Source: Candidatus Poribacteria bacterium (GTDB lineage Bacteria; Poribacteria; WGA-4E; PCPOR2b). From it: a stretch of 64,000 nucleotides of DNA. Below are positions 1 to 64,000 of the stretch, in pieces (within the stretch, counting starts at the first letter, position 1; every line of letters starts with the position of its first letter). Made by a program: the position numbers and the translations under genes. The stretch lies in assembly GCA_028819845.1 (NCBI GenBank), contig JAPPKS010000003.1:1-64000 (forward strand), given 5' to 3'. A model generated the notes under the pieces. The model searched no databases, was not told the DNA's origin, and saw only the letters and a list, made by a program, of their open reading frames with translations.

Positions 1-149
1 ACGAAATGGGATTTGCACGTGAAGTCGCAGATCGAATCCTTTTCTTCGACGAAGGAATGATCGTAGAGGAAGCCCCCCCTGCGGATTTCTTCGATAACCC
101 AAAGCACGAACGCACAAAACTCTTCATCTCACAGACGTTGCAACATTAG
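1..149 (+). CDS. Amino-acid ABC transporter ATP-binding protein, C-terminal end (partial)
   Basis: Only the last 48 codons are in the window; the reading frame starts at base 3 and stops at TAG 147-149. The visible peptide begins HEMGFAREVADRILFFDEG, which is the region just after the H-loop of polar amino-acid importers of the GlnQ/HisP type. It continues with the typical tail in which an E-E-x-P-P-x-x-F-F motif precedes N-P-x-H-E-R. These subunits hydrolyse ATP on the cytoplasmic face to drive uptake of amino acids by a periplasmic-binding-protein system. The permease and binding protein must lie to the left. The exact substrate cannot be read from this fragment. A glutamate/aspartate-type symporter gene follows 1 kb downstream, so the area may be concerned with amino-acid uptake. 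Confidence 0.85.
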   Translation, partial: EMGFAREVADRILFFDEGMIVEEAPPADFFDNPKHERTKLFISQTLQH

Positions 150-251
150 CGTTTAGCCCTGGTGTCACTGTTGCGATATAGATTGGAATGGCGTATTGAG
201 AAAGAAAAGCAAAACAAGCGGCGTCACAGATAAATTACCCCTGTCCATTAG

Positions 252-740
252 ACAGAAATCAACGAGATTTAAGCAATAAAGTCCGACTAATTCTGGTCAA
301 TATTCAACGCCTGAAGTTAGTGAAAATACACCTCGTAGGGCGTACGGTAACCCATCAATTGATGAGACCGCTCTCGGTTGTAAAAGTTGAAATAATCTCT
401 TAATCGACGCTGAGCCGTGTTCATTGAGTCATAGCCGTTAAGATATTCCTCCTCATACTTGACACCATGCCAGCATCGTTCAATCAAGATATTTTCATAA
501 TAGCTGCCTCTGCCGTTCCACCTAATGGCAATGTTAGATACCTCAAGTCTTGCAGTAAACGCCTCGAAAGAACACTGCCTACCTTGGTCGTTGTTAAAGA
601 TTAAAGGAATTGATTGAGTAAGGACTCGTTCCAAATCCGATAGAAAAAATAATACATCAAGTGAGTGTGACTGTTCCCATGGCAACACATAACGGGAAAA
701 CCAATCCAAAATGGCTACCAGGTAAAAAACCATGGTTAGA
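252..740 (-). mobile_element. Decayed IS3-family insertion sequence, 3' end only
   Basis: This holds the 3' half of an IS3-type transposase and about 65 bases of non-coding tail after its stop codon. The tail matches, with a few substitutions, the tail of a second remnant at about 54.14-54.21 kb on the other strand; both end near TTTCTGT before the sequences diverge. No left end or orfA is visible. The element is a one-sided remnant that cannot move itself. Confidence 0.75.
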
Positions 741-781
741 ACTTGTTTGAAAAGTATGTAGCAGAGCCGTTGTTCGGTCAT
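317..781 (-). pseudogene. IS3-family transposase OrfB fragment
   Basis: The frame encodes the C-terminal integrase core of an IS3-type transposase. From about residue 17 it reads MVFYLVAILDWFSRY, then N-N-D-Q-G (second catalytic Asp) and N-I-L-I-E-R-C-W-H (catalytic Glu), then the usual end Y-R-T-P-Y-E-V-Y-F-H. The segment carrying the first catalytic Asp (normally W-x-T-D-I-T-Y) is missing, and the first 16 residues of the open frame do not look like transposase, so the join near base 735 is probably a deletion point. Compared with the second copy, this one also has changes in conserved spots (R-C-W-H-G rather than R-L-W-R-S). It is inactive by inspection. Confidence 0.8.
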
Positions 782-1147
782 TTCAGGGCAATAATCATCG
801 GAATTTCAAGGCATTTACCCCGATGTGGCTTGTTCGGAAGACGGATTTGGACACTTCAAACAGGTTCTAAGGCGTGTATAAGAGTGTATAAGAAGTATAT
901 TCCGATACGTCATAGGCTCAACGGAGTGACAGGCGCCAGTCACCTTGTAGGCCGCTACAGGCATCCGCGAAAATCGGTTTCTTTGGTTGAAATGGCGCTT
1001 CCGTTGGACAAAACCTACGATTTTGTCCGACATAAACTTCAGTAGGCAATGGAAATAGTATAATTATAGCGGGCGATGCAAGTGTGGTCGCGCCGCGAAT
1101 AATTAAAACTCACACTACCCTCAGGGGTCAACATCGGAGATTAGTAA
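782..1147. other. Intergenic stretch, no gene recognised
   Basis: Short overlapping frames are open on both strands here but none resembles a known protein or has a ribosome binding site. The only signal I would point to is a perfect TATAAT at 1059-1064, about 85 bases before the symporter start codon. Confidence 0.5.
1036..1064 (+). promoter_or_regulatory. Possible sigma-70 promoter of the symporter gene
   Basis: The -10 hexamer TATAAT at 1059-1064 is perfect. The hexamer 17 bases upstream (ACTTCA, 1036-1041) is a poor -35 match, so this is a weak call based mainly on the -10 box and its position. Confidence 0.35.
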
Positions 1148-2758
1148 ATGAATCATAACGCACATGCCGAAAATAGCGGAGGACACAAAATCCTCATTGG
1201 CATCATAGTCGCCATTGTCGTCGGAATAATTATCGGTGGTTGGCTGCCCAATATTGCTGCAAAAACGTCCATTCTCGGCGAGATTTTCTTAAATGCACTG
1301 AAGATGATTGTTGTTCCGCTTGTCATGCTCTCAATGGTTGTTGGGATTACTGGCTTGGGCGATATACGTAACCTTGGGTCCATCGGTGGGCGCACAGTTC
1401 TCTACTATATGGCGACTACCGCAATTTCAGTGTTGATTGGCATTATTCTGGTCAACATCGTTCAACCCGGTAAAGGCATCTCACACGGCGAAAAGAATCC
1501 AGAGTTGGCGTATACACTTGGCGGTGATGGTAACCGTACCGTCAACCTGACAGACGGCCATTGGAAAAGGTCACGTTATAGTGAAAAATACGTCCTGAGG
1601 CTGCCTGATCAGCTAGTAGAGGGCGAAATCGAATCCATGACTAAGAATTCCGCGACGGTGAAATCTTGGAAAAACAGGGCAGAAGGCGTGTTCCATATTG
1701 CAACCGATAGCGGCGAGCATCTACCGTTCCGCCGCGTGAACGGAGAGGTAGTTTCCGCCGATCCTGTATTATCACAGAATGGAAGAGGGCTAGAGATAAA
1801 ATTGCCCGTTGCGCAAGAAGTCCAGGGTAAAGAAGAACGGGATATGGGTGGAACGCTAAAAGAGGTGCTGCTTGGAGACAAATCGACAGGAAAAGAAGGA
1901 ATGATTCCCAACAACGTCTTCAACGCAATGGCACGAATGGATATCTTGCCGCTGATCTTCTTCTCGTTATTAATTGGCGCTGCACTTTCAATTCTCGGCG
2001 ATCAAGGTCGCCCCGCTATAAGTGTTATTTCGGGCTTGAATGAGGCGGTGATGAGATTGGTGCACTGGATTATGGTTCTCGCCCCTGTCGGCATCTTTGG
2101 ACTCGTCGCCGGGCGTATTGGTCACGCTGGCGGATTTAAGGATTTCCTGCCCGAGCTGATGGCGGTCGGTAAGTATAGTTTTACCGTCGTGTTTGGACTT
2201 GGCGTGCACGGTTTTGTTGTATTGCCACTTATCCTGTTAATAGTTGCACGAAGGAATCCGCTAAGGTACGCGAAGGGCATGAGTACCGCGCTATTGAACG
2301 CTTTTTCGACAGCTTCCTCGTCCGCGACGCTGCCGTTATCCATGAGGGATGTCGAAAAGGAAAATAAGGTTTCAAACCGAACTGCAAGTTTTGTCCTGCC
2401 GCTCGGCGCTACGATTAACATGGACGGGACCGCCCTTTATGAAGCAGTTGCCGCAATGTTTATCGCACAGGTGTACGGAATTCACCTAGGACCAGCAGAA
2501 CAGACAGTTATTGTTCTGACAGCTACCCTCGCGGCAATTGGCGCCGCCGGGATTCCCGAGGCTGGGCTTGTCACAATGGTTATTGTCCTCAGAGCCGTCG
2601 ACCTGCCGATTGAAGGGATTGGGCTTATTCTGACAATCGATTGGCTGCTAGACCGATTCCGAACGACGGTCAATGTTTGGGGCGACAGCGTTGGTGCTGG
2701 CGTTGTCGAGACTCTCGAAAATGGTGGTACTTCGGAACGTGAGGCTGCTACCGCCTAA
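1148..2758 (+). CDS. Dicarboxylate/amino-acid:cation symporter (DAACS, GltP-like) with an inserted loop domain
   Basis: This inner-membrane carrier is expected to import acidic amino acids or C4-dicarboxylates with Na+ or H+. Family marks are plain: the serine-rich HP1 hairpin S-T-A-S-S-S-A-T-L-P, the TM7 motif NMDGT, the HP2 stretch A-A-G-I-P-E-A-G, and in TM8 D-R-F-R-T-T-V-N-V-W-G-D, whose Arg is the residue associated with acidic side-chain binding. At 536 residues it is about 100 longer than usual. The extra part lies at roughly residues 105-235, between TM3 and TM4, is hydrophilic and beta-rich in appearance, and should face the periplasm. The ATG is preceded by GGAG eight bases upstream. 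A hairpin terminator follows at 2841. Confidence 0.9.
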   Translation: MNHNAHAENSGGHKILIGIIVAIVVGIIIGGWLPNIAAKTSILGEIFLNALKMIVVPLVMLSMVVGITGLGDIRNLGSIGGRTVLYYMATTAISVLIGIILVNIVQPGKGISHGEKNPELAYTLGGDGNRTVNLTDGHWKRSRYSEKYVLRLPDQLVEGEIESMTKNSATVKSWKNRAEGVFHIATDSGEHLPFRRVNGEVVSADPVLSQNGRGLEIKLPVAQEVQGKEERDMGGTLKEVLLGDKSTGKEGMIPNNVFNAMARMDILPLIFFSLLIGAALSILGDQGRPAISVISGLNEAVMRLVHWIMVLAPVGIFGLVAGRIGHAGGFKDFLPELMAVGKYSFTVVFGLGVHGFVVLPLILLIVARRNPLRYAKGMSTALLNAFSTASSSATLPLSMRDVEKENKVSNRTASFVLPLGATINMDGTALYEAVAAMFIAQVYGIHLGPAEQTVIVLTATLAAIGAAGIPEAGLVTMVIVLRAVDLPIEGIGLILTIDWLLDRFRTTVNVWGDSVGAGVVETLENGGTSEREAATA

Positions 2759-2840
2759 ATGAGTTTCAAAAGTCGCCCTATCTGTTGCGGTTAAAAAAGG
2801 CGTTGTTAGGAACTTCGATTTCATAATGACTACTTCTAGT

Positions 2841-2880
2841 CACACCCCAGGTCATGACCAGGGGTGTGCATTTGTTTTCT
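2841..2880 (+). terminator. Probable rho-independent terminator after the symporter gene
   Basis: CACACCCC (2841-2848) pairs with GGGGTGTG (2861-2868), with one A-A mismatch and then a further GGTC/GACC pairing inside. A moderately T-rich run (CATTTGTTTTCT) follows on the plus strand. Confidence 0.55.
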
Positions 2881-2994
2881 GCAATCTGCTTGACTTTTAT
2901 ATTGGTGTTGTTCGCTTAAATTCGGCTCAGGATGCAATAGTAGCACTCCACTCATTTGAAATACACCTAATACATAGGTTGTCATAACGTCAGA

Positions 2995-5214
2995 ATGACG
3001 AACAGTTCCCCTGGTGATCAATCACACTCAAATGAAGGGACGGCAAACGGTTCCGTCTATGCCATTATTACCGTTGTGCTTGCGGCGGGTTGGGTTGCGT
3101 TTGCCTACTTTATCGGGCCAGAGGGAAAAGGTTCGGGTGGGGAAAGGATTCTGCTATTGCATCCTATGGTTCCGATTCTGCTTATCTTTCTCTTGTCCTC
3201 CATCTATCGGCAAGTAGAGGTTAAGAGCGTGGTCAAAGTTCTGCTCGCCATGGTAAGTATCTGGTTGTTCATAAACTTGTCGAATATCTTGTTACCATTC
3301 ATTCTGGGGTTTGGCTTCGCTTACTTCTTCCGATTTTTGCTCAACACCATACAGGATATTCCGCTGACACGGGGCAGGCGTTTGCATCTGTCCCGGAGGA
3401 CAGCCCGCGTAGTCCTAACTGCCTTGACCCTTGGGGTGTTCGCTATGTTATTGCTGTACATAATACCACAGGTCAGCAGGCAATCGAGGGACATGGTTAG
3501 CGGATTGGTGAGATTCTACAACCATATGTTGCCGTTCGCAATTGGCAATGAATACCACGCAGTCGCCGTTCACCGCCAACCTGACGGTTCTAACATAGTT
3601 TACCTCGGAACAACACACGGTATCTACCGCTTTGCGGATGGTAAAAACCGGCCTGAGGACATAACCGGGGGAGTTTTGATTGGACAGTCCATTCAAGCGG
3701 TTGCTGTGGGAACAGGCGACCATCAGATTCACGTCGGCACGGCACAGGGGTTGTATGTACCTAAAACCACGGACAATATGGAAACAGACATCACCACGTG
3801 GGTACAGATCGGAACAGACGCTTTCGCTGGAAAATCTATTCAAGCGATTGCAATACCTTCATGGAATCTCGCGCAGTTGTATGTGGGAACTGACACTGGA
3901 CTTTATTCCAGCACCGATCGCGGCGCAACTTGGGAGGAGGTGCGTGTTGATGAATATACCGGAGTGTCTCAAGGTGAAATTTCCATATTGAGTGTTGCCT
4001 GTTCAGCCAAGGGTACAAAATCCGTATTTGTTGCTTCTAATTTAGGCGTGTATAAAAGTGTCGACGAAGGTAAGACTTGGACGCCCATTACACCGGCAGG
4101 ACTCGGCGATGCGGAAATTCATGCGCTCGCTGTAGCACATGAACGGCTCTTTGCGGGGACATCGAACGGGATTTATGAGTGGCTGTTCGACTTGAACGCT
4201 CATTTAGACGAGACGATGTCGCAAATTAGGCTCCGAATTTTGCAGAATCACGCACAGTGGCAACCAATCGAGGCGTCACTCGAGCCAACTCCGTCATCAG
4301 TTCCTCTACTGGCTTCGCTGCCTCAACACGGTACAATTTATGCGGGTAATCGCCGCGGGATCTATCGCAGAACCAATCCTGCTGATTGGCGCTTCACAGG
4401 TGTGAGTGCGAAACGAGGGGTCCTCGCCGATCTGAAAGACAGTCAGTTGCTCAAATCAGTTGGTGGCACGAATTTTGCCAATTTGTTACAAGGTGAGTTA
4501 ACCGAAAGATTTTCTGGATTGGCGCGCACAGTCGGCGAATCCATCGTGAAGTTTGTCACGAAATTCTCAACTATTGCTTTCGGATTCGGCGGATTCTTAG
4601 CGACGGTATTCTTGGCGCTCATTGTCTTTATTTACGCGGGCCAATCGTTCAACCGATATACACAAGATTTGGTAAATCTGTTTCCCGATAGGCATCGCAC
4701 TATTGTGAGGTTATATCTGACAGAGATTAACCGTACTATGGAGTCATTCTTGCGGGGACAGGTTGCCGTCAGTTTTATCATCGGTATCATTTCAGTAGTG
4801 GTGTATTCAATCATCGGTGTGCCGTTCGCACTGGTCATTGGATTGCTCGCGGGACTGTGCAATGCTATTCCTACTTTTGGGCCATTTATCGGAGGCGGCG
4901 TTGCCATTCTCTCGCTGCTGATGGGGTTCGCCGCCGGCGATTTTGATTCGATTGGTTTGCTATTTCGGATTGCAATTCTGTTGGGCGCAATTTTTGGTAT
5001 ACAAGCGATTGACAACTCACTAATCTCGCCGAAAGTCATGAGCAGAGCCATAAATGTCGATCCGATGGTGATAATGTTCACGGTGATATTCGGCGCAACT
5101 GTGTTCGGCTTTTGGGGTGTACTCCTCGCCTTTCCGGCAATTGTCGTAATCAAGTCAATACTGACCGTCTCAAGAAGGCTGAATTTGAATACACAAGCAG
5201 AAGCGCGAGAGTGA
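2995..5214 (+). CDS. PerM/AI-2E family transporter with an inserted six-blade beta-propeller domain
   Basis: Residues 20-185 contain the N-terminal membrane helices of the AI-2E (UPF0118/PerM) family, including N-L-S-N-I-L-L-P-F-I-L-G-F-G-F-A-Y-F. Residues about 500-730 contain the remaining helices with the hallmark stretches L-R-G-Q-V and N-A-I-P-T-F-G-P-F-I-G-G. Between them, residues about 185-472 form a domain absent from ordinary family members of 330-400 residues. It has six repeats with the core [YF]-[VA]-[GA]-[TSN]-x-x-G-[ILV]-Y near 203, 245, 296, 345, 386 and 448. Two repeats carry the Asp-box-like S-x-D-x-G-x-T-W typical of sortilin/YCF48 propellers. The propeller is placed where an extracytoplasmic loop is expected. 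Substrate unknown; the family includes autoinducer-2 and ion transporters. der follows 27 bases later and may be cotranscribed. Confidence 0.85.
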   Translation: MTNSSPGDQSHSNEGTANGSVYAIITVVLAAGWVAFAYFIGPEGKGSGGERILLLHPMVPILLIFLLSSIYRQVEVKSVVKVLLAMVSIWLFINLSNILLPFILGFGFAYFFRFLLNTIQDIPLTRGRRLHLSRRTARVVLTALTLGVFAMLLLYIIPQVSRQSRDMVSGLVRFYNHMLPFAIGNEYHAVAVHRQPDGSNIVYLGTTHGIYRFADGKNRPEDITGGVLIGQSIQAVAVGTGDHQIHVGTAQGLYVPKTTDNMETDITTWVQIGTDAFAGKSIQAIAIPSWNLAQLYVGTDTGLYSSTDRGATWEEVRVDEYTGVSQGEISILSVACSAKGTKSVFVASNLGVYKSVDEGKTWTPITPAGLGDAEIHALAVAHERLFAGTSNGIYEWLFDLNAHLDETMSQIRLRILQNHAQWQPIEASLEPTPSSVPLLASLPQHGTIYAGNRRGIYRRTNPADWRFTGVSAKRGVLADLKDSQLLKSVGGTNFANLLQGELTERFSGLARTVGESIVKFVTKFSTIAFGFGGFLATVFLALIVFIYAGQSFNRYTQDLVNLFPDRHRTIVRLYLTEINRTMESFLRGQVAVSFIIGIISVVVYSIIGVPFALVIGLLAGLCNAIPTFGPFIGGGVAILSLLMGFAAGDFDSIGLLFRIAILLGAIFGIQAIDNSLISPKVMSRAINVDPMVIMFTVIFGATVFGFWGVLLAFPAIVVIKSILTVSRRLNLNTQAEARE

Positions 5215-5241
5215 GCTAGCTTCCAAAAAGGTACGGTAATC

Positions 5242-6573
5242 ATGCCAAAACCCATTGTTGCAATCGTCGGCAGGCCGAACGTTGGGAAATCGTCGCTTTT
5301 TAATCGGATTGCCAAAAAACACATTGCTGTTATTCATGATCGGCCGGGTGTGACGAGAGATCGACTCTATGCGGATGTCGATTGGATGGATAAATGTTTC
5401 ACGATCGCAGATACCGGTGGGATGGAGCTTGCTCCCGAAGATTCGTTAATTGATAGAGTTAAGGTGCAGGTAGAAGCCGCTATAAATGAAGCGGAAATCG
5501 TTCTGTTTGTGGTTGATGCAATGACCGGGATGATGCCGCAGGACTTGGATATTGCGAACACGCTAAGACAAACGGAGAAACCGATTTTCGTTGTTGTGAA
5601 TAAAGTGGATAATGAACGACTCAGAGCCAATGCGGTAGAGTTTTACGAGCTGGGATTCGACAACCATTTTTTTGTTTCATGTACGCAAAATGACGGTCTC
5701 AGTCACCTCCTTGATAGAGTAATATTTGCGCTTCCGAAGACTGACGTAGATGCAACCGTCGCTTCAATGGCTATAAAAGTTGCCATCGTAGGCCGCCCTA
5801 ATGTGGGTAAATCCTCGCTTATCAACAGAATTCTAGGGGAAGAGCGGATGATTGTTGATGAACGTCCCGGGACAACACATGACGCGGTCAATATCAGTTT
5901 TGTGCACAACCATGTCGCCTTTGAACTGATTGACACCGCCGGGATGCGGCGCAAATCTACTATTGGCGACGATTTGGAGCAATCGACCGTTCAACGAGCA
6001 ATTCGCAGTATCCGCCAGAGTGACATCTCGTGGTTGGTTGTGGACGCCAGCCGTAAAATTGCACGTCAAGATAAGACAATCGCTAGTTACATCGCCCGAC
6101 AGGGAAAGGCGTGTATTTTGGTTATCAACAAATGGGATTTAATCGAGAAAGACAATTCGACCCACAACGAATTTGTCGAGTCTATTTACTCACAACTATC
6201 CCAACTCTCCTACGTGCCGTTACTTTTTGTTTCCGCAATTACAGGTCAACGCGTATCGAATCTACTCAATCTCAGTCTAGACATAAATTACGAGTATTGC
6301 ACAGAGGTGCCAACACATGAGTTAAACGAACTGTTGATGAGATTAAAGAATGAACACCAACCACCGCGGGCTGGAAAAATACGGCCCGCATTGAAATACA
6401 TTACGCAGATAAAAACGAGACCGCCAACATTTCTAATTTTTGCTCGTCATTCCAACAAAATCCCTGACCACTACGAAGCGTATTTGATTAATGGTATCCG
6501 CAAGGCATTCGGCTTTAACGGGACACCCTTGCGAATTAGTTACCGGTCCTCGAACGCAAAAGACGGTGAATGA
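5242..6573 (+). CDS. der: Ribosome biogenesis GTPase Der (EngA)
   Basis: Der is an essential tandem-GTPase protein that acts in assembly of the 50S ribosomal subunit in the cytoplasm. Both G domains are complete: the P-loop GRPNVGKSS occurs near residue 10 and again near residue 184, with D-T-G-G-M and D-T-A-G-M as G3, and NKVD and NKWD as G4. The C-terminal KH-like domain ends with the basic run typical of the family. Length, 443 residues, is normal. The ATG lies 27 bases after the preceding transporter gene, so read-through transcription is likely. Confidence 0.97.
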   Translation: MPKPIVAIVGRPNVGKSSLFNRIAKKHIAVIHDRPGVTRDRLYADVDWMDKCFTIADTGGMELAPEDSLIDRVKVQVEAAINEAEIVLFVVDAMTGMMPQDLDIANTLRQTEKPIFVVVNKVDNERLRANAVEFYELGFDNHFFVSCTQNDGLSHLLDRVIFALPKTDVDATVASMAIKVAIVGRPNVGKSSLINRILGEERMIVDERPGTTHDAVNISFVHNHVAFELIDTAGMRRKSTIGDDLEQSTVQRAIRSIRQSDISWLVVDASRKIARQDKTIASYIARQGKACILVINKWDLIEKDNSTHNEFVESIYSQLSQLSYVPLLFVSAITGQRVSNLLNLSLDINYEYCTEVPTHELNELLMRLKNEHQPPRAGKIRPALKYITQIKTRPPTFLIFARHSNKIPDHYEAYLINGIRKAFGFNGTPLRISYRSSNAKDGE

Positions 6574-6623
6574 ACTATAATTTTCGGAATGTTTAACCGC
6601 CCAACGGATAGGAGGAAGGAATT

Positions 6624-7586
6624 ATGAAGTCAATTAGAGTACACGAGCACGGATCACCGGAAGTAATGATCTTAGAAGACATACCAGACCCGCATCCCGG
6701 TGCTGAAGAAGTCGTAATACAGGTATTTGCCGCTGGCGTCAATCCCGTAGACACATACATTCGGTCCGGGCTTCACGGTTATACAGCCGACCTCCCTTAC
6801 ACACCCGGAATTGACGCCGCTGGTATCGTTGAGTCAGTTGGGGATGGCGTGGCAAATGTGTCGGTGGGAGATCGCGTGTACTGTGCGGGCACGGTTACCG
6901 GCGGTTATGCAGAACGAACCGTATGCCATTCTGGCGACGTTCATCCGCTCCCCGATTCTGTGACGTTTGCTCAAGGTGCGAGCGTGGGCGTGCCCTACGG
7001 AACAGCGTATCGCGCTCTGTTTCAACGTGCACGGGTAATACCGGGAGAAGTTGTTTTAGTCCATGGTGCAAGCGGCGGTGTCGGTCTTGCGGCGGTCGAG
7101 TTAGCCCGTGCTGGCGGAATGACAGTCATTGGCACCGTAGGTTCAGAAGCCGGGCGGTCTTTGGTTGCCAAACACGGTGCGAATTATGTATTGGACCACC
7201 ACGCGCCAAATCATCTCGACCAAGCCATTGAAATTACCGATGGGAAAGGTGTCGACGTAATCCTCGAAATGCTCGCAAACGTCAACCTTGGCAACGATCT
7301 ACCTACTCTTGCGATGGGCGGACGAGTTGTCGTAATCGGCAGCCGAGGTGCTGTGGAAATCAACGCCCGTGACACGATGAGCCGCGATGCGAGTATCGTA
7401 GGGATGTCGTTGAGAAATGCATCGGCATGTGAATTTGCCAGCATTCACGCATATTTGGTTGCCGGCTTGAGTAACGGTACACTCCGTCCGAGTGTTGGCA
7501 AAGAAATTCCGCTTGCCGAAGCCGCCGACGCCCATCACCGCGTAATGCAGTCGCCCGCATACGGCAATATTTCATTGATTACCTAA
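6624..7586 (+). CDS. NADPH:quinone reductase (QOR/zeta-crystallin type)
   Basis: This is a medium-chain dehydrogenase/reductase of the zinc-free quinone reductase group, expected to reduce quinones or other electrophilic enones with NADPH in the cytosol. The N-terminal GroES-like half has A-G-V-N-P-V-D-T-Y-I-R-S-G and G-I-D-A-A-G. The Rossmann half has V-H-G-A-S-G-G-V-G-L-A-A for cofactor binding. The cysteine and histidine zinc ligands of alcohol dehydrogenases are absent, as usual for QOR. A strong Shine-Dalgarno site (GGAGGAAGG) lies just before the ATG, 50 bases after der. Confidence 0.9.
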   Translation: MKSIRVHEHGSPEVMILEDIPDPHPGAEEVVIQVFAAGVNPVDTYIRSGLHGYTADLPYTPGIDAAGIVESVGDGVANVSVGDRVYCAGTVTGGYAERTVCHSGDVHPLPDSVTFAQGASVGVPYGTAYRALFQRARVIPGEVVLVHGASGGVGLAAVELARAGGMTVIGTVGSEAGRSLVAKHGANYVLDHHAPNHLDQAIEITDGKGVDVILEMLANVNLGNDLPTLAMGGRVVVIGSRGAVEINARDTMSRDASIVGMSLRNASACEFASIHAYLVAGLSNGTLRPSVGKEIPLAEAADAHHRVMQSPAYGNISLIT

Positions 7587-7602
7587 GCGGTTAGTAGAAT
7601 TT

Positions 7603-7638
7603 GGCACCCAGCATTCACCCCGCCTTTGTGCGGGTGCC
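7603..7638 (+). terminator. Hairpin after the quinone reductase gene, terminator-like
   Basis: GGCACCC (7603-7609) pairs with GGGTGCC (7632-7638), with some extra pairing inside the loop. It lies 17 bases past the stop codon, but no T-run follows, so termination is only a guess. Confidence 0.35.
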
Positions 7639-7802
7639 ATCGACATTAAAAAGCACTGCATCCGCGTCCCATTCCCTTTGATTCAACAATTGAATCCACG
7701 ATAGTCCTTTCTGAACCGTCAGGAGGCATGACTCTACCTTCAGATATTATGTGAGCGTCCATCAAGACGAGCTTGGGCTTTCTTCGATTGGAGCATCTTG
7801 CT

Positions 7803-10628
7803 ATGCGTAACGCTATTCGCGACACCTTCAACCTCGCGCGGCAACATAGAAACCAAGCCTTTGCGGTGATAGTTTCCGGAAGCAGCTTTGTTTTCGCATT
7901 GGCATTGGGTTTTAATGTCAAGGAACACCTCCATTTTTTTACTGAATTTGGGTCAGATCAACTTGCCAAACGTACTGTAGCCGAGCGTCAGGAGATTGTA
8001 AATTATTTAGCCGCACTCGCGTTCGTGCCGGTTTATGTCCTGATTAGTTGCGGATTATGGGTGACGTTCTCGGCGGTTTGCGCTAAATTGACTAACAACG
8101 CTAAAGAGCGCATCTTGCGGGAAAATGCGCTCACGTATCTACTTTTCTTGTTAGTGTTGGAGCGAGTACACCTTCCTGGCAAATTTGCTGGAGAATTCGG
8201 GACGCCGGCGAGCCTGTTCATAATTGCCCAAGTGTTGTTTTTTTCATTCCACCTGATGGTCTCGAAAAGGCGTCGGCGTGAAAAACTGGAAACGCGCGAG
8301 GGCGAGGCGCGTTTGGAAGGAGAGCCAAAAATTGGAGAAATTCTTTGGGCTAGGGAGACTATGCCATTCCATGGAATACCGATTGCCTGCGGGGTTTGCC
8401 TGACCGTTTTTCTTCTGATTATTGGAAGTCCGAAAGAGGTCGCAGCAATAGCGTGTTGGCAAATGCTCTTTGTTATTGTGCTGGGAACCTGGGGATTCTG
8501 GGTTGGATATTCGATACTGCTGAGAAAATTAACACCTTATAGTTTCGCTGATATACTCCGAAATGATTCTGTCACTTATTTTCCGTCCATCCTGCTGTTG
8601 TTTCTCACGGTGTTTTTCAGGGTGAAGCATGCAGCGGCAATCTTGGCAATTGTCACTTTCATAGCAATTGCCGCTTTGAAAATTTCTACCCTGCTAAACC
8701 TCCGTTCATCCCGAAGAATTGTTAAGCAGCAAATCCCCGCCAGCCGGCCTTACCACATGGCTTTGCAACGGAGAGTGTCTATTCTGAACATTATCATGAT
8801 GTCCGCTCTCATTTACGCCTTTATGTATAATAGCAATGCCAGTCTGAGCCATGCTTATACCGGTGCGAACGCCATGGGCGGTATTGACCTTTATCACGAA
8901 GGCGAACGTGCGGCAGTAGTAAACGAACTGCTGCGAGGGGGCATTCCTTATCGAGATGTCTACCTACAGCACGGGCTTGTTCAAAACGCATACAAACCCT
9001 GGCTCGCCATGAAACTCTTTGGAGAAACGCTAGAGGCGGATAGAAAACTGCACCATATTGTGTATCCACTGGGATATGTCTGTTTTTATCTTCTCGCGTT
9101 GCAGTGTTTTCGAAGAAGAGCTACGGCTCTCTTTGTTTCTTTGGCTTTAATTTTGCTGACGTTTGGATTGGCAGCACCGCGAGCGTACCTTCCGGTGACA
9201 GATCGGCATATTCTGGGGTTTCTCACTCTGATGCTGCTATGCAAATGGACTCAAAGAAGTCCCGGACATGGAAAATCGATTCTCGCAGCGGCAGGAGTTT
9301 GTACAACATTGGCAGTGTTCTATAGTCTTGACACCGGTTTGTATACTTGGGCAGCCTCTAGCGTGTTCCTATTTGTATTCGGTTTCGCCTCCATTTTCTG
9401 CAGATCGGTCAATAATGGTGGAGCCGCGGCGAATCCTAGTTCTTCAAAAGACAAAGTACAGCAGGTGAGGGATGGTGCATTGGGCAAGTGTTTGTCGCCG
9501 CTTCTAACGTATAAGTTAGGGGTCATAATAGCATTTGCCCCGTTCATTATCTTTTTTGGCGTCCACGGTGCGATAGATGATGCGGTTAAAAGCTCATGGA
9601 TTCAATTCACGTATCACACGGAAATTTGGGGAACGCCCTTTATCCCGCTGTTGGCAGAACTATCAAAGATTACCTCTCTCGTCACATTATCGGACTTTAT
9701 TTTAAGCAAGACATTTATGTGGTATTTCCCCATCCTCGTTTACTTGATGACTTTAACCTTTCTGATGTTTCGCGCAGTTGCAAATCAATGGAAAGTGGAG
9801 GATTGGAAGTTGCTTATAATTCTGTTGGCGGGTATCATTTATTTCAGAACAGCTTTAGGTCGTTCAGACTGGCACCATGTATTATTTAGCTCTTCTTTTA
9901 TCTGGTTAATCTGCTTCTTTTTCTTTGAAGGAATGTGGCTGGCGTTTAGGTTGCGTGGATCTTCGGAGAATACACACCAGGTAAAAACGAGTGAAGAACT
10001 GACAAGAGCCGATACAACCAACGATGCTAAAATGACGGTAGAGCATGGTGAATGTCGTGATGCGTCGCCGCCTACGGTCCGCAGCGTGCAAATGTCCCGA
10101 ATTAATCTACCGCTGTTAATTTGTTCTATGATGTTTGTGGTGGGCTTGCTTTGGTATATCAGGACAGATCTGTACGGGGTATTCGCAGCCAAACCGTTGA
10201 AGCAGGCTGAAACGATGCTAGTTAATTTTACGAATTACGGAAGAATCCCAGGGGGATATGCCGAGGTACGCTTAAAGCGGGCAGGGCGGGTTTTGACACC
10301 AGTGAACGAGGCGGCGCAGATTGAACAGGTGGTCAATTATATCCAAGAAAACACCGAGTCTTCTGACCCAATCTTCGATTTTGCTAACCAAGGCATGAAT
10401 TATTTCCTTGCGAACAGACCTAATCCAACAAGGTTCCCTCAAATCGCCTATGCTAAACCGGAGCCGCTGCAGAAAGAGGTGATTGCGGACTTGGAGGCGT
10501 CGAAGCCAAAAATAGTGATATACAGAGAGCGGATTTCCGCCGTGCTTCCATTAGTCGCTGCTTATCTTCAAATACATTATATCAAAGATATTCAGCTTGG
10601 AAATGTGGAGATTTGGAAACGGCGATAA
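7803..10628 (+). CDS. Large polytopic membrane protein, GT-C glycosyltransferase-like
   Basis: About 941 residues with many hydrophobic spans, a middle region that looks like a GT-C enzyme, and a soluble C-terminal domain. The segment D-L-Y-H-E-G-E-R followed by L-R-G-G-I-P-Y-R-D-V-Y-L-Q-H-G is the first-loop acidic motif commonly seen in lipid-phosphate-sugar-dependent transferases. G-R-S-D-W-H-H-V lies in a later loop. The last 100 residues resemble the extracytoplasmic domain of such enzymes (V-V-N-Y-I-Q-E-N-T, and F-L-A-N-R-P-N-P-T-R-F). It probably moves a sugar from a polyprenyl carrier to a glycan or protein outside the membrane; donor and acceptor are unknown. ATG 7803 is preferred over 7773 because TTGGAG lies nine bases upstream of it. 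Confidence 0.65.
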   Translation: MRNAIRDTFNLARQHRNQAFAVIVSGSSFVFALALGFNVKEHLHFFTEFGSDQLAKRTVAERQEIVNYLAALAFVPVYVLISCGLWVTFSAVCAKLTNNAKERILRENALTYLLFLLVLERVHLPGKFAGEFGTPASLFIIAQVLFFSFHLMVSKRRRREKLETREGEARLEGEPKIGEILWARETMPFHGIPIACGVCLTVFLLIIGSPKEVAAIACWQMLFVIVLGTWGFWVGYSILLRKLTPYSFADILRNDSVTYFPSILLLFLTVFFRVKHAAAILAIVTFIAIAALKISTLLNLRSSRRIVKQQIPASRPYHMALQRRVSILNIIMMSALIYAFMYNSNASLSHAYTGANAMGGIDLYHEGERAAVVNELLRGGIPYRDVYLQHGLVQNAYKPWLAMKLFGETLEADRKLHHIVYPLGYVCFYLLALQCFRRRATALFVSLALILLTFGLAAPRAYLPVTDRHILGFLTLMLLCKWTQRSPGHGKSILAAAGVCTTLAVFYSLDTGLYTWAASSVFLFVFGFASIFCRSVNNGGAAANPSSSKDKVQQVRDGALGKCLSPLLTYKLGVIIAFAPFIIFFGVHGAIDDAVKSSWIQFTYHTEIWGTPFIPLLAELSKITSLVTLSDFILSKTFMWYFPILVYLMTLTFLMFRAVANQWKVEDWKLLIILLAGIIYFRTALGRSDWHHVLFSSSFIWLICFFFFEGMWLAFRLRGSSENTHQVKTSEELTRADTTNDAKMTVEHGECRDASPPTVRSVQMSRINLPLLICSMMFVVGLLWYIRTDLYGVFAAKPLKQAETMLVNFTNYGRIPGGYAEVRLKRAGRVLTPVNEAAQIEQVVNYIQENTESSDPIFDFANQGMNYFLANRPNPTRFPQIAYAKPEPLQKEVIADLEASKPKIVIYRERISAVLPLVAAYLQIHYIKDIQLGNVEIWKRR

Positions 10629-10708
10629 TCTGTTAAACTTCTCATACACTCGTTCAGTGAATAGGGTTTTGCCGGTAGCTTTGCCAGTGTGACTGTATCA
10701 CACAGCGT

Positions 10709-11050
10709 TCATAACATTAGTATAGCATCGTACAGTTTCGCATTAAATCCAACGAAAAACGACTCCCCGATTTGCAGTGTGGGTGCACGCAAATTTCCAC
10801 TTCGTCCCATTACCGCTTTGAGAATGTCATCTCGCAAGCCGACATCCGGATTGAAAACATTGACCTCCTTGCCCCGTGCAACGTGGATGGATTGGGCAGT
10901 TTTGATACGCTCCCAAACTTCCGTTGGATTCAGCTTCACCTTACGCGCATCGGTTCGGCTATCTACTTGAAAATCATTTGCGTCAAGAAACTCTTGCGCT
11001 TTACGGCAAGATGTTCAGCTATTTCTAAAGTACATCCAATTCACCGTCAT
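10709..11050 (-). CDS. ArsC-family selenoprotein (thioredoxin-fold, U-x-x-C), UGA read as selenocysteine
   Basis: The coding frame begins at ATG 11050, directly after a near-perfect Shine-Dalgarno (GGAGGAGGTT), and runs in one frame to 10709 with a single TGA at 11015-11017 (codon 12). Reading that codon as Sec gives 113 residues starting M-T-V-N-W-M-Y-F-R-N-S-U-T-S-C-R-K-A-Q-E. U-T-S-C-R-K-A is the place of the redox Cys motif of ArsC-like thioredoxin-fold proteins. The rest (G-N-L-R-A-P-T-L and V-G-F-N near the end) fits the bacterial ArsC-like (seleno)protein family. A SECIS-like stem-loop lies 23 bases after the UGA. The protein is probably a cytosolic thiol/selenol oxidoreductase; its substrate is unknown and arsenate reduction is not established. 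It lies 46 bases after the ABC permease gene in the same direction. A gene finder would wrongly begin it at GTG 10939. Confidence 0.85.
10980..10999 (-). promoter_or_regulatory. Bacterial SECIS element
   Basis: On the minus strand GCG-CAAGA pairs with TCTTG-CGC, with one bulged A, closing a three-base loop GTT. The loop begins with G and starts 23 bases after the UGA. Both features fit the known bacterial SECIS pattern (a small hairpin with a G among the first two loop bases, 16-37 bases from the UGA) that recruits SelB with Sec-tRNA. Confidence 0.75.
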
Positions 11051-11096
11051 AACCTCCTCCAATTTTCAGTTTCTGTAAGAGTTAATTTTTGTGTCC

Positions 11097-12221
11097 TCAC
11101 CTGCCGCGCCGCCGTGACATAATGTCAAACCAAACAGCTGCTACTAATACGACCCCCTTAATTATATCTTGCCATGAGGCATCCATGTTTGCCATGCTCA
11201 TGCCGTTATTAAGGCTTTCCATTACGAGCGCTCCTAATACCGCGCCCGGAATGCTGCCGCGCCCGCCCATTAAACTTGCGCCGCCGATAACACAAGCTGC
11301 GATAGCATCTAACTCAAGTAACCGACCTGCTTCGGGGCTTGCGCTGCCGACACGCGCAGCAAGCACAACCCCGGCGACCGCCATGAGTGCACCCATGATT
11401 GCAAAGACGCGCAGCGTGACGTTTCGGACGTTGATCCCGGAGAGATAAGCGGCTTCCGAATTGCCGCCAATAGCGTAAACATACCGCCCAAAACGAGTGT
11501 GGTCTGCAATGAAGTGAAAGAAGAAGACTAACATGAACAAAATGCAAACCGGCACCGCGATTCCTTCATGGCTGTTCATGACGGCGGCAAATCCGATAAT
11601 TGTCGTCGATGTTCCGACAATTTTCACAACAAAAATTGTGGTCGAAGGCACAGCCAACCCGTAACTTACACGGGCTTTCCGCTGGCGATAGAAGGCATAT
11701 GCGCCCGAAATCAGCGCGGTAATTGCTAACCCCCAACCGATTGATTTTGGCAGGTAGGCATTTCCTATCGCTTTGAACCAATTGTTTGGGAGTAGGATAG
11801 TTTCGCCTCTTGTGGCTGCCAACATCAGGCCGCGGCAGACCATAAAACCCCCAAGTGTGACAATAAAAGCGGGCACACGCTGATACGCTACGAAATATCC
11901 CTGCACTGCGCCAATCAGTATCCCTAGTGCGATAGTTGCAAGGATTGCAACTATCGGGTTTTGTTCCCACCAGACATGTATGATTACGGCAATTGCCCCA
12001 AGCAGTCCGGAGCCATAGCCGACTGAGAGATCGATATTTGCTGAAACAATGATGAACACCATTCCGACAGCTAAAATAGCAGTCACCGACGCCTGCCGGG
12101 AAAGGTTCGAAAGGTTTCGGTTCGTGAGGAATGTACCGTCGGTTAATGCGGTGAAAATCGCCCAAATACAGGTGAGTGCAATTACCATTGCGTAGGTGCG
12201 AAAATTGAGCCTGTTCATCAT
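11097..12221 (-). CDS. ABC sugar transporter permease (RbsC/XylH type)
   Basis: A membrane subunit of a carbohydrate importer of the ribose/xylose class: about ten hydrophobic spans, V-S-A-N-I-D-L-S-V-G in the third span region and the late conserved run V-I-G-G-A-S-L-M-G-G-R-G, which is the family signature of BPD_transp_2 permeases. Length 374 is normal. Its ATG overlaps the stop of tatD (ATGA), so the two are translated from one message. No ATP-binding or sugar-binding partner gene is present nearby, so the partners must be encoded elsewhere. The sugar is unknown; the middle part with a W-F-K-A-I-G-N-A-Y-L-P insertion is more like XylH than RbsC. Confidence 0.85.
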   Translation of the reverse strand: MMNRLNFRTYAMVIALTCIWAIFTALTDGTFLTNRNLSNLSRQASVTAILAVGMVFIIVSANIDLSVGYGSGLLGAIAVIIHVWWEQNPIVAILATIALGILIGAVQGYFVAYQRVPAFIVTLGGFMVCRGLMLAATRGETILLPNNWFKAIGNAYLPKSIGWGLAITALISGAYAFYRQRKARVSYGLAVPSTTIFVVKIVGTSTTIIGFAAVMNSHEGIAVPVCILFMLVFFFHFIADHTRFGRYVYAIGGNSEAAYLSGINVRNVTLRVFAIMGALMAVAGVVLAARVGSASPEAGRLLELDAIAACVIGGASLMGGRGSIPGAVLGALVMESLNNGMSMANMDASWQDIIKGVVLVAAVWFDIMSRRRGR

Positions 12222-12997
12222 GTGCCGGCCTGTACGCTTCTACCAAACAGAGTCTCAAAGTTGCGTGTCGTTGTTGCCCCAATGTCTTCCAACGTTACGC
12301 CGCGAAGTTCGGCAATCCTTGCTGCTATCGCTCGGACATAGGCTGGTTCATTGCGTTTGCCGCGCCGAAATTGGGGCGCAAGCCACGGACAGTCCGTTTC
12401 CACAAGAAGGCGGTCAGCTGGTACCTCGCGTGCTACCTCCTGCAACTCATGAGATTTTCGATACGTCACGGGTCCCCCGAGTCCGATGTAAAATTCGAGA
12501 TCAAGACTCTGCCGCATGGTTTCGACTACTCCGGAAAAGCAGTGCATCACGCCGCGGATACGCCCGCGCCTCGCTTGCAAAATTGGGATGATGTCGTGGT
12601 AGGCTTCTCGATTGTGAATGACGACGGGTAGGTTTTTATCTTCTGCAAGATCTAATTGCTGCTCGAACGCTATTTTCTGAATCGAACGCGGCGAGCGATC
12701 TCGGTAGTAGTCGAGCCCCATTTCACCAAGCGCGATTACTTTCGGGTGGTCGGCGAGGCTGAGAAATATTTTGCTCGTTTCGTCATTGAATACTTTCGCA
12801 TCGTGCGGATGCATGCCGACAGCCGCAAAGATTTGCTCATATTGTTCGGCAAGTTTGATTGCGCCGCGGCTGGTCTCCACATCGAATCCAATCGTGAGGA
12901 TTGAGTGAACTCCATCTTCTTGTGCGTTTTCCAATACCTCCTCTCGGTCCGCGGCGAACGCATCGAGTTGAATGTGAGCATGTGAGTCAACGAGCAT
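12218..12997 (-). CDS. tatD: TatD-family metal-dependent hydrolase (DNase)
   Basis: TatD proteins are TIM-barrel metalloenzymes with 3'-5' exonuclease activity in the cytosol. The start is M-L-V-D-S-H-A-H-I-Q-L, giving the first metal site HxH. Later marks are G-E-M-G-L-D-Y-Y (Glu ligand), P-V-V-I-H-N-R, M-H-C-F-S-G and L-L-V-E-T-D-C-P-W-L-A-P with the catalytic Asp. The open frame extends 41 codons further upstream, but that part overlaps a promoter and does not look like protein, so ATG 12997 is chosen. This gives 259 residues, the usual size. It is the first gene of an apparent tatD-permease-selenoprotein transcript. Confidence 0.93.
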   Translation of the reverse strand: MLVDSHAHIQLDAFAADREEVLENAQEDGVHSILTIGFDVETSRGAIKLAEQYEQIFAAVGMHPHDAKVFNDETSKIFLSLADHPKVIALGEMGLDYYRDRSPRSIQKIAFEQQLDLAEDKNLPVVIHNREAYHDIIPILQARRGRIRGVMHCFSGVVETMRQSLDLEFYIGLGGPVTYRKSHELQEVAREVPADRLLVETDCPWLAPQFRRGKRNEPAYVRAIAARIAELRGVTLEDIGATTTRNFETLFGRSVQAGT

Positions 12998-13091
12998 GCA
13001 AATATTCTTTACCTTCCCATAAGGCGCTATGAAAATTCTTTCAGCATCCGAACCATCTAACCTGGCAATACTTCGGTCTTTCCACAGGAAG

Positions 13092-13120
13092 ATAATACAG
13101 AGAAAAAAAGCGGTCGTCAA
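13092..13120 (-). promoter_or_regulatory. Sigma-70 promoter for the tatD operon
   Basis: On the minus strand TTGACG (13115-13120) and TATTAT (13092-13097) are separated by exactly 17 bases, each matching the consensus at five of six positions. The start of transcription would fall near 13085, about 88 bases before tatD. Confidence 0.7.
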
Positions 13121-13166
13121 GCCTTTAATTTACTGCCTTGAGGTGGTACTGTGTCAATGAATTCTC

Positions 13167-13195
13167 TTGAATTAGCTTATTGATTCTGCTAAACT
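13167..13195 (+). promoter_or_regulatory. Possible promoter of the cyclase gene
   Basis: TTGAAT (13167-13172) and TAAACT (13190-13195) are spaced by 17 bases, about 110 bases before the cyclase start. Each box matches at four or five positions. It is divergent to the tatD promoter. Confidence 0.4.
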
Positions 13196-13306
13196 TTGTT
13201 TCAAGTAGGGAAAGGCAGCGCTTTCAAGTCGTCACCTTTTGTTATTATCCATTCTAACGTGGTTAGGCTATAGCGCATAAACGTTGGCAATCGCAAGGAG
13301 AAATTA

Positions 13307-14269
13307 ATGACAAGCAGGCATACACAGCGAATCAAACGTGTAGTTCTCACCGGTACGGTGATATTATTGATGGCTTTGACGACAACCTGGACAATTACCC
13401 AAGAATCAAAATGGTACCCATCGGAATGGGGTCCTGACGATCAGCGCGGTGCGGCAAACCGCATAACCCCCGCAAAGGTGTTGGAGGCTGTTAGTTTAAT
13501 CAAAAAGGGGAAAATTTATCAGCTTGGAAGGGTCTACGAAGCTGGCATGCCGCTCGTTGGTACACGCCACTACAGTCTCATGATTCCGCACACTACGGAC
13601 CCATCTGGCGAGAATCAGCTCACGTCACACGACGAAATCTTCAGCGGCCAGATTGGTCAGGTTGGCACGCAATTCGATGGATTGGGACACGTCGGTATCG
13701 GAGATCTCTACTACAACGGGTTTAATCGACACGACTTCGCAAAACCCGGGGGATTGATTAAGCTCGGTGTAGAAAACGTTGGCGTCTTCTTCACACGGGG
13801 TGTTCTGATTGATATCGCAAGCTACAAGGGCGTCGAACATTTGGAAGGCGGCTATGAAATCACGCTGGCGGATTTGAAAGGCGCGTTAGAGCGTCAAGGC
13901 ACCGAAATCAAACCGGGCGATTTCGTTCTATTCCATACCGGCTGGGGGAAGTATTGGATGACGGATAACGAACGCTACGGTACAACCGAACCCGGTATAG
14001 GCATGGAAGCAGGCGAATATTTGGTCGATCAGAAAATTGTGATGGCGGGCGCCGATACTTGGGCAATTGAAGTGGTTCCTAATCCCGATAAATCCATGTC
14101 GTTTCCGGTGCACCAACTGTTTTTACCCAAAAACGGCATCTACAACCTTGAAAACCTGATTACTGAAGACTTGGTGCGAGACAAAGTGTACGAATTCGCT
14201 TTTGTTTTTTCCCCGCTGAGACTCAAGGGCGCGACGGGGTCGCCGGGCAATCCCATCGCAATTCGATAG
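13307..14269 (+). CDS. Secreted cyclase-family protein (kynurenine-formamidase fold)
   Basis: The N-terminus R-I-K-R-V-V-L-T-G-T-V-I-L-L-M-A-L is a signal peptide, so the protein is probably periplasmic. The body matches the cyclase family (PF04199): G-Q-V-G-T-Q-F-D-G-L-G-H is in the place of the metal motif H-x-G-T-H-x-D-x-x-x-H, and G-D-F-V-L-F-H-T-G-W-G is the conserved core strand. In the metal motif both the first and second His positions (H-x-G-T-H) read Q, while the Asp and the last His are kept. This substitution is seen in a subgroup of the family. The reaction is unknown; relatives hydrolyse amide or lactone bonds. A good Shine-Dalgarno (AAGGAG) precedes the ATG. Confidence 0.85.
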   Translation: MTSRHTQRIKRVVLTGTVILLMALTTTWTITQESKWYPSEWGPDDQRGAANRITPAKVLEAVSLIKKGKIYQLGRVYEAGMPLVGTRHYSLMIPHTTDPSGENQLTSHDEIFSGQIGQVGTQFDGLGHVGIGDLYYNGFNRHDFAKPGGLIKLGVENVGVFFTRGVLIDIASYKGVEHLEGGYEITLADLKGALERQGTEIKPGDFVLFHTGWGKYWMTDNERYGTTEPGIGMEAGEYLVDQKIVMAGADTWAIEVVPNPDKSMSFPVHQLFLPKNGIYNLENLITEDLVRDKVYEFAFVFSPLRLKGATGSPGNPIAIR

Positions 14270-14344
14270 GAGATAAATTTAGCTGACTATGTTCTACGCC
14301 GAGACATTGGTAATATGTGTATCTAATTTTTAGGAGATGTAACG

Positions 14345-15571
14345 ATGCCAGGAGCAACAACACTCTATTTTCCTGAACTCGGGCCCGCATGGGTGGATTG
14401 GGTACAGGTCGTCAATGTCGGAACTGAACCCACTAAAGTATTGGCGATCGCGAGGAATCCGGCAAACGGTCAGCCTACCTGGTCCGAGGAGAAGGAGGTT
14501 GATGCATTTGAATGCTGGACACCGAACGTTGAAGCAATTGGAGAGAATTCCTCCATGCAACTCACGGCTGACCAGCCGATTGTTGCAGAGCGGCATATGC
14601 ACGGCGGCTCCAATGTTATGGATTTTGTGGGTGCAGCGGTCGAATATGAAACTGTCGGTTTACGTCTTTTTTTCCCAGAACTGGTGTCCGGCGCACGGGA
14701 CTGGTTCCGATTTTTGAATGTTGGGGAAGCAGAAGCGTTGGTGAACATGGTAATTCGGAACAGAAATGGGGACGTTATTAGACAGCACCATCGGCAGATA
14801 CCACCGCTTTGTACTTGGGATCTCGCGGAGGAGGCCATGGGAAATGTGGTTGGAACTGTCGAAGTGCAGAGTACGCAACTCATTGTTGGCGAACGGCATC
14901 TGCACTATCAGGGTGGACAGACGTCCGTGGGGCAATTCGGGCAGGTTATTTCAGACGGTCCAACCACACTTTACTTCCCTGAAGTTGGGCCCGCATGGAA
15001 CGATTGGGCAATTGTTGTGAATGTTGGGCAGGAAGAAGCAAAAGTTACGCTCATAGCAAGAGAGGATGGCACGGGTAACCCTGTATGGTCGGACGAACAG
15101 ACTCTTGGCTCATTTGAATGCTGGACGCCTGATATGGATGCAATCAAAATAAAATCTTCCCTTGAAGCTCGGAGCGACGAGTCCATTGCAGCGGAACGCC
15201 ATATGCACAGCGGGACAAGTATAGTCGATCTCCCGGGTGCATCTGCGGAGGGAGGCCATGTTGGGCGGCACCTCTTTTTCCCCGAAATCCACACCGGGTC
15301 GCACGACTGGTTTCGGTTCTTGAACGTTGATGAGGCAGATGCAATGGTAAACATCGTGATTCGTGACAGGCATGCAAATATACTCAGGCAATTACACAAC
15401 ACCATTAAACCCTTCTGCTGCTGGGATGTTGACGAAAACGCCATGGGAGATGTGATCGGTACCGTCGAAGTCCAGAGCACGCAGTCAATCGTTGGTGAGC
15501 GGCACTTGCATTATCAAGGCATTCACAGAGGCGCAGTTGTCGCCCAATACGGCGTTGTGATTGGAGAGTGA
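14345..15571 (+). CDS. Four-repeat protein with HxH motifs, function unknown
   Basis: 408 residues made of two copies of a two-module unit (A-B-A-B), each module about 100 residues and predicted beta-sandwich. A modules start T-T-L-Y-F-P-E-[LV]-G-P-A-W and end A-E-R-H-M-H (residues 82-86 and 284-288). B modules contain H-D-W-F-R-F-L-N-V or R-D-W-F-R-F-L-N-V and end G-E-R-H-L-H-Y-Q-G (183-187 and 385-389). The pattern of a strand of type W-x-x-V-x-N-V-G followed by a terminal A-E-R motif resembles the DUF5719-like modules of cell-surface proteins, but no signal peptide or anchor is visible. The four conserved H-x-H pairs could bind metal. Strong Shine-Dalgarno AGGAG. It lies 75 bases after the cyclase gene and may share its message. 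Confidence 0.7.
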   Translation: MPGATTLYFPELGPAWVDWVQVVNVGTEPTKVLAIARNPANGQPTWSEEKEVDAFECWTPNVEAIGENSSMQLTADQPIVAERHMHGGSNVMDFVGAAVEYETVGLRLFFPELVSGARDWFRFLNVGEAEALVNMVIRNRNGDVIRQHHRQIPPLCTWDLAEEAMGNVVGTVEVQSTQLIVGERHLHYQGGQTSVGQFGQVISDGPTTLYFPEVGPAWNDWAIVVNVGQEEAKVTLIAREDGTGNPVWSDEQTLGSFECWTPDMDAIKIKSSLEARSDESIAAERHMHSGTSIVDLPGASAEGGHVGRHLFFPEIHTGSHDWFRFLNVDEADAMVNIVIRDRHANILRQLHNTIKPFCCWDVDENAMGDVIGTVEVQSTQSIVGERHLHYQGIHRGAVVAQYGVVIGE

Positions 15572-15682
15572 AAATAGGTCATACCACAACCCATTGCACT
15601 TTACTTTTCGGTGCGAATCATATGACCGAATAGAACGGCGAGCACGCACAGATAGGCTTGGGCTCAACCTTAGGGTAGGAAA

Positions 15683-16492
15683 ATGGATTTCGCAGCAACG
15701 CTTAGCGGGACCAAGACGCTATTGGGAATCGCTGTTTTACTGATTCTTTGGTGTGTAGAAACTTGGCTGCCGCTGTTCCGGGAACGCCGACATCGGGTTC
15801 GGCACGCTGGACGCAACCTGTCGATTGCCATAATAAACACGGCGATTATCGGATTTGCCTTTTCCGGCTTGACCGCCATGGTTGCTGGCTGGAGCCATGA
15901 ACGCGGCATCGGATTGTTGCACGCTTTGAATTTGCCAATCTGGGCAGAGACGTTAATTGCCATTCTAGTGTTTGACAGCTGGATGTATTTGTGGCACCGC
16001 GCCAATCATGCTATTCCATTCCTTTGGCGTTTCCATCGAATGCATCACAGCGACCCCGACATGGATGTGACGACCGCCACGCGTTTTCACACCGGCGAAC
16101 TGGTAATCTCGTCAATCTTGAGGCTTGGGGTCATCCCTTTGATAGGACTAGACTTGTGGCAAGTCATCCTGTATGAGCTGATTCTTCTCCCGGTGATACA
16201 ATTCCATCATAGCAACGTTAACCTGCCTGAAAAATACGATCGCTGCCTTCGAGCGTTACTCGTCTCTCCCAATATGCACCGCGTGCATCACTCCCGATTT
16301 CAGCCGGAAACCGACTCTAACTATTCAAGCATCTTTTCAGTCTGGGATCGAGCGGCAAGAACCATTCTATTGAAAGAGCTACCGGGGAGCATTCAACTAG
16401 GGCTATCTGAATTCGATGAATTTCAATGGCAGACAGTTTGGGGCATGCTCAAAACCCCGTTCCTGAGTCCAACGCAGTCAGTGAGACGATAG
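15683..16492 (+). CDS. Sterol desaturase/fatty-acid hydroxylase family membrane enzyme
   Basis: A membrane di-iron oxygenase with the three histidine clusters of the family: W-H-R-A-N-H, then F-H-R-M-H-H-S near residue 118, then M-H-R-V-H-H-S-R near residue 200. Four hydrophobic spans are visible. Such enzymes hydroxylate or desaturate lipids, sterols or carotenoids with O2 at the inner membrane; the substrate is not readable. 269 residues is normal length. The start at ATG 15683 is preceded by TAGGG only. Confidence 0.9.
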   Translation: MDFAATLSGTKTLLGIAVLLILWCVETWLPLFRERRHRVRHAGRNLSIAIINTAIIGFAFSGLTAMVAGWSHERGIGLLHALNLPIWAETLIAILVFDSWMYLWHRANHAIPFLWRFHRMHHSDPDMDVTTATRFHTGELVISSILRLGVIPLIGLDLWQVILYELILLPVIQFHHSNVNLPEKYDRCLRALLVSPNMHRVHHSRFQPETDSNYSSIFSVWDRAARTILLKELPGSIQLGLSEFDEFQWQTVWGMLKTPFLSPTQSVRR

Positions 16493-16736
16493 AGGGCGAG
16501 CGTGCCATCTTAACGACGCCCATCGCCCCGCAACATGACCGTAGTGGCTTTACTTGTGCGCATCCCGCAAGTTCGCCGACACCGGGTAGTAATAGTACCG
16601 AGGTTTCCTATGATTCAGTTGTTTGTCATATCTTTACACACATCTCTGACGATGACATTTTCCACAAGTTATTTGATTTGACAGATTTGTCCGTTTGGCG
16701 CGACTGGTTGACATGGAATTGAGAAAGGGTTATCCA

Positions 16737-17738
16737 ATGAATTTCGACCGAATGCGAGACAGAGATTTGAGAAAGGAGGCGAAAAAACGTGGATTAAGAA
16801 GATATTCGTATTTGAATAAAGCCCAACTGATTCAGTATCTTATGACGGGAGATCATCCAATTCCCCCGAATCACGTTCTCATTCCAGACGGAAGATCGGA
16901 ACCCGCAATCCTGTCAGAAAATAAATTTCAGGTCATTCCATCAGATTCGGATTTAATCTTACCTTCCGATACCTCACCCGGGAATTTTTCTGTAAAGCAA
17001 ATTTTACACGGCGATTGCCTGAGCTTCCTGCCTTCAATGCCCGACAGCGTCTTCGATTGTTGCATTGCCGACCCGCCGTTCAACATGTCCCAAAAGAAAG
17101 GGTTGGGGTGGGCGTTTAGTTCCCATGTTACCATGCAGGAGGGTTGGGACATCTTTTCAAAAGACGAATATGTCCAGTTCACGCTCGATTGGGTCACCGA
17201 AATTCTACGAGTCGTCAAGCGAAATGGAAATATTTTCGTTTTCGGTTCGTTTCACAGCATCTTCACACTTGGGTTTATTATGCAAAACATCTTTGACCGG
17301 CGGATTATTACCCAGATCGTCTGGTATAAACCGAATGCGCAGCCGAACATTACCTGTAGGATGTTCACGGAGTCGACAGAGTTCATTTTATGGGCAGTCA
17401 ACAATGAAAGTAAGAAGGCGAAGAAGTGGACGTTCAACTATCATACAATGAAATCAATGAATAATAATAAGCAGATGCGGAACATGTGGGAAATCCCGCT
17501 AACTAAACCTACGGAACGAAAGCATGGCAAACACCCTTCACAAAAGCCTCTTCAAATCGTTGAACGGCTTGTCCTAGCGGGAACAAATGAAGGCGATTTT
17601 ATTCTCGATCCGTTTTCCGGTACCGGGACGACTGGCGTTGCGGCAGAAAAACACAACCGAAAATGGGTCATGATTGAGAAAGAAGAATCGTACAACCAGA
17701 TTGCACAAAAACGCCTGGATGAGCTATCTGAGCAGTGA
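16737..17738 (+). CDS. Type II DNA methyltransferase (beta-class, DPPF) with N-terminal SAP-like domain
   Basis: The catalytic motif IV, I-A-D-P-P-F-N, comes before the AdoMet motif I, L-D-P-F-S-G-T-G-T-T-G, which is the beta-class order used for N6-adenine or N4-cytosine methylation. Near the N-terminus L-R-K-E-A-K-K-R-G-L-R and the following basic helix resemble a SAP/Rho-N DNA-binding motif. It should methylate the site cut by the nuclease encoded next. ATG 16737 is preferred to an in-frame ATG at 16695 because AAAGGG lies seven bases upstream of it. The nuclease start follows 28 bases after the stop, so the pair forms an operon. Confidence 0.9.
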   Translation: MNFDRMRDRDLRKEAKKRGLRRYSYLNKAQLIQYLMTGDHPIPPNHVLIPDGRSEPAILSENKFQVIPSDSDLILPSDTSPGNFSVKQILHGDCLSFLPSMPDSVFDCCIADPPFNMSQKKGLGWAFSSHVTMQEGWDIFSKDEYVQFTLDWVTEILRVVKRNGNIFVFGSFHSIFTLGFIMQNIFDRRIITQIVWYKPNAQPNITCRMFTESTEFILWAVNNESKKAKKWTFNYHTMKSMNNNKQMRNMWEIPLTKPTERKHGKHPSQKPLQIVERLVLAGTNEGDFILDPFSGTGTTGVAAEKHNRKWVMIEKEESYNQIAQKRLDELSEQ

Positions 17739-17766
17739 TTAGGAATTCATTAGAGAGGTATTGTAC

Positions 17767-18378
17767 ATGGAAAGGCAGGAAGCACTCTCAAAACTGACCG
17801 AGCTCGTTGGACAAGACCTTCGGCTTTTAGCTGACACATACGAGGTAACGGTATTCAAAGAAGGGAAACCGAACAAAGGTTGGGCAGGGCACGTTCTTGA
17901 ACGCCATCTCAATTTACCCAGTAATTCCTCTCAATCTCCTAATTTTGGTTCGTGGGAATTAAAAATCATTCCACTGAAATATCTGCAGGGTGGCAAGTTG
18001 ACGGTAAAGGAAACAATGGCAATTACGATGATTGACTCTTACAATGTTGAAAGGACCGATTTTGAGGATAGTCACCTATTAGTCAAATTGAGGAAGCTAA
18101 TCGTTGCTGCCAGAATTTGGGAAAGCAAAGAGGAACAGCGTTCAATACTTTACACTGTGAAAACCTTCGACTTGGATAATCCCGACATATATGACCAAAT
18201 CAAGGATGATTATGACTTGGTAAGAGAGACTATTCGCACGAGAGGCTTTTCAACTCTGACTGGAAAAATGGGAGTGTATATTCAGCCGAGAACCAAGGGG
18301 CGCGGACATGGCAGTACAACGAGGGCGTTTTACGCAAGAACCACCTTTCTGAAGCAGTTCATTTTTCCGTCCTTCTGA
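17767..18378 (+). CDS. MutH/Sau3AI-like type II restriction endonuclease
   Basis: The fold family is suggested by K-G-W-A-G-H-V-L-E-R-H-L followed by P-N-F-G-S-W-E-L-K-I-I-P, the equivalent of the MutH region containing the E-L-K catalytic pair. The later M-G-V-Y-I-Q-P-R-T-K-G and F-Y-A-R-T-T-F-L-K-Q-F parallel the C-terminal MutH motifs. The first catalytic acid position of the PD-(D/E)xK site reads Asn (AAT) rather than Asp. It may be a family variant or an inactivating change. The D-x4-E-x-K-like spacing also recalls MvaI/BcnI enzymes. The recognition site cannot be read; GATC is possible by analogy. ATG 17767 follows GAGAGG at good spacing. Confidence 0.8.
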   Translation: MERQEALSKLTELVGQDLRLLADTYEVTVFKEGKPNKGWAGHVLERHLNLPSNSSQSPNFGSWELKIIPLKYLQGGKLTVKETMAITMIDSYNVERTDFEDSHLLVKLRKLIVAARIWESKEEQRSILYTVKTFDLDNPDIYDQIKDDYDLVRETIRTRGFSTLTGKMGVYIQPRTKGRGHGSTTRAFYARTTFLKQFIFPSF

Positions 18379-18607
18379 ACATACAGTCCCAATCGCACAG
18401 GGAAGTTATGAATCCAAAATTTACAGCCAATGTGACTAAAGATTGTACATTTACTCAGTAGTTTGTGTCAGAGGCGTCCTAGCCTCGATTATCAATCGGC
18501 CGAAATCTCCTTGTGTGAATATGAACCGAAATGACTTCGGATTGGATTCCACTCAACACTATTGCATCGCTAATCCTTAAACGTACCATCGGAAAAAACG
18601 TCGTACA

Positions 18608-20488
18608 ATGACCACAACCCCAACGTACCATACGACTGTCCAAAGAAAAAACGGTAGAATCGGCGAACTTCGCCTGTTACGAAATGGCGAAGTTTTATCA
18701 CCACTGTCAACACCGATTTTGTATCCGGTGGTTTCATTTATGACCGGCTCTACTCCGCGCGGCGGCGGACTCTGGAAATATCTGCTCCGCGATTTAATGA
18801 AGCGCGACACGCCGATGTTATCACAAGTCCTCCACTTTCTAGACTTTCCCATCAATGGCAAAATCTTAGCGAAGTGGCGAAATAAATCCATTCGTGAATG
18901 GTACCAAGAGGTAAACGGTGCCTACAATGCCCCGCTGTTTCTCGACTCCGGCGGATTTAAGCTGCTTTACAACGCGGGGTTGGACTTGACGGAATTTGGT
19001 ATTGAAAAAGAAACCGAAGCCGATGATATTCTTGCGCTCCAAGAGGACTTTGGCGGAGAAATCTTCGCTTCCTTAGATTATCCGTTACCGCCGGGGCTAG
19101 AACGATCGGAAGCCGAAAAACGGATGAGCCTCAGTCTGGAGAACGCCTGCCGTGTGGCAACTGTGCTCTCAACCAAAACACAACCGCCTTTTCTATACGT
19201 TTGCTGCCATGGGCAGTCTCAGTCGGATATTGAAGATTATGTCAAAAGGGTTTTTGACCGCCTTTCGGGCGTGCTGCCCGCATTCGGGCTTGCGATCGGC
19301 TCCTTAGTGCCGCTGCGCGGGAAGCAGGATTCGGAGGTGCTCGAACGAATCTGCGGGGTTCAAAGGGCAATTCCGGATTCAGCACGCCAACATACGCCCA
19401 TCCACGCATTCGGAGTTTCAGGCGAACTCGCGCCTATCCTGGCATACATGGGTATTGATAGCTTCGACAGCACAAGCTACATTCAGGCGGCGCGCGGCCT
19501 CAACTACGCGGATCCATTGACCCGAGCAAAGCGCAAACTAATGGAGTTGGATGAGCTAACTTGTACCTGCCGAATATGCAGCGAGGTTTCGCTTGATGAG
19601 ATGCAGGGCGCCTTAATGGAAGCGGCAAGCTATAAACGGACCTCGACTGGAAAATATAAGAGCGAATATTATGCGGCAATCGCCTTGCACAATCTCGAGT
19701 TGGAAACAGAGTTGCTGTCACGCATGAAACGTGCGATTGAAGCCGATGATGCGCTGGAAGAAATATGCCGGCATGCCTCATCTGGCCGCGGCATACGTGC
19801 GGCTATCGACTGGTTGATGGCGAACGATGAATCTTTTGCCAGCCGAATGGCGAGAACGATTGCGGCAGCCCCTACCTCAGAAAACCGGCGCGCCGGTAAG
19901 AGGAACCCCAATCAACTGGAACTCTTCCAGACTACGAGCCAAGAAGCGAGGAGCCTCTCGCTGAATTACACACCAGATTCCTTTGTCATTCCAGATAGTT
20001 ATGTACCCCCTAGGGACACGAAGGTTCTTTTGTCAATACCCTGTGCGGGGAAAAAGCCGTATTCGCTGTCTCGTACACACGCTATCATCAACACTAGGCT
20101 TCAAGCGGCTTTTGGAGAGAATCAACAGGAGATTCACAAGGTTACGCTTTCGGGGCTTTACGGGCCAGTACCTGAAGAATTTGAAACTGAAGAACCCGTC
20201 GTGCGCTACGATTTCCAGTTGTCTCCCAGAAACATCGCGCAAATCCAGTTGGGCGCCGATAGGTTCAACGCCTATCTCGATAAATATGCCGACTATTATG
20301 CGCTGGTTGTTGGCTACGCCACAAGTCACGCCTACCGCATGGTATTTGAAACCATCCAAGTTAGCCGTTCCGATTTTTTATTGCTCCCGATGAAACCGAG
20401 ACAGAAGCGGCTTTCAGAGTTCTTTCGGCACGTGTACCTAGACGAACTCATCGAGACATTGTCGACCGTAATCCCCCCACAAAACTAA
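18608..20488 (+). CDS. tRNA-guanine transglycosylase-like protein fused to DUF5591 (DpdA/ArcS-like)
   Basis: Residues about 30-370 are a transglycosylase barrel. L-D-S-G-G-F-K holds the catalytic Asp 113, F-D-S (Asp 287) is the nucleophile position of TGT, and C-T-C-R-I-C (319-324) with H361 in A-L-H-N-L is the zinc site. Residues about 465-620 hold I-P-C-A-G-K-K-P-Y-S-L-S-R-T-H, the mark of DUF5591, otherwise known from archaeosine synthase ArcS. The usual tRNA-enzyme segment M-P-T-R-N-A-R after the nucleophile is replaced by T-S-Y-I-Q-A-A-R, as in DpdA enzymes that insert 7-deazaguanines into DNA. The gene sits 229 bases after a restriction-modification pair, which favours a DNA role, but tRNA cannot be excluded. 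No Shine-Dalgarno is obvious. Confidence 0.8.
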   Translation: MTTTPTYHTTVQRKNGRIGELRLLRNGEVLSPLSTPILYPVVSFMTGSTPRGGGLWKYLLRDLMKRDTPMLSQVLHFLDFPINGKILAKWRNKSIREWYQEVNGAYNAPLFLDSGGFKLLYNAGLDLTEFGIEKETEADDILALQEDFGGEIFASLDYPLPPGLERSEAEKRMSLSLENACRVATVLSTKTQPPFLYVCCHGQSQSDIEDYVKRVFDRLSGVLPAFGLAIGSLVPLRGKQDSEVLERICGVQRAIPDSARQHTPIHAFGVSGELAPILAYMGIDSFDSTSYIQAARGLNYADPLTRAKRKLMELDELTCTCRICSEVSLDEMQGALMEAASYKRTSTGKYKSEYYAAIALHNLELETELLSRMKRAIEADDALEEICRHASSGRGIRAAIDWLMANDESFASRMARTIAAAPTSENRRAGKRNPNQLELFQTTSQEARSLSLNYTPDSFVIPDSYVPPRDTKVLLSIPCAGKKPYSLSRTHAIINTRLQAAFGENQQEIHKVTLSGLYGPVPEEFETEEPVVRYDFQLSPRNIAQIQLGADRFNAYLDKYADYYALVVGYATSHAYRMVFETIQVSRSDFLLLPMKPRQKRLSEFFRHVYLDELIETLSTVIPPQN

Positions 20489-20639
20489 TATCGCGAGGGA
20501 ATGTTCTTCGTTACCAATACGCGGCAATCCGTGGACAAAACCAACGGAGGTTCATACGATACGTGTTGCCTTCCTAAGTTTCAGATCAGACAATGGCGGC
20601 TTGGAGCAACAGCTTGTTGCGGAATTTGGTAGGAAAGCA

Positions 20640-21383
20640 TTAGGTCAATGGAATTACGTCAGCGTAGACGTACGCCGGAGAGTCATTGCCGGCGTTGTCA
20701 AGGTCATCACCTTCATTTGACGCGGCGGCAATTTTTCGCTCTACAATTCTTCCGGGTTTGGCCGCAATAGCGCTGCTGAACATCGGACCATCAACGACAC
20801 ACGTATGAAACTCTCCGTTCTCGCCCAGCGGGTCTACTTCCTCCGGTAAGTCTGCTAAAAAGTTGGAATCGAACCATTTGCCGGCGAACTCTGCTGGTAT
20901 CATGGTTGGATTAAGCGCAGTAACAATCGCCCTCATTCCCGACCCAATCATCCTTCGAGCAAGTAATGTGGTGTCTTGCCCCCATACCGGGAAAATCGGT
21001 GTGAAGCCCGTCCCGCGCAATTTTTCCTCACGATACTTCCGAATGTCCTCAAGGAAGAGGTCTCCAAATGCAAGATGTGACGCGGCGATATCCGCGGGCA
21101 GTTCCTGAATTTGATTAAGGAACGCACTCATAGCAGACTCATACTGTGAGTCAGAGCAGGGATAGGGGATAGGAATCTCGTACAGTGGCAAGTCTAATCT
21201 CTGGGCTTGCTGCTCTAAAATCCACGATGGTGTAGAATGAATTGAAACCCTATCAAATGTCCTAGTTATCGTAGTAAATATTCCGCGTACGTCATAACGT
21301 TCTGGCTGCTTGCGCAGCGTGTAGAGCGCCCATGCGGAGTCTTTACCTGAAGACCAAGACACTAGGACAGGTGTAGGTATCAT
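20640..21383 (-). CDS. Dph6-like ATP pyrophosphatase (adenine nucleotide alpha hydrolase)
   Basis: A PP-loop ATPase with S-W-S-S-G-K-D-S-A near residue 8 and the C-terminal G-E-N-G-E-F-H-T-C-V-V-D-G-P, the signature shared with diphthine-ammonia ligase. In eukaryotes the family amidates diphthine on EF-2; bacteria lack diphthamide, so the bacterial substrate is unknown. Presumably it adenylates a carboxylate or carbonyl before ligation. 247 residues is normal. It is convergent with the TGT fusion gene and reads from AAGG eight bases upstream of the ATG. Confidence 0.85.
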   Translation of the reverse strand: MIPTPVLVSWSSGKDSAWALYTLRKQPERYDVRGIFTTITRTFDRVSIHSTPSWILEQQAQRLDLPLYEIPIPYPCSDSQYESAMSAFLNQIQELPADIAASHLAFGDLFLEDIRKYREEKLRGTGFTPIFPVWGQDTTLLARRMIGSGMRAIVTALNPTMIPAEFAGKWFDSNFLADLPEEVDPLGENGEFHTCVVDGPMFSSAIAAKPGRIVERKIAAASNEGDDLDNAGNDSPAYVYADVIPLT

Positions 21384-21640
21384 ATTGGTTACCTTTTTTC
21401 ATTAAATTAAATCCACGCTCATTTGTTGACAATTCCAGATACAGGGGGAATTCCCGGAGAATTCACGATTAATTACAACCCAAATTGCCATTACCCCTCT
21501 CTGAGTAATTTGAATGTCATTATGCCGTGGAGATAATGAATCGAAAGCTAGAATTTGCTTTGGTCAGCCCATCTTTCTGAACGCATTGGCATTCACCAAA
21601 TTTTAGTTTCTATATCGCCTGTTTGTCAAGCATTTCTATC
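21384..21640. other. Divergent intergenic region
   Basis: This is the left part of the 380-base gap between the Dph6-like gene and rimI. It is AT-rich and I see no open frame of interest. The right part of the gap holds a palindrome and a promoter, listed separately. Confidence 0.5.
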
Positions 21641-21655
21641 GTTTACAGCGTAAAC
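21641..21655. promoter_or_regulatory. Palindrome GTTTAC-AGC-GTAAAC, possible operator
   Basis: A perfect inverted repeat with six-base arms and a three-base centre, 17 bases upstream of the rimI -35 box. The shape is that of a dimeric regulator site; no regulator gene is adjacent. Confidence 0.4.
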
Positions 21656-21672
21656 AACTCTGCATAACAGGA

Positions 21673-21701
21673 TTGACAGAAGGACGACTTGAGGCTAAAA
21701 T
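21673..21701 (+). promoter_or_regulatory. Sigma-70 promoter for rimI
   Basis: Perfect -35 TTGACA (21673-21678), a 17-base spacer, and -10 TAAAAT (21696-21701), five of six to consensus. Transcription would start near 21708. Confidence 0.75.
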
Positions 21702-21763
21702 GAAGCAGTGAGATTGAGCGTTCGGCGAGGCGAATCAAGACTAAAATAGGTTAGAACCGCAAG

Positions 21764-22330
21764 TTGAAAGTTGTCAACGTAAAACTTCCTCCAATCGACA
21801 TTCAGATTAACCATATGCAGCAAAACGATCTCCCGACTGTGTTAGAGATTGAACGTCAATCATTTGCTTTCCCTTGGCCAGAGATTGCCTTTAAGCAGGG
21901 CGCAAACCGGACGAATCCACACTGCCATTTTCTCGTCGCTCGCGCTAACGGCGCGCCGATTGCATTTATTAACTTTTTGATGGTTGAGGATTACGTTCAT
22001 ATCACAAACTTTGCGGTGGCACCGACTTGCCGCCGCCAAAATGTTGGCAAATACCTACTCGCGCGATCCCTAGAGCACATTAGGGAAAAGGGCGGAAGAA
22101 CAGTCTTCTTGGAAGTGCGTACCAGCAACCTGCCGGCGCTAAACCTTTATCGTCAATTCGGCTTTGAGATTGCCGACTTTCGCCGGAAATATTATCCGGA
22201 TGACGGTGAAGACGCCTACATATTGTCGCTTCCCAACCTTTCAGAAATACATTTTGAAATCGACCAAGAATCGAAGATCGATTGTTCATCGGGAAGCAAT
22301 TTGCGTGAGACAGAAGAATCACCCAAGTAA
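21764..22330 (+). CDS. rimI: Ribosomal-protein-alanine N-acetyltransferase RimI-like (GNAT)
   Basis: A GNAT acetyltransferase expected to acetylate the N-terminal alanine of ribosomal protein S18 using acetyl-CoA. Family features are L-E-I-E-R-Q-S-F-A-F-P-W-P near the start, the acetyl-CoA loop C-R-R-Q-N-V-G-K-Y-L and E-V-R-T-S-N-L-P-A-L-N-L-Y-R-Q-F-G-F. The start is uncertain: TTG 21764 is the only in-frame candidate that keeps the first beta strand (I-D-I-Q-I-N-H-M), while ATG 21815 would lose it. The last 30 residues after the GNAT fold are low-complexity and specific to this protein. Confidence 0.87.
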   Translation: MKVVNVKLPPIDIQINHMQQNDLPTVLEIERQSFAFPWPEIAFKQGANRTNPHCHFLVARANGAPIAFINFLMVEDYVHITNFAVAPTCRRQNVGKYLLARSLEHIREKGGRTVFLEVRTSNLPALNLYRQFGFEIADFRRKYYPDDGEDAYILSLPNLSEIHFEIDQESKIDCSSGSNLRETEESPK

Positions 22331-22402
22331 TTTGTTTGGTAGGTGGACAATCCACTGATACTGACTGAACTTGCAAATAATTGAATCAAGGTAAGGAGCA
22401 CA

Positions 22403-23350
22403 TTGCAAATAGTGAGATTAATGCGGCCAAAATCGAATCAAAAAACCGGTGCAGTCGATGTTCCGATAAAAGTAGTGTTGTTCGTGCTGTTTTTGGCGCT
22501 GCTTTGGGGCGGCATTTCCGTTTCGATTAAGGTTGGACTTCAGCAATTCGCGCCGTTCGCTCTGGCAGGGTTAAGGTATTCGATTGGGTTGTTCGTTATC
22601 GCATTATGGGCAACCTCACAAGGAGAGTCACTGAAACCTAAGGCGGGCGAACTCTTGCGGTTGCTCTTGTTCGGACTCCTATTTACGGGGCAAACATCCT
22701 GCTTAAACTGGGGTACGAACCTCACACATGCCGGACGGTCGGTTGTCTTCGTCAACACGCATCCATTTTTTGTCGCCATCGTCTCACATTTCATCGTTCC
22801 GGGAGATCGGTTGGGACGATGGAAAACCGTGGGATTAATCGTCGCATTTAGCGGAATTCTGATTGTCTTTCGTGACAACATAATCGGTGACACGAGCGGA
22901 CATCTCGCCGGAGATTTGCTAACGCTTCTAAGCGGATTCCAGCTTGGTCTACTAATTACTCTGACAAATCGGCTGGTTCAGTCGATTCACCCGTATCGAT
23001 TACTTACCTCCCAGATGGCGGTGGGGATACCGTGTTTTTTCATATTGAGTGCAATTTTCGAAGGGAAAGTCGGCTATGGATTTTCTAATCCCGCATTGTT
23101 CGCCGTTTTGTATCAGGGTGCGGTGGTTGCGGGTTTCTGTCTTGTTGCGTGGACCCTGGTGCTGAAATACTACCCTCCCAGCCGGGTCGCTGTCCTGTTT
23201 TTTACTACGCCGCTCTGGGGAATCGCACTCAGTTACCTACTCCTTAAGGAACCATTAACCCCCGGACTCGGCATCGGGACACCTCTGGTTGTGCTTGGCA
23301 TCTATCTTGTCAATCGATTTCCAGCTAGCGAAAAAAAGGCGGGAAAATGA
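22403..23350 (+). CDS. EamA/DMT-family permease
   Basis: A ten-helix drug/metabolite transporter built from two EamA repeats. The first repeat begins F-L-A-L-L-W-G-G-I-S-V-S-I-K-V-G and the second ends L-T-P-G-L-G-I-G-T-P-L-V-V-L-G-I-Y-L-V-N. It probably exports amino acids or metabolites, but the substrate is unknown. The start TTG 22403 has AAGGAG upstream at short spacing; ATG 22421 is the alternative. It follows rimI by 72 bases. Confidence 0.88.
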   Translation: MQIVRLMRPKSNQKTGAVDVPIKVVLFVLFLALLWGGISVSIKVGLQQFAPFALAGLRYSIGLFVIALWATSQGESLKPKAGELLRLLLFGLLFTGQTSCLNWGTNLTHAGRSVVFVNTHPFFVAIVSHFIVPGDRLGRWKTVGLIVAFSGILIVFRDNIIGDTSGHLAGDLLTLLSGFQLGLLITLTNRLVQSIHPYRLLTSQMAVGIPCFFILSAIFEGKVGYGFSNPALFAVLYQGAVVAGFCLVAWTLVLKYYPPSRVAVLFFTTPLWGIALSYLLLKEPLTPGLGIGTPLVVLGIYLVNRFPASEKKAGK

Positions 23351-23465
23351 GAAGCGTAGTCCGGTGTGAGAGTGGAACACGGGAACAGCGTAAGAAAAGC
23401 TATCAATCAATCAACCCGCTGCCCTTACAATCACGCTATGCCGCAGCGCAGGGGTAGGTTTCTTA

Positions 23466-23494
23466 TTGACATGTTTTCACACAGTAAGTATAAT
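23466..23494 (+). promoter_or_regulatory. Consensus sigma-70 promoter for the nadD operon
   Basis: TTGACA (23466-23471), a 17-base spacer and TATAAT (23489-23494), all perfect. The start of transcription would be near 23501, 76 bases before nadD. It should give strong constitutive expression of nadD, yacG, yqeK, rsfS and argS. Confidence 0.88.
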
Positions 23495-23576
23495 TCAATC
23501 GGGAAAATGACATTATTAAAGAACCTTCAGTATTGGTGTATACCGTACTGTACCCGATTAAATCGCAACTGCCATC

Positions 23577-24158
23577 ATGAAAATTGCTATATTGGGAGGC
23601 ACCTTCAACCCCATTCATAACGCCCATTTGTTGAGTGCAGAGCAGGTGCGCGATGGATTAGGTTACGACAAGGTTCTTTTTATCCCATCTGCGCGTCCAC
23701 CTCATAAAGTACCTTGGGAAATCATCGATCCTGAGCATCGCTATCAGATGACCCGGTTGGCGATAAAGGACAATCCTGATTTTGAGGTCTCACGGATTGA
23801 ATTGGATCGCAACGGCGCATCCTACGCAATTCAGACCATAAAGGAGTTGCAATCAATTTACGGGGACGCGTGCCAATTTGCGTGGATTATTGGCGCGGAC
23901 TCGCTGATTGAATTCACAATCTGGAAGGACTTTGATGAGTTGCTCGATACCTGCCATTTCATTGCAACCACTCGACCAAACTACTGTATTGAAGAAGCGC
24001 TTCCCAATATTCACAATCGCGTCCAGGTTTACTCAATTACCGGTCTCAATATTTCAGCGTCCGAAATTCGTGAGCGTGTCCGGGAAAGACGTTCTATCCG
24101 ATACCTAGTGCCCCATACTGTAGAAGACTATATTTTTCAACATGAACTTTACAGATAG
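23577..24158 (+). CDS. nadD: Nicotinate-nucleotide adenylyltransferase NadD
   Basis: NadD makes deamido-NAD from nicotinate mononucleotide and ATP, the penultimate step of NAD synthesis. The nucleotidyltransferase motif G-G-T-F-N-P-I-H-N-A-H is at the start, then I-P-S-A-R-P-P-H-K, W-I-I-G-A-D-S-L, and late I-S-A-S-E-I-R. Length 193 is typical. It opens a compact operon with yacG (10 bases on), yqeK (overlapping), rsfS and argS, a grouping close to the Gram-positive nadD-yqeK-rsfS set. Confidence 0.96.
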   Translation: MKIAILGGTFNPIHNAHLLSAEQVRDGLGYDKVLFIPSARPPHKVPWEIIDPEHRYQMTRLAIKDNPDFEVSRIELDRNGASYAIQTIKELQSIYGDACQFAWIIGADSLIEFTIWKDFDELLDTCHFIATTRPNYCIEEALPNIHNRVQVYSITGLNISASEIRERVRERRSIRYLVPHTVEDYIFQHELYR

Positions 24159-24168
24159 GTGATGCAGA

Positions 24169-24420
24169 TTGACCCTCCGATGCAGTATCTGTGGCGAATC
24201 CTACGAATTTGATGATAAGGGTAAAGAGTTGCCGCCCCACTTTCCATTCTGTAGTTCTCGTTGTAAATCGATTGACTTAGGTAAATGGTTCAACGAGGAA
24301 TACAGAATTAGCACACCATTGCCTAGTGTACAAGCTATGACGAATGAAGAGCGGGAGGCGTTCGCGCAATTCCTGTCAAAGGCGGGAAGAGCAGACGACA
24401 TTAACAGTAACGATGAATAA
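24169..24420 (+). CDS. yacG: YacG-family zinc-finger protein
   Basis: A small protein with the YacG zinc ribbon: C-S-I-C at residues 5-8 and C-S-S-R-C following F-P-F, then I-D-L-G-K-W-F-N-E-E-Y-R-I. In Escherichia coli YacG binds and inhibits DNA gyrase. At 83 residues it is slightly longer than its homologue, with an acidic tail. The start is TTG 24169 with AGGTGATG upstream; no ATG fits the frame. Its last eight bases overlap the start of yqeK. Confidence 0.88.
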   Translation: MTLRCSICGESYEFDDKGKELPPHFPFCSSRCKSIDLGKWFNEEYRISTPLPSVQAMTNEEREAFAQFLSKAGRADDINSNDE

Positions 24421-25030
24421 TGATGTCAGTGCGGAACGAGATTGGCTGGAACACCCTAAGACCATTGAAATCCAGCGTTACCTCAAAGATAATCTCCAGC
24501 CAAGACGTTTTGTGCACGTCCTTTCTGTACGTGACACGGCAGTTGATTTGGCGAGAAGATATTCTGCCGATTTACAAAAGTTAAATTTTGCCGCGCTGCT
24601 GCACGATTGCGCAAAATGGATGAGTGCCGAGGAATTGTTCAAATCCGCAGCCCATTTCGGACTTCATCTTGATGTCATTGAGCGTGCCAACCCATCGATT
24701 TTGCACGCGCGCATCGGTGCCGAACTGGCCGCCAAGCGATTTGGCATTGACCATCCTGAAATTCTCAGCGCCATTCGCTTGCACACTACCGGCAGTGGCG
24801 TAATGCCCCTTATCGACAGAATCTTGTACGTCGCAGATTTTGCTGAACCGCAGCGCACCTATAAAGAGGCGGATATCGTCCATAAACTGGCATATCAAGA
24901 TTTGAACCGGGCGGTATTAGAAGTCAGCCGTTACAAAATTGAGCAGCTGCTCACTAAAGGAAAGGCCATCCACCCGAACACAATTGACGCCTACAACGCC
25001 GCATTACGAAAAACCTGCGGCGCCGGATAA
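24413..25030 (+). CDS. yqeK: YqeK-like HD-domain hydrolase
   Basis: An HD phosphohydrolase of the YqeK type, which in Firmicutes splits diadenosine tetraphosphate symmetrically. Metal ligands are R-F-x-H-V-L-S-V near residue 33 (His), L-L-H-D-C-A-K (His-Asp) and I-R-L-H-T-T-G, with a late Asp in L-Y-V-A-D-F-A-E-P. The start is ATG 24413, inside the last codons of yacG. The frame is open 23 codons upstream but only as overlap with yacG. 205 residues. Confidence 0.9.
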   Translation: MNNDVSAERDWLEHPKTIEIQRYLKDNLQPRRFVHVLSVRDTAVDLARRYSADLQKLNFAALLHDCAKWMSAEELFKSAAHFGLHLDVIERANPSILHARIGAELAAKRFGIDHPEILSAIRLHTTGSGVMPLIDRILYVADFAEPQRTYKEADIVHKLAYQDLNRAVLEVSRYKIEQLLTKGKAIHPNTIDAYNAALRKTCGAG

Positions 25031-25082
25031 TACCTAGGCATCCGGCAAACTGTTGATGGTAACACTTCGAAAAGGAGCCACC

Positions 25083-25559
25083 ATGGAAGAAAATACACTG
25101 GACATGGCGAAAGCTGCCGCAGCTGCTGCGTTGAGCCGAAAGGCGCACAATACCTCGATTCTCGATTTGCGAGCCATGGCGGGCTTTACAGATTTTTTCG
25201 TGATATGCAGCGGCATCTCGGATATCCAGGTGGAAGGAATTTCTGAAGCAGTTTTGGAGAAGTTGAAGGACAATTGGGATGCACGCCCTTGGCATCGAGA
25301 AGGCGAACGTAAGTCAGATTGGATTTTGTTGGACTATGTCGATTTTGTTGTGCATATCTTTTTGGATGAAAAGCGTGCGTATTACAATCTTGAACGACTC
25401 TGGCATGAAGCCCCTACAATTGAAGTACCCGATGTAGAGGTCGAAGTTGAATATGATGAGTACGATGAAGATTTTGATGCGTTTGCGGACAACGATATCG
25501 ATTTTGGCGAGGACGTAAACATTGTTTCTACTGATTCAACAAGCGAAAGTGAGGGATGA
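25083..25559 (+). CDS. rsfS: Ribosomal silencing factor RsfS with acidic C-terminal tail
   Basis: RsfS (Iojap family) binds L14 on the 50S subunit and blocks subunit joining in starvation. The core is A-x-x-K-A-H-N-T-S-I-L-D-L, F-T-D-F-F-V-I-C-S-G, W-H-R-E-G-E and V-D-F-V-V-H-I-F. After residue 105 the protein adds about 50 residues almost entirely of Asp, Glu, Tyr and Val, which the family normally lacks. ATG 25083 is chosen because GGAG lies just before it; an ATG at 25053 is less likely. Its stop overlaps argS. Confidence 0.93.
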   Translation: MEENTLDMAKAAAAAALSRKAHNTSILDLRAMAGFTDFFVICSGISDIQVEGISEAVLEKLKDNWDARPWHREGERKSDWILLDYVDFVVHIFLDEKRAYYNLERLWHEAPTIEVPDVEVEVEYDEYDEDFDAFADNDIDFGEDVNIVSTDSTSESEG

Positions 25560-27322
25560 TGTCGATCGCCAACATTAAAACCGAGATTCTATCGGCGATG
25601 GAAGCCGCTTGTAAAACCGTGTTTGGTCAGCGTCCCCAGAATCTCAATCTAAATTATCCCCCGAAAGTCGAGTTTGGAGATTTTGCGGTCGGGTGTTTCC
25701 CCTTGGCGAAGCAGTTTCGCCAGAATCCTGCAAACATTGCCCAATCCATTGCCGCGGAAATTCAGCCGAATGAGTCTATTCAAAACGTAACTGCCGTTGG
25801 GCCGTATGTGAATTTTAAGCTTCACAGCAGTCTACTGTTTGGGGACGTGTGCACTGAAATCCGAAAGAAAAAAGCCTTCGACAACAACAACTTGGGAAAC
25901 GGTCGTCGGGTAATGGTCGAGTACCTGTCGCCTAACACCAACAAACCGCTGCATTTAGGGCACATTCGAAACGGTGTCCTCGGTATGGGCGTTTCCAACC
26001 TGCTTGAAGCCGCAGGGCACACGGTGATTAAAGCAAACCTTGTGAACGATAGAGGCGTGCACATCTGCAAATCCATGCTGGCGTGGAGTAAGTGGGCGAA
26101 CGGAGACACGCCGGAATCTACCGATACGAAGGGCGATCACTTCGTCGGCGAGTGGTACGTGCGCTACAATCAGGAAGCCAAAAAGAGTCCACAGCTACAA
26201 GAAGAAGTGCAGGCGATGCTCCGAAAATGGGAATCAGGCGACCCGGCGACAATTAAGCTGTGGGAGATGATGAACCAGTGGGTGTATTCCGGTTACGAGG
26301 AAACCTATCGAAGACTAGGCTTTGCGTTCGACGTATTCTATTACGAATCCAACACCTACACGCTTGGAAAAGACCTGGTTCAAATTGGCTTGCATAAGGG
26401 CGTGTTCAACGAAGCTGCAAGCGGGGCAGTCATAGCCCCACTTCCGACTGATGAGTTTGGCGCCGAGAAGGATGGAAGCCAGAAGGTCGTAACACTGCTC
26501 CGTAACGATGGCACCAGCGTCTACATCACACAGGATTTGGGCACAGCGAAGCTAAAGTTCGACGACCATCAACCGGACCGCTCAATCTACGTCGTTGCTA
26601 CAGAGCAAAATTACCACTTCCAATGTCTTTTCAAATTGCTCAATATGCTCGATTTTGAATGGGCGGACGGATGCTATCATCTCTCCTACGGTATGGTCAA
26701 TCTTCCGGAAGGCAAGATGAAATCACGGGAAGGCACGGTGGTTGATGCCGATGACTTGATTGAAGAGATGCGGCAACTCGCCGAAGATGAGATTCGGCGG
26801 CGTGATACCGAAAACACACTGTCTCATGAAGAAATCCAAAAGCGCGCGCTCGCTATTGGGCTAGCTGCCATTAAATTCTACCTTCTCCGCACGCGCCCCG
26901 AACTTGATATCAACTTTGATCCGAAAGAGTCAATCTCCTTTGACGGCTTTACAGGCCCCTATTGTCAATATGCCTATGCGCGCTGTGCCAGTATTCTGCG
27001 AAAGTCAAAAAATCGCGGTCTCGCGTCTATTGAACCGGATTACTCTCTTCTCGGAAACACCGAAGAGTTGGAACTCCTTCGCGTGTTAATTCAGTTTCCC
27101 GACGTCGTAGCAGAAGCCGCGGGCGAGTTCACTCTGGCTCGCATCTGCAATCATGTGTTCGCCATCGCGCAGGCCGTGAATCAATTTTATCACCGGCATC
27201 CTGTGCTTGCGGCGGAACCTGCGACGTTGGTGGCAGCCCGACTGGCGTTAGTAAGCGCTTCGGCGGTCGTCATCAGAAATTCACTGGCACTATTGGGAAT
27301 TGAAGCCCTTGAGGAGATGTAA
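25556..27322 (+). CDS. argS: Arginyl-tRNA synthetase
   Basis: A class I synthetase that charges tRNA-Arg. The N-terminal Arg-tRNA-synthetase domain is present, then the HIGH-type motif P-L-H-L-G-H-I-R-N-G near residue 140, the degenerate KMSKS equivalent G-K-M-K-S-R-E-G-T, and the DALR anticodon-binding helices at the end. 588 residues. Two ATG codons in tandem (25556, 25559) are possible starts; GAGGG lies just upstream, which slightly favours the second. It ends the nadD operon core. Confidence 0.96.
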   Translation: MMSIANIKTEILSAMEAACKTVFGQRPQNLNLNYPPKVEFGDFAVGCFPLAKQFRQNPANIAQSIAAEIQPNESIQNVTAVGPYVNFKLHSSLLFGDVCTEIRKKKAFDNNNLGNGRRVMVEYLSPNTNKPLHLGHIRNGVLGMGVSNLLEAAGHTVIKANLVNDRGVHICKSMLAWSKWANGDTPESTDTKGDHFVGEWYVRYNQEAKKSPQLQEEVQAMLRKWESGDPATIKLWEMMNQWVYSGYEETYRRLGFAFDVFYYESNTYTLGKDLVQIGLHKGVFNEAASGAVIAPLPTDEFGAEKDGSQKVVTLLRNDGTSVYITQDLGTAKLKFDDHQPDRSIYVVATEQNYHFQCLFKLLNMLDFEWADGCYHLSYGMVNLPEGKMKSREGTVVDADDLIEEMRQLAEDEIRRRDTENTLSHEEIQKRALAIGLAAIKFYLLRTRPELDINFDPKESISFDGFTGPYCQYAYARCASILRKSKNRGLASIEPDYSLLGNTEELELLRVLIQFPDVVAEAAGEFTLARICNHVFAIAQAVNQFYHRHPVLAAEPATLVAARLALVSASAVVIRNSLALLGIEALEEM

Positions 27323-27336
27323 GGAGCGAAACATTT

Positions 27337-27756
27337 ATGGAGAATTTTCGCATGAAAACGGGCAACGTAACCGAACCGGCCAGACCCGTAATTATTTACG
27401 ACGGCGAGTGCAATTTCTGTATTAGTGGAATCCGCCGTATTCGCGACAGAGATAAAGCCGACCAGTTTCTCTATACCCCAAGGCAGACACAAGATCTCCA
27501 CGCGCTTTATCCGCAGCTCCTCGAGATTGAGTCAAACGCGGGGATGCGGTTAATTGACCACGCCGGCAGGGTTCATTGTGGAGCAGACGCTGTTTATCAG
27601 ATTTACCGGCGAATTGGCAAGTTTCGCTATATCACATGGATCTACCCCGTGCCCGTCATTAAAACGCTGCTGAAAGGGATATACTTGATTATCTCAAAAA
27701 ACCGCTCTCGGTTGGGGCGTACAAAATGTGAATCCGACAGATGCCCGACCGAATGA
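27337..27756 (+). CDS. DCC-family thiol-disulfide oxidoreductase (DUF393)
   Basis: A small thioredoxin-like protein with the family mark Y-D-G-E-C-N-F-C-I-S near residue 22, in which C-x-x-C would be the redox pair. Later G-A-D-A-V-Y-Q-I-Y-R and C-terminal R-x-x-x-S-R match other members. The role is unknown; relatives occur in envelope and membrane redox systems. ATG 27337 follows GGAG, 14 bases after argS, and is probably cotranscribed with it. Confidence 0.87.
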   Translation: MENFRMKTGNVTEPARPVIIYDGECNFCISGIRRIRDRDKADQFLYTPRQTQDLHALYPQLLEIESNAGMRLIDHAGRVHCGADAVYQIYRRIGKFRYITWIYPVPVIKTLLKGIYLIISKNRSRLGRTKCESDRCPTE

Positions 27757-27866
27757 GGTGACGTCGTGATGGAGAAAACTTCCACACTCGGTAACACCGG
27801 ATGTGACGTTCACTGCACGTATGAGCTCCGAGAATTTCAGGTGGTCGATGTGCAACACTTGCAAGA

Positions 27867-29588
27867 ATGGCGAGAAAAATGCCAGCCTCGAAAGCTGTAG
27901 ACTGCGGGGATTACCTAGATTGCTCCCAAATGCACGCATGGGATATTGTGATCGCTGATGAGGCAATCCCTTCCGAAAGATATGCGGCGCAAGAATTTCA
28001 GCGGTGGTTTAGTCGTAGCACAGGACTCCAGCTTCCGCTGCGTTCAGCGGCTGAAGGGACATCGTGTCATGTCATTATTGGCGCAGATGCAGCGAATCTA
28101 AACCCCTCTGCAATGCAGGAGGAAGAACTGCAAATTAGCATCGAAAGAAATCGCCTGGTAATCGCCGGCGGTCGTCCGCGCGGTACACTTTACGGCGTAT
28201 ACCAATTTCTCGAAGATTACCTGGGCGTGCGTTTTCTTACATGCGATCATACACACGTACCGGATGCAACTGAGCTAAAGATTCCGTGCGGCACTCGTAC
28301 CTACACCCCTCCATTTTCGTTTCGGTGGAGCTTCTATCGGGAGAACGCGGCGCATCCCGAATTTGCCGCAAAACTCCGGGTCAACACCGTCACAGGTGAA
28401 GACCGGCTTGGCGGCAACACCTGTCAATCGCTTATCAACCACTCCTTCCACCTACTGGTGCCATACAACGAATACGGGGAATCCGATCCGGAATTTTATG
28501 CGTTGGTGGACGGTGAGCGCGATACTCGCACGCGCGGCGGAGGGCCGCAATTGTGTGTCACTAATCCGGAGGTTGTTGAAACTGCGGCAGCAGCCGTGAT
28601 TAAAAGACTAAACGACCAACCCTTAGCACGCAATATCAGTGTGAGTCAAGCTGATACCAACGCATACTGCCGTTGTAATGCATGTGAAGAAATCAACGGG
28701 CGTGAAGACACACCAATGGGTGCTCAGCTTACATTTGTTAATGCTGTAGCTGAAAGAGTCGAGAAGGCTCATCCAGACGTGAAAATTGGGACGCTCGCGT
28801 ATTGGTACACACGGAAAGCCCCGATAACCATCCGCCCGAGGCACAATGTCCAGATCCAATTGTGCAGCATCGAGTGTTGCACGTTGCACCCAATCGATGA
28901 TTCAAAATGCGAAAAGAACCGTGCTTTCTGCCGGGATGCGGACGAGTGGGGGAAGATCTGCAATGACATCTGGATTTGGAACTACAACACGAATTTCCAC
29001 GCCTATGATTTGCCCTTTCCGAACCTGCGCGTTATTGGTCCCAATGTCCGTTACTTTTTGCGCAATAACGCCAAAGGGGTGTTCATGCAGGCGAACGGCA
29101 GCAGCACGACCGGCGAGCTATGCGACCTGCGGAACTACATCATCGCCCGCCTGATTTGGGACCCTGAGCTTGATGATGAAGCGCTCTGCGGCGAATTTGT
29201 TAGATTGCACTACGGAGGCGCAGCACAACCCATTTTGGACTATATAAATCGGCTCCACGATAATGCCGATGCCCGCGGACTTCATCCGGGTTGCTTTCCA
29301 TTACCGCACGAGGTTGGGTTGGATGCCGAGTTCGCACGAGAAATATTTGAATACTTTGAACGGGCACTCGCCATGTCGGATGATGATGTAATTCGAGCAC
29401 GAGTGGAGAAAGCTTCCATTTGTGCGTATAGGGCCATGATTGCCACGGGCGATGAAATCCCGCCTGCGGAGCGCACACAACTCATCGAACGGTACATCAC
29501 TTTGTGTCAGCGCTACGAGATGACCCATGCTGCCGAAAACAGGCTTGCATCAGACTACTTTGAAGAATTGAAGTCGTCGTTAATATGA
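27867..29588 (+). CDS. DUF4838 protein (GH20/GH67-like N-domain plus TIM barrel)
   Basis: 573 residues. The first 130 have the alpha/beta layout of the N-terminal domain of hexosaminidases and alpha-glucuronidases, with A-A-Q-E-F-Q-R-W-F and R-G-T-L-Y-G-V-Y-Q-F-L-E-D-Y-L-G-V-R-F. This is followed by DUF4838 features: S-V-S-Q-A-D-T-N-A-Y-C-R-C-x-x-C and a cysteine pair near residue 330. DUF4838 proteins are found in polysaccharide-using bacteria and are thought to be glycosidases, though no activity is well established. No signal peptide is visible. The start is not certain; ATG 27867 or ATG 27879 are both possible. It precedes a VOC gene by 63 bases. Confidence 0.8.
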   Translation: MARKMPASKAVDCGDYLDCSQMHAWDIVIADEAIPSERYAAQEFQRWFSRSTGLQLPLRSAAEGTSCHVIIGADAANLNPSAMQEEELQISIERNRLVIAGGRPRGTLYGVYQFLEDYLGVRFLTCDHTHVPDATELKIPCGTRTYTPPFSFRWSFYRENAAHPEFAAKLRVNTVTGEDRLGGNTCQSLINHSFHLLVPYNEYGESDPEFYALVDGERDTRTRGGGPQLCVTNPEVVETAAAAVIKRLNDQPLARNISVSQADTNAYCRCNACEEINGREDTPMGAQLTFVNAVAERVEKAHPDVKIGTLAYWYTRKAPITIRPRHNVQIQLCSIECCTLHPIDDSKCEKNRAFCRDADEWGKICNDIWIWNYNTNFHAYDLPFPNLRVIGPNVRYFLRNNAKGVFMQANGSSTTGELCDLRNYIIARLIWDPELDDEALCGEFVRLHYGGAAQPILDYINRLHDNADARGLHPGCFPLPHEVGLDAEFAREIFEYFERALAMSDDDVIRARVEKASICAYRAMIATGDEIPPAERTQLIERYITLCQRYEMTHAAENRLASDYFEELKSSLI

Positions 29589-29651
29589 GTTGACGGTGTT
29601 AAAGACTACTGCCTTTCTGACTCAAAAAATAGGTAGTGAGAGTACTTGCCA

Positions 29652-30059
29652 ATGGCTTCATTGAGGCATATTGCAATCCGAGCGGGCGATATGGAAGCGT
29701 CAAGACGGTTTTATGAGATTCTCGGATTGAAATATATCGGCCATCGTCCAAGCGGCAAGGGAATCGACCTCACCGACGGTACACTCAACATGACAATCAT
29801 ACAGTATGATGGAGAAGAACGTCAGCCGTTAGAGGAGGGAACAGAATTTGTACACTTTGGGTTAATTGTGGCTGATTTAGAGTGTACTTACAAAGCTCTT
29901 CGGGAGACAGGCGCACGGCTGTTGCGTGATGATGTCAAAATTCGGGATGAAATTGACATGGAAACACCGCCAGTGCGATCTTTTAAGGTTGCTGATCCAG
30001 ATGGAAATGTAATCGACATCACTTGTGCCGAAGATGAATGGCGCGGCGCTACACCCTAG
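29652..30059 (+). CDS. VOC-family protein (glyoxalase/dioxygenase fold)
   Basis: A 135-residue vicinal-oxygen-chelate protein. L-R-H-I-A-I-R-A-G-D gives the first metal His, E-F-V-H-F-G-L-I-V the second, and P-D-G-N-V-I-D-I the conserved end. Members are lyases, isomerases or fosfomycin-type resistance enzymes; nothing decides among these here. ATG 29652 is preferred to the upstream TTG. Confidence 0.85.
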   Translation: MASLRHIAIRAGDMEASRRFYEILGLKYIGHRPSGKGIDLTDGTLNMTIIQYDGEERQPLEEGTEFVHFGLIVADLECTYKALRETGARLLRDDVKIRDEIDMETPPVRSFKVADPDGNVIDITCAEDEWRGATP

Positions 30060-30183
30060 TTGTGTGTCAAACGGTGTAATAATACCCCGGTGAAATCGGC
30101 GTTTAGCGGGCAGCCGTTGCCAGATGCAAATGGGGGCTACTAAGCCGGAGTCGCTATAAAGCCTCGCCTTTCTACCGCTGAAC

Positions 30184-30927
30184 TCAATCTGGCGTAGCGA
30201 GAATCAGCGTGACGTTATCCTCGCCGCCGTAGTCAAGCGAGGCGTCAATTAGGTTATGGCAGGCGGCATCGAGGTTTGGTGCAGCGGCGATGAGTCTTGC
30301 GATTTCAGCATCGTCAACAATCATGTCGTGCAGCCCATCGGTACATGCAAGAACGAGATCGCCTTGTTTGACCGGATAACAACCGGTGTCAATTTTTAAT
30401 GTCGGTTCCAAGCCAACTGCGTTACGGATAATGTTTCGTTGTGGGTGCACACGTGCTGTTTCAGGCGAAATTTTGCCCGCATCTACCATCTCTTGAACGA
30501 GAGAATGATCTTTCGTAACCTGCGTTAACGCGCCATCCCTTAATATGTAGAGCCGGCTATCACCAACGTGAACGTAGCAGAGGTGCGCGCCATTTAGGAA
30601 ACCGTTTGTCAGTGTTGTGCCCATACCGTCCGGGATACCGAGTTGCTGCGATTGAGCGTAAATACGGCGGTTCGATTCCATGGTAAGTTCCGTCAGTATA
30701 CTGATTTTTTCAGATGGGGCCTTGGATTGGCTGAATGTGGAGTCGCAGTTTAGTTCTTCCACCCAATTCTGAAATACTGCTACAGCCATCTGACTAGCAA
30801 TTCCGCCTGCGCTGTGGCCGCCCATCCCATCTGCAATCACGAACAGATTGTTTTTGGGATTGACATAGAAACAATCCTCGTTGTGTGCGCGGCGGATTCC
30901 CCGGTCTGTTTGGGCGGCAAATTTCAT
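30184..30927 (-). CDS. PP2C-type serine/threonine phosphatase (Stp1/PrpC-like)
   Basis: A metal-dependent protein phosphatase with all the PP2C marks: D-R-G-I-R-R-A-H-N-E-D-C, A-D-G-M-G-G-H-S-A-G-G-I-A, H-V-G-D-S-R-L-Y and A-C-T-D-G-L-H-D. The end has G-G-E-D-N-V-T-L. It removes phosphate from Ser/Thr proteins and usually works with a Hanks-type kinase; no kinase gene lies in the window. 247 residues. Convergent with the VOC gene. Confidence 0.93.
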   Translation of the reverse strand: MKFAAQTDRGIRRAHNEDCFYVNPKNNLFVIADGMGGHSAGGIASQMAVAVFQNWVEELNCDSTFSQSKAPSEKISILTELTMESNRRIYAQSQQLGIPDGMGTTLTNGFLNGAHLCYVHVGDSRLYILRDGALTQVTKDHSLVQEMVDAGKISPETARVHPQRNIIRNAVGLEPTLKIDTGCYPVKQGDLVLACTDGLHDMIVDDAEIARLIAAAPNLDAACHNLIDASLDYGGEDNVTLILATPD

Positions 30928-31084
30928 TTTCGTCCAATCTGGGAGTCGGTTTCAGAGTCACATAGCAATTTAGAAATGTGACGAGTATTTCGCCGGCGTG
31001 CCTCTGTTAAAGTGTACTAAGGATAGAAACGAGTAGACTTGACGTAGGTTTCACCGTGTTCGATCGAATGGGAGCACGCTGGAC

Positions 31085-31498
31085 TTAAGACTCTGCCAAA
31101 CACTGTGTGCGGTATTCTTGAAAATACCGCGGGTAAACCTTGATTGCAGCCTTAATCAGGGGCGCAAGATTTAGCATCTTTGACAACGAGCCGTCGAACA
31201 CAATCTGCCGCTTTGTAATCGCCTCCATTACGTTGATTTCACCCATCCAGAACCGATGGGCTACATCCCCTGTCATAGCAAGTTTTAAATCAGGGTTTTG
31301 CTCACATTCGCCGTAAAAGATGGATTGCTCGCCGTGATTCAAAATCAGTGACATGGAAGCTGCCGGTTCTGTGAATGTAAACCTGATGGTTAAATCCAGC
31401 GACTTCAGTCCATTCTCCGCTTCTGTCTGAGATTCCATCTGCTCCAACAAGCCGCCAAAACAGGTGTAGAGTTCAGCCGCAGTCTGAAAAACCGGCAT
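31085..31498 (-). CDS. SCP2-like sterol/lipid-binding domain protein
   Basis: 137 residues with the SCP2 layout, including D-L-T-I-R-F-T-F, L-K-L-A-M-T-G-D and W-M-G-E-I-N-V-M-E-A-I-T-K-R-Q-I, followed by F-D-G-S-L-S-K-M-L-N-L-A. SCP2 domains hold lipids or act as an accessory domain of other enzymes. ATG 31498 is chosen because AAAGGA precedes it; the frame remains open for 36 codons upstream but without a ribosome site. It is near the end of the glycan operon and its link with it is unclear. Confidence 0.8.
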   Translation of the reverse strand: MPVFQTAAELYTCFGGLLEQMESQTEAENGLKSLDLTIRFTFTEPAASMSLILNHGEQSIFYGECEQNPDLKLAMTGDVAHRFWMGEINVMEAITKRQIVFDGSLSKMLNLAPLIKAAIKVYPRYFQEYRTQCLAES

Positions 31499-31628
31499 AG
31501 ATTCAAATCCTTTCAAATAGTTAAGCGAAAAGTCTTCTGCCTTTCGTGTAGACGGTGTGATTAGACCACGCAACGCCCCGTTTGTGCCAGGCAATTTTGA
31601 AAACACCGATGAACCGCCGCGCGCATAC

Positions 31629-32486
31629 TTACGATATACCGGCTTGCCTCCAAACCGTATCCAATGATTCGGATGTGGCTTGTGCGGCTTCCATCGGCGA
31701 CATGTGATCTGCCGGTTTCCTCAGGGGTTCAGCCGCAACCGGACCGTCATAGCCGAGGTCGCTGACAATTCGGATGAATTCACCCAGCGGCACAACCCCC
31801 GTTTCGGCTGGCATTGCGCGCACGCCATCGACCTGATCATCCACATCAACGCCCGCCGGGGCATCGCAAATGTGGACGGACACTATATCATCCACGTTTA
31901 GTTTCTTTAAATCCGCAATAGTTTCGTGCGCAACATACCAGTGCCATGCATCCAGCAGTAAGCGGACGTTGCCCGTGCCTATCCCCGCGCCGAGCGCCAA
32001 CATACCGTCCATGCTATGGACGAACCCGTACTTAGACGATGCGCGGCTTGTGCTGGGCGCAATATACTCTAAACCGAGCGCATGACCGTTATCTTTTAGG
32101 ATCTCCGCGGCAGGACGAAGGCGTTTAACGTGGAAATCCCAGTTCTCGGTAAATGTGAGTTCATCCGACCACCCCGGTAGAGCACTGGTGCAGCGAAAAC
32201 AGCCGAGGTCAGCCGCGAGTTGCGCAAATTTGGCGAAACGCGATAGGCTTTCGTAATATGCTGCGCCGCTCGCGCGCCAGTCGATTTCTAGTCCCCATGC
32301 GCCCATCTGCAATCCAGCCTCCGACCAAAGGTCTTTGACATACTGGATTGAGTGCGTCTCAGCTAACGTGCTTGCTTCGACGATGTTGAGATCCGTCCCA
32401 CCAAATCCCGTGGACTTCGCCAACTCTAATGATTCGTGTATATTCGCCTGGATGCCGATGCCGCCCGGAGCTAAATTCTTGAACAT
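31629..32486 (-). CDS. Sugar phosphate isomerase/epimerase (xylose-isomerase-like TIM barrel)
   Basis: 285 residues. The metal ligands are readable: L-G-L-E-Y-I-A-P (Glu), L-L-L-D-A-W-H-W-Y-V (Asp and His), V-S-V-H-I-C-D-A (His) and A-A-E-P-L (Glu). Enzymes of this fold interconvert or dehydrate sugars and inositols. ATG 32486 has GGAGG eight bases upstream. It comes just after a glycosidase gene in the same direction, fitting a step that converts the released sugar. Confidence 0.85.
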   Translation of the reverse strand: MFKNLAPGGIGIQANIHESLELAKSTGFGGTDLNIVEASTLAETHSIQYVKDLWSEAGLQMGAWGLEIDWRASGAAYYESLSRFAKFAQLAADLGCFRCTSALPGWSDELTFTENWDFHVKRLRPAAEILKDNGHALGLEYIAPSTSRASSKYGFVHSMDGMLALGAGIGTGNVRLLLDAWHWYVAHETIADLKKLNVDDIVSVHICDAPAGVDVDDQVDGVRAMPAETGVVPLGEFIRIVSDLGYDGPVAAEPLRKPADHMSPMEAAQATSESLDTVWRQAGIS

Positions 32487-32525
32487 AGTGATTCCTCCAT
32501 ATCTAAATTGGTGCACGAAATTTTA

Positions 32526-32554
32526 AAACTATGTCAATGACTGAAATTTGTCAA
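32526..32554 (-). promoter_or_regulatory. Possible internal promoter before the isomerase gene
   Basis: Minus-strand TTGACA (32549-32554) is perfect; 17 bases on is TAGTTT (32526-32531), a poor -10. It lies between the glycosidase stop and the isomerase start. Confidence 0.4.
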
Positions 32555-32574
32555 GCTGTAGGACAACGTCACGC

Positions 32575-34536
32575 TTACGCCTCAAACACTAGCAATTCGT
32601 AGCCGCAGACTTCAGGAACTGAAACGTGCACATACCCTTCCGACACCGTGAAGTCGAGCTTTTCACCGGTAGGCGCAAGGTAGACCGATTTGGGAAATAT
32701 CTCATCAATTCTTAGTGATACGCTAATGTCGCGCACAAATATCGGCTCTTCTATAATCTGCGCTTTGCCCCGCAGTTCCGGCACATACGTGAGCAGGTGT
32801 ACCATCCGCCGGTTTTCCGCCGCTGTCACAGTAACCTGGCCAAAGGACGGAAGGTTGTCAACCTTTACGATAGGATTGGGAAGCAGGCGCACCAGACAAT
32901 TTCGGAACAGAATTCTGTGCGGAACGACGGCGTGGTTGATATAGTGTTTAAGGATCGGGAAGCTGAAATGGAATACATTTCCGCAATTCACCAGCGCCGG
33001 CCGGCCCGTGTCCGCCTTGGGCGGAATGTAAAGATGTTCGTGGTACAAATCCCATTCTTCGTGGTTGAAATACGGTTTATGCAGCTTGGCTAAGACTTCC
33101 GAACCTTCCGCAGCAGTCATGGCAATTCCCGGCTCGTATACCGTTGTCAGCATATCGGGCAGTTCATAATTTATACCGGGCTGTGCCTCAAAGAAGGTAA
33201 AATTATACGGCTCTGGCCCTTCGTAATTCACCTTGTAAGCATCTAACGCAAATCCACTCTTATCCGGTTTTAATCCCGCATAGGCAGAGCTAATAATCGC
33301 ACCGCCATTCTCAAGGTACTGGGCTAACGACGCCGCATGTTTTTCGTCCAATGGGACATCATCCGGTAGAATCACCACTTGGTAACCGGAAAGATCTATA
33401 TCCCCGTCGCTCATGTCAAACTGGCAATTCAATTCCGACAGCATTCTTGCAGCACCTTGGAGACTGTGTCCCTGTCGAATTCGGTATTCACCCGGAACCC
33501 GGCTCAGACGCGGATCGAGAACCACAATTTCGGATAAAGCGCTCGCCCCCGCCGTCCACGGCTCCATCGCTTCAATTTCTGCATAAGTATTTCCAATCAG
33601 CCGATACACCTCCGGATCCAGCTTACCGCGCGGATGCATGTGGTCACCAATTGAGCAGGTTCCTCCATTGATAATCGAATAATAACAGTCGAACCTTAGA
33701 GAATGCTCAGTCCTTATCCCGCCAAAGTCCCCCCAACTCTTATGAAATCTGCCGGTCATCGTAAAGTAGGGTTTGTCCAAAGTACGCGCATATCTGATGG
33801 CGAAAGGCAGATAGTCGTAGCCCCACGCAGGAGGAAGAACCTCCAACTCAATATGGGTTGGCTGGTTTCTGTAGCGAATACCGTTGAAGTAAAGATAAAT
33901 GCCCGGCGCCAGTTGACGCGCTCGGTTTTTGACCTTTTCGAGAAAAGCGTCCGTCATTCGCACACAAAATTCGCCGACCTGATCGTCGTCGAATTTGTCC
34001 AGACCTGATGCGTCCATATCGGAAAGGCATTCTACGCCGTAACAGGGTGAAAGGTCGAAGCAGTCCAGAAAAAGTCCATCAACGGGGTAGTTCGTCAAGA
34101 GTTCGTCCACCATGCGCAGGAGGTGTTCTCCATAACTGGTATTCAAGCACATGCTTCTGAAATAATGCCCCATCTCCGATACATTGTAAACCTGTCCGGC
34201 TTTGTTTAGTTTACACCATTCCCGGTGCCGCAGCGCATGTTCATGGTCGAGCCCGGCGTTAATATACGCCGCTACCCTGATGTTTTGACCGTGACACGCC
34301 TCAATCATTGGGCCAAGCATGTCATCCGTCTGGATTCCCGGATGAACAATACCGACCTCTGTTGGATAATAGGCAAAACCTAAGTTGCATCGCGCAAAGA
34401 CGGTGATGAAATCCACATGTGCGTCGCTAAGCGTTTGCGCAAATTCATCGGCGTTAAATTCAATTCCAACGTCCTCAACCCTCGGCATCGTGTGGAAATC
34501 GAGGTGCACCGCTCTCTTGGGAAATTTTTCATCCAT
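32575..34536 (-). CDS. Glycoside hydrolase of the HypGH6/beta-galactosidase-trimerisation type
   Basis: A 653-residue TIM-barrel hydrolase. The barrel part has I-R-V-A-A-Y-I-N-A-G-L-D and P-V-D-G-L-F-L-D-C-F-D, the end of a strand where an acid residue is expected. After residue 380 comes a flavodoxin-like region, G-Y-Q-V-V-I-L-P-D-D-V followed by L-E-N-G-G-A-I-I, as in the GH42 trimerisation domain. No signal peptide is seen, so it works in the cytosol or by another route. Substrate unknown. The first in-frame ATG, 34536, is chosen; TTG 34569 lacks a good ribosome site. It lies in a minus-strand run of glycan genes. Confidence 0.78.
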   Translation of the reverse strand: MDEKFPKRAVHLDFHTMPRVEDVGIEFNADEFAQTLSDAHVDFITVFARCNLGFAYYPTEVGIVHPGIQTDDMLGPMIEACHGQNIRVAAYINAGLDHEHALRHREWCKLNKAGQVYNVSEMGHYFRSMCLNTSYGEHLLRMVDELLTNYPVDGLFLDCFDLSPCYGVECLSDMDASGLDKFDDDQVGEFCVRMTDAFLEKVKNRARQLAPGIYLYFNGIRYRNQPTHIELEVLPPAWGYDYLPFAIRYARTLDKPYFTMTGRFHKSWGDFGGIRTEHSLRFDCYYSIINGGTCSIGDHMHPRGKLDPEVYRLIGNTYAEIEAMEPWTAGASALSEIVVLDPRLSRVPGEYRIRQGHSLQGAARMLSELNCQFDMSDGDIDLSGYQVVILPDDVPLDEKHAASLAQYLENGGAIISSAYAGLKPDKSGFALDAYKVNYEGPEPYNFTFFEAQPGINYELPDMLTTVYEPGIAMTAAEGSEVLAKLHKPYFNHEEWDLYHEHLYIPPKADTGRPALVNCGNVFHFSFPILKHYINHAVVPHRILFRNCLVRLLPNPIVKVDNLPSFGQVTVTAAENRRMVHLLTYVPELRGKAQIIEEPIFVRDISVSLRIDEIFPKSVYLAPTGEKLDFTVSEGYVHVSVPEVCGYELLVFEA

Positions 34537-34663
34537 GGTGTGTTTACCGTAGCGTTTTGAACCGCTCAATCCGAGAACGGTGTTGAGCGGTAAGAGTCGG
34601 TATGTGTTCGTATGTTATAAAACAACGGGAGTCTACTGCGCCGTCCACGAGATGCATTTAACC

Positions 34664-37102
34664 TCATGACACGCCGATCGAAACATAATGTACCGGGGAT
34701 GCTTTCACGAAAGAGTCGCAGAAATAGGGGTGTACTGCCGGGATATCCGGATTTTCGGTGAACCATGCATCGTCGAGGTATTTCAATCCGTAGGGGTTCA
34801 CCATCGCTGCCGATTTGTTGACGGAGAACGCGTCGAAGTCGGAAGGCTCAATTTCTGCCGTTGCGGTTAACCACATTCCCTTACCAGACTTCAGGTCTAG
34901 TACCAAATCGCCGTTTGAATCGGGTTGAATTCGATGTCCATCGAGATAACCGTCACGCGGCTCAAATGGATTGAGGAGACGCACCTGTTGAACCGATGCA
35001 GACGCCAAATGAACCGCCAAAGTTTGTCCGTTTGAACGAACGGCGGACACCTCTATGCCGCCTTCACAAAGCAGTCCGTCAAACCGGCAATCGCGCCAAT
35101 GCGGCGGACATGCTGGAAAAACACGAATTCGTCCTCCCCAACTCTGCAAAAGCATCTCGTTGACGGCTGCCACAGCCGCCATGTTGCCGTCCTGGCAGTA
35201 GGCGTCTGTATCTGATGCGATGCCGTTCCGTTCCCAATCGAGATTCAGGTTGAATGTGTTGCATGAGACGTAGGCATCCGCGAGTTGCTTGAGCGTCCAC
35301 CACGCCATCTGCTTGCGTCCAGCCCGCGCGGCGATAATTGAAGCCCACGCGAATGACCAACCCACCCAGATCCCATATCCCTTGGAAACTACCGTATTGA
35401 GCGATCGCTCAATGAGTTGCAACTCTTGCGTTGACCCGTCAATATTGATGTCGCCAACGGGATAGATTGGCGCAAGATGGGACAGGTGGCGATGACACCG
35501 GGTATAAGCCGCGCCCTCTTTCAAATACAGACCGGAATCACCCTGATGGTAATCGGGCAGATTATCCAGTATCTCCGCCCAAATCTCACGGTGCGGTTCA
35601 TTCAATCCAATTATATTGACCGCTTCTAACAGCCCGCTGATGAGATTGCGCAGCAAGGAAAGTGAAAGTGTATCGTCCCTTCCCCAGCCACCCGTCTCTG
35701 GCGATTGAGTGGGATAAATGTGATACTTGCCGTCCTCGCCTTTTTTCAGAAAACCCTGGTAAAACAACATGCACTCACGCATGAAGGGGTATGCCTTGTC
35801 CCTGAGGAACGCTTCATCTCCGCTATAGAGATAGTGCTGCCAAAACGCTTGCGCTATCCAAGCGCTCGTTCCCGGCCAAAAAAGGACATGCGGCCACGGA
35901 GCGAGTAGCCATGAACCATCAATCGCCATTTGGCCAGGCACAAAAACACCATCCCAACCGTAAAATTTCACAGTCTCTTCTTTCAGGCGAGGCAAGATCA
36001 AGAGAAAGTGCTCGTAGTAGGCTGTTCCCAACTCCAGATGGTTTGCGCCATAAATCCCCCAGTATTGGGGATAGAAGTCCCAGATGTAGAGACCCAAGGA
36101 AGGCGGCATGCGGCTATCTGGTTGCCAGAGCCCGTGCAAACTCACCGAAGCGCCGCCTTCACGGCTGGACGACGCTAAAAGATAAAGCCCCATGTACCAT
36201 AATGACTCAATCTTCGCATCTGGCAGTTGGACGTTAGAACGCCCCCAAAACCGTTGCCACCACGTGCGGTGTTCCGTGAGATGCCGCTCAGGCGTGGACG
36301 CCGCCTGTTTAAGCGCACTAACGGCGGCTTCCACGGAATCGTTGCCGTCATGAGTAGCCTGCACAGTTACAAATGTCTGCTCGTCACTCGGTAGGAACGC
36401 GAGCACCAACGACGGGCTATGCGGGATGTCCTGGCGCAGCCATCTAATTTCCCCGCTTTTCCCGCATTCACAATCCGGGAGTCTATACCACGCCGGAGAA
36501 ACTTCGCCTGGCGGTCGATGCGGGATCAAATCGTCGGACGCGACTCTTTCGAGTCGAAAATCCCTTATGATATCACTGCAGTTGTGCGATACGGCGATTA
36601 CCGGCATACGTGCATCGGCGCGAATTTCGAGGCGTACTACCTCCCCAGCTTCCGTATGGAGATTTATAACTGCCTTCGCATCCCAAAGACATAGGCGGGC
36701 AGAACCTGTAATTTTTTGATCCAATTCAATGACGAAGCGGCCCACGTGCGTTTTTGAAGGCAGTGACAGGCTCCAGTCAACCGAGCAAAGTATGTCCGTC
36801 AAGAAACCGGCTTCAGTAGGGAGGCGGCCGGCTTCAATGTCTGTGAGACGGTCCTTTCGGAGTAAGTGCCCGTTGCGTTCAGCCAAATTGTCGAAACGAA
36901 GCTTTTCAGGGTCATTCCGGGGATGCTCGCGCAGGTCCCATGCCCAAACATGATCGAGCGTAATCACGACCTTCGTTCCATCCTCTACCCATACCATCCC
37001 GCCAATCTGTCCGTTTCCAATCGGCAACCCAAAAACCCAACGAGGCGGCAGCACGTTGTAAACCAAATCGTTTCTATCAAGTATCTCCCGGGTGGAGGGC
37101 AT
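34664..37102 (-). CDS. GH95-like glycosidase, copy 1
   Basis: 812 residues matching family GH95 (alpha-L-fucosidase or alpha-L-galactosidase). F-G-L-P-I-G-N-G-Q-I-G-G-M-V-W is the N-terminal sandwich mark; A-W-I-A-Q-A-F-W-Q-H-Y-L-Y-S-G-D and H-R-H-L-S-H-L-A-P-I-Y-P lie in the catalytic (alpha/alpha)6 barrel. A D-G-N-M-A-A-V-A-A-V-N-E-M-L-L-Q-S segment stands where characterised enzymes have G-N-F-G-G. No signal peptide is visible, so it acts on imported or intracellular glycans. It follows its paralogue by 64 bases. The start is not helped by a clear ribosome site. Confidence 0.85.
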   Translation of the reverse strand: MPSTREILDRNDLVYNVLPPRWVFGLPIGNGQIGGMVWVEDGTKVVITLDHVWAWDLREHPRNDPEKLRFDNLAERNGHLLRKDRLTDIEAGRLPTEAGFLTDILCSVDWSLSLPSKTHVGRFVIELDQKITGSARLCLWDAKAVINLHTEAGEVVRLEIRADARMPVIAVSHNCSDIIRDFRLERVASDDLIPHRPPGEVSPAWYRLPDCECGKSGEIRWLRQDIPHSPSLVLAFLPSDEQTFVTVQATHDGNDSVEAAVSALKQAASTPERHLTEHRTWWQRFWGRSNVQLPDAKIESLWYMGLYLLASSSREGGASVSLHGLWQPDSRMPPSLGLYIWDFYPQYWGIYGANHLELGTAYYEHFLLILPRLKEETVKFYGWDGVFVPGQMAIDGSWLLAPWPHVLFWPGTSAWIAQAFWQHYLYSGDEAFLRDKAYPFMRECMLFYQGFLKKGEDGKYHIYPTQSPETGGWGRDDTLSLSLLRNLISGLLEAVNIIGLNEPHREIWAEILDNLPDYHQGDSGLYLKEGAAYTRCHRHLSHLAPIYPVGDINIDGSTQELQLIERSLNTVVSKGYGIWVGWSFAWASIIAARAGRKQMAWWTLKQLADAYVSCNTFNLNLDWERNGIASDTDAYCQDGNMAAVAAVNEMLLQSWGGRIRVFPACPPHWRDCRFDGLLCEGGIEVSAVRSNGQTLAVHLASASVQQVRLLNPFEPRDGYLDGHRIQPDSNGDLVLDLKSGKGMWLTATAEIEPSDFDAFSVNKSAAMVNPYGLKYLDDAWFTENPDIPAVHPYFCDSFVKASPVHYVSIGVS

Positions 37103-37166
37103 TAGGCTAAGGCATCTCCTCAGATAAGTATTTTTGAGACGCTACCCGCTCAAGGCTGACACCCAA

Positions 37167-39491
37167 TCAGATAAAAGTATCGCGAAAGTGGGGGTGTACG
37201 TTTGGAATGTCCGGATTATCAGTCAACCACGCATCTTCAAGGTATTTCAGCCCATACGGGTTCCGCAATTCATTCGGCCGTTCGACGGTGAACTCATCCA
37301 AGTCAGTACCTGTCATTTCGGATGTGTTGGTCAACCATACCGCTTGGTTGGCGCTAAGATTGACGACTAGATCTCCGTCCGCATCAGGTTGTATCGGCGC
37401 TCCGTTGAGATAACCGCCGGCATCACTAAATGGGTTTTCCAGTCGAACTCGTGCTTCTGACGCAGATTCCAGCCGAACGCCTAGTGTCTGTCCCCTTGAA
37501 CGCACCGCAGACACCAGTATGCCGCCCTCGCAGCGAAGGTTGTCAAACCGGACGTCGCGCCAATGGCTGGGGCATGCCGGGAACACACGAACACGGCCGC
37601 CCCAACTCTGCAAGAGCATCTGGTTGACCGAATCTACAGCTCCCATATTTCCATCGACGCACAAGGTGTCTGGCTGGATAGAGATACCGTTCCGTTCCCA
37701 ATCCAGGTTGAGATTGTACGTGTTACAGGGCACGAAAGCGTCCGCGAACTGCTTGAGCGTCCACCACGCCATCTGTCCGCGCCCGGCTCGAGCGGCAATC
37801 GCGGACAGCCAAACGAACGCCCACCCGACGAATGTACCGTAACCGTTAAGGATGACGTGATTTATCGTCCGGTCGATGAGTTGGCGATCATCCGAAGACC
37901 CGTCAATGTTTAGGCTATCGCACGGGTAGACCGGTCCAAGATGCGACATGTGGCGGTGCGATTCTGTGTACGGCAACTCTTCTCCGAACATCAGTCCCGA
38001 ATCGTTTACGTGGTAGGTTTGGAGATTCTCTGCTATGTCTTGCCAGGCGGCGAGATGACGCTCATTGTGCTGAAGTATCTCTACTGCTCGCAACAGCCCA
38101 TCAACGAGGTATCGAATCACCGCTAAGCTAAGTGTGTCGTCGCGGATCCAGCTCTTAAATTCGGGCGCGTAGCTCACGTTCAAATGGTATTTGCCGTCGT
38201 CCTCTTTTTCGAGCAATCCTTCATAGAACAACATACATTCTCGCATAAACGGATAGGCTTTCTGTTGCAGAAAATCGACATCGTTACTGTACAGATATTG
38301 CCACCAGAACGCCTGCGCCACCCATGCACTGGTTCCTGGCCAAATCAATAATTGGGTGTGGCCGAGATAAATCCATGATCCATCGACTATCATAAATCCG
38401 GGGACGAACACCCCGTCCCATCCATAAAAGCGCTGCGTCTCTTCTTTTAAGCGCGGAAGAATCGACAAGAAATGATCGCAAAAAACCTCCCCGATTTCTA
38501 ACTGATTCGCTGTATAAAGCCCCCAATGCTGCGAATAAAAGTCCCAAATATAAAAACCGAGCGCCGGAGGGATGCAACTGTCAGGCGACCAGAGACCGTG
38601 CAGGCTCGCCGCGCAACCGCCCTCACGGCTCGCTGAAGCCAGCATATACAATCCCATATACCAGACCGACTCAATTTTTTCGTCCGGCATCTGAACCGCA
38701 GATTTCTCCCAGAACCGCGCCCACCAAGAACGGTGTACTTCGCGGTGTGTGTTCGCATTAACCGCCGCCGACTCAAGTACTTTTAACGCCTCTTCTACGG
38801 GATCTAAGCCATTCCGCGCGACTTGGACGGTTGCAAAGGATTGTGTCTCGCCCGAAAGCAACGCTATCACAATCGACGGACTACTTGGAATGTCTTGGCG
38901 TATCCATTCAACGGCATTCGATGCACCGGTTACAAGGTCCGGGACATCATGGAGCCCGACGCCGTCTGGCGGAAGCCGCTCAAGCCGAATCTCCTTTATC
39001 GCCGATTTAGGTTTGTGCCGTACCGCGATGGCGGGTAAATTCGCATAGGCGGCGAACTCTAGGTGAATCGTCTCTCCATTGTCCGCCAGTGCTTCAAGTC
39101 CAACCTCAGCATCGGCTAAGCGTAAACGCGCCTCGCCCGTAATTTTTCGCCCCACATCAACCACGAGGCGGCCCACGTAGGTCTTGGTGGGTTGTATGCC
39201 TCCGGGCCTCAAAAGCTGCTGGGCTTCCTCCTCGTCGCCCGCAGCCATGAGTTCGCGAAATCGCGCGTAGTTATTCGTCTCAGGTTGCTGTATCGGCGTT
39301 TGCCGGTAATCCCATGCCCAAACGCTGTCAAGTGTGACGACAATTTTCGTTTCGTCCTCCACCCAAATCATGCCGCCGATCTGGCCGTTGCCGATAGGCA
39401 ATCCAAATACCCAGCGAGGCGGAAGCACCTTGTAAACTAAATCGTTACGCTGTAACACATCTTCTTTAAATTTCACTGAATGTTGCTCCAT
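37167..39491 (-). CDS. GH95-like glycosidase, copy 2
   Basis: 774 residues, clearly a paralogue of the next gene: it shares nearly all motifs (V-L-P-P-R-W-V-F-G-L-P-I-G-N-G, H-R-H-M-S-H-L-G-P-V-Y-P, F-P-A-C-P-S-H-W-R-D). It is shorter by about 38 residues, mostly near residues 60-110 of copy 1. The two may cut different linkages. A shared C-terminal tail of about 30 residues (N-P-Y-G-L-K-Y-L and N-P-D-I-P) follows the barrel in both. ATG 39491 is only two bases from AAGGA; the true start could lie a little downstream. Confidence 0.85.
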   Translation of the reverse strand: MEQHSVKFKEDVLQRNDLVYKVLPPRWVFGLPIGNGQIGGMIWVEDETKIVVTLDSVWAWDYRQTPIQQPETNNYARFRELMAAGDEEEAQQLLRPGGIQPTKTYVGRLVVDVGRKITGEARLRLADAEVGLEALADNGETIHLEFAAYANLPAIAVRHKPKSAIKEIRLERLPPDGVGLHDVPDLVTGASNAVEWIRQDIPSSPSIVIALLSGETQSFATVQVARNGLDPVEEALKVLESAAVNANTHREVHRSWWARFWEKSAVQMPDEKIESVWYMGLYMLASASREGGCAASLHGLWSPDSCIPPALGFYIWDFYSQHWGLYTANQLEIGEVFCDHFLSILPRLKEETQRFYGWDGVFVPGFMIVDGSWIYLGHTQLLIWPGTSAWVAQAFWWQYLYSNDVDFLQQKAYPFMRECMLFYEGLLEKEDDGKYHLNVSYAPEFKSWIRDDTLSLAVIRYLVDGLLRAVEILQHNERHLAAWQDIAENLQTYHVNDSGLMFGEELPYTESHRHMSHLGPVYPCDSLNIDGSSDDRQLIDRTINHVILNGYGTFVGWAFVWLSAIAARAGRGQMAWWTLKQFADAFVPCNTYNLNLDWERNGISIQPDTLCVDGNMGAVDSVNQMLLQSWGGRVRVFPACPSHWRDVRFDNLRCEGGILVSAVRSRGQTLGVRLESASEARVRLENPFSDAGGYLNGAPIQPDADGDLVVNLSANQAVWLTNTSEMTGTDLDEFTVERPNELRNPYGLKYLEDAWLTDNPDIPNVHPHFRDTFI

Positions 39492-39556
39492 AATCCTTGT
39501 TTGCCAGCTCTGTTTAATTTAGCGGTCTACCTCAATTCGAGGACGTACATTACTGG

Positions 39557-40348
39557 TTACTGGCACGTGTATCCGCCGTCGAGTGCGAGCGAAGAGCCGG
39601 TAGCCCAAGTAGATTCATCGGACGCAAAATAGACGGCCGCCCATGCCACATCCTCCGGTTCGCCGATTCGCCCGATGGGATGCAGGTCAACAACATCGGT
39701 ATACTTAAAGCCGGGCGGAAACTCTTGATCTGGATTGGCTTCCATCTCGGCTAACTGTTCGCGGTTCATCTCCGTTCTAACCCACGCCGGACAAATCGAA
39801 TTGACGCGAATCTTGTCGGGTGCAAAGTCAAGCGCCATGCATTTCATCAGGAGCTCTTGAGCTGCCTTGGCGGCATTATACGCCCCCTGTTTGCGGAGTC
39901 CGATATACGCGCAATTGGATGAAATCATGATAATGGAACCGCCGCCCGCCTTTTGCATTTCAGGAATTGCCGCTTTCGAGCAGAGCCACGTCCCTTTTGC
40001 ATCAATATCAAACGTTCGCTGCCATTCATCTTCAGTCAATTCCAATACCGTCAAAATACTTGCCCGAACCCCCGCATTGTTGACCAACACGTCAAGTTTG
40101 CCGAATTTTGCGACAGTATCCTCAACCATCCGGTCGGCGTCTGCTGCGATAGATACATCACCTTGGATGTAAATCGCATCATTTCCTTCATCGATGATGT
40201 GTGCAACGGTTTCAGTTAAAGTGCTGGCTGTCCTACCCGAAACAGCCACTTTTGCGCCTTCCCGTGCAAAAATAATGGCAATCGCCTTGCCGATACCCGT
40301 CCCGCCGCCGGTAATCAACGCCACCTTATTTTTTAATCGATCCGCCAT
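39557..40348 (-). CDS. Short-chain dehydrogenase/reductase (FabG-like)
   Basis: 263 residues with the classical SDR motifs: T-G-G-G-T-G-I-G for NAD(P), N-N-A-G-V, the catalytic Ser in I-M-I-S-S-N-C and Y-N-A-A-K with the catalytic Tyr and Lys. The end L-A-L-D-G-G-Y-T is typical. It oxidises or reduces a hydroxyl/ketone, here probably of a sugar or uronate. ATG 40348 has AAGGG eight bases upstream. First gene of the glycan operon. Confidence 0.92.
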   Translation of the reverse strand: MADRLKNKVALITGGGTGIGKAIAIIFAREGAKVAVSGRTASTLTETVAHIIDEGNDAIYIQGDVSIAADADRMVEDTVAKFGKLDVLVNNAGVRASILTVLELTEDEWQRTFDIDAKGTWLCSKAAIPEMQKAGGGSIIMISSNCAYIGLRKQGAYNAAKAAQELLMKCMALDFAPDKIRVNSICPAWVRTEMNREQLAEMEANPDQEFPPGFKYTDVVDLHPIGRIGEPEDVAWAAVYFASDESTWATGSSLALDGGYTCQ

Positions 40349-40401
40349 CAAGGTTTCCCTTCCGAAAAATTCATTTTTTTCCCGTAATCCACACGGTTGG
40401 G

Positions 40402-40430
40402 ATTATAACATAGCCCGGAATGGACGTCAA
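40402..40430 (-). promoter_or_regulatory. Strong sigma-70 promoter of the glycan operon
   Basis: Minus-strand TTGACG (40425-40430), a 17-base spacer, and a perfect TATAAT (40402-40407), 54 bases before the SDR start. Six genes on the same strand with gaps of 64-130 bases follow and could all be read from it. Confidence 0.78.
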
Positions 40431-40759
40431 CAGTTAGCCAATCTCCAACATGAATCGTAACATCGGCTTCTCCAGACTATATCCAATTGCCGCCCGGTGT
40501 GCCCCGTACGCAACGAGGCCCGTAACTTCCATTCCGCGGCGCGCTCCAATGATTCCCATAAACAATGCAACGGATTTTGGCTAAGGGCGATCAACCAGCA
40601 GTCAGGGAGTTTAACGCGCTCGGTTTACCCGCTGCAATTGCGCCAGTCTTCGTTTCAGCCTGGATTAGAGGTCGCATTTCCCTTTATAGAAGCTGTTAAA
40701 CGAGATACGATATTTCAGCCATATAGCCATTTACATTCATATTTACACACATTCAGATA

Positions 40760-40789
40760 CCCCCCTGATAAGGGGGGCTAGGGGGGTTG
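40760..40789. repeat. C-run/G-run palindromic repeat
   Basis: A short element with CCCCCC, a TGATAA centre and GGGGGG, followed by a second G-run. Similar C-rich/G-rich palindromes with a TTAGTAA centre occur near 42.86-42.90 and 43.22-43.25 kb, so it is a dispersed small repeat. Confidence 0.55.
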
Positions 40790-40844
40790 ACACCTCTTTT
40801 TGATTGGATTGAAGGTAATGTGTAATTTTTAGTTGCAGTGACTA

Positions 40845-40887
40845 TAAAACCAAAAAGCCAGAAAGGATGCACACACTCTCTGGCTTT
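40845..40887 (-). terminator. Rho-independent terminator for the LamG genes
   Basis: On the minus strand AAAGCCAGA (40879-40887) pairs perfectly with TCTGGCTTT (40854-40862) across a 16-base loop and is followed by TTGGTTTTATAG. It lies about 200 bases after the LamG stop. Confidence 0.5.
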
Positions 40888-40923
40888 CATAACTTTCTCA
40901 CCGGCTTCAACTGATACGCGCTG

Positions 40924-40956
40924 AGAAACCGAGTTTTTCCCCAAAACTCGGTTTCT
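40924..40956. repeat. Hairpin repeat A (GAAACCGAG/CTCGGTTTC)
   Basis: AGAAACCGAGTTTT pairs with AAAACTCGGTTTCT around a short C-run. Three more copies with the same arms lie at 48351-48384, 49333-49366 and 50094-50126. Confidence 0.8.
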
Positions 40957-41078
40957 GTTCAACTACAAGGAGCGCGTGGGCATGTCGTGCAGTAACAGTC
41001 CACGCTATGCCAAAGCAATTCTTCAGGGGGATTTCGAGCTGCCATGTGCACAGATGCAATCCCTAGGTTTGCGTTACT

Positions 41079-41873
41079 TCAATCGCTTTTGATATCTGCC
41101 CAAGTCGTGGTCACCTTCCCTTTGGGATTGACCGCTAAGATGTCGTTAAGTCCGTTGTCGATAATGTCGTTAATGTCCTCTTCGCTAAGTGCGACATTAA
41201 AAATCGCGATTTCATCTACGTATCCATTAAACAGTTCTCTGGGAACCGCGATACTTGCGCTGCCAATAACAGCGGTTGGTGTAGGTTTCCCATACGTAAT
41301 TTCGCCCGGCCCATCGACCGCTTGAACAAGTTCACCGTCGAGGTATGCTTTACGTGTCTCGCCGTCAAAGGTAATCGTTTCGTGATACCAGCGATCTGCC
41401 TCAATGTTGCCCGGTTGTATTTCCTGATTCTGGTCGTTAATGGCAATCCAGTATCGGAGTTGACCCTGCCATGTGCCCAGCCCCAAACTCCGCCATGGCG
41501 CATCCCACGCCGGGCCATCGTCATATGGAATGGTCATCGAAGATAAACCGATGTCGTTGGCGGTTTGCGTATTTATCCAATTCATCATCGTTCCTTCACT
41601 CACGCGCAAAACTTCATTTTGACCGACCGGAACCATGTCGTCTTTACCGTCAAAATGCAGCGCCTTGCCGAACACCCCGTCAATCCATTTGGGTTCGCCA
41701 ACGAATTCCCCGTCATTCCCGTTGCCCGTGATATCCGAAACGGTATTTCCGCTGCCTTCATCTAACAACCATACACCAACAGCCGTTTCCGGGTCAATTT
41801 TTGTGTCGCCGGCACCGCTACACATCAGTACGGCTACCGCGCATATTACGCATGTTTGAATAAACCGCCCCAT
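41079..41873 (-). CDS. Secreted LamG-domain protein, copy 1
   Basis: 264 residues with a signal peptide (F-I-Q-T-C-V-I-C-A-V-A-V-L-M-C) and one LamG/concanavalin-like lectin domain beginning V-G-V-W-L-L-D-E-G-S-G-N and ending V-D-E-I-A-I-F-N-V-A-L-S. Such domains bind sugars or proteins outside the cell. The last residues, G-K-V-T-T-T-W-A-D-I-K, are matched by the tail of the neighbouring paralogue and may be a sorting or family mark. The Shine-Dalgarno AGGTGAGGA is good. The two LamG genes are tandem and 70 bases apart. Confidence 0.88.
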   Translation of the reverse strand: MGRFIQTCVICAVAVLMCSGAGDTKIDPETAVGVWLLDEGSGNTVSDITGNGNDGEFVGEPKWIDGVFGKALHFDGKDDMVPVGQNEVLRVSEGTMMNWINTQTANDIGLSSMTIPYDDGPAWDAPWRSLGLGTWQGQLRYWIAINDQNQEIQPGNIEADRWYHETITFDGETRKAYLDGELVQAVDGPGEITYGKPTPTAVIGSASIAVPRELFNGYVDEIAIFNVALSEEDINDIIDNGLNDILAVNPKGKVTTTWADIKSD

Positions 41874-41943
41874 TGGTCCTCACCTCCCACACCAGAATTT
41901 GAACAACCTTCGGAAGGCGCGACGCCTTCCGAAGGTTCAAACG

Positions 41944-42747
41944 CTAATCACGCCGGTTTTTTACGGTCGCCCAAGTCGTAGCCAGTTTGCCGGACGGTTC
42001 AACCGCAACCACGCCTTGCAGGCCATTGTTCATAATATCCGAAACATCGCTATCGCTTAGCGCAACATTAAACACGCCGACATCGTCGACGAGACCGTTC
42101 ATGCGCTCGCCCGACGCGGCACGGTTTACATTACGGTCCCCAATGACAAACGATGGCTTCGGATCGCCGTAAATAATCGTACCCGGCGTTTCAGCTTCAA
42201 ACTTCAGTTCGCCGTCAAGATAGGCTTTCCGGCTTGTTCCATCAAACGTCGCCACCAGATGATACCATTGATTCGTATTGATGTCGCCCGGTTGCATTTC
42301 GGCGTTGTTCCCGTCTATTGCCATCCAGTAACGCAACGAGCCTCGCCAAGAACCCAGACCCAAACTCCGCCAAGGATCGTCCCACGCGTCCCCGTCATCA
42401 TAAGGAAGTGTCACCGCGGATAAGCCGCTGTCGTCGCTGACGTTAATGCTTATCCATGCAGCCATGGAACCGGCGCTAATTCGCAATAGTTCAGAATTGC
42501 CGCAATCGACGAAATCGTCCTGACCGTCAAAACTCAATGCGCCGCCGAACTTTCCGTCTACCCATTGGGCGCCGTTAATCGTCCCGTGATGGTCGTTGCC
42601 GGACGAATCGTAGGCTGTATCGCCGCTTCCCTCGTCCAACAACCATATTCCCATTGCAGTCGAGGGATCTATCGCCGCGTCACTGATGCCCGAATGCACC
42701 AGCGCGACTACCATGACAATCGTGCACAACAAGGTTAATTTTCCCAT
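41944..42747 (-). CDS. Secreted LamG-domain protein, copy 2
   Basis: 267 residues with a signal peptide and one LamG domain (M-G-I-W-L-L-D-E-G-S-G-D, F-D-G-Q-D-D-F-V-D, V-D-D-V-G-V-F-N-V-A-L-S). It aligns end to end with copy 1, including the tail S-G-K-L-A-T-T-W-A-T-V-K, so the pair arose by tandem duplication. Ribosome site AGGAGG is strong. It is upstream of copy 1 on the same strand and is probably the first gene of the pair. Confidence 0.88.
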   Translation of the reverse strand: MGKLTLLCTIVMVVALVHSGISDAAIDPSTAMGIWLLDEGSGDTAYDSSGNDHHGTINGAQWVDGKFGGALSFDGQDDFVDCGNSELLRISAGSMAAWISINVSDDSGLSAVTLPYDDGDAWDDPWRSLGLGSWRGSLRYWMAIDGNNAEMQPGDINTNQWYHLVATFDGTSRKAYLDGELKFEAETPGTIIYGDPKPSFVIGDRNVNRAASGERMNGLVDDVGVFNVALSDSDVSDIMNNGLQGVVAVEPSGKLATTWATVKNRRD

Positions 42748-42979
42748 TATGTTTTTCCTCCTAGTAAATGAGTTAACTTCAAAGGATGAAATTGAAATTG
42801 CTTACATTTTATCACACTATGAAAAATTAGATAAATGAAAAAGTTTTGGCGGCTTACCACCCCTAACCCCGCCTTAGTAAAGAGGGGAATGATTATTGTA
42901 ATGAACCGACAGGCGTTCTCGCTGTGGGAGAGGCATCCCTGCCTCGAAAATCGGGAGAAGGATCTCCCTCCCACAGTTC
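42748..42979. other. Intergenic, small palindromes
   Basis: No gene. It holds a C-rich/G-rich palindrome near 42.86-42.90 kb and a hairpin of the GTGGGAG type near 42.93-42.97 kb, both related to dispersed repeats elsewhere in the window. Confidence 0.5.
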
Positions 42980-43217
42980 TTGTAGGTTGGGTTGAGCGAA
43001 TTATACCAAAAGCAGTCCTGCGTAAGAATCCGTTCCGATTCCCGTACAACGTGGCTCGGAATAAACACGGAGCGTAACCCAACGCTTTTCCAACCTTACG
43101 ACGACAGAAAAGCGTTGGGTTTCGCTGCAGGCACGCATTTCTTGAACTCAATCAACACACCAATCTTATTTCCAACAATCCACATGTTTCAACAATCCCG
43201 CTCTACCCAACCTACAA
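42980..43217. repeat. MITE-like element D1 (238 bp)
   Basis: Ends are an imperfect inverted pair, TTGTAGGTTGGGTTGAGCG on the left and CTACCCAACCTACAA on the right. Inside is a second inverted pair, AACCCAACGCTTTT and AAAAGCGTTGGGTT. The first 100 or so bases are almost identical to those of D2. Confidence 0.8.
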
Positions 43218-43260
43218 CCTCCCCTAACCCCTCCTTAGTAAGGAGGGGAATAAGGACAAA
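43218..43260. repeat. C-rich/G-rich palindrome
   Basis: CCCCTCCTTAGTAAGGAGGGG forms a hairpin. It sits between the two MITE-like elements and resembles the repeat at 40760. Confidence 0.55.
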
Positions 43261-43282
43261 AATCCTCCCCCTTACCAAGCTC

Positions 43283-43549
43283 TTGTAGGTTGGGTTGAGC
43301 GAATTATACCAAAAGCAGTCCTGCGTAAGAATCCGTTCCGATTCCCGTACAACGTGGCTCGGAAAAAACACGGAGCGTAACCCAACGCTTTTCAATATAT
43401 CAAGCCGCTCCAAATTTCCAAAACACAATCGAAATAACCAAAAGCGTTGGGTTCGCTACACTCAATCAAACGCTGCACGACGTAAAATGCCGATGTCCAT
43501 TCGACATATTTCGTCGATTTCACTTGCTCCGCTTAACCCAACCTACAAA
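43283..43549. repeat. MITE-like element D2 (267 bp)
   Basis: Same layout as D1, with TTGTAGGTTGGGTTGAGCG on the left and CGCTTAACCCAACCTACAA on the right forming a near-perfect terminal inverted repeat, and the inner pair AACCCAACGC/GCGTTGGGTT. No coding capacity. Confidence 0.82.
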
Positions 43550-43675
43550 AACTATCGTGCCCTTTATCCAGTCGTTTAACGTCGGGAATCTGAGTACCCC
43601 TACCGGTATTTACCATTGTAGTAACGACCTCCTAATCACTACATACATCTAACGTGCAGCAAGAATGCGTTTCGT

Positions 43676-44170
43676 CTACGTACAAATACCAACAATCAAC
43701 ACCGCGCTCGGCATAGATGTCGCATCAGCTTCTCGAAAGGCGTCGCTGATATACCCAACATCATCGTCCGTTTTAATCGTTTTGTACGGAAGCCCCCACG
43801 CTTTCAGCGTCGGTTCGAGGAACGTCGCCGCCGTATCGACGAAATCGTCATCTGCACCCATCGAATGATACCCCCGATAGCCGATTAGCGTCACCAACGG
43901 AATCTTCATGTTAAAGGCTGTCCCGCGGAAGGCGTCCCCTGACTCCAGAAACCCCGTGTTTTGAATTAAAACGACTGGACGCTTTCCACCGACGTACAAG
44001 CCTGATGCAATTGCGAAGGCTTCTCCCTCACGGCTCACGGTGATGACATCCACCTCTGCATCTCCGTCAAACAGGCGATAAATTTCTGCACTCCCATTGT
44101 CGGGCAAGCCAATCACATGCGTCACATCCCATGTCTTTAGTTCGTCCACAATCTTTTCCGCTGAGGGCAA
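43676..44170 (-). CDS. TPP-binding decarboxylase alpha (PYR-domain) subunit, ComD-like
   Basis: 164 residues that match the PYR half of thiamine-diphosphate enzymes such as sulfopyruvate or phosphonopyruvate decarboxylase. V-I-G-L-P-D-N-G lies at the start, then S-R-E-G-E-A-F-A-I-A-S-G-L (with the catalytic Glu), V-L-I-Q-N-T-G-F-L-E-S-G-D, and I-G-Y-R-G. The start is TTG 44170, six bases after GGAGGT, 49 bases past acs; the open frame upstream only overlaps acs. The matching PP-domain (beta) subunit, which normally follows, is absent: the next 1 kb is repeats. Either it is encoded elsewhere or the enzyme is incomplete. Confidence 0.75.
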   Translation of the reverse strand: MPSAEKIVDELKTWDVTHVIGLPDNGSAEIYRLFDGDAEVDVITVSREGEAFAIASGLYVGGKRPVVLIQNTGFLESGDAFRGTAFNMKIPLVTLIGYRGYHSMGADDDFVDTAATFLEPTLKAWGLPYKTIKTDDDVGYISDAFREADATSMPSAVLIVGICT

Positions 44171-44219
44171 ATGGGTACCTCCACGATATTCAGTTAGCTT
44201 CTCTTTGTGATTACAAAGA

Positions 44220-46163
44220 TTATTTCCGCCCTTCGACGAGCGAATCGACCACCGCCGGGTCGGCAAGCGTGGAGGTGTCGCCGAGATTGGAGAGGTCGCC
44301 TTCAGCAATCTTTCGAAGGATACGCCGCATAATCTTGCCTGACCGCGTTTTCGGCAACGCCGGTGTAAACTGGATTTTATCCGGCGTAGCGTGCGGTCCG
44401 ATATGCTGGCGGACCGCCCCAATAATGCCGCTTTCAATCTCGTCAGTGGGCGTTTCCCCGGTCATCAGTGTGACATACGCATACACTCCCTGCCCCTTTA
44501 TCTCGTGCGGGAATCCAACAACTGCCGCTTCAGCCACAGTCGCGTGCTGGCCGATCGCTCCCTCGATTTCGGCGGTGCCCAATCGGTGGCCCGAGACGTT
44601 CAGCACATCGTCCACACGTCCGGTAATCCAATAATAACCGTCCTCGTCCCGCAGTGCGCCGTCTCCCGTCATGTAGTAACCGGGAAACCGGTCGAAATAA
44701 GTTTGCCGAAAGCGTTCGTGATCACCGTAAACCGTCCTCATCAAACTTGGCCACGCCGTTTTGATACACAAGTATCCGCTTGCGGGATTGCCTTCGACCT
44801 CGTTGCCCGCCTCATCTAAAATCACCGGCACGACGCCAAAGAACGGCAAGGTTGCGGAGCCCGGTTTGAGCGGCGTCGTTGCTGGCAACGGCGTAATCAG
44901 TATACCGCCCGTTTCGGTTTGCCACCACGTATCGACGATTGGACATCGTCCTTCCCCGACAACGTTATAGTACCAGAGCCACTCCGGTTCCTTAATCGGT
45001 TCACCCACCGTCCCAAGCAGCCGCAGTGTGGATCGGTTAAATTTTTCGACCCACGCATCGCCCTCCTTCATTAAGGCGCGCAGCGCGGTTGGTGCCGTGT
45101 AGAATAGGTTGACGCCATGCTTCTCCACAACTTGCCAGAACCGCCCAAAATCGGGATAGTTCGGCACGCCTTCGAACATAACGCTAATCGCTCGATTCGC
45201 AAGCGGTCCGTACACGATGTAGGAATGTCCGGTGATCCAGCCGATGTCAGCCGTACACCAGTAGACATCCCCCTCGCGGTAATCAAAAATTAACTCGTGG
45301 GTGTAGGATGTATAAAGTAGGTAACCGGCGGTCGTGTGAAGCACACCTTTCGGATGGCCGGTCGAACCGGACGTGTAAAGGATAAACAGTGGGTCTTCGG
45401 CATCCATCCACTCCGGCGCGCACGCTTCGATTGCGTTCTCCATGGCGTCGTGCCACCAGAGGTCACGTGAAGAACCGAAGTCGATGCGATCACCGGTTCG
45501 GCGTACAACGACTACCCGTTCAATCGAAGGACATTCAGCAACCGCACGGTCGGCGTTCGCCTTCATCGGAAGTCCGCCGCGCCCGCCGCGTACCGCGGTA
45601 TCCTGCGTAATCAACATCTTGCACGCCGAATCGTTGATCCGATCGCGCAGCGATTCCGCCGAAAACGCGCCAAACACCACCGAATGCACCGCGCCGATGC
45701 GGGCGCAAGCCAACATGGCGATCGGTAGCTCAGGAATCATCTGCAAGTAGATGCAAACCCGATCGCCCTTGCGTATGCCTTCCGCTTTGAGTGCATTCGC
45801 AAATCGTTTCACCTCACCCAACAGTTCACTGTAAGTAAATGTCTTGTCTTCCTCCGGATTATTTCCCTCCCAGATGAGCGCAATCGCATCGCCGTGCCCG
45901 GATTCAACGTGCCGGTCAAGACAGTTATACGATGCGTTCAGCTTCCCGCCGTCAAACCACTTGATATCCGCTTTAACAAAGTCGTACTCGCTAACTTTAT
46001 CCCATTTCTTAAACCATGTTATCCGGTCGGCAATATTAGACCAAAACCCGTCTGGATCTGTCACCGATTCCGCGTACGTTTCACGATACTGCTCCATATT
46101 GCTTACATGGGCATCCACAATTGGATAACTCGTATTTTCCGGTGGAAAGACTTTCCTGCTCAT
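44220..46163 (-). CDS. acs: Acetyl-CoA synthetase
   Basis: 647 residues of the AMP-forming acetate:CoA ligase family. The ATP loop [11 protein letters not shown], the acetate pocket motif T-W-W-Q-T-E-T-G-G, the hinge region [13 protein letters not shown] and the C-terminal [11 protein letters not shown], whose Lys is the usual acetylation switch, are all present. It makes acetyl-CoA from acetate in the cytosol. ATG 46163 is chosen because GGAGG is five bases upstream; an in-frame ATG at 46175 lies before this site. Confidence 0.96.
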
Positions 46164-46237
46164 TATTTCCTCCATGTTGAATTTTGTTTCGAATGTATAT
46201 TTCTATCAGATTTTATAGGTCAATTCCACGGTTGTGT

Positions 46238-46265
46238 ATTATAAGGTAATCCATGCCATTGTCAA
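46238..46265 (-). promoter_or_regulatory. Sigma-70 promoter of acs
   Basis: Minus-strand TTGACA (46260-46265) and TATAAT (46238-46243), both perfect, spaced by 16 bases, about 75 bases before acs. Confidence 0.8.
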
Positions 46266-46280
46266 TTGAAATCTCTCCCC

Positions 46281-46306
46281 TGTAGGAGCGATCTCCGAAT
46301 CGCGAC
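46281..46306. repeat. Palindromic repeat B, copy 1
   Basis: Begins TGTAGGAGCGATCTCC and ends GAATCGCGAC; the parts GCGAT and ATCGC pair. Further copies lie at 46869-46894 and 50060-50085. Confidence 0.75.
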
Positions 46307-46530
46307 CCACATCGAAAAAGTCCCCCCCTCACCAAGCTCTTGTAGGTTGGGTAGAGCGGTCAACTGAGCGAACAGCGAATGTTCAACCGACCGAATAGGG
46401 AGGGATCAACCGAGTGAATAGCGAGGGCGATAGTCTTCCCATAGTCTTCACCTCAACACACCTCCTGTGGGAGCGGCTTCCAGCCGCGATAGCGCAGTAG
46501 TCACACTTAGTGCGTCGTCTAAGAAGTTTT
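46307..46530. repeat. Mixed repeat fragments
   Basis: Contains a lone left end of the MITE-like family (TTGTAGGTTGGGTAGAGCG, near 46340), a run ending GGGAGGGATC and a C-type palindrome (GTGGGAGCGGCTTCCAGCCGC, split by a short loop) at about 46463-46490. The same series of pieces recurs at 48954-49068 and 50143-50272. Confidence 0.65.
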
Positions 46531-46800
46531 TGTAGGTTGGGTTGAGCGGATAAACCCAATTAGGTAACAATGGCAGACATTAGTCCGGAATATCCAAACA
46601 ACACCCTTATCTAAATTGATGTAGCGTAACCCAACGCTTTTCAAATTATCGAGCCGTTACTGATTTCATAAGCAACCACGAAATAACCAAAAGCGTTGGG
46701 TTCGCTAAATGCAAACAACCTATAGCCAACTTCAATCTCCAATAACCATTCGAATTATGTCGTCCATTTCTTTTTATCCGCTTAACCCAACCTACAAAAA
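46531..46800. repeat. MITE-like element D3 (270 bp)
   Basis: Complete element with both terminal inverted repeats and the inner AACCCAACGC/GCGTTGGGTT pair. Its right two-thirds is nearly identical to the partial element at 47031-47211. Confidence 0.8.
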
Positions 46801-46868
46801 CTATCACGCTCCTAATCCAATCGCTCGATTGTCGGGAATCGGAATTCCCTCCTACGGGAATCCACGCC

Positions 46869-46894
46869 TGTAGGAGCGATCTCCGAATCGCGAC
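46869..46894. repeat. Palindromic repeat B, copy 2
   Basis: Same sequence as the copy at 46281, 4-base palindromic core GCGAT/ATCGC. Confidence 0.75.
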
Positions 46895-47030
46895 ACACAC
46901 CCTTTAAGTCCTCCCCCTTGCCAAGAGGGATCAACCGACCGAATAGGGAGGGCGATAGTTTTCCTTTAGTCTTTAATCCTGTTCTCACCAAAAAACTACT
47001 AATACCAATCGCCGTGCTTGGCGAAAAAAC

Positions 47031-47265
47031 ATGTAGCGTAACCCAACGCTTTTCAAATTATCGAGCCGTTACTGATTTCATAAGCAACCACGAAATAACC
47101 AAAAGCGTTGGGTTCGCTAAATGCAAACAACCTATAGCCAACTTCAATCTCCAATATCCATTCGAATTATATCGTCCATGTCTTTTTATCCGCTTAACCC
47201 AACCTACAAAAACTATCGCACTCCGTATCCAATCGCTCGATTGTCGGGAATCGGAATTCCCTCCT
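47031..47265. repeat. Partial MITE-like element D4, direct duplicate of part of D3
   Basis: About 235 bases that repeat 46619-46853 with a handful of differences. It begins at the inner GTAACCCAACGC arm, so the left end is missing, and runs 54 bases past the right terminal repeat into shared flanking sequence. That means the copy was made by duplication rather than by a fresh insertion. Confidence 0.75.
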
Positions 47266-47273
47266 ACGGTAAA

Positions 47274-48029
47274 TTACTTCCACACAACCGCCAACACATC
47301 CATCGTCATCGCTACAAACCAATGAATTGCCGCACCGTAAATAAAAGACCGGGTCTCCAATGCGAAAACACCGAGAAACACCCCCGCAAATATCGACCCG
47401 ATCGCTTCCGGTAACGGTTTGTTGTAGTGCATCACAGCAAATGGAATGGTCTGAATCAGGATGCTATTGTTCCCAAACTTCCGCTCCAAACCGAAAAGCA
47501 TAAAACCGCGGAAGAAAAATTCCCAGGCGAACATATAGACGCCGTAAGCGATTTCGTACGGGACAAAAAGCTGCCAGCGGCTCCCAGCTAACTTGCATAG
47601 CGGATACTTACTCTGGAAGGCCGGAAACAGCTGTAAGGCGAGGATAACACAAGGAACCATAAGCGCCCAAACAGCGGCAGCTAGCCCCCAACCTAACTTG
47701 CCATTGCTTAATCGAAAGCCGTAGTCTCTAATTTTCTGATTTGTTCCGAATATCGCGACCAGCGCCGGTATCAGCAGCAACGTAACCGCAGTTGATAAAA
47801 ACCAGTAGTAGTAGGGGTAAAGTTCCCAAAGCGCGTGGTCCCCGAAATTATCTGCAAAGTGAGTGTGAAAAAAACGCCGCCGGCTGTACGTTCGGTATAA
47901 TATCAAAAGCAACGCCGATCCGAGCATAACCATCGTCGTCTGCCGATCTAGCCCGTATAGGTACTTTCGCTTTTTCTCTTCAAGCCATGCAGTTGCCGTT
48001 TCGCCAATCATATCCTTATCGCCCTTCAC
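47274..48029 (-). CDS. CPBP-family intramembrane metalloprotease (CaaX protease/Abi)
   Basis: 251 residues with about seven hydrophobic spans. A-W-E-F-F-F-R-G-F-M-L is the first catalytic motif (normally E-E-x-x-x-R), A-V-M-H-Y-N-K-P the second with His, and G-A-A-I-H-W-F the last. Members process prenylated or membrane-bound peptides or act as immunity proteins; function here is unknown. The start is GTG 48029, directly after a palindrome in the leader, or ATG 48011. The stop is eight bases from the end of a repeat copy. Confidence 0.85.
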   Translation of the reverse strand: MKGDKDMIGETATAWLEEKKRKYLYGLDRQTTMVMLGSALLLILYRTYSRRRFFHTHFADNFGDHALWELYPYYYWFLSTAVTLLLIPALVAIFGTNQKIRDYGFRLSNGKLGWGLAAAVWALMVPCVILALQLFPAFQSKYPLCKLAGSRWQLFVPYEIAYGVYMFAWEFFFRGFMLFGLERKFGNNSILIQTIPFAVMHYNKPLPEAIGSIFAGVFLGVFALETRSFIYGAAIHWFVAMTMDVLAVVWK

Positions 48030-48035
48030 GATGCG

Positions 48036-48054
48036 CAGGTGCCCACGGCACCTG
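48036..48054. promoter_or_regulatory. Perfect palindrome in the leader of the CPBP gene
   Basis: CAGGTGCC-CAC-GGCACCTG, eight-base arms, just downstream of the -10 box of the promoter below and ending seven bases before GTG 48029. It could be an operator or a translation-blocking hairpin. Confidence 0.5.
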
Positions 48055-48064
48055 AAGATTAGCT

Positions 48065-48094
48065 AGTATAGCATATCTGACCGCGCGCATTCAA
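48065..48094 (-). promoter_or_regulatory. Promoter of the CPBP gene
   Basis: Minus-strand TTGAAT (48089-48094) and TATACT (48065-48070), with an 18-base spacer. Confidence 0.6.
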
Positions 48095-48350
48095 CGGCAC
48101 CCCGTAATCTCGACGAGAATACGGTTGTTGCTTTACATTGGTTGACGTCTGATGTAAAATAATGAGTATTGAAAGCATCAATAGATGGTGTCTTTCAACC
48201 CCTTAAACTAACGCAAAATTGCATTACAGAATTGGACGAAACCTTAACTGGTTCCATGACGCAATTTGGAGCGTCATTCACGAATGAGTATGAGCCGCCG
48301 TGGGTGAATAAAGAATACGGCGAAGATTGAAGCGCGTCTGTAAAAATCCT
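48095..48350. other. Intergenic region before the Nudix gene
   Basis: About 250 bases with no recognised gene or repeat. Confidence 0.5.
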
Positions 48351-48384
48351 GAAACCGAGTTTTTTTCTTTAAAACTTGGTTTCT
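48351..48384. repeat. Hairpin repeat A, copy before the Nudix gene
   Basis: GAAACCGAGTTTT and AAAACTTGGTTTCT arms. It stays in frame with the Nudix coding frame, so a longer start would read through it. Confidence 0.75.
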
Positions 48385-48422
48385 TGACCTCTTCAATATC
48401 TAACAAGATTTGGAGAAAACCT

Positions 48423-48941
48423 TTGAGCCGTGCGCCTTTTCAAGTCCTGGTGCTTCCTTATGGAATCACGCCGGACAACACGATTCATTACGCGCTTTTT
48501 AGGCGCGAATCCTCGACAGGCGGTTATTGGCAGGGAATCGCCGGGGGCGGAGAAAACGGTGAATCTCCATTGGAATCGGCTAAACGGGAGACTCACGAAG
48601 AGGCTGGCATCGACCCGAGTAATGAATTCCTAAAACTCGATTCGTTCGCCATGGTTCCCGTGGCAAATGTATGCGGCTTCAGATGGGGCAGCGATGTCTT
48701 GGTTATTCCCGAACACTGCTTTGGCGTCAAGGTCGAAGAGGACCATTTGCAACTATCCCATGAACATTCGGAGTATAAATGGCTGGATTATGGCCGAGCC
48801 ATGGAATTACTGCATTGGGATAGCAACAAATGCGCGTTGTGGGAATTGAACTTCAGAGTTCGGCGTGAATTGCAGGGCACTTCCGAGAGCGTTGAGGACC
48901 TGATGCAAGATTCGCCGGGATTCGAACCCTCACTCGATTGA
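48423..48941 (+). CDS. Nudix hydrolase
   Basis: 172 residues with a full Nudix box, G-G-G-E-N-G-E-S-P-L-E-S-A-K-R-E-T-H-E-E followed by A-G-I, near residue 45. Nudix enzymes hydrolyse nucleoside diphosphates linked to another group; this one's substrate is unknown. The frame is open to 48327, but those 32 codons read through the hairpin repeat A. TTG 48423 is preferred because GGAG is about eight bases upstream, and the protein core starts here (P-F-Q-V-L-V-L-P-Y). Confidence 0.82.
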   Translation: MSRAPFQVLVLPYGITPDNTIHYALFRRESSTGGYWQGIAGGGENGESPLESAKRETHEEAGIDPSNEFLKLDSFAMVPVANVCGFRWGSDVLVIPEHCFGVKVEEDHLQLSHEHSEYKWLDYGRAMELLHWDSNKCALWELNFRVRRELQGTSESVEDLMQDSPGFEPSLD

Positions 48942-48953
48942 ATTAACAAGCTC

Positions 48954-49102
48954 TTGTAGGTTGGATTGAGCGATTAACTGAGCGAATTGCGAAGGATCAA
49001 CCGTTTGAGGCGGGAGGCGATAGTCTTCACCTCAATACTCCTCCTGTGGGAGCGGCTTCCAGCCGCGAAAAAGTAGTAGGCACACTCCGGTCTGTAAGGT
49101 TC
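48954..49102. repeat. Mixed repeat fragments with palindrome C
   Basis: A lone left end of the MITE-like family (near 48954), then a GCGGGAGGCGATAGTC run and the C palindrome at about 49041-49068. It repeats the arrangement seen near 46340-46490. Confidence 0.6.
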
Positions 49103-49282
49103 TTGTAGGTTGGGTTGAGCGAGTAATTCCAGAAGCAGTCCTGCGTAAGAATCCGTTCCGTTTTCCGTACAACGTGGCTCGGAAAAGACACGGAGCGTAA
49201 CCCAACGCTTTTCAAATTATCGTGCCGCCACTGATTTCCAAAACCCAATCGAAATAACCAAAAGCGTTGGATTCGCTATATC
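49103..49282. repeat. Truncated MITE-like element D5
   Basis: Left terminal repeat TTGTAGGTTGGGTTGAGCG and the inner pair AACCCAACGC/GCGTTGGATT are present; the right end is missing and hairpin A follows at 49333. Confidence 0.7.
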
Positions 49283-49332
49283 CTAATATATTCTAGACAA
49301 TTTCAAACCCCGATATCCAATTGACATATTTT

Positions 49333-49366
49333 GAAACCGAGTTTTTTTCTTCAAAACTTGGTTTCT
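49333..49366. repeat. Hairpin repeat A, copy before the HAD gene
   Basis: GAAACCGAG/TTGGTTTCT hairpin; it ends only 13 bases before the start codon of the HAD gene, in the place where a leader would be. Confidence 0.75.
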
Positions 49367-49379
49367 TAACCTCGCAGCG

Positions 49380-50141
49380 ATGATTAAACACATAATTTTC
49401 GATGCAGATGATACGCTATTCGATTTTCAGAAAGCCGAAGGAAATGCAAAGTCCCGCATAAACGAGGTCTTGAAAACGCATGCGTTAGACTTAGACACAT
49501 TTTGGAATCGTTTCAACCGCGTAGCACCTGCGTTATTCCGCCAGTTTGCAGACGGATTCATTACCATAGATGAATATAGATTTCACCGGTTTGCCGATGT
49601 CTTAGAAGCTAACCACGGGAAGATTTGTGAACTGACCTCGGAATTGAATCGTATTTACATCCAGGAAATCACGCACAAGATAGAACTATTCGCGGATGCA
49701 ATTCCTATGTTTAAGGTTTTAGGAGCAAAGGAAATTGAAGCAGTCATACTAACGAACGGCCCGTCCGATAGTCAAAGAGCCAAATTCAAGAATCGTGGAT
49801 TATCCCGATTTATCCAAAGCATCTACATTGGCGAGGAGATGGGTTTCTTCAAACCCAACCGCGAGGCATTTGAGTATGTTTTACGCGATCTTGGCGCTGC
49901 CAACTCTGAAGTATTGATGGTCGGTGACTCAATCGAAGACGACATTCACGGAGCGGAACGTGCGGGAATTAAGGCAATTCTAATCGATCGAAGAAACAGA
50001 TATAGTGCGTACACTGGTACCAGAATCGCCTTCTTATCGCAGCTAATCGAATTGCCCTCGGTAGGAGCGATCTCCGAATCGCGACCTTCATTTGAAACCG
50101 AGTTTTTTCTTCAAAACTCGGTTTCTAAAACGCAGCAATAA
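49380..50141 (+). CDS. HAD-family hydrolase (YjjG/haloacid dehalogenase type)
   Basis: 253 residues. The four HAD motifs are I-I-F-D-A-D-D-T-L, I-L-T-N-G, the Lys of G-F-F-K-P, and V-G-D-S-I-E-D-D. The cap helices lie between. Enzymes of the YjjG branch are nucleotide phosphatases. The last 29 or so residues (from S-V-G-A-I-S-E-S-R to the end) are read from repeats B and A and are therefore not native to the family. No Shine-Dalgarno is seen; hairpin A lies in its place. Confidence 0.88.
   Translation: MIKHIIFDADDTLFDFQKAEGNAKSRINEVLKTHALDLDTFWNRFNRVAPALFRQFADGFITIDEYRFHRFADVLEANHGKICELTSELNRIYIQEITHKIELFADAIPMFKVLGAKEIEAVILTNGPSDSQRAKFKNRGLSRFIQSIYIGEEMGFFKPNREAFEYVLRDLGAANSEVLMVGDSIEDDIHGAERAGIKAILIDRRNRYSAYTGTRIAFLSQLIELPSVGAISESRPSFETEFFLQNSVSKTQQ
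50060..50126. repeat. Repeats B and A inside the end of the HAD gene
   Basis: Repeat B (about 50060-50085) and hairpin A (50094-50126) follow one another and are translated as the C-terminal tail of the HAD protein. Confidence 0.8.
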
Positions 50142-50142
50142 C

Positions 50143-50305
50143 TCTTGTAGCTTGGGTTGAGCAATCAACTGAGCGAACCGCGAAGGATCAATCGACCGAA
50201 TAGGGAGGGCGATAGTTTTCCTTTAGTCTTCACCTCAACACCCCTCCTGTGGGAGCGGCTTCCAGCCGCGATAAAGTAGTAGGCACACTCCGGTCTTTAA
50301 AGTTT
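50143..50305. repeat. Mixed repeat fragments with palindrome C
   Basis: Third copy of the series: lone left end, an AGGGAGGGCGATAGT run, then palindrome C at about 50243-50272. Confidence 0.6.
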
Positions 50306-50573
50306 TTGTAGGTTGGGTTGAGCGAGTAATCCAAAAAGCAGTCCTGCGTAGGAATCCGTTCTGATTCCCGTACAACGCGATTCGGAAAATACATGGAGCG
50401 TAACCCAACGCTTTTCAAATTATCAAACCGCCACTAATTTCTACAACACAATCGAAATTACCAAAAAACGTTGGGTTCGCTATGTCCAATCAAATGTTAA
50501 ACAACCGCCAATCCAGATATCCATTCAACGTATTTCGTCAATTTCACTTGCCCCGCTTAACCCAACCTACAAA
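50306..50573. repeat. MITE-like element D6 (268 bp)
   Basis: Complete element with both terminal inverted repeats and the inner pair. Its right end overlaps the final codons of the methyltransferase gene on the minus strand and supplies the TAG stop. Confidence 0.8.
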
Positions 50574-51241
50574 GGCTTTCTCACAACAACTCCCCAGTTC
50601 GTAAATGGAAACGGCGTATATTCCCAAAACCGATCGGGCCGCTCCAAGTGAGCGATGACCTGTTCCGCGAGCACCATAAACTCCCACCCTGAAAACAAAT
50701 CTCGAACACCATCCTCGTTGAAATAGTGGTGCGGCACACCGCTTTCATCGCCGATATCGTGGATGAATGTCCCCGGTTCAATTTCTGTTCCCTGACCGGC
50801 AAAATCAGCTTTGTCCGATTTGAGAGTGACCATCAACATACCGCCCGGAATCAGCGAATCATAAATATGCGATACAGCCTCGCGAATCGCGGCAATTCTG
50901 TTGTGGTGTAACACATTCCAACTGACGGCGCCGTGAAAATAGCTAGGTCGCGGTGGGCAATCTGCCATGTCTGCCAACCGAACGTCAGCCGATAGGTTAA
51001 ATTCCGCTAACCTTTGTTTTGTCAAATCAACTGCGCGTGGTGCGGCGTCCGTCGCATAGACATCATGACCGAGCCTAGCAAGCGCCAAGGTGTGTCGTCC
51101 TGCACCGCAGCCGAGATCCCAAATCTTCAACGGTCGTTCCTCAAATGCGGCTTCCACCATGCTGCAAAACCGATAGACAGCGGTCTCTGGGGTCAGCTCA
51201 CGATATTTTTCATCAGCGAACAACTCATTCCATGACGCCAT
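50567..51241 (-). CDS. Class I SAM-dependent methyltransferase
   Basis: 224 residues with the AdoMet motif W-D-L-G-C-G-A-G-R-H-T-L near residue 42, the acidic end of strand two V-Y-A-T-D-A-A-P, and V-S-W-N-V-L-H-H-N-R. The substrate is unknown; the arrangement resembles small-molecule or tellurite/thiopurine-type methyltransferases. The stop TAG comes from the terminal repeat of element D6, so the natural end may have been changed. Confidence 0.85.
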   Translation of the reverse strand: MASWNELFADEKYRELTPETAVYRFCSMVEAAFEERPLKIWDLGCGAGRHTLALARLGHDVYATDAAPRAVDLTKQRLAEFNLSADVRLADMADCPPRPSYFHGAVSWNVLHHNRIAAIREAVSHIYDSLIPGGMLMVTLKSDKADFAGQGTEIEPGTFIHDIGDESGVPHHYFNEDGVRDLFSGWEFMVLAEQVIAHLERPDRFWEYTPFPFTNWGVVVRKPL

Positions 51242-51877
51242 GATTTAGTTTCCCCGATGCGTAGTGTGCGGCGCAACAGCCGACTATCATTCCAAGTCAT
51301 TAAAGTTCTTGTTTTTAAATGCACCGCAGCAAATATTAACAGATTACCGGTCAAATATGGTAAACTGTTGAAGTGAATCGTCAATCGTAATCCTAATTCT
51401 CCGACGACGGGAATTGTATTCGTCCCCAATGAAAGTCTCAGGTCAACTCAATGCTATGTTGAGACGATTGTTGAAAGCAAGACCCGGCAAGTCGAACCGT
51501 AGAAATTGAAGGATGACGTAATTCAACATTGCCAGTTAGTTTTGCCTACCGACGGCGGGTAATTAAGAAAATTCCAACGCATTAGGATACAAAAAAAGTC
51601 AAAAATAAAACTGGGCCGCGATTGTCCGCGGGCATCGTCTAGAATCTACAAGGAAAGGAGCATTTCACACCGAGTGTGATACTCTTGATTTCGCTGACGT
51701 ACAGGGCATTCGGGCAATCAATGCAGAATCTGTGGTTAACTATTCTCATCCCATATCGCTGAAAAGCGTTCAGTGGCACTTTAACGTGTCGTTTTAGTTC
51801 GAAACTCGAGTTTACGGTTTTGAATTATCATCTATCACGACCGGCACTAGTGCGTTACAGAAAATGGAGAATTCACC
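51242..51877. other. Long intergenic region at the left edge of the defence island
   Basis: About 635 bases without a gene I can support. One frame of about 60 codons near 51.61-51.80 kb (plus strand) reads protein-like (E-S-V-V-N-Y-S-H-P-I-S-L) but has no start or ribosome site and may be a remnant. The base composition to the right looks more AT-rich. Confidence 0.45.
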
Positions 51878-52579
51878 ATGAACTGGGACCGGATTGTCAA
51901 TAAAATTAAACCTCACATAGTAAAAATTGAAACTCAAGCCGGTGATGGAACAGGATTCCTTTTACTATATAACGAAAACAGGACATTTTGTGGAGTAGCA
52001 ACGGCGCTGCATGTTGTTAGCCATGCCGATGATTGGCAACAACCTATTCGGCTTAGGGACCATTCATCAAGTCAAACAGTCCTATTAGAATCAAACGCAC
52101 GGGCCATTTTGACAGATTGGAAGACTGATTCGGCCGTAATACTGTTTAATAAAGGCGAGTTTCCTCTTCCAGCAGAGCCTAACACTCTTCTCCCTAGTGC
52201 CTCTATTATCCCTGTTGGCGTTGAGGTAGGATGGCTTGGCTTCCCTGCTGTAGCTCCATACGATCTTTGTTTCTTCTCTGGAAAAGTTAGTGCACGTCAA
52301 GAATCTAGTAATGCATATTTGATTGATGGGGTTGCGATTAATGGTGTCAGTGGTGGACCAGTAATTCATGGGAGTACGGAAGACGGAGTTCGAATTGTTG
52401 GCGCGGTTTCGGCATATCATGCAAATAGAGCATCAGGAGATGCACTTCCCGGACTTCTAATAGCGCAAGATGTGACTCATTTTCATGGTGTCACAGGTAC
52501 GATCCGATCCATTGATGAAGCGAACAGAAAGAAAGCGGAATTTGAAAGTGGTGAACTGCAAACAAACATTCGAAATTAG
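51878..52579 (+). CDS. Trypsin-like serine peptidase
   Basis: 233 residues of the chymotrypsin fold. G-D-G-T-G-F-L-L opens the fold, A-T-A-L-H-V-V holds the catalytic His, W-K-T-D-S-A-V the Asp and N-G-V-S-G-G-P-V the nucleophile Ser. No signal peptide, so it is cytosolic, unlike DegP types. It sits next to the SBD-HNH and Dnd genes; cytosolic trypsin-like proteases are often effectors or accessory parts in defence loci. Ribosome site GGAG before the ATG. Confidence 0.85.
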   Translation: MNWDRIVNKIKPHIVKIETQAGDGTGFLLLYNENRTFCGVATALHVVSHADDWQQPIRLRDHSSSQTVLLESNARAILTDWKTDSAVILFNKGEFPLPAEPNTLLPSASIIPVGVEVGWLGFPAVAPYDLCFFSGKVSARQESSNAYLIDGVAINGVSGGPVIHGSTEDGVRIVGAVSAYHANRASGDALPGLLIAQDVTHFHGVTGTIRSIDEANRKKAEFESGELQTNIRN

Positions 52580-52903
52580 AAATTCTTGGATTCTGTAGTA
52601 CCTACGCGGTTGGAGGCTTATAACCTCGTAGTTTGCTGATTCGCCTTCGGAATGCACAACTACCCAACACCCGAGAAGACGGGATTAATTTGAAGCACTA
52701 AATTTCTAACAATTTAGAAAAGAAAAATTGACAACGTTGACATAAGTTGAATCGATGGATTTTTACGCATATCAACCGCTACTACATCACTTAGCGTTGC
52801 CAACGCAAATTTAGACCACCAATGGACGAAGTAAAACTAAATTTTGTTTCTTACATTCGGCTCTCGTGCTATATGAGCTATAACCAGACAATGAAAAAAT
52901 AAT
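52580..52903. other. Intergenic region
   Basis: About 320 AT-rich bases with no gene. Two TTGACA hexamers lie near 52738 and 52755 but neither has a good -10. Confidence 0.5.
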
Positions 52904-53875
52904 ATGTCCACTAACAACTTACAAAGATATATTCACAAGTTCAGACACTTGAATATAGACATGGCGCATGGTCCCGCGCCGCACCAACCGGTACTGCTGT
53001 TGGCGGTAATCGAGTTGATTGAGGTTGGACAGTTTGGCGAAAACCATATCCGCTTGTGTGTAGAATTAACAGACTCTTTCCTCAAATATTGGCCAATTGT
53101 GACCGATCGGCAACCTAACATTGCAATGCCGTTTTTTCACTTAAAAGGAAAAAAGAGTAATAGATTTTGGCACCTTCATGCAAACGCAGGGCATGAAAGG
53201 GAATTGAGTAGTGCGCGTCGGATTAATGGCATGTCTCGCTTACGTCGACTTGTATCCCATTCAACACTTGATGAAGAACTTTTTGCTTTATTGGTTGATG
53301 CAGCGAATCGCGAGGTGCTTCGGCAAACGCTTATCCAAACCTATTTTCCCGATTTCGGGGAAGAATTGGCGAATCTCATTGCGGAAAATCGGGAGACTTG
53401 GGAACATTCATCGTCACTACTCGCTGGAACAAAACTTCCATTGGTGCCAAAGCAACCAGCGACGCTAGTCAAAAGGAAAATTCGCATTCGCCAAGCGGGT
53501 TTCCGTCGCGCAATTATGCAACTGTACAACTATACTTGTGCAGTATGTAATTTGCGCGTTGTGACCGCAATCGGAGAAAGCGCGACAGATGCCGCACACA
53601 TTATTCCTTTCCATAAATGGCAAAATTACGATTTGCGGAATGGAGTTTCGCTGTGCAAACTGCATCATTGGGCTTTTGACCAAGGGTTAATCTCATTTAA
53701 CAACTCTCATCGAGTTGTTGTTTCACGCGAATTGTCCGATCATAAACCTACAGAGTGGATGCTCACCGAACTACGACTAAGAAGAATGCAGTTGCCTAAC
53801 CGGGTTCAGCATTATCCCGCGCCTGATGCTATAGCATGGCATCGCAAAAATGTTTTTGAGAAAAACTTCAACTAA
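52904..53875 (+). CDS. SBD-like/HNH endonuclease, copy 1
   Basis: 323 residues. The N-terminal half, H-Q-P-V-L-L-L-A-V-I-E-L-I-E followed by F-F-H-L and F-W-H-L-H-A-N-A and then T-Y-F-P-D (residues 146-150), has the outline of the sulfur-binding domain (SBD) of phosphorothioate-dependent McrA-type enzymes. The C-terminal half is an HNH nuclease: C212-x2-C215, A-A-H-I-I-P-F (His 232), N-G-V-S-L-C-K-L-H-H. If correct it cuts DNA carrying sulfur in the backbone. The placement beside dnd genes supports a role with phosphorothioation. The ATG context (A-rich, no Shine-Dalgarno) is shared with copy 2. Confidence 0.8.
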   Translation: MSTNNLQRYIHKFRHLNIDMAHGPAPHQPVLLLAVIELIEVGQFGENHIRLCVELTDSFLKYWPIVTDRQPNIAMPFFHLKGKKSNRFWHLHANAGHERELSSARRINGMSRLRRLVSHSTLDEELFALLVDAANREVLRQTLIQTYFPDFGEELANLIAENRETWEHSSSLLAGTKLPLVPKQPATLVKRKIRIRQAGFRRAIMQLYNYTCAVCNLRVVTAIGESATDAAHIIPFHKWQNYDLRNGVSLCKLHHWAFDQGLISFNNSHRVVVSRELSDHKPTEWMLTELRLRRMQLPNRVQHYPAPDAIAWHRKNVFEKNFN

Positions 53876-53908
53876 AGGAATTATGTTATTAGATTTTCAA
53901 TTGAATAA

Positions 53909-54210
53909 GTTTGGTTTGCCAACGCCATAGCCATTAGTTGGAACGGTAGAGGCCGCTACTTTGACAACATCTTCATTGAACGACTTTGGCGCAGTGTTAT
54001 GTATGAGGAGGTTTACCTCAACGACTATGACTCAATGAACACGGCTCGGCGTCGCTTGAGAGATTATTTCAACTTTTACTACCGAGAGCGGTCACATCAA
54101 TCGCTCGAATACCGTACACCTTACGAGGTGTATTTTCACTAACTTCAGGCGTTGAAAATTGACCAAAATTAGTCGGAATTTACTACTTAAATCTCGTTAG
54201 TTTCTGTTTC
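53909..54210 (+). mobile_element. IS3-family remnant between the two HNH genes
   Basis: Codes for the last 70 or so residues of an IS3 transposase, A-I-S-W-N-G-R-G-R-Y-F-D-N-I-F-I-E-R-L-W on to Y-R-T-P-Y-E-V-Y-F-H, with stop TAA at 54140-54142, then the same tail as the remnant at 252-316. The 5' part is gone. It lies between the paralogous nuclease genes, so it arrived after or during their duplication. Confidence 0.8.
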
Positions 54211-54250
54211 AAGAATGGGGGGTTTTAAAATAGAGAATCACAAAAATAAT

Positions 54251-55204
54251 ATGTCCACGAAAAGTCTACAAAAATATGTCCACAAGATGGAACACCTGCG
54301 AATAGACAAGGCACACGGAGATGCCCCTCACAAACCTATCCTCCTTCTCGCAGTTATCGCAATGATTGAGGGTGGACAAATGCACGAAAATAAAATCTAC
54401 CCTTCCCCAGATTTGGCGGAATCTTTCATGAAATACTGGTCAAGGATAACAGATCGAAGACCCAATATCGCTCTACCATTTTTCCACTTGAGAAGCGATG
54501 GATTCTGGCATCTTCATGCAAATGCTGGATATGAAAAGGCATTGGAGGTTACCGATCGAATTAAAGCAATTTCTCGCCTTCGTGAAATTATTGCGTATGC
54601 GACTTTGGATGGCGACCTCTTTGTTTTACTCACTGATGCCCATCATCGGGAGATTATCCGTCAATCTCTTATTCGTGTTTACTTCCCAGATCTAAAAAAC
54701 GAAATTGAAAGTCTCATTGCAGAAGAACAGCAGATTGGAGAATACAAACGGTTACTAATCCACGAGGTCAAAGCCCCCTTTTCTCCTCAGAAACCGACAG
54801 CACCAATACAAGAAGACACTTCAATTCGTCGGGCGGGGTTTCGTCAAGCAATCATGGGACTGTACAACTACACCTGCGCTGTCTGTCGGTTGCACATCGT
54901 CACAATGGACGGAGAAAGTGCGACTGATGCCGCCCACATCATCCCGTTTCATATATCGCAGAATGATGATTTACGGAATGGGATTTCCTTCTGCAAATTG
55001 CACCATTGGGCTTTTGACAAAGGATTAATTTCCTTGAGCGAAACCTATAAAGTTATTGTTTCGCTGCTTATGTCTGATCGACGTCCAACGGAGTGGATGC
55101 TAACCGAACTGCGAGATAAATCCATACTCTTACCCGAACATAATCAACTGTATCCCGCCCAAGATGCATTGGAATGGCATCGTAAGAAAGTGCTTAGAAA
55201 ATAG
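54251..55204 (+). CDS. SBD-like/HNH endonuclease, copy 2
   Basis: 317 residues, a paralogue of copy 1 with the same order: A-P-H-K-P-I-L-L-L-A-V-I, G-F-W-H-L-H-A-N-A-G, V-Y-F-P-D, then C-A-V-C and D-A-A-H-I-I-P-F with N-G-I-S-F-C-K-L-H-H. The open frame begins 12 codons earlier inside the IS tail, but M-S-T-K-S-L-Q-K-Y at 54251 aligns with the start of copy 1 (M-S-T-N-N-L-Q-R-Y). It is convergent with dndD, with only 34 bases between stops. Confidence 0.8.
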   Translation: MSTKSLQKYVHKMEHLRIDKAHGDAPHKPILLLAVIAMIEGGQMHENKIYPSPDLAESFMKYWSRITDRRPNIALPFFHLRSDGFWHLHANAGYEKALEVTDRIKAISRLREIIAYATLDGDLFVLLTDAHHREIIRQSLIRVYFPDLKNEIESLIAEEQQIGEYKRLLIHEVKAPFSPQKPTAPIQEDTSIRRAGFRQAIMGLYNYTCAVCRLHIVTMDGESATDAAHIIPFHISQNDDLRNGISFCKLHHWAFDKGLISLSETYKVIVSLLMSDRRPTEWMLTELRDKSILLPEHNQLYPAQDALEWHRKKVLRK

Positions 55205-55238
55205 CCTCCGTCGGATTGATGCTATTTCACACTTGAAT

Positions 55239-57296
55239 TTACTCACTCTCCGAATCCATGACTCGCCAAAAGTATCGGGCTTCAGCTTTTGTTTTGCCTT
55301 CAATCTGATCATACGCCAAATGATACGCATGTGAAACTTGAGGACTCAATATTTCGAAGTTCTGCTTATCAAGCTCAGTATCTGTCGATAATACTAGGAC
55401 TTGATGGCTGGCGTTTGGAAAGTAATGTTCAATCATTCGGTTTCGGTGTTCGCTGTCCAAGCGACCAAGCGGTGTATCAATAATCATCGGCAGCGGACGC
55501 CCGGACGCTTTCGCTAAGCCCCACAGCAACGAGATCGCATAAATCTGTTTTTCACCCGCCGACAGCTCATCTTTAGCAATCAATCTATCTTGTTGATCGT
55601 AGAGCGTCGTCACAAAGGTTTGCGGGTTAATGTCGATTCGCTTTACCAAGCTGTGTTTGCGGCATAGAATTCCAAAGCATTCCACCACCGCTTTCGTCAG
55701 GACTTCGACTTTCGCGTTCGTTAAATGAGCAGAATATTTGTCCAACACAAGTCTTACGTCCGATACCAACTGTGCGCGGCGTGAATCAGCTTGACCTTGC
55801 CGCTGCGATTCGTACAATTGGTCCAACCGCCGCTCGACGGCATTGAGATGATAAGCTAAGGACTGGATATTCGCTGATTCGCTTTGTAACTCCTTCTGCA
55901 AGCCGCCAAGCCGTTGATGTAGAGTCGCTAATCTTTCAGCTAACGGTTCTAGAACCTCATCGGAGGGAATTCGTCCCAATTCGGTTTCAACCTTTTGCAG
56001 TTGTCGGTTGCAGTCCTCTAGCTGTCGACTCAGGGCACGAAACTGATCTGGCTCGTTCGTAAGACATGAGTCTAGTAAATTGAGCAACCGCTGAGATTCG
56101 GGTGCTGGAAGGAAGTGGATCCGGTGAACATCGTTGAGTTTTTCAGGTCGTTGAAGCTGATCGGTAAGAAGGCTGGTAATCCTGCTGCGGATGGAAACGC
56201 GCACGGAAGACCTGGGTGCGGGTCCCGTGATCGAATCCCAAAAGTCACTCTGTTCCAATTGCTCAAGCAGTTTCCGATTTCTATCCTTCACTGCTTTGTT
56301 CGCTGAATCCCACGCCTCAATTTGTGCTTCCTGAATTAACTGAATACGCAATCGCTCGCACAGTGGAGCCGCCAATGCAAACGAAAACAGCCCGGCACAA
56401 GCATCCCGAATCTGTTTCTCCAGATCGGATATTTTCTGGCTCAATTTCGCCTGACGCACTTTCAACTTGTCGCGCTGGCGAGCGTAACCACCTCCCTCCT
56501 TCGCGATCTTGTCTTCCTGTAGAGCAATCTGGCTTTCAATATCGCCAACTTGCGCTTCAAGGGAAGCTTTCTTTTCGGCGGCAAAATTCAATTGGGTTTG
56601 AAGGTTGCTTTTTTCTTTCTCAGCAGAAGAGATGGCTTGGGCGAGTTGCTCAGTGCCGGTATCCTTCTTTGACCGATTCAGGTAAATTTTGAGGTCAGAC
56701 TGTAATCGTTCGACGAGGTCAACACCGAGCAGCGACTTGATTGAATCGGCAAGGAATATGGGACTAGAAGCATCTTCCGCCAATCCTTGAATTTTCTCGC
56801 CGTCAAAGAAGAAGAGCTGTGAGAGTCCAATGGGAATCAACTCGCTGAGAAAGTCCTGCCAATGTTCGGCTTCAAAATCAGGAAGCGGCTCGTTATCTTT
56901 ATGAATGATTAGTGATTCCCGGACAGGCTCTTTAGCGCTTTGACGTATTTCCCACTGACGTTCAACATGATAGGAATTCTTCTCTCCGCTGTGAGCATAT
57001 TCAAATTCGAGTGCAACAGACGCACTTTTCGGTTGAATCAAAGTCGCTTGGCTGTGATGAACGGTTGAAGCGAGATAATCGTGATATTCCTTCCGACTGA
57101 CGCGGTTACCAAGCGATCGAGGACCGTACAAACACATGCGTACGGCTTCAAGTATGGTTGTCTTGCCTGTCCCGTTTTTGCCGCCAATTAGTATGACGGG
57201 GCGCCGCTTCTTGTATTTGATTCGCGGCGTCAGACAAAACGTCTGTTCGCCAGAAAAGAGTCCAAAATCTTTGAGCGTAAGTCGGTGGAGGATCAT
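55239..57296 (-). CDS. dndD: DndD, SMC-like ATPase of DNA phosphorothioation
   Basis: 685 residues. The Walker A G-G-K-N-G-T-G-K-T-T is at 38-47, a long coiled coil occupies roughly 190-490, and the ABC signature L-S-A-G-E-K-Q and Walker B M-I-I-D-T-P-L-G-R-L-D lie near the end. DndD is the ATPase that works with DndC (and DndE) to place sulfur on the DNA backbone, probably by providing nicking or ATP-driven conformational work. It overlaps dndC by one base (TAATG), so it is translationally coupled. Confidence 0.93.
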   Translation of the reverse strand: MILHRLTLKDFGLFSGEQTFCLTPRIKYKKRRPVILIGGKNGTGKTTILEAVRMCLYGPRSLGNRVSRKEYHDYLASTVHHSQATLIQPKSASVALEFEYAHSGEKNSYHVERQWEIRQSAKEPVRESLIIHKDNEPLPDFEAEHWQDFLSELIPIGLSQLFFFDGEKIQGLAEDASSPIFLADSIKSLLGVDLVERLQSDLKIYLNRSKKDTGTEQLAQAISSAEKEKSNLQTQLNFAAEKKASLEAQVGDIESQIALQEDKIAKEGGGYARQRDKLKVRQAKLSQKISDLEKQIRDACAGLFSFALAAPLCERLRIQLIQEAQIEAWDSANKAVKDRNRKLLEQLEQSDFWDSITGPAPRSSVRVSIRSRITSLLTDQLQRPEKLNDVHRIHFLPAPESQRLLNLLDSCLTNEPDQFRALSRQLEDCNRQLQKVETELGRIPSDEVLEPLAERLATLHQRLGGLQKELQSESANIQSLAYHLNAVERRLDQLYESQRQGQADSRRAQLVSDVRLVLDKYSAHLTNAKVEVLTKAVVECFGILCRKHSLVKRIDINPQTFVTTLYDQQDRLIAKDELSAGEKQIYAISLLWGLAKASGRPLPMIIDTPLGRLDSEHRNRMIEHYFPNASHQVLVLSTDTELDKQNFEILSPQVSHAYHLAYDQIEGKTKAEARYFWRVMDSESE

Positions 57297-58717
57297 TAGT
57301 TCATAGTCTCCACGTCCCTTTCAAGATCGGCAAGCACGGTTTCTTCAGACCGCCAATCTTCGTGAAAGATAGCGTCTATTCGGTCATATATTGCCGCCCG
57401 CCGACTCATTCCGTAAAATTGCCTTTCTGTGTCGAGTAACTTCGCAGCAAGTGTCACTGGGATTCCGGCATCGTTACACAGCTCTTCCAAAAGTGCTTTA
57501 TCGGACGATGTGAACGTTCCTAGGTCGTCCTCAATCCAATCCATTTTTTCACCAACCACATCTCGATAAATCTTTGGTACGGAATCTTCCCAATCTTGGC
57601 GCTCCGTCCGCCAGATTTTACGAATCTCTTCCAGCTCGGGCAACGTGATTAACTCAATGATCGGATCAGGCCCCTCCGCCCTAACCTTCTGTTGGGTTTC
57701 CAGGAGCATTCGTAGAAGTTTCTTGCAGAATTTTATTCTGTAGGGACCTCGAATCAACTGCCCATTTCGTTCGCTGACAAATCCGCCGCGGCGGCGATGT
57801 TCCCGAATCTTAGCTTTCTTATCCGGCTCTTGGGTTGAAGCAAGGAAATCCCGAAACTCGAGCAACGGCATCATCCAATCCTCGCCGTTGTCAATCATGG
57901 CTTCCATCGATCTGTCTTTTGCGACGACGGTGCATGTCCAGCAACCAAATCGGCTATTGCCGCAAGAAGGAGTTGTTTCATCAACCACTAACGGGCACTC
58001 CCCGGCGTTAGCATTGCGGTAAATGGCAAACAGCTTCTTGTTGTCGTTACCCCATGGCGAAGGCACTTGAAACAGGTAAATCCACACATCGTTTAGGGCG
58101 AAGTCAACAATTGGGGTATACACGAACGCGTTCGGTAGTGATGTATGCCGGGACAGACGCGAGTCCTTAATTTGATGCAAACTCAACACCTGATCTCGTG
58201 TAGAACTCTCCCCCTTCCTAACACCGAGAATCAGAACGACTTCGCCATAATCGGCAACTTTGTCAAGAATAAACCGGTTCGCAGGCTGAATTTTCATCCG
58301 ATCAGTGCACCAGCGGAATTTACTGTATGGCGCTGTGTATCCCTTGCCGATGAGGTTTACCCAAAACGTCTCTTCCGTTTTTGGTCTCACGGTGTGTGTT
58401 TGAAACGGCATTCCTAATGCCTTGGCAGCCCGCTCAATTTTTTCGAGAGTGCTCGTGATGTAATCCACGATCACAGGTGTCTCGACGAGCGTATCGGACG
58501 TAATCACGTAAACCGGTTTTTGGCGTTGCTCAGGCGGAAGTTCCTCAAGGGCGTACCATATCAGTTGAAGTGCCGTTGTTGAGTCCTTCCCGCCGCTATA
58601 GCCCACTACCCATGGCCGTGCATCTGAGAGATACACATCCTGGATTTCTCTGTGAATCTCATCCATAGTGCACTTATCAAAAATGGAATATGCCTTTTCA
58701 TCGGTAGCCTTAGCCAT
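57296..58717 (-). CDS. dndC: DndC, sulfurtransferase of DNA phosphorothioation
   Basis: About 473 residues of the PAPS-reductase-like family. G-Y-S-G-G-K-D-S-T is the PP-loop that uses ATP, and G-N-S-R-F-G-C-W-T-C with an earlier Cys carries the Cys cluster for an iron-sulfur centre. DndC accepts sulfur from a cysteine desulfurase (DndA or IscS) and activates it. ATG 58717 is preferred to 58726 because GGAG is seven to nine bases upstream of it. Neither dndB upstream nor dndE downstream is found next to the pair. Confidence 0.94.
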   Translation of the reverse strand: MAKATDEKAYSIFDKCTMDEIHREIQDVYLSDARPWVVGYSGGKDSTTALQLIWYALEELPPEQRQKPVYVITSDTLVETPVIVDYITSTLEKIERAAKALGMPFQTHTVRPKTEETFWVNLIGKGYTAPYSKFRWCTDRMKIQPANRFILDKVADYGEVVLILGVRKGESSTRDQVLSLHQIKDSRLSRHTSLPNAFVYTPIVDFALNDVWIYLFQVPSPWGNDNKKLFAIYRNANAGECPLVVDETTPSCGNSRFGCWTCTVVAKDRSMEAMIDNGEDWMMPLLEFRDFLASTQEPDKKAKIREHRRRGGFVSERNGQLIRGPYRIKFCKKLLRMLLETQQKVRAEGPDPIIELITLPELEEIRKIWRTERQDWEDSVPKIYRDVVGEKMDWIEDDLGTFTSSDKALLEELCNDAGIPVTLAAKLLDTERQFYGMSRRAAIYDRIDAIFHEDWRSEETVLADLERDVETMN

Positions 58718-59008
58718 TGGATCCATCTCCTCGGTGATGACTTAGATCGAAGGTAGTTTGAGTATATCAAAAGAGAAAAGCAAGATCAATAATATTCTAC
58801 ATCGTTAGTGCCTACGCTGTTAAGAAGCATTTTTTTCAAAACGGGCTTGAAAAATTGCACGATTTGGGTTACTATTAAGATGTTCAATTTCCACCTATTT
58901 ACAGTGACGCTGCGAATAAAAGTACCTTAATCTATCTCGACATTTTTCGGCATTGGAAGCCAAGATATCACCCAATCGACATATCAAAATTATTAGAGGG
59001 GTTCGAAA

Positions 59009-59920
59009 ATGACACGAAAATTCAAAAACCCGTACCACCAATCCCAATCCGAACTCGCAGAATGGCTCGCATTGTTTGCGCAGGATTATAGCACCACCGA
59101 AGTCGCTGACGCACTAGTCGAACGTTATCCAGAGCGTTCCACCGGCGACGCAAAAGCCGACCACCGATTTGCCAAGGAAGCCATCTGCACCGTCAACCCA
59201 AACGACAACCGATACAACGCAGGAAAATGGGCTAAGCAATATGGGCTAATGCAGGCTAATTACGCTAAGGAAAGAGAAAAGAGCATGCGACATTTAGAAT
59301 CCAAGTCTGTGACTGCATTGAACGCCGCTTTTGACAATTTGGAATCCACAATTTCGTCCCTTAGCCCAAAAGAACAGATTTCGCTCGTTCCCAAAGCCTT
59401 GCTAACGCTGAACCAAGCCGTCAAAAACGTAAAACCGCCCCTCCCAACAGTCACGCAGGACAACCATGACGAGGATACGCCAACGGAAGCGCAATTGGTT
59501 GAATCACAATCGCCCGAATCCGAATCTAGGTCCGTTGAAGATTTACTCCAAGTGATACACAAAACGGCAGACGAAGTCAAAGCGCACGGTATGTTGCGCA
59601 ATGGTAAAAGTTATGATGAAATAACTGCGAAGACCGGGGTCACTGAAGATGAGTTGAAAGAATGGATATTGCGTAAACGGGTAGAACACGAGGTACTCGG
59701 AATGTACAAAAACGGTGTAGATACCGCGGAAATACACCGGCGAACCAAGCTCGACTACGGTTACATCGACAGCATTATAGAGGACGCCGTCTTGCGCAGA
59801 ATATGCGGCGAATACGTCTCAAATTCTAGTGATCGAGAGTTCCACGACAATACTCGAGCGCTATTAAGGACTGGCGAAGATTTCGACGTTGAATCGGATG
59901 GCGATCGTAGTTTGAATTGA
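59009..59920 (+). CDS. Helix-turn-helix protein divergent from dndCD, function unknown
   Basis: 303 residues, hydrophilic, not recognised as a known family. Near residue 200 and again near 232 there are segments with the look of HTH units: G-K-S-Y-D-E-I-T-A-K-T-G-V and G-V-D-T-A-E-I-H-R-R-T-K-L. The middle is a low-complexity linker rich in E and S. It may regulate the dnd genes, as DndB does in canonical clusters, or act in DNA packaging as its HTH style also suggests. It is divergent from dndC with a 290-base shared region. Good ribosome site GAGGGG. Confidence 0.6.
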   Translation: MTRKFKNPYHQSQSELAEWLALFAQDYSTTEVADALVERYPERSTGDAKADHRFAKEAICTVNPNDNRYNAGKWAKQYGLMQANYAKEREKSMRHLESKSVTALNAAFDNLESTISSLSPKEQISLVPKALLTLNQAVKNVKPPLPTVTQDNHDEDTPTEAQLVESQSPESESRSVEDLLQVIHKTADEVKAHGMLRNGKSYDEITAKTGVTEDELKEWILRKRVEHEVLGMYKNGVDTAEIHRRTKLDYGYIDSIIEDAVLRRICGEYVSNSSDREFHDNTRALLRTGEDFDVESDGDRSLN

Positions 59921-62641
<2,721 letters not shown>

Positions 62642-62657
62642 TCTGGATGAAATGATG

Positions 62658-62692
62658 GCAGTGGGAGTGCGGAACTCTTACGCTCCTGCTGC
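62658..62692 (+). terminator. Hairpin after katG
   Basis: GCAGTGGGAG (62658-62667) pairs with CTCCTGCTGC (62683-62692), with two wobble pairs, across a 15-base loop. The run after it is not T-rich, so only a tentative terminator. Confidence 0.4.
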
Positions 62693-62866
62693 ACCAAACT
62701 CGCTCCCCCTTTAACAACTATCAGAATTGGCTGGCTTCCTTTTACATTCTGTGTTAGTTGTCGAAAATATCTTGTGTTCGTGGTGTTTTTGTACCACCTT
62801 CAATGGTGCAACCGTGTATATTGGTATTGATGGCCAATTATTTTTCTGTAACGGTAAGGAGAAGGC

Positions 62867-63811
62867 ATGACGTTAGACAGTATGCCTAGCAATAACCAGG
62901 GGACAGATTTTGAAATTCCTCCTGTCATTCTGGAAGATTCAGGATTTTACAGGCGAAAATTAAATTTAAATACAGAGCGTAAATGTGCTTGTAAACCTAA
63001 TAACCTTAACTGCATGACTGCTAAGGAGTGGTTGAAATGTCAATTAGGCGTATGGCAGTTTAGGTATGAATCCAGGGATATCAGAGACAAAAACGTTCAC
63101 CCCGCTACGTTCCCAATTTCTTTGGCTCAAAAGGTGATAGAACTTTTTACTCACGAAGGTGAATTAGTACTCGACCCATTTGTTGGGAGTGGGACTACGC
63201 TTGTCGCAGCGGATGATCTGAATCGTACCAGCGTTGGCTTTGATTTGAAGGAAGATTACATTGGTTTATGCAAAGAACGGTTAGCTCCTCAGAGTTTGTT
63301 AAATGCATCTCACCCGGTTGCTATTCACGATGACGCCATAAAGATAAATGAGTATTTATCAAATGACAGTCTATCACTTATATTCACATCGCCGCCCTAC
63401 GCAAACTTACTAAACCGCAAACGAAAAAACAAATCTAGGCGACACCGAAAAAATGAACAACTCGACAAAATAGAACAGTATTCGCAAGACCCGAGGGATT
63501 TAGGGACCTTTGAATTGGAGCGTTATACATCAGCAATGGGTGACATCTTTGAGAATCTTTTGCCTATACTAAAGCCGAAAGCGCACTGCGTCATCAACGT
63601 TCCTGATATGTGGTGGGAAAATCAGAGAATTACAATTCACGTGTCTCTGATAGAGGAACTCCGAAAAAGAGGATACGAACTTAGAAACATCATTATTTGG
63701 GATCGAACGAACATTGTAAACCGAATCGGTATTTTTGGTTGGCCCAGTAATTACATCACAATGGGTGTAACTTTTGAATACTTGCTCGATTTCTGGCGTC
63801 CGCCAGAATGA
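62867..63811 (+). CDS. DNA methyltransferase (TSPPY type)
   Basis: 314 residues. The AdoMet motif L-D-P-F-V-G-S-G-T-T-L comes first, followed by the catalytic T-S-P-P-Y-A. An SPPY motif is often, but not always, that of N4-cytosine enzymes. The N-terminal part has V-H-P-A-T-F-P-I-S-L-A, typical of this group. The next gene starts 142 bases later in the same direction and may be its nuclease partner. ATG 62867 follows AAGGAGAAGGC. Confidence 0.88.
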   Translation: MTLDSMPSNNQGTDFEIPPVILEDSGFYRRKLNLNTERKCACKPNNLNCMTAKEWLKCQLGVWQFRYESRDIRDKNVHPATFPISLAQKVIELFTHEGELVLDPFVGSGTTLVAADDLNRTSVGFDLKEDYIGLCKERLAPQSLLNASHPVAIHDDAIKINEYLSNDSLSLIFTSPPYANLLNRKRKNKSRRHRKNEQLDKIEQYSQDPRDLGTFELERYTSAMGDIFENLLPILKPKAHCVINVPDMWWENQRITIHVSLIEELRKRGYELRNIIIWDRTNIVNRIGIFGWPSNYITMGVTFEYLLDFWRPPE

Positions 63812-63952
63812 CTAAACTCGAAAAAGAAAAGAACTTTTATCAGGTTCAAAAGTATATCAATGTAAAACTACAAAGTTGTATACAAATCCTTCCCAAGACC
63901 CACGTCATACATTCCGAGCCACTAAACACGCTAAGTTAAATGGGAGATGTCG

Positions 63953-64000
63953 ATGACACTTTTCACCAAAGAGGAACTAGTCGAAAAACTAAAAGTAATT
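63953..64000 (+). CDS. Start of the next gene, partial
   Basis: ATG 63953, with GGGAGA eight bases upstream, opens a frame of 16 codons that runs off the window: M-T-L-F-T-K-E-E-L-V-E-K-L-K-V-I. By position it could be the restriction endonuclease that pairs with the preceding methyltransferase, but the peptide is too short to say. Confidence 0.5.
   Translation, partial: MTLFTKEELVEKLKVI

Follow-up and report, generated by a model that had tools for sequence, protein, structure and literature searches.

The window analysed here, a 64,000-nucleotide stretch of Candidatus Poribacteria DNA, carries on its minus strand a short gene whose features are collected in Table 1. Its start codon, ATG 11050, lies downstream of a Shine-Dalgarno sequence, GGAGGAGG (11060–11053), which bears out the strong initiation signal described in the earlier note, and GGAGG-like motifs are found 5′ of many homologues. 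The frame is interrupted solely by a TGA at codon 12 (11017–11015) before it reaches its stop, TGA 10711–10709. It translates as MTVNWMYFRNS-U-TSCRKAQEFLDAN..., in agreement with the note's reading of a frame broken at this one codon, with a U-x-x-C motif (here U-T-S-C) at the redox position.

Table 1. Features of the selenoprotein locus, in window coordinates.
Feature	Position	Strand	Basis and remarks
Selenoprotein gene, ArsC/Spx-like (ArsC_rel_Se_1)	10709..11050	-	113 residues including Sec12; NF041106, E = 1e-34; one TGA inside
Shine-Dalgarno GGAGGAGG	11053..11060	-	From sequence
UGA codon 12, predicted to be read as selenocysteine	11015..11017	-	One UGA in 71/71 Poribacteria-phylum genomes with the gene; TGC in 4 homologues
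Cys15 codon TGC, putative resolving thiol of U-x-x-C	11006..11008	-	Invariant alignment column
Predicted bacterial SECIS hairpin, 8 pairs, loop GUU (10991–10989), bulged A 10983	10980..10999	-	Folding, codon bias, covariation, comparison with Cys homologues

The product matches the profile NF041106, 'ArsC family (seleno)protein', over its entire length (positions 1–107 of 107) with 119.3 bits and E = 1e-34, the curated cut-off being 85 bits. That family has Sec or Cys as the first residue of a (U/C)xxC motif, and in the window gene these positions are occupied by the UGA of codon 12 and by Cys15. The earlier note expected standard gene calling to begin at GTG 10939, and this codon does open an ORF of 76 amino acids. 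The ORF lacks the redox motif, scores 64.3 bits and is matched only from profile position 37, so that standard calling loses the active site and yields a protein under the family cut-off. The same ORF could be taken to mean that UGA is a true stop, the real protein starting at GTG 10939 or the gene being a pseudogene. When the window gene is compared with eight relatives, however, dN/dS is 0.086 for the codons 5′ of UGA, where synonymous change is saturated, and 0.21 for the codons 3′ of the hairpin described below. Coding constraint thus holds on either side of UGA, and the upstream segment evolves as protein, which contradicts a downstream start or a decayed gene. As the truncated form also falls short of the NF041106 cut-off, and UGA is kept in all 71 phylum members with the gene and replaced by Cys elsewhere, we give this explanation almost no weight and rejected it.

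The genome from which the window derives (4.6 Mb in 35 contigs, 96.6% complete) encodes the components for selenocysteine insertion. A tRNA-Sec (selC) with anticodon UCA is detected at 77.5 bits, selB at 373.8 bits with selA adjoining it on the same contig, and selD at 377 bits (G000, contig C10:184709-185632, locus L134). All four genes for which the note had proposed a search are therefore present, and the absence of selB or selC, named there as evidence against Sec decoding, is not seen. The selD gene itself has one in-frame TGA in the usual active-site loop, KCAG-U-ASK, and the genome therefore has at least two selenoprotein genes. In another genome (G053), contig C50 carries two selB matches above the cut-off (153489-155384 and 157864-158679) about 2.5 kb apart, possibly a duplicated or split selB.

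Among genome records the closest loci belong to Candidatus Poribacteria metagenome-assembled genomes (MAGs), with amino-acid identity up to 82%. Within the phylum we find the gene in 71 of 85 genomes; each copy has exactly one TGA, which lies at codon 12 in every copy that was fetched, and no Cys version was found among the 85. These data document a family that, throughout this phylum of uncultured bacteria, contains Sec without exception. The gene is restricted to part of the phylum: nine genomes (G001, G002, G005-G009, G011 and G012) have selB and lack the gene, and three more (G003, G004 and G023) have neither the gene nor a selB above the cut-off. Outside the phylum we covered 291 genomes of a second class, that of a Desulfobacteraceae MAG. 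Full matches above the cut-off are present in 41 of these, 37 with one TGA and four (L105, L109, L115 and L125) with TGC, that is Cys, at codon 12. Homologues thus show Sec (UGA) or Cys (TGC) at this position, as the note's proposed alignment was meant to reveal, and the opposite outcome, homologues that all end before the codon and start downstream, was not encountered. The four Cys sequences form a single clade (support 100/99) in a tree built on few columns and rooted only at its midpoint. Because this clade is nested among Sec-containing sequences, it is consistent with, and likely reflects, one Sec-to-Cys replacement. One Sec homologue (L131) reads U-K-S-S, with Ser replacing the resolving Cys; a U-x-x-S form and a sequencing error are both conceivable.

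Downstream of UGA lies the hairpin GCG CAAGA / GUU / UCUUG (A) CGC, with a 5-bp upper stem and three pairs below the bulge. It begins 15 bases 3′ of UGA, and its loop opens with a G at the 24th base after UGA, leaving 23 bases in between. The position, loop and spacing given in the note are therefore correct; its stem left out the bulged A 10983. According to the published bacterial SECIS model (PMC13188914), the apical loop comprises 3–9 nt with G in the first two loop positions, on a stem of 4–16 bp located 16–37 nt from UGA, with a minimum free energy of at most -7.5. The hairpin conforms to this model with its 3-nt GUU loop, 23-nt spacing and -8.5 kcal/mol. The fold that the note proposed to compute is obtained in one of two forms: the 47 bases 3′ of UGA fold to exactly the 10999-10980 hairpin at -8.5 kcal/mol, whereas a 62-base piece that includes UGA prefers a different structure (z = -0.83 versus shuffles). 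Given this competing fold and the non-significant z score, folding energy alone is no evidence for the hairpin, and we rejected single-sequence folding as an argument. No Rfam family matches in the window at gathering thresholds.

The support is instead comparative, in conservation and covariation. Pairing holds in 94.8% of the hairpin cells when 62 distinct sequences from Poribacteria are compared, and sliding the partner strand by 1–3 bases reduces this to at most 56%. Doubly changed cells number 15, compared with 3.5 ± 1.5 in shuffles, both partners have changed in three of the pairs, and the covariation score is matched by none of 500 shuffles; at columns 22-25 the pairs do not vary within the phylum and hence are uninformative on covariation. 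The hairpin codons show a synonymous divergence of 0.13 versus 0.64–0.73 in the flanking stretches. The hairpin Leu is encoded by CTT in 68 of 68 sequences, a codon chosen for 11% of Leu residues downstream, and the hairpin Gln by CAA in 68 of 68 against a background of 43%. In the second class, Sec copies keep 3–5 of the five apical pairs versus 1–2 of five in the four Cys copies, in which the hairpin is broken and the UGA is gone too. This provides a clean natural contrast: where UGA is present the hairpin persists, and where Cys has taken its place the hairpin is lost. Two Sec copies (L129 and L133), with AGU at the loop columns, have a slightly shifted stem and a GGA loop. With the model satisfied and compensatory changes found, the note's claim of a SECIS element stands, and the hairpin is predicted to drive Sec insertion by binding SelB.

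That UGA is open in this frame would also be expected if it were read as another amino acid such as Trp, through general reassignment or plain read-through. The same gene, however, terminates with UGA (10711–10709), the genome has tRNA-Sec, SelA, SelB and SelD, codon 12 aligns with Cys and not with Trp, and a SECIS hairpin lies 3′ of the codon. On these grounds we regard reassignment as exceedingly improbable and rejected it as well. The locus is, we conclude, almost certainly a genuine selenoprotein gene in which codon 12 is decoded as selenocysteine. The note's proposal that the organism reads UGA as Sec here accordingly gains support from three sides, namely the Sec machinery, the UGA/TGC homologues and the covarying hairpin. 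From the conserved machinery and signal we infer that SelB, carrying Sec-tRNA(UCA), would bind the hairpin and so allow codon 12 to be decoded.

A gene that decodes Sec was in this case recognisable from raw sequence. It is not a 'hidden' selenoprotein as the note had it, since the family is already in NCBIfam as NF041106 and in published reviews. An entry 'arsenate reductase-like protein, NF041106, UxxC' appears in PMC13188914, and an 'arsenate reductase-like protein, UxxC' is placed under COG1393 in PMC9312934. In the GOS survey (PMC2398784), the entry 'Arsenate reductase 2, cd03032, UxxC', comprising 42 Sec sequences, is probably the same family as NF041106. The Poribacteria gene has the UxxC of that family at the corresponding position, a bacterial SECIS downstream of its UGA, and a full-length match above the cut-off; it shows no essential difference apart from its source organism, Candidatus Poribacteria. 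The arsenate reductase selenoprotein with UxxS (TIGR00014; PMC1088965, PMC13188914) likewise belongs to the ArsC superfamily, but it forms a separate subfamily, with UxxS where the present gene has UxxC. Searching the literature for Poribacteria together with 'selenoprotein' turned up no paper. Because the family is already covered by selenoproteome reviews, the gene is a well-supported new example of a catalogued kind and not a new kind, and it leaves knowledge of Sec insertion itself unchanged.

An AlphaFold2 model built from a 30-row alignment, with Sec modelled as Cys, has a pLDDT of 94.5 and a pTM of 0.88. By fold and by profile the best PDB matches are Spx proteins. The superposition on Spx is loose, and TM-scores near 0.5 indicate a distant relation only. 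Spx, a Bacillus subtilis regulator with a CxxC redox switch, shares the thioredoxin-like ArsC fold and a GxLRxP segment with the window protein, and its CxxC aligns with the UxxC; the two differ in that the first Cys of Spx is Sec here, and identity is about 20%. The product is predicted to adopt an Spx/ArsC fold of the thioredoxin type. To judge by the UxxC motif and by how it aligns with the CxxC of Spx, thiol-disulfide (selenenylsulfide) exchange most likely proceeds with Sec12 acting as the selenolate that attacks and Cys15 supplying the resolving thiol.

The family name and the distant similarity to ArsC-family proteins could suggest that this selenocysteine protein is specifically an arsenate reductase (ArsC). 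Profile similarity, however, is stronger to Spx than to ArsC, and the match to Pfam ArsC (PF03960) scores 12.2 bits (E = 0.24), below its threshold of 24. None of the neighbours that were identified, whether recurrent or local, is a recognisable arsenic gene, which argues mildly against a dedicated arsenate reductase. Together these two results leave the name arsenate reductase unjustified, and we consider that function unlikely. The protein is, at a guess, most plausibly a thiol-disulfide oxidoreductase that works through a selenol. The lack of a Cys version in the 85 phylum genomes suggests that selenium chemistry is required for the function; that the protein is, in the lineages with the gene, a redox switch or reductant of Spx-like type that works with Sec only and has nothing to do with arsenate is a tentative and rather doubtful extension of this idea.

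In roughly half of the loci compared, 101 in all, the gene is flanked by a Gfo/Idh/MocA oxidoreductase on the upstream side and an NAD-dependent epimerase on the downstream side. These recurrent clusters are not adjacent to the window gene, and we rejected a conserved neighbourhood as a clue to function. No relatives were found in plasmids or viral contigs, and there is therefore no sign of a mobile origin. The window gene itself lies 46 bases 3′ of a transporter permease gene, with a TatD-type nuclease also upstream. On the plus strand, a 951-aa predicted membrane protein (7773-10628), with no Pfam match at E ≤ 0.001, is convergent with the selenoprotein gene.
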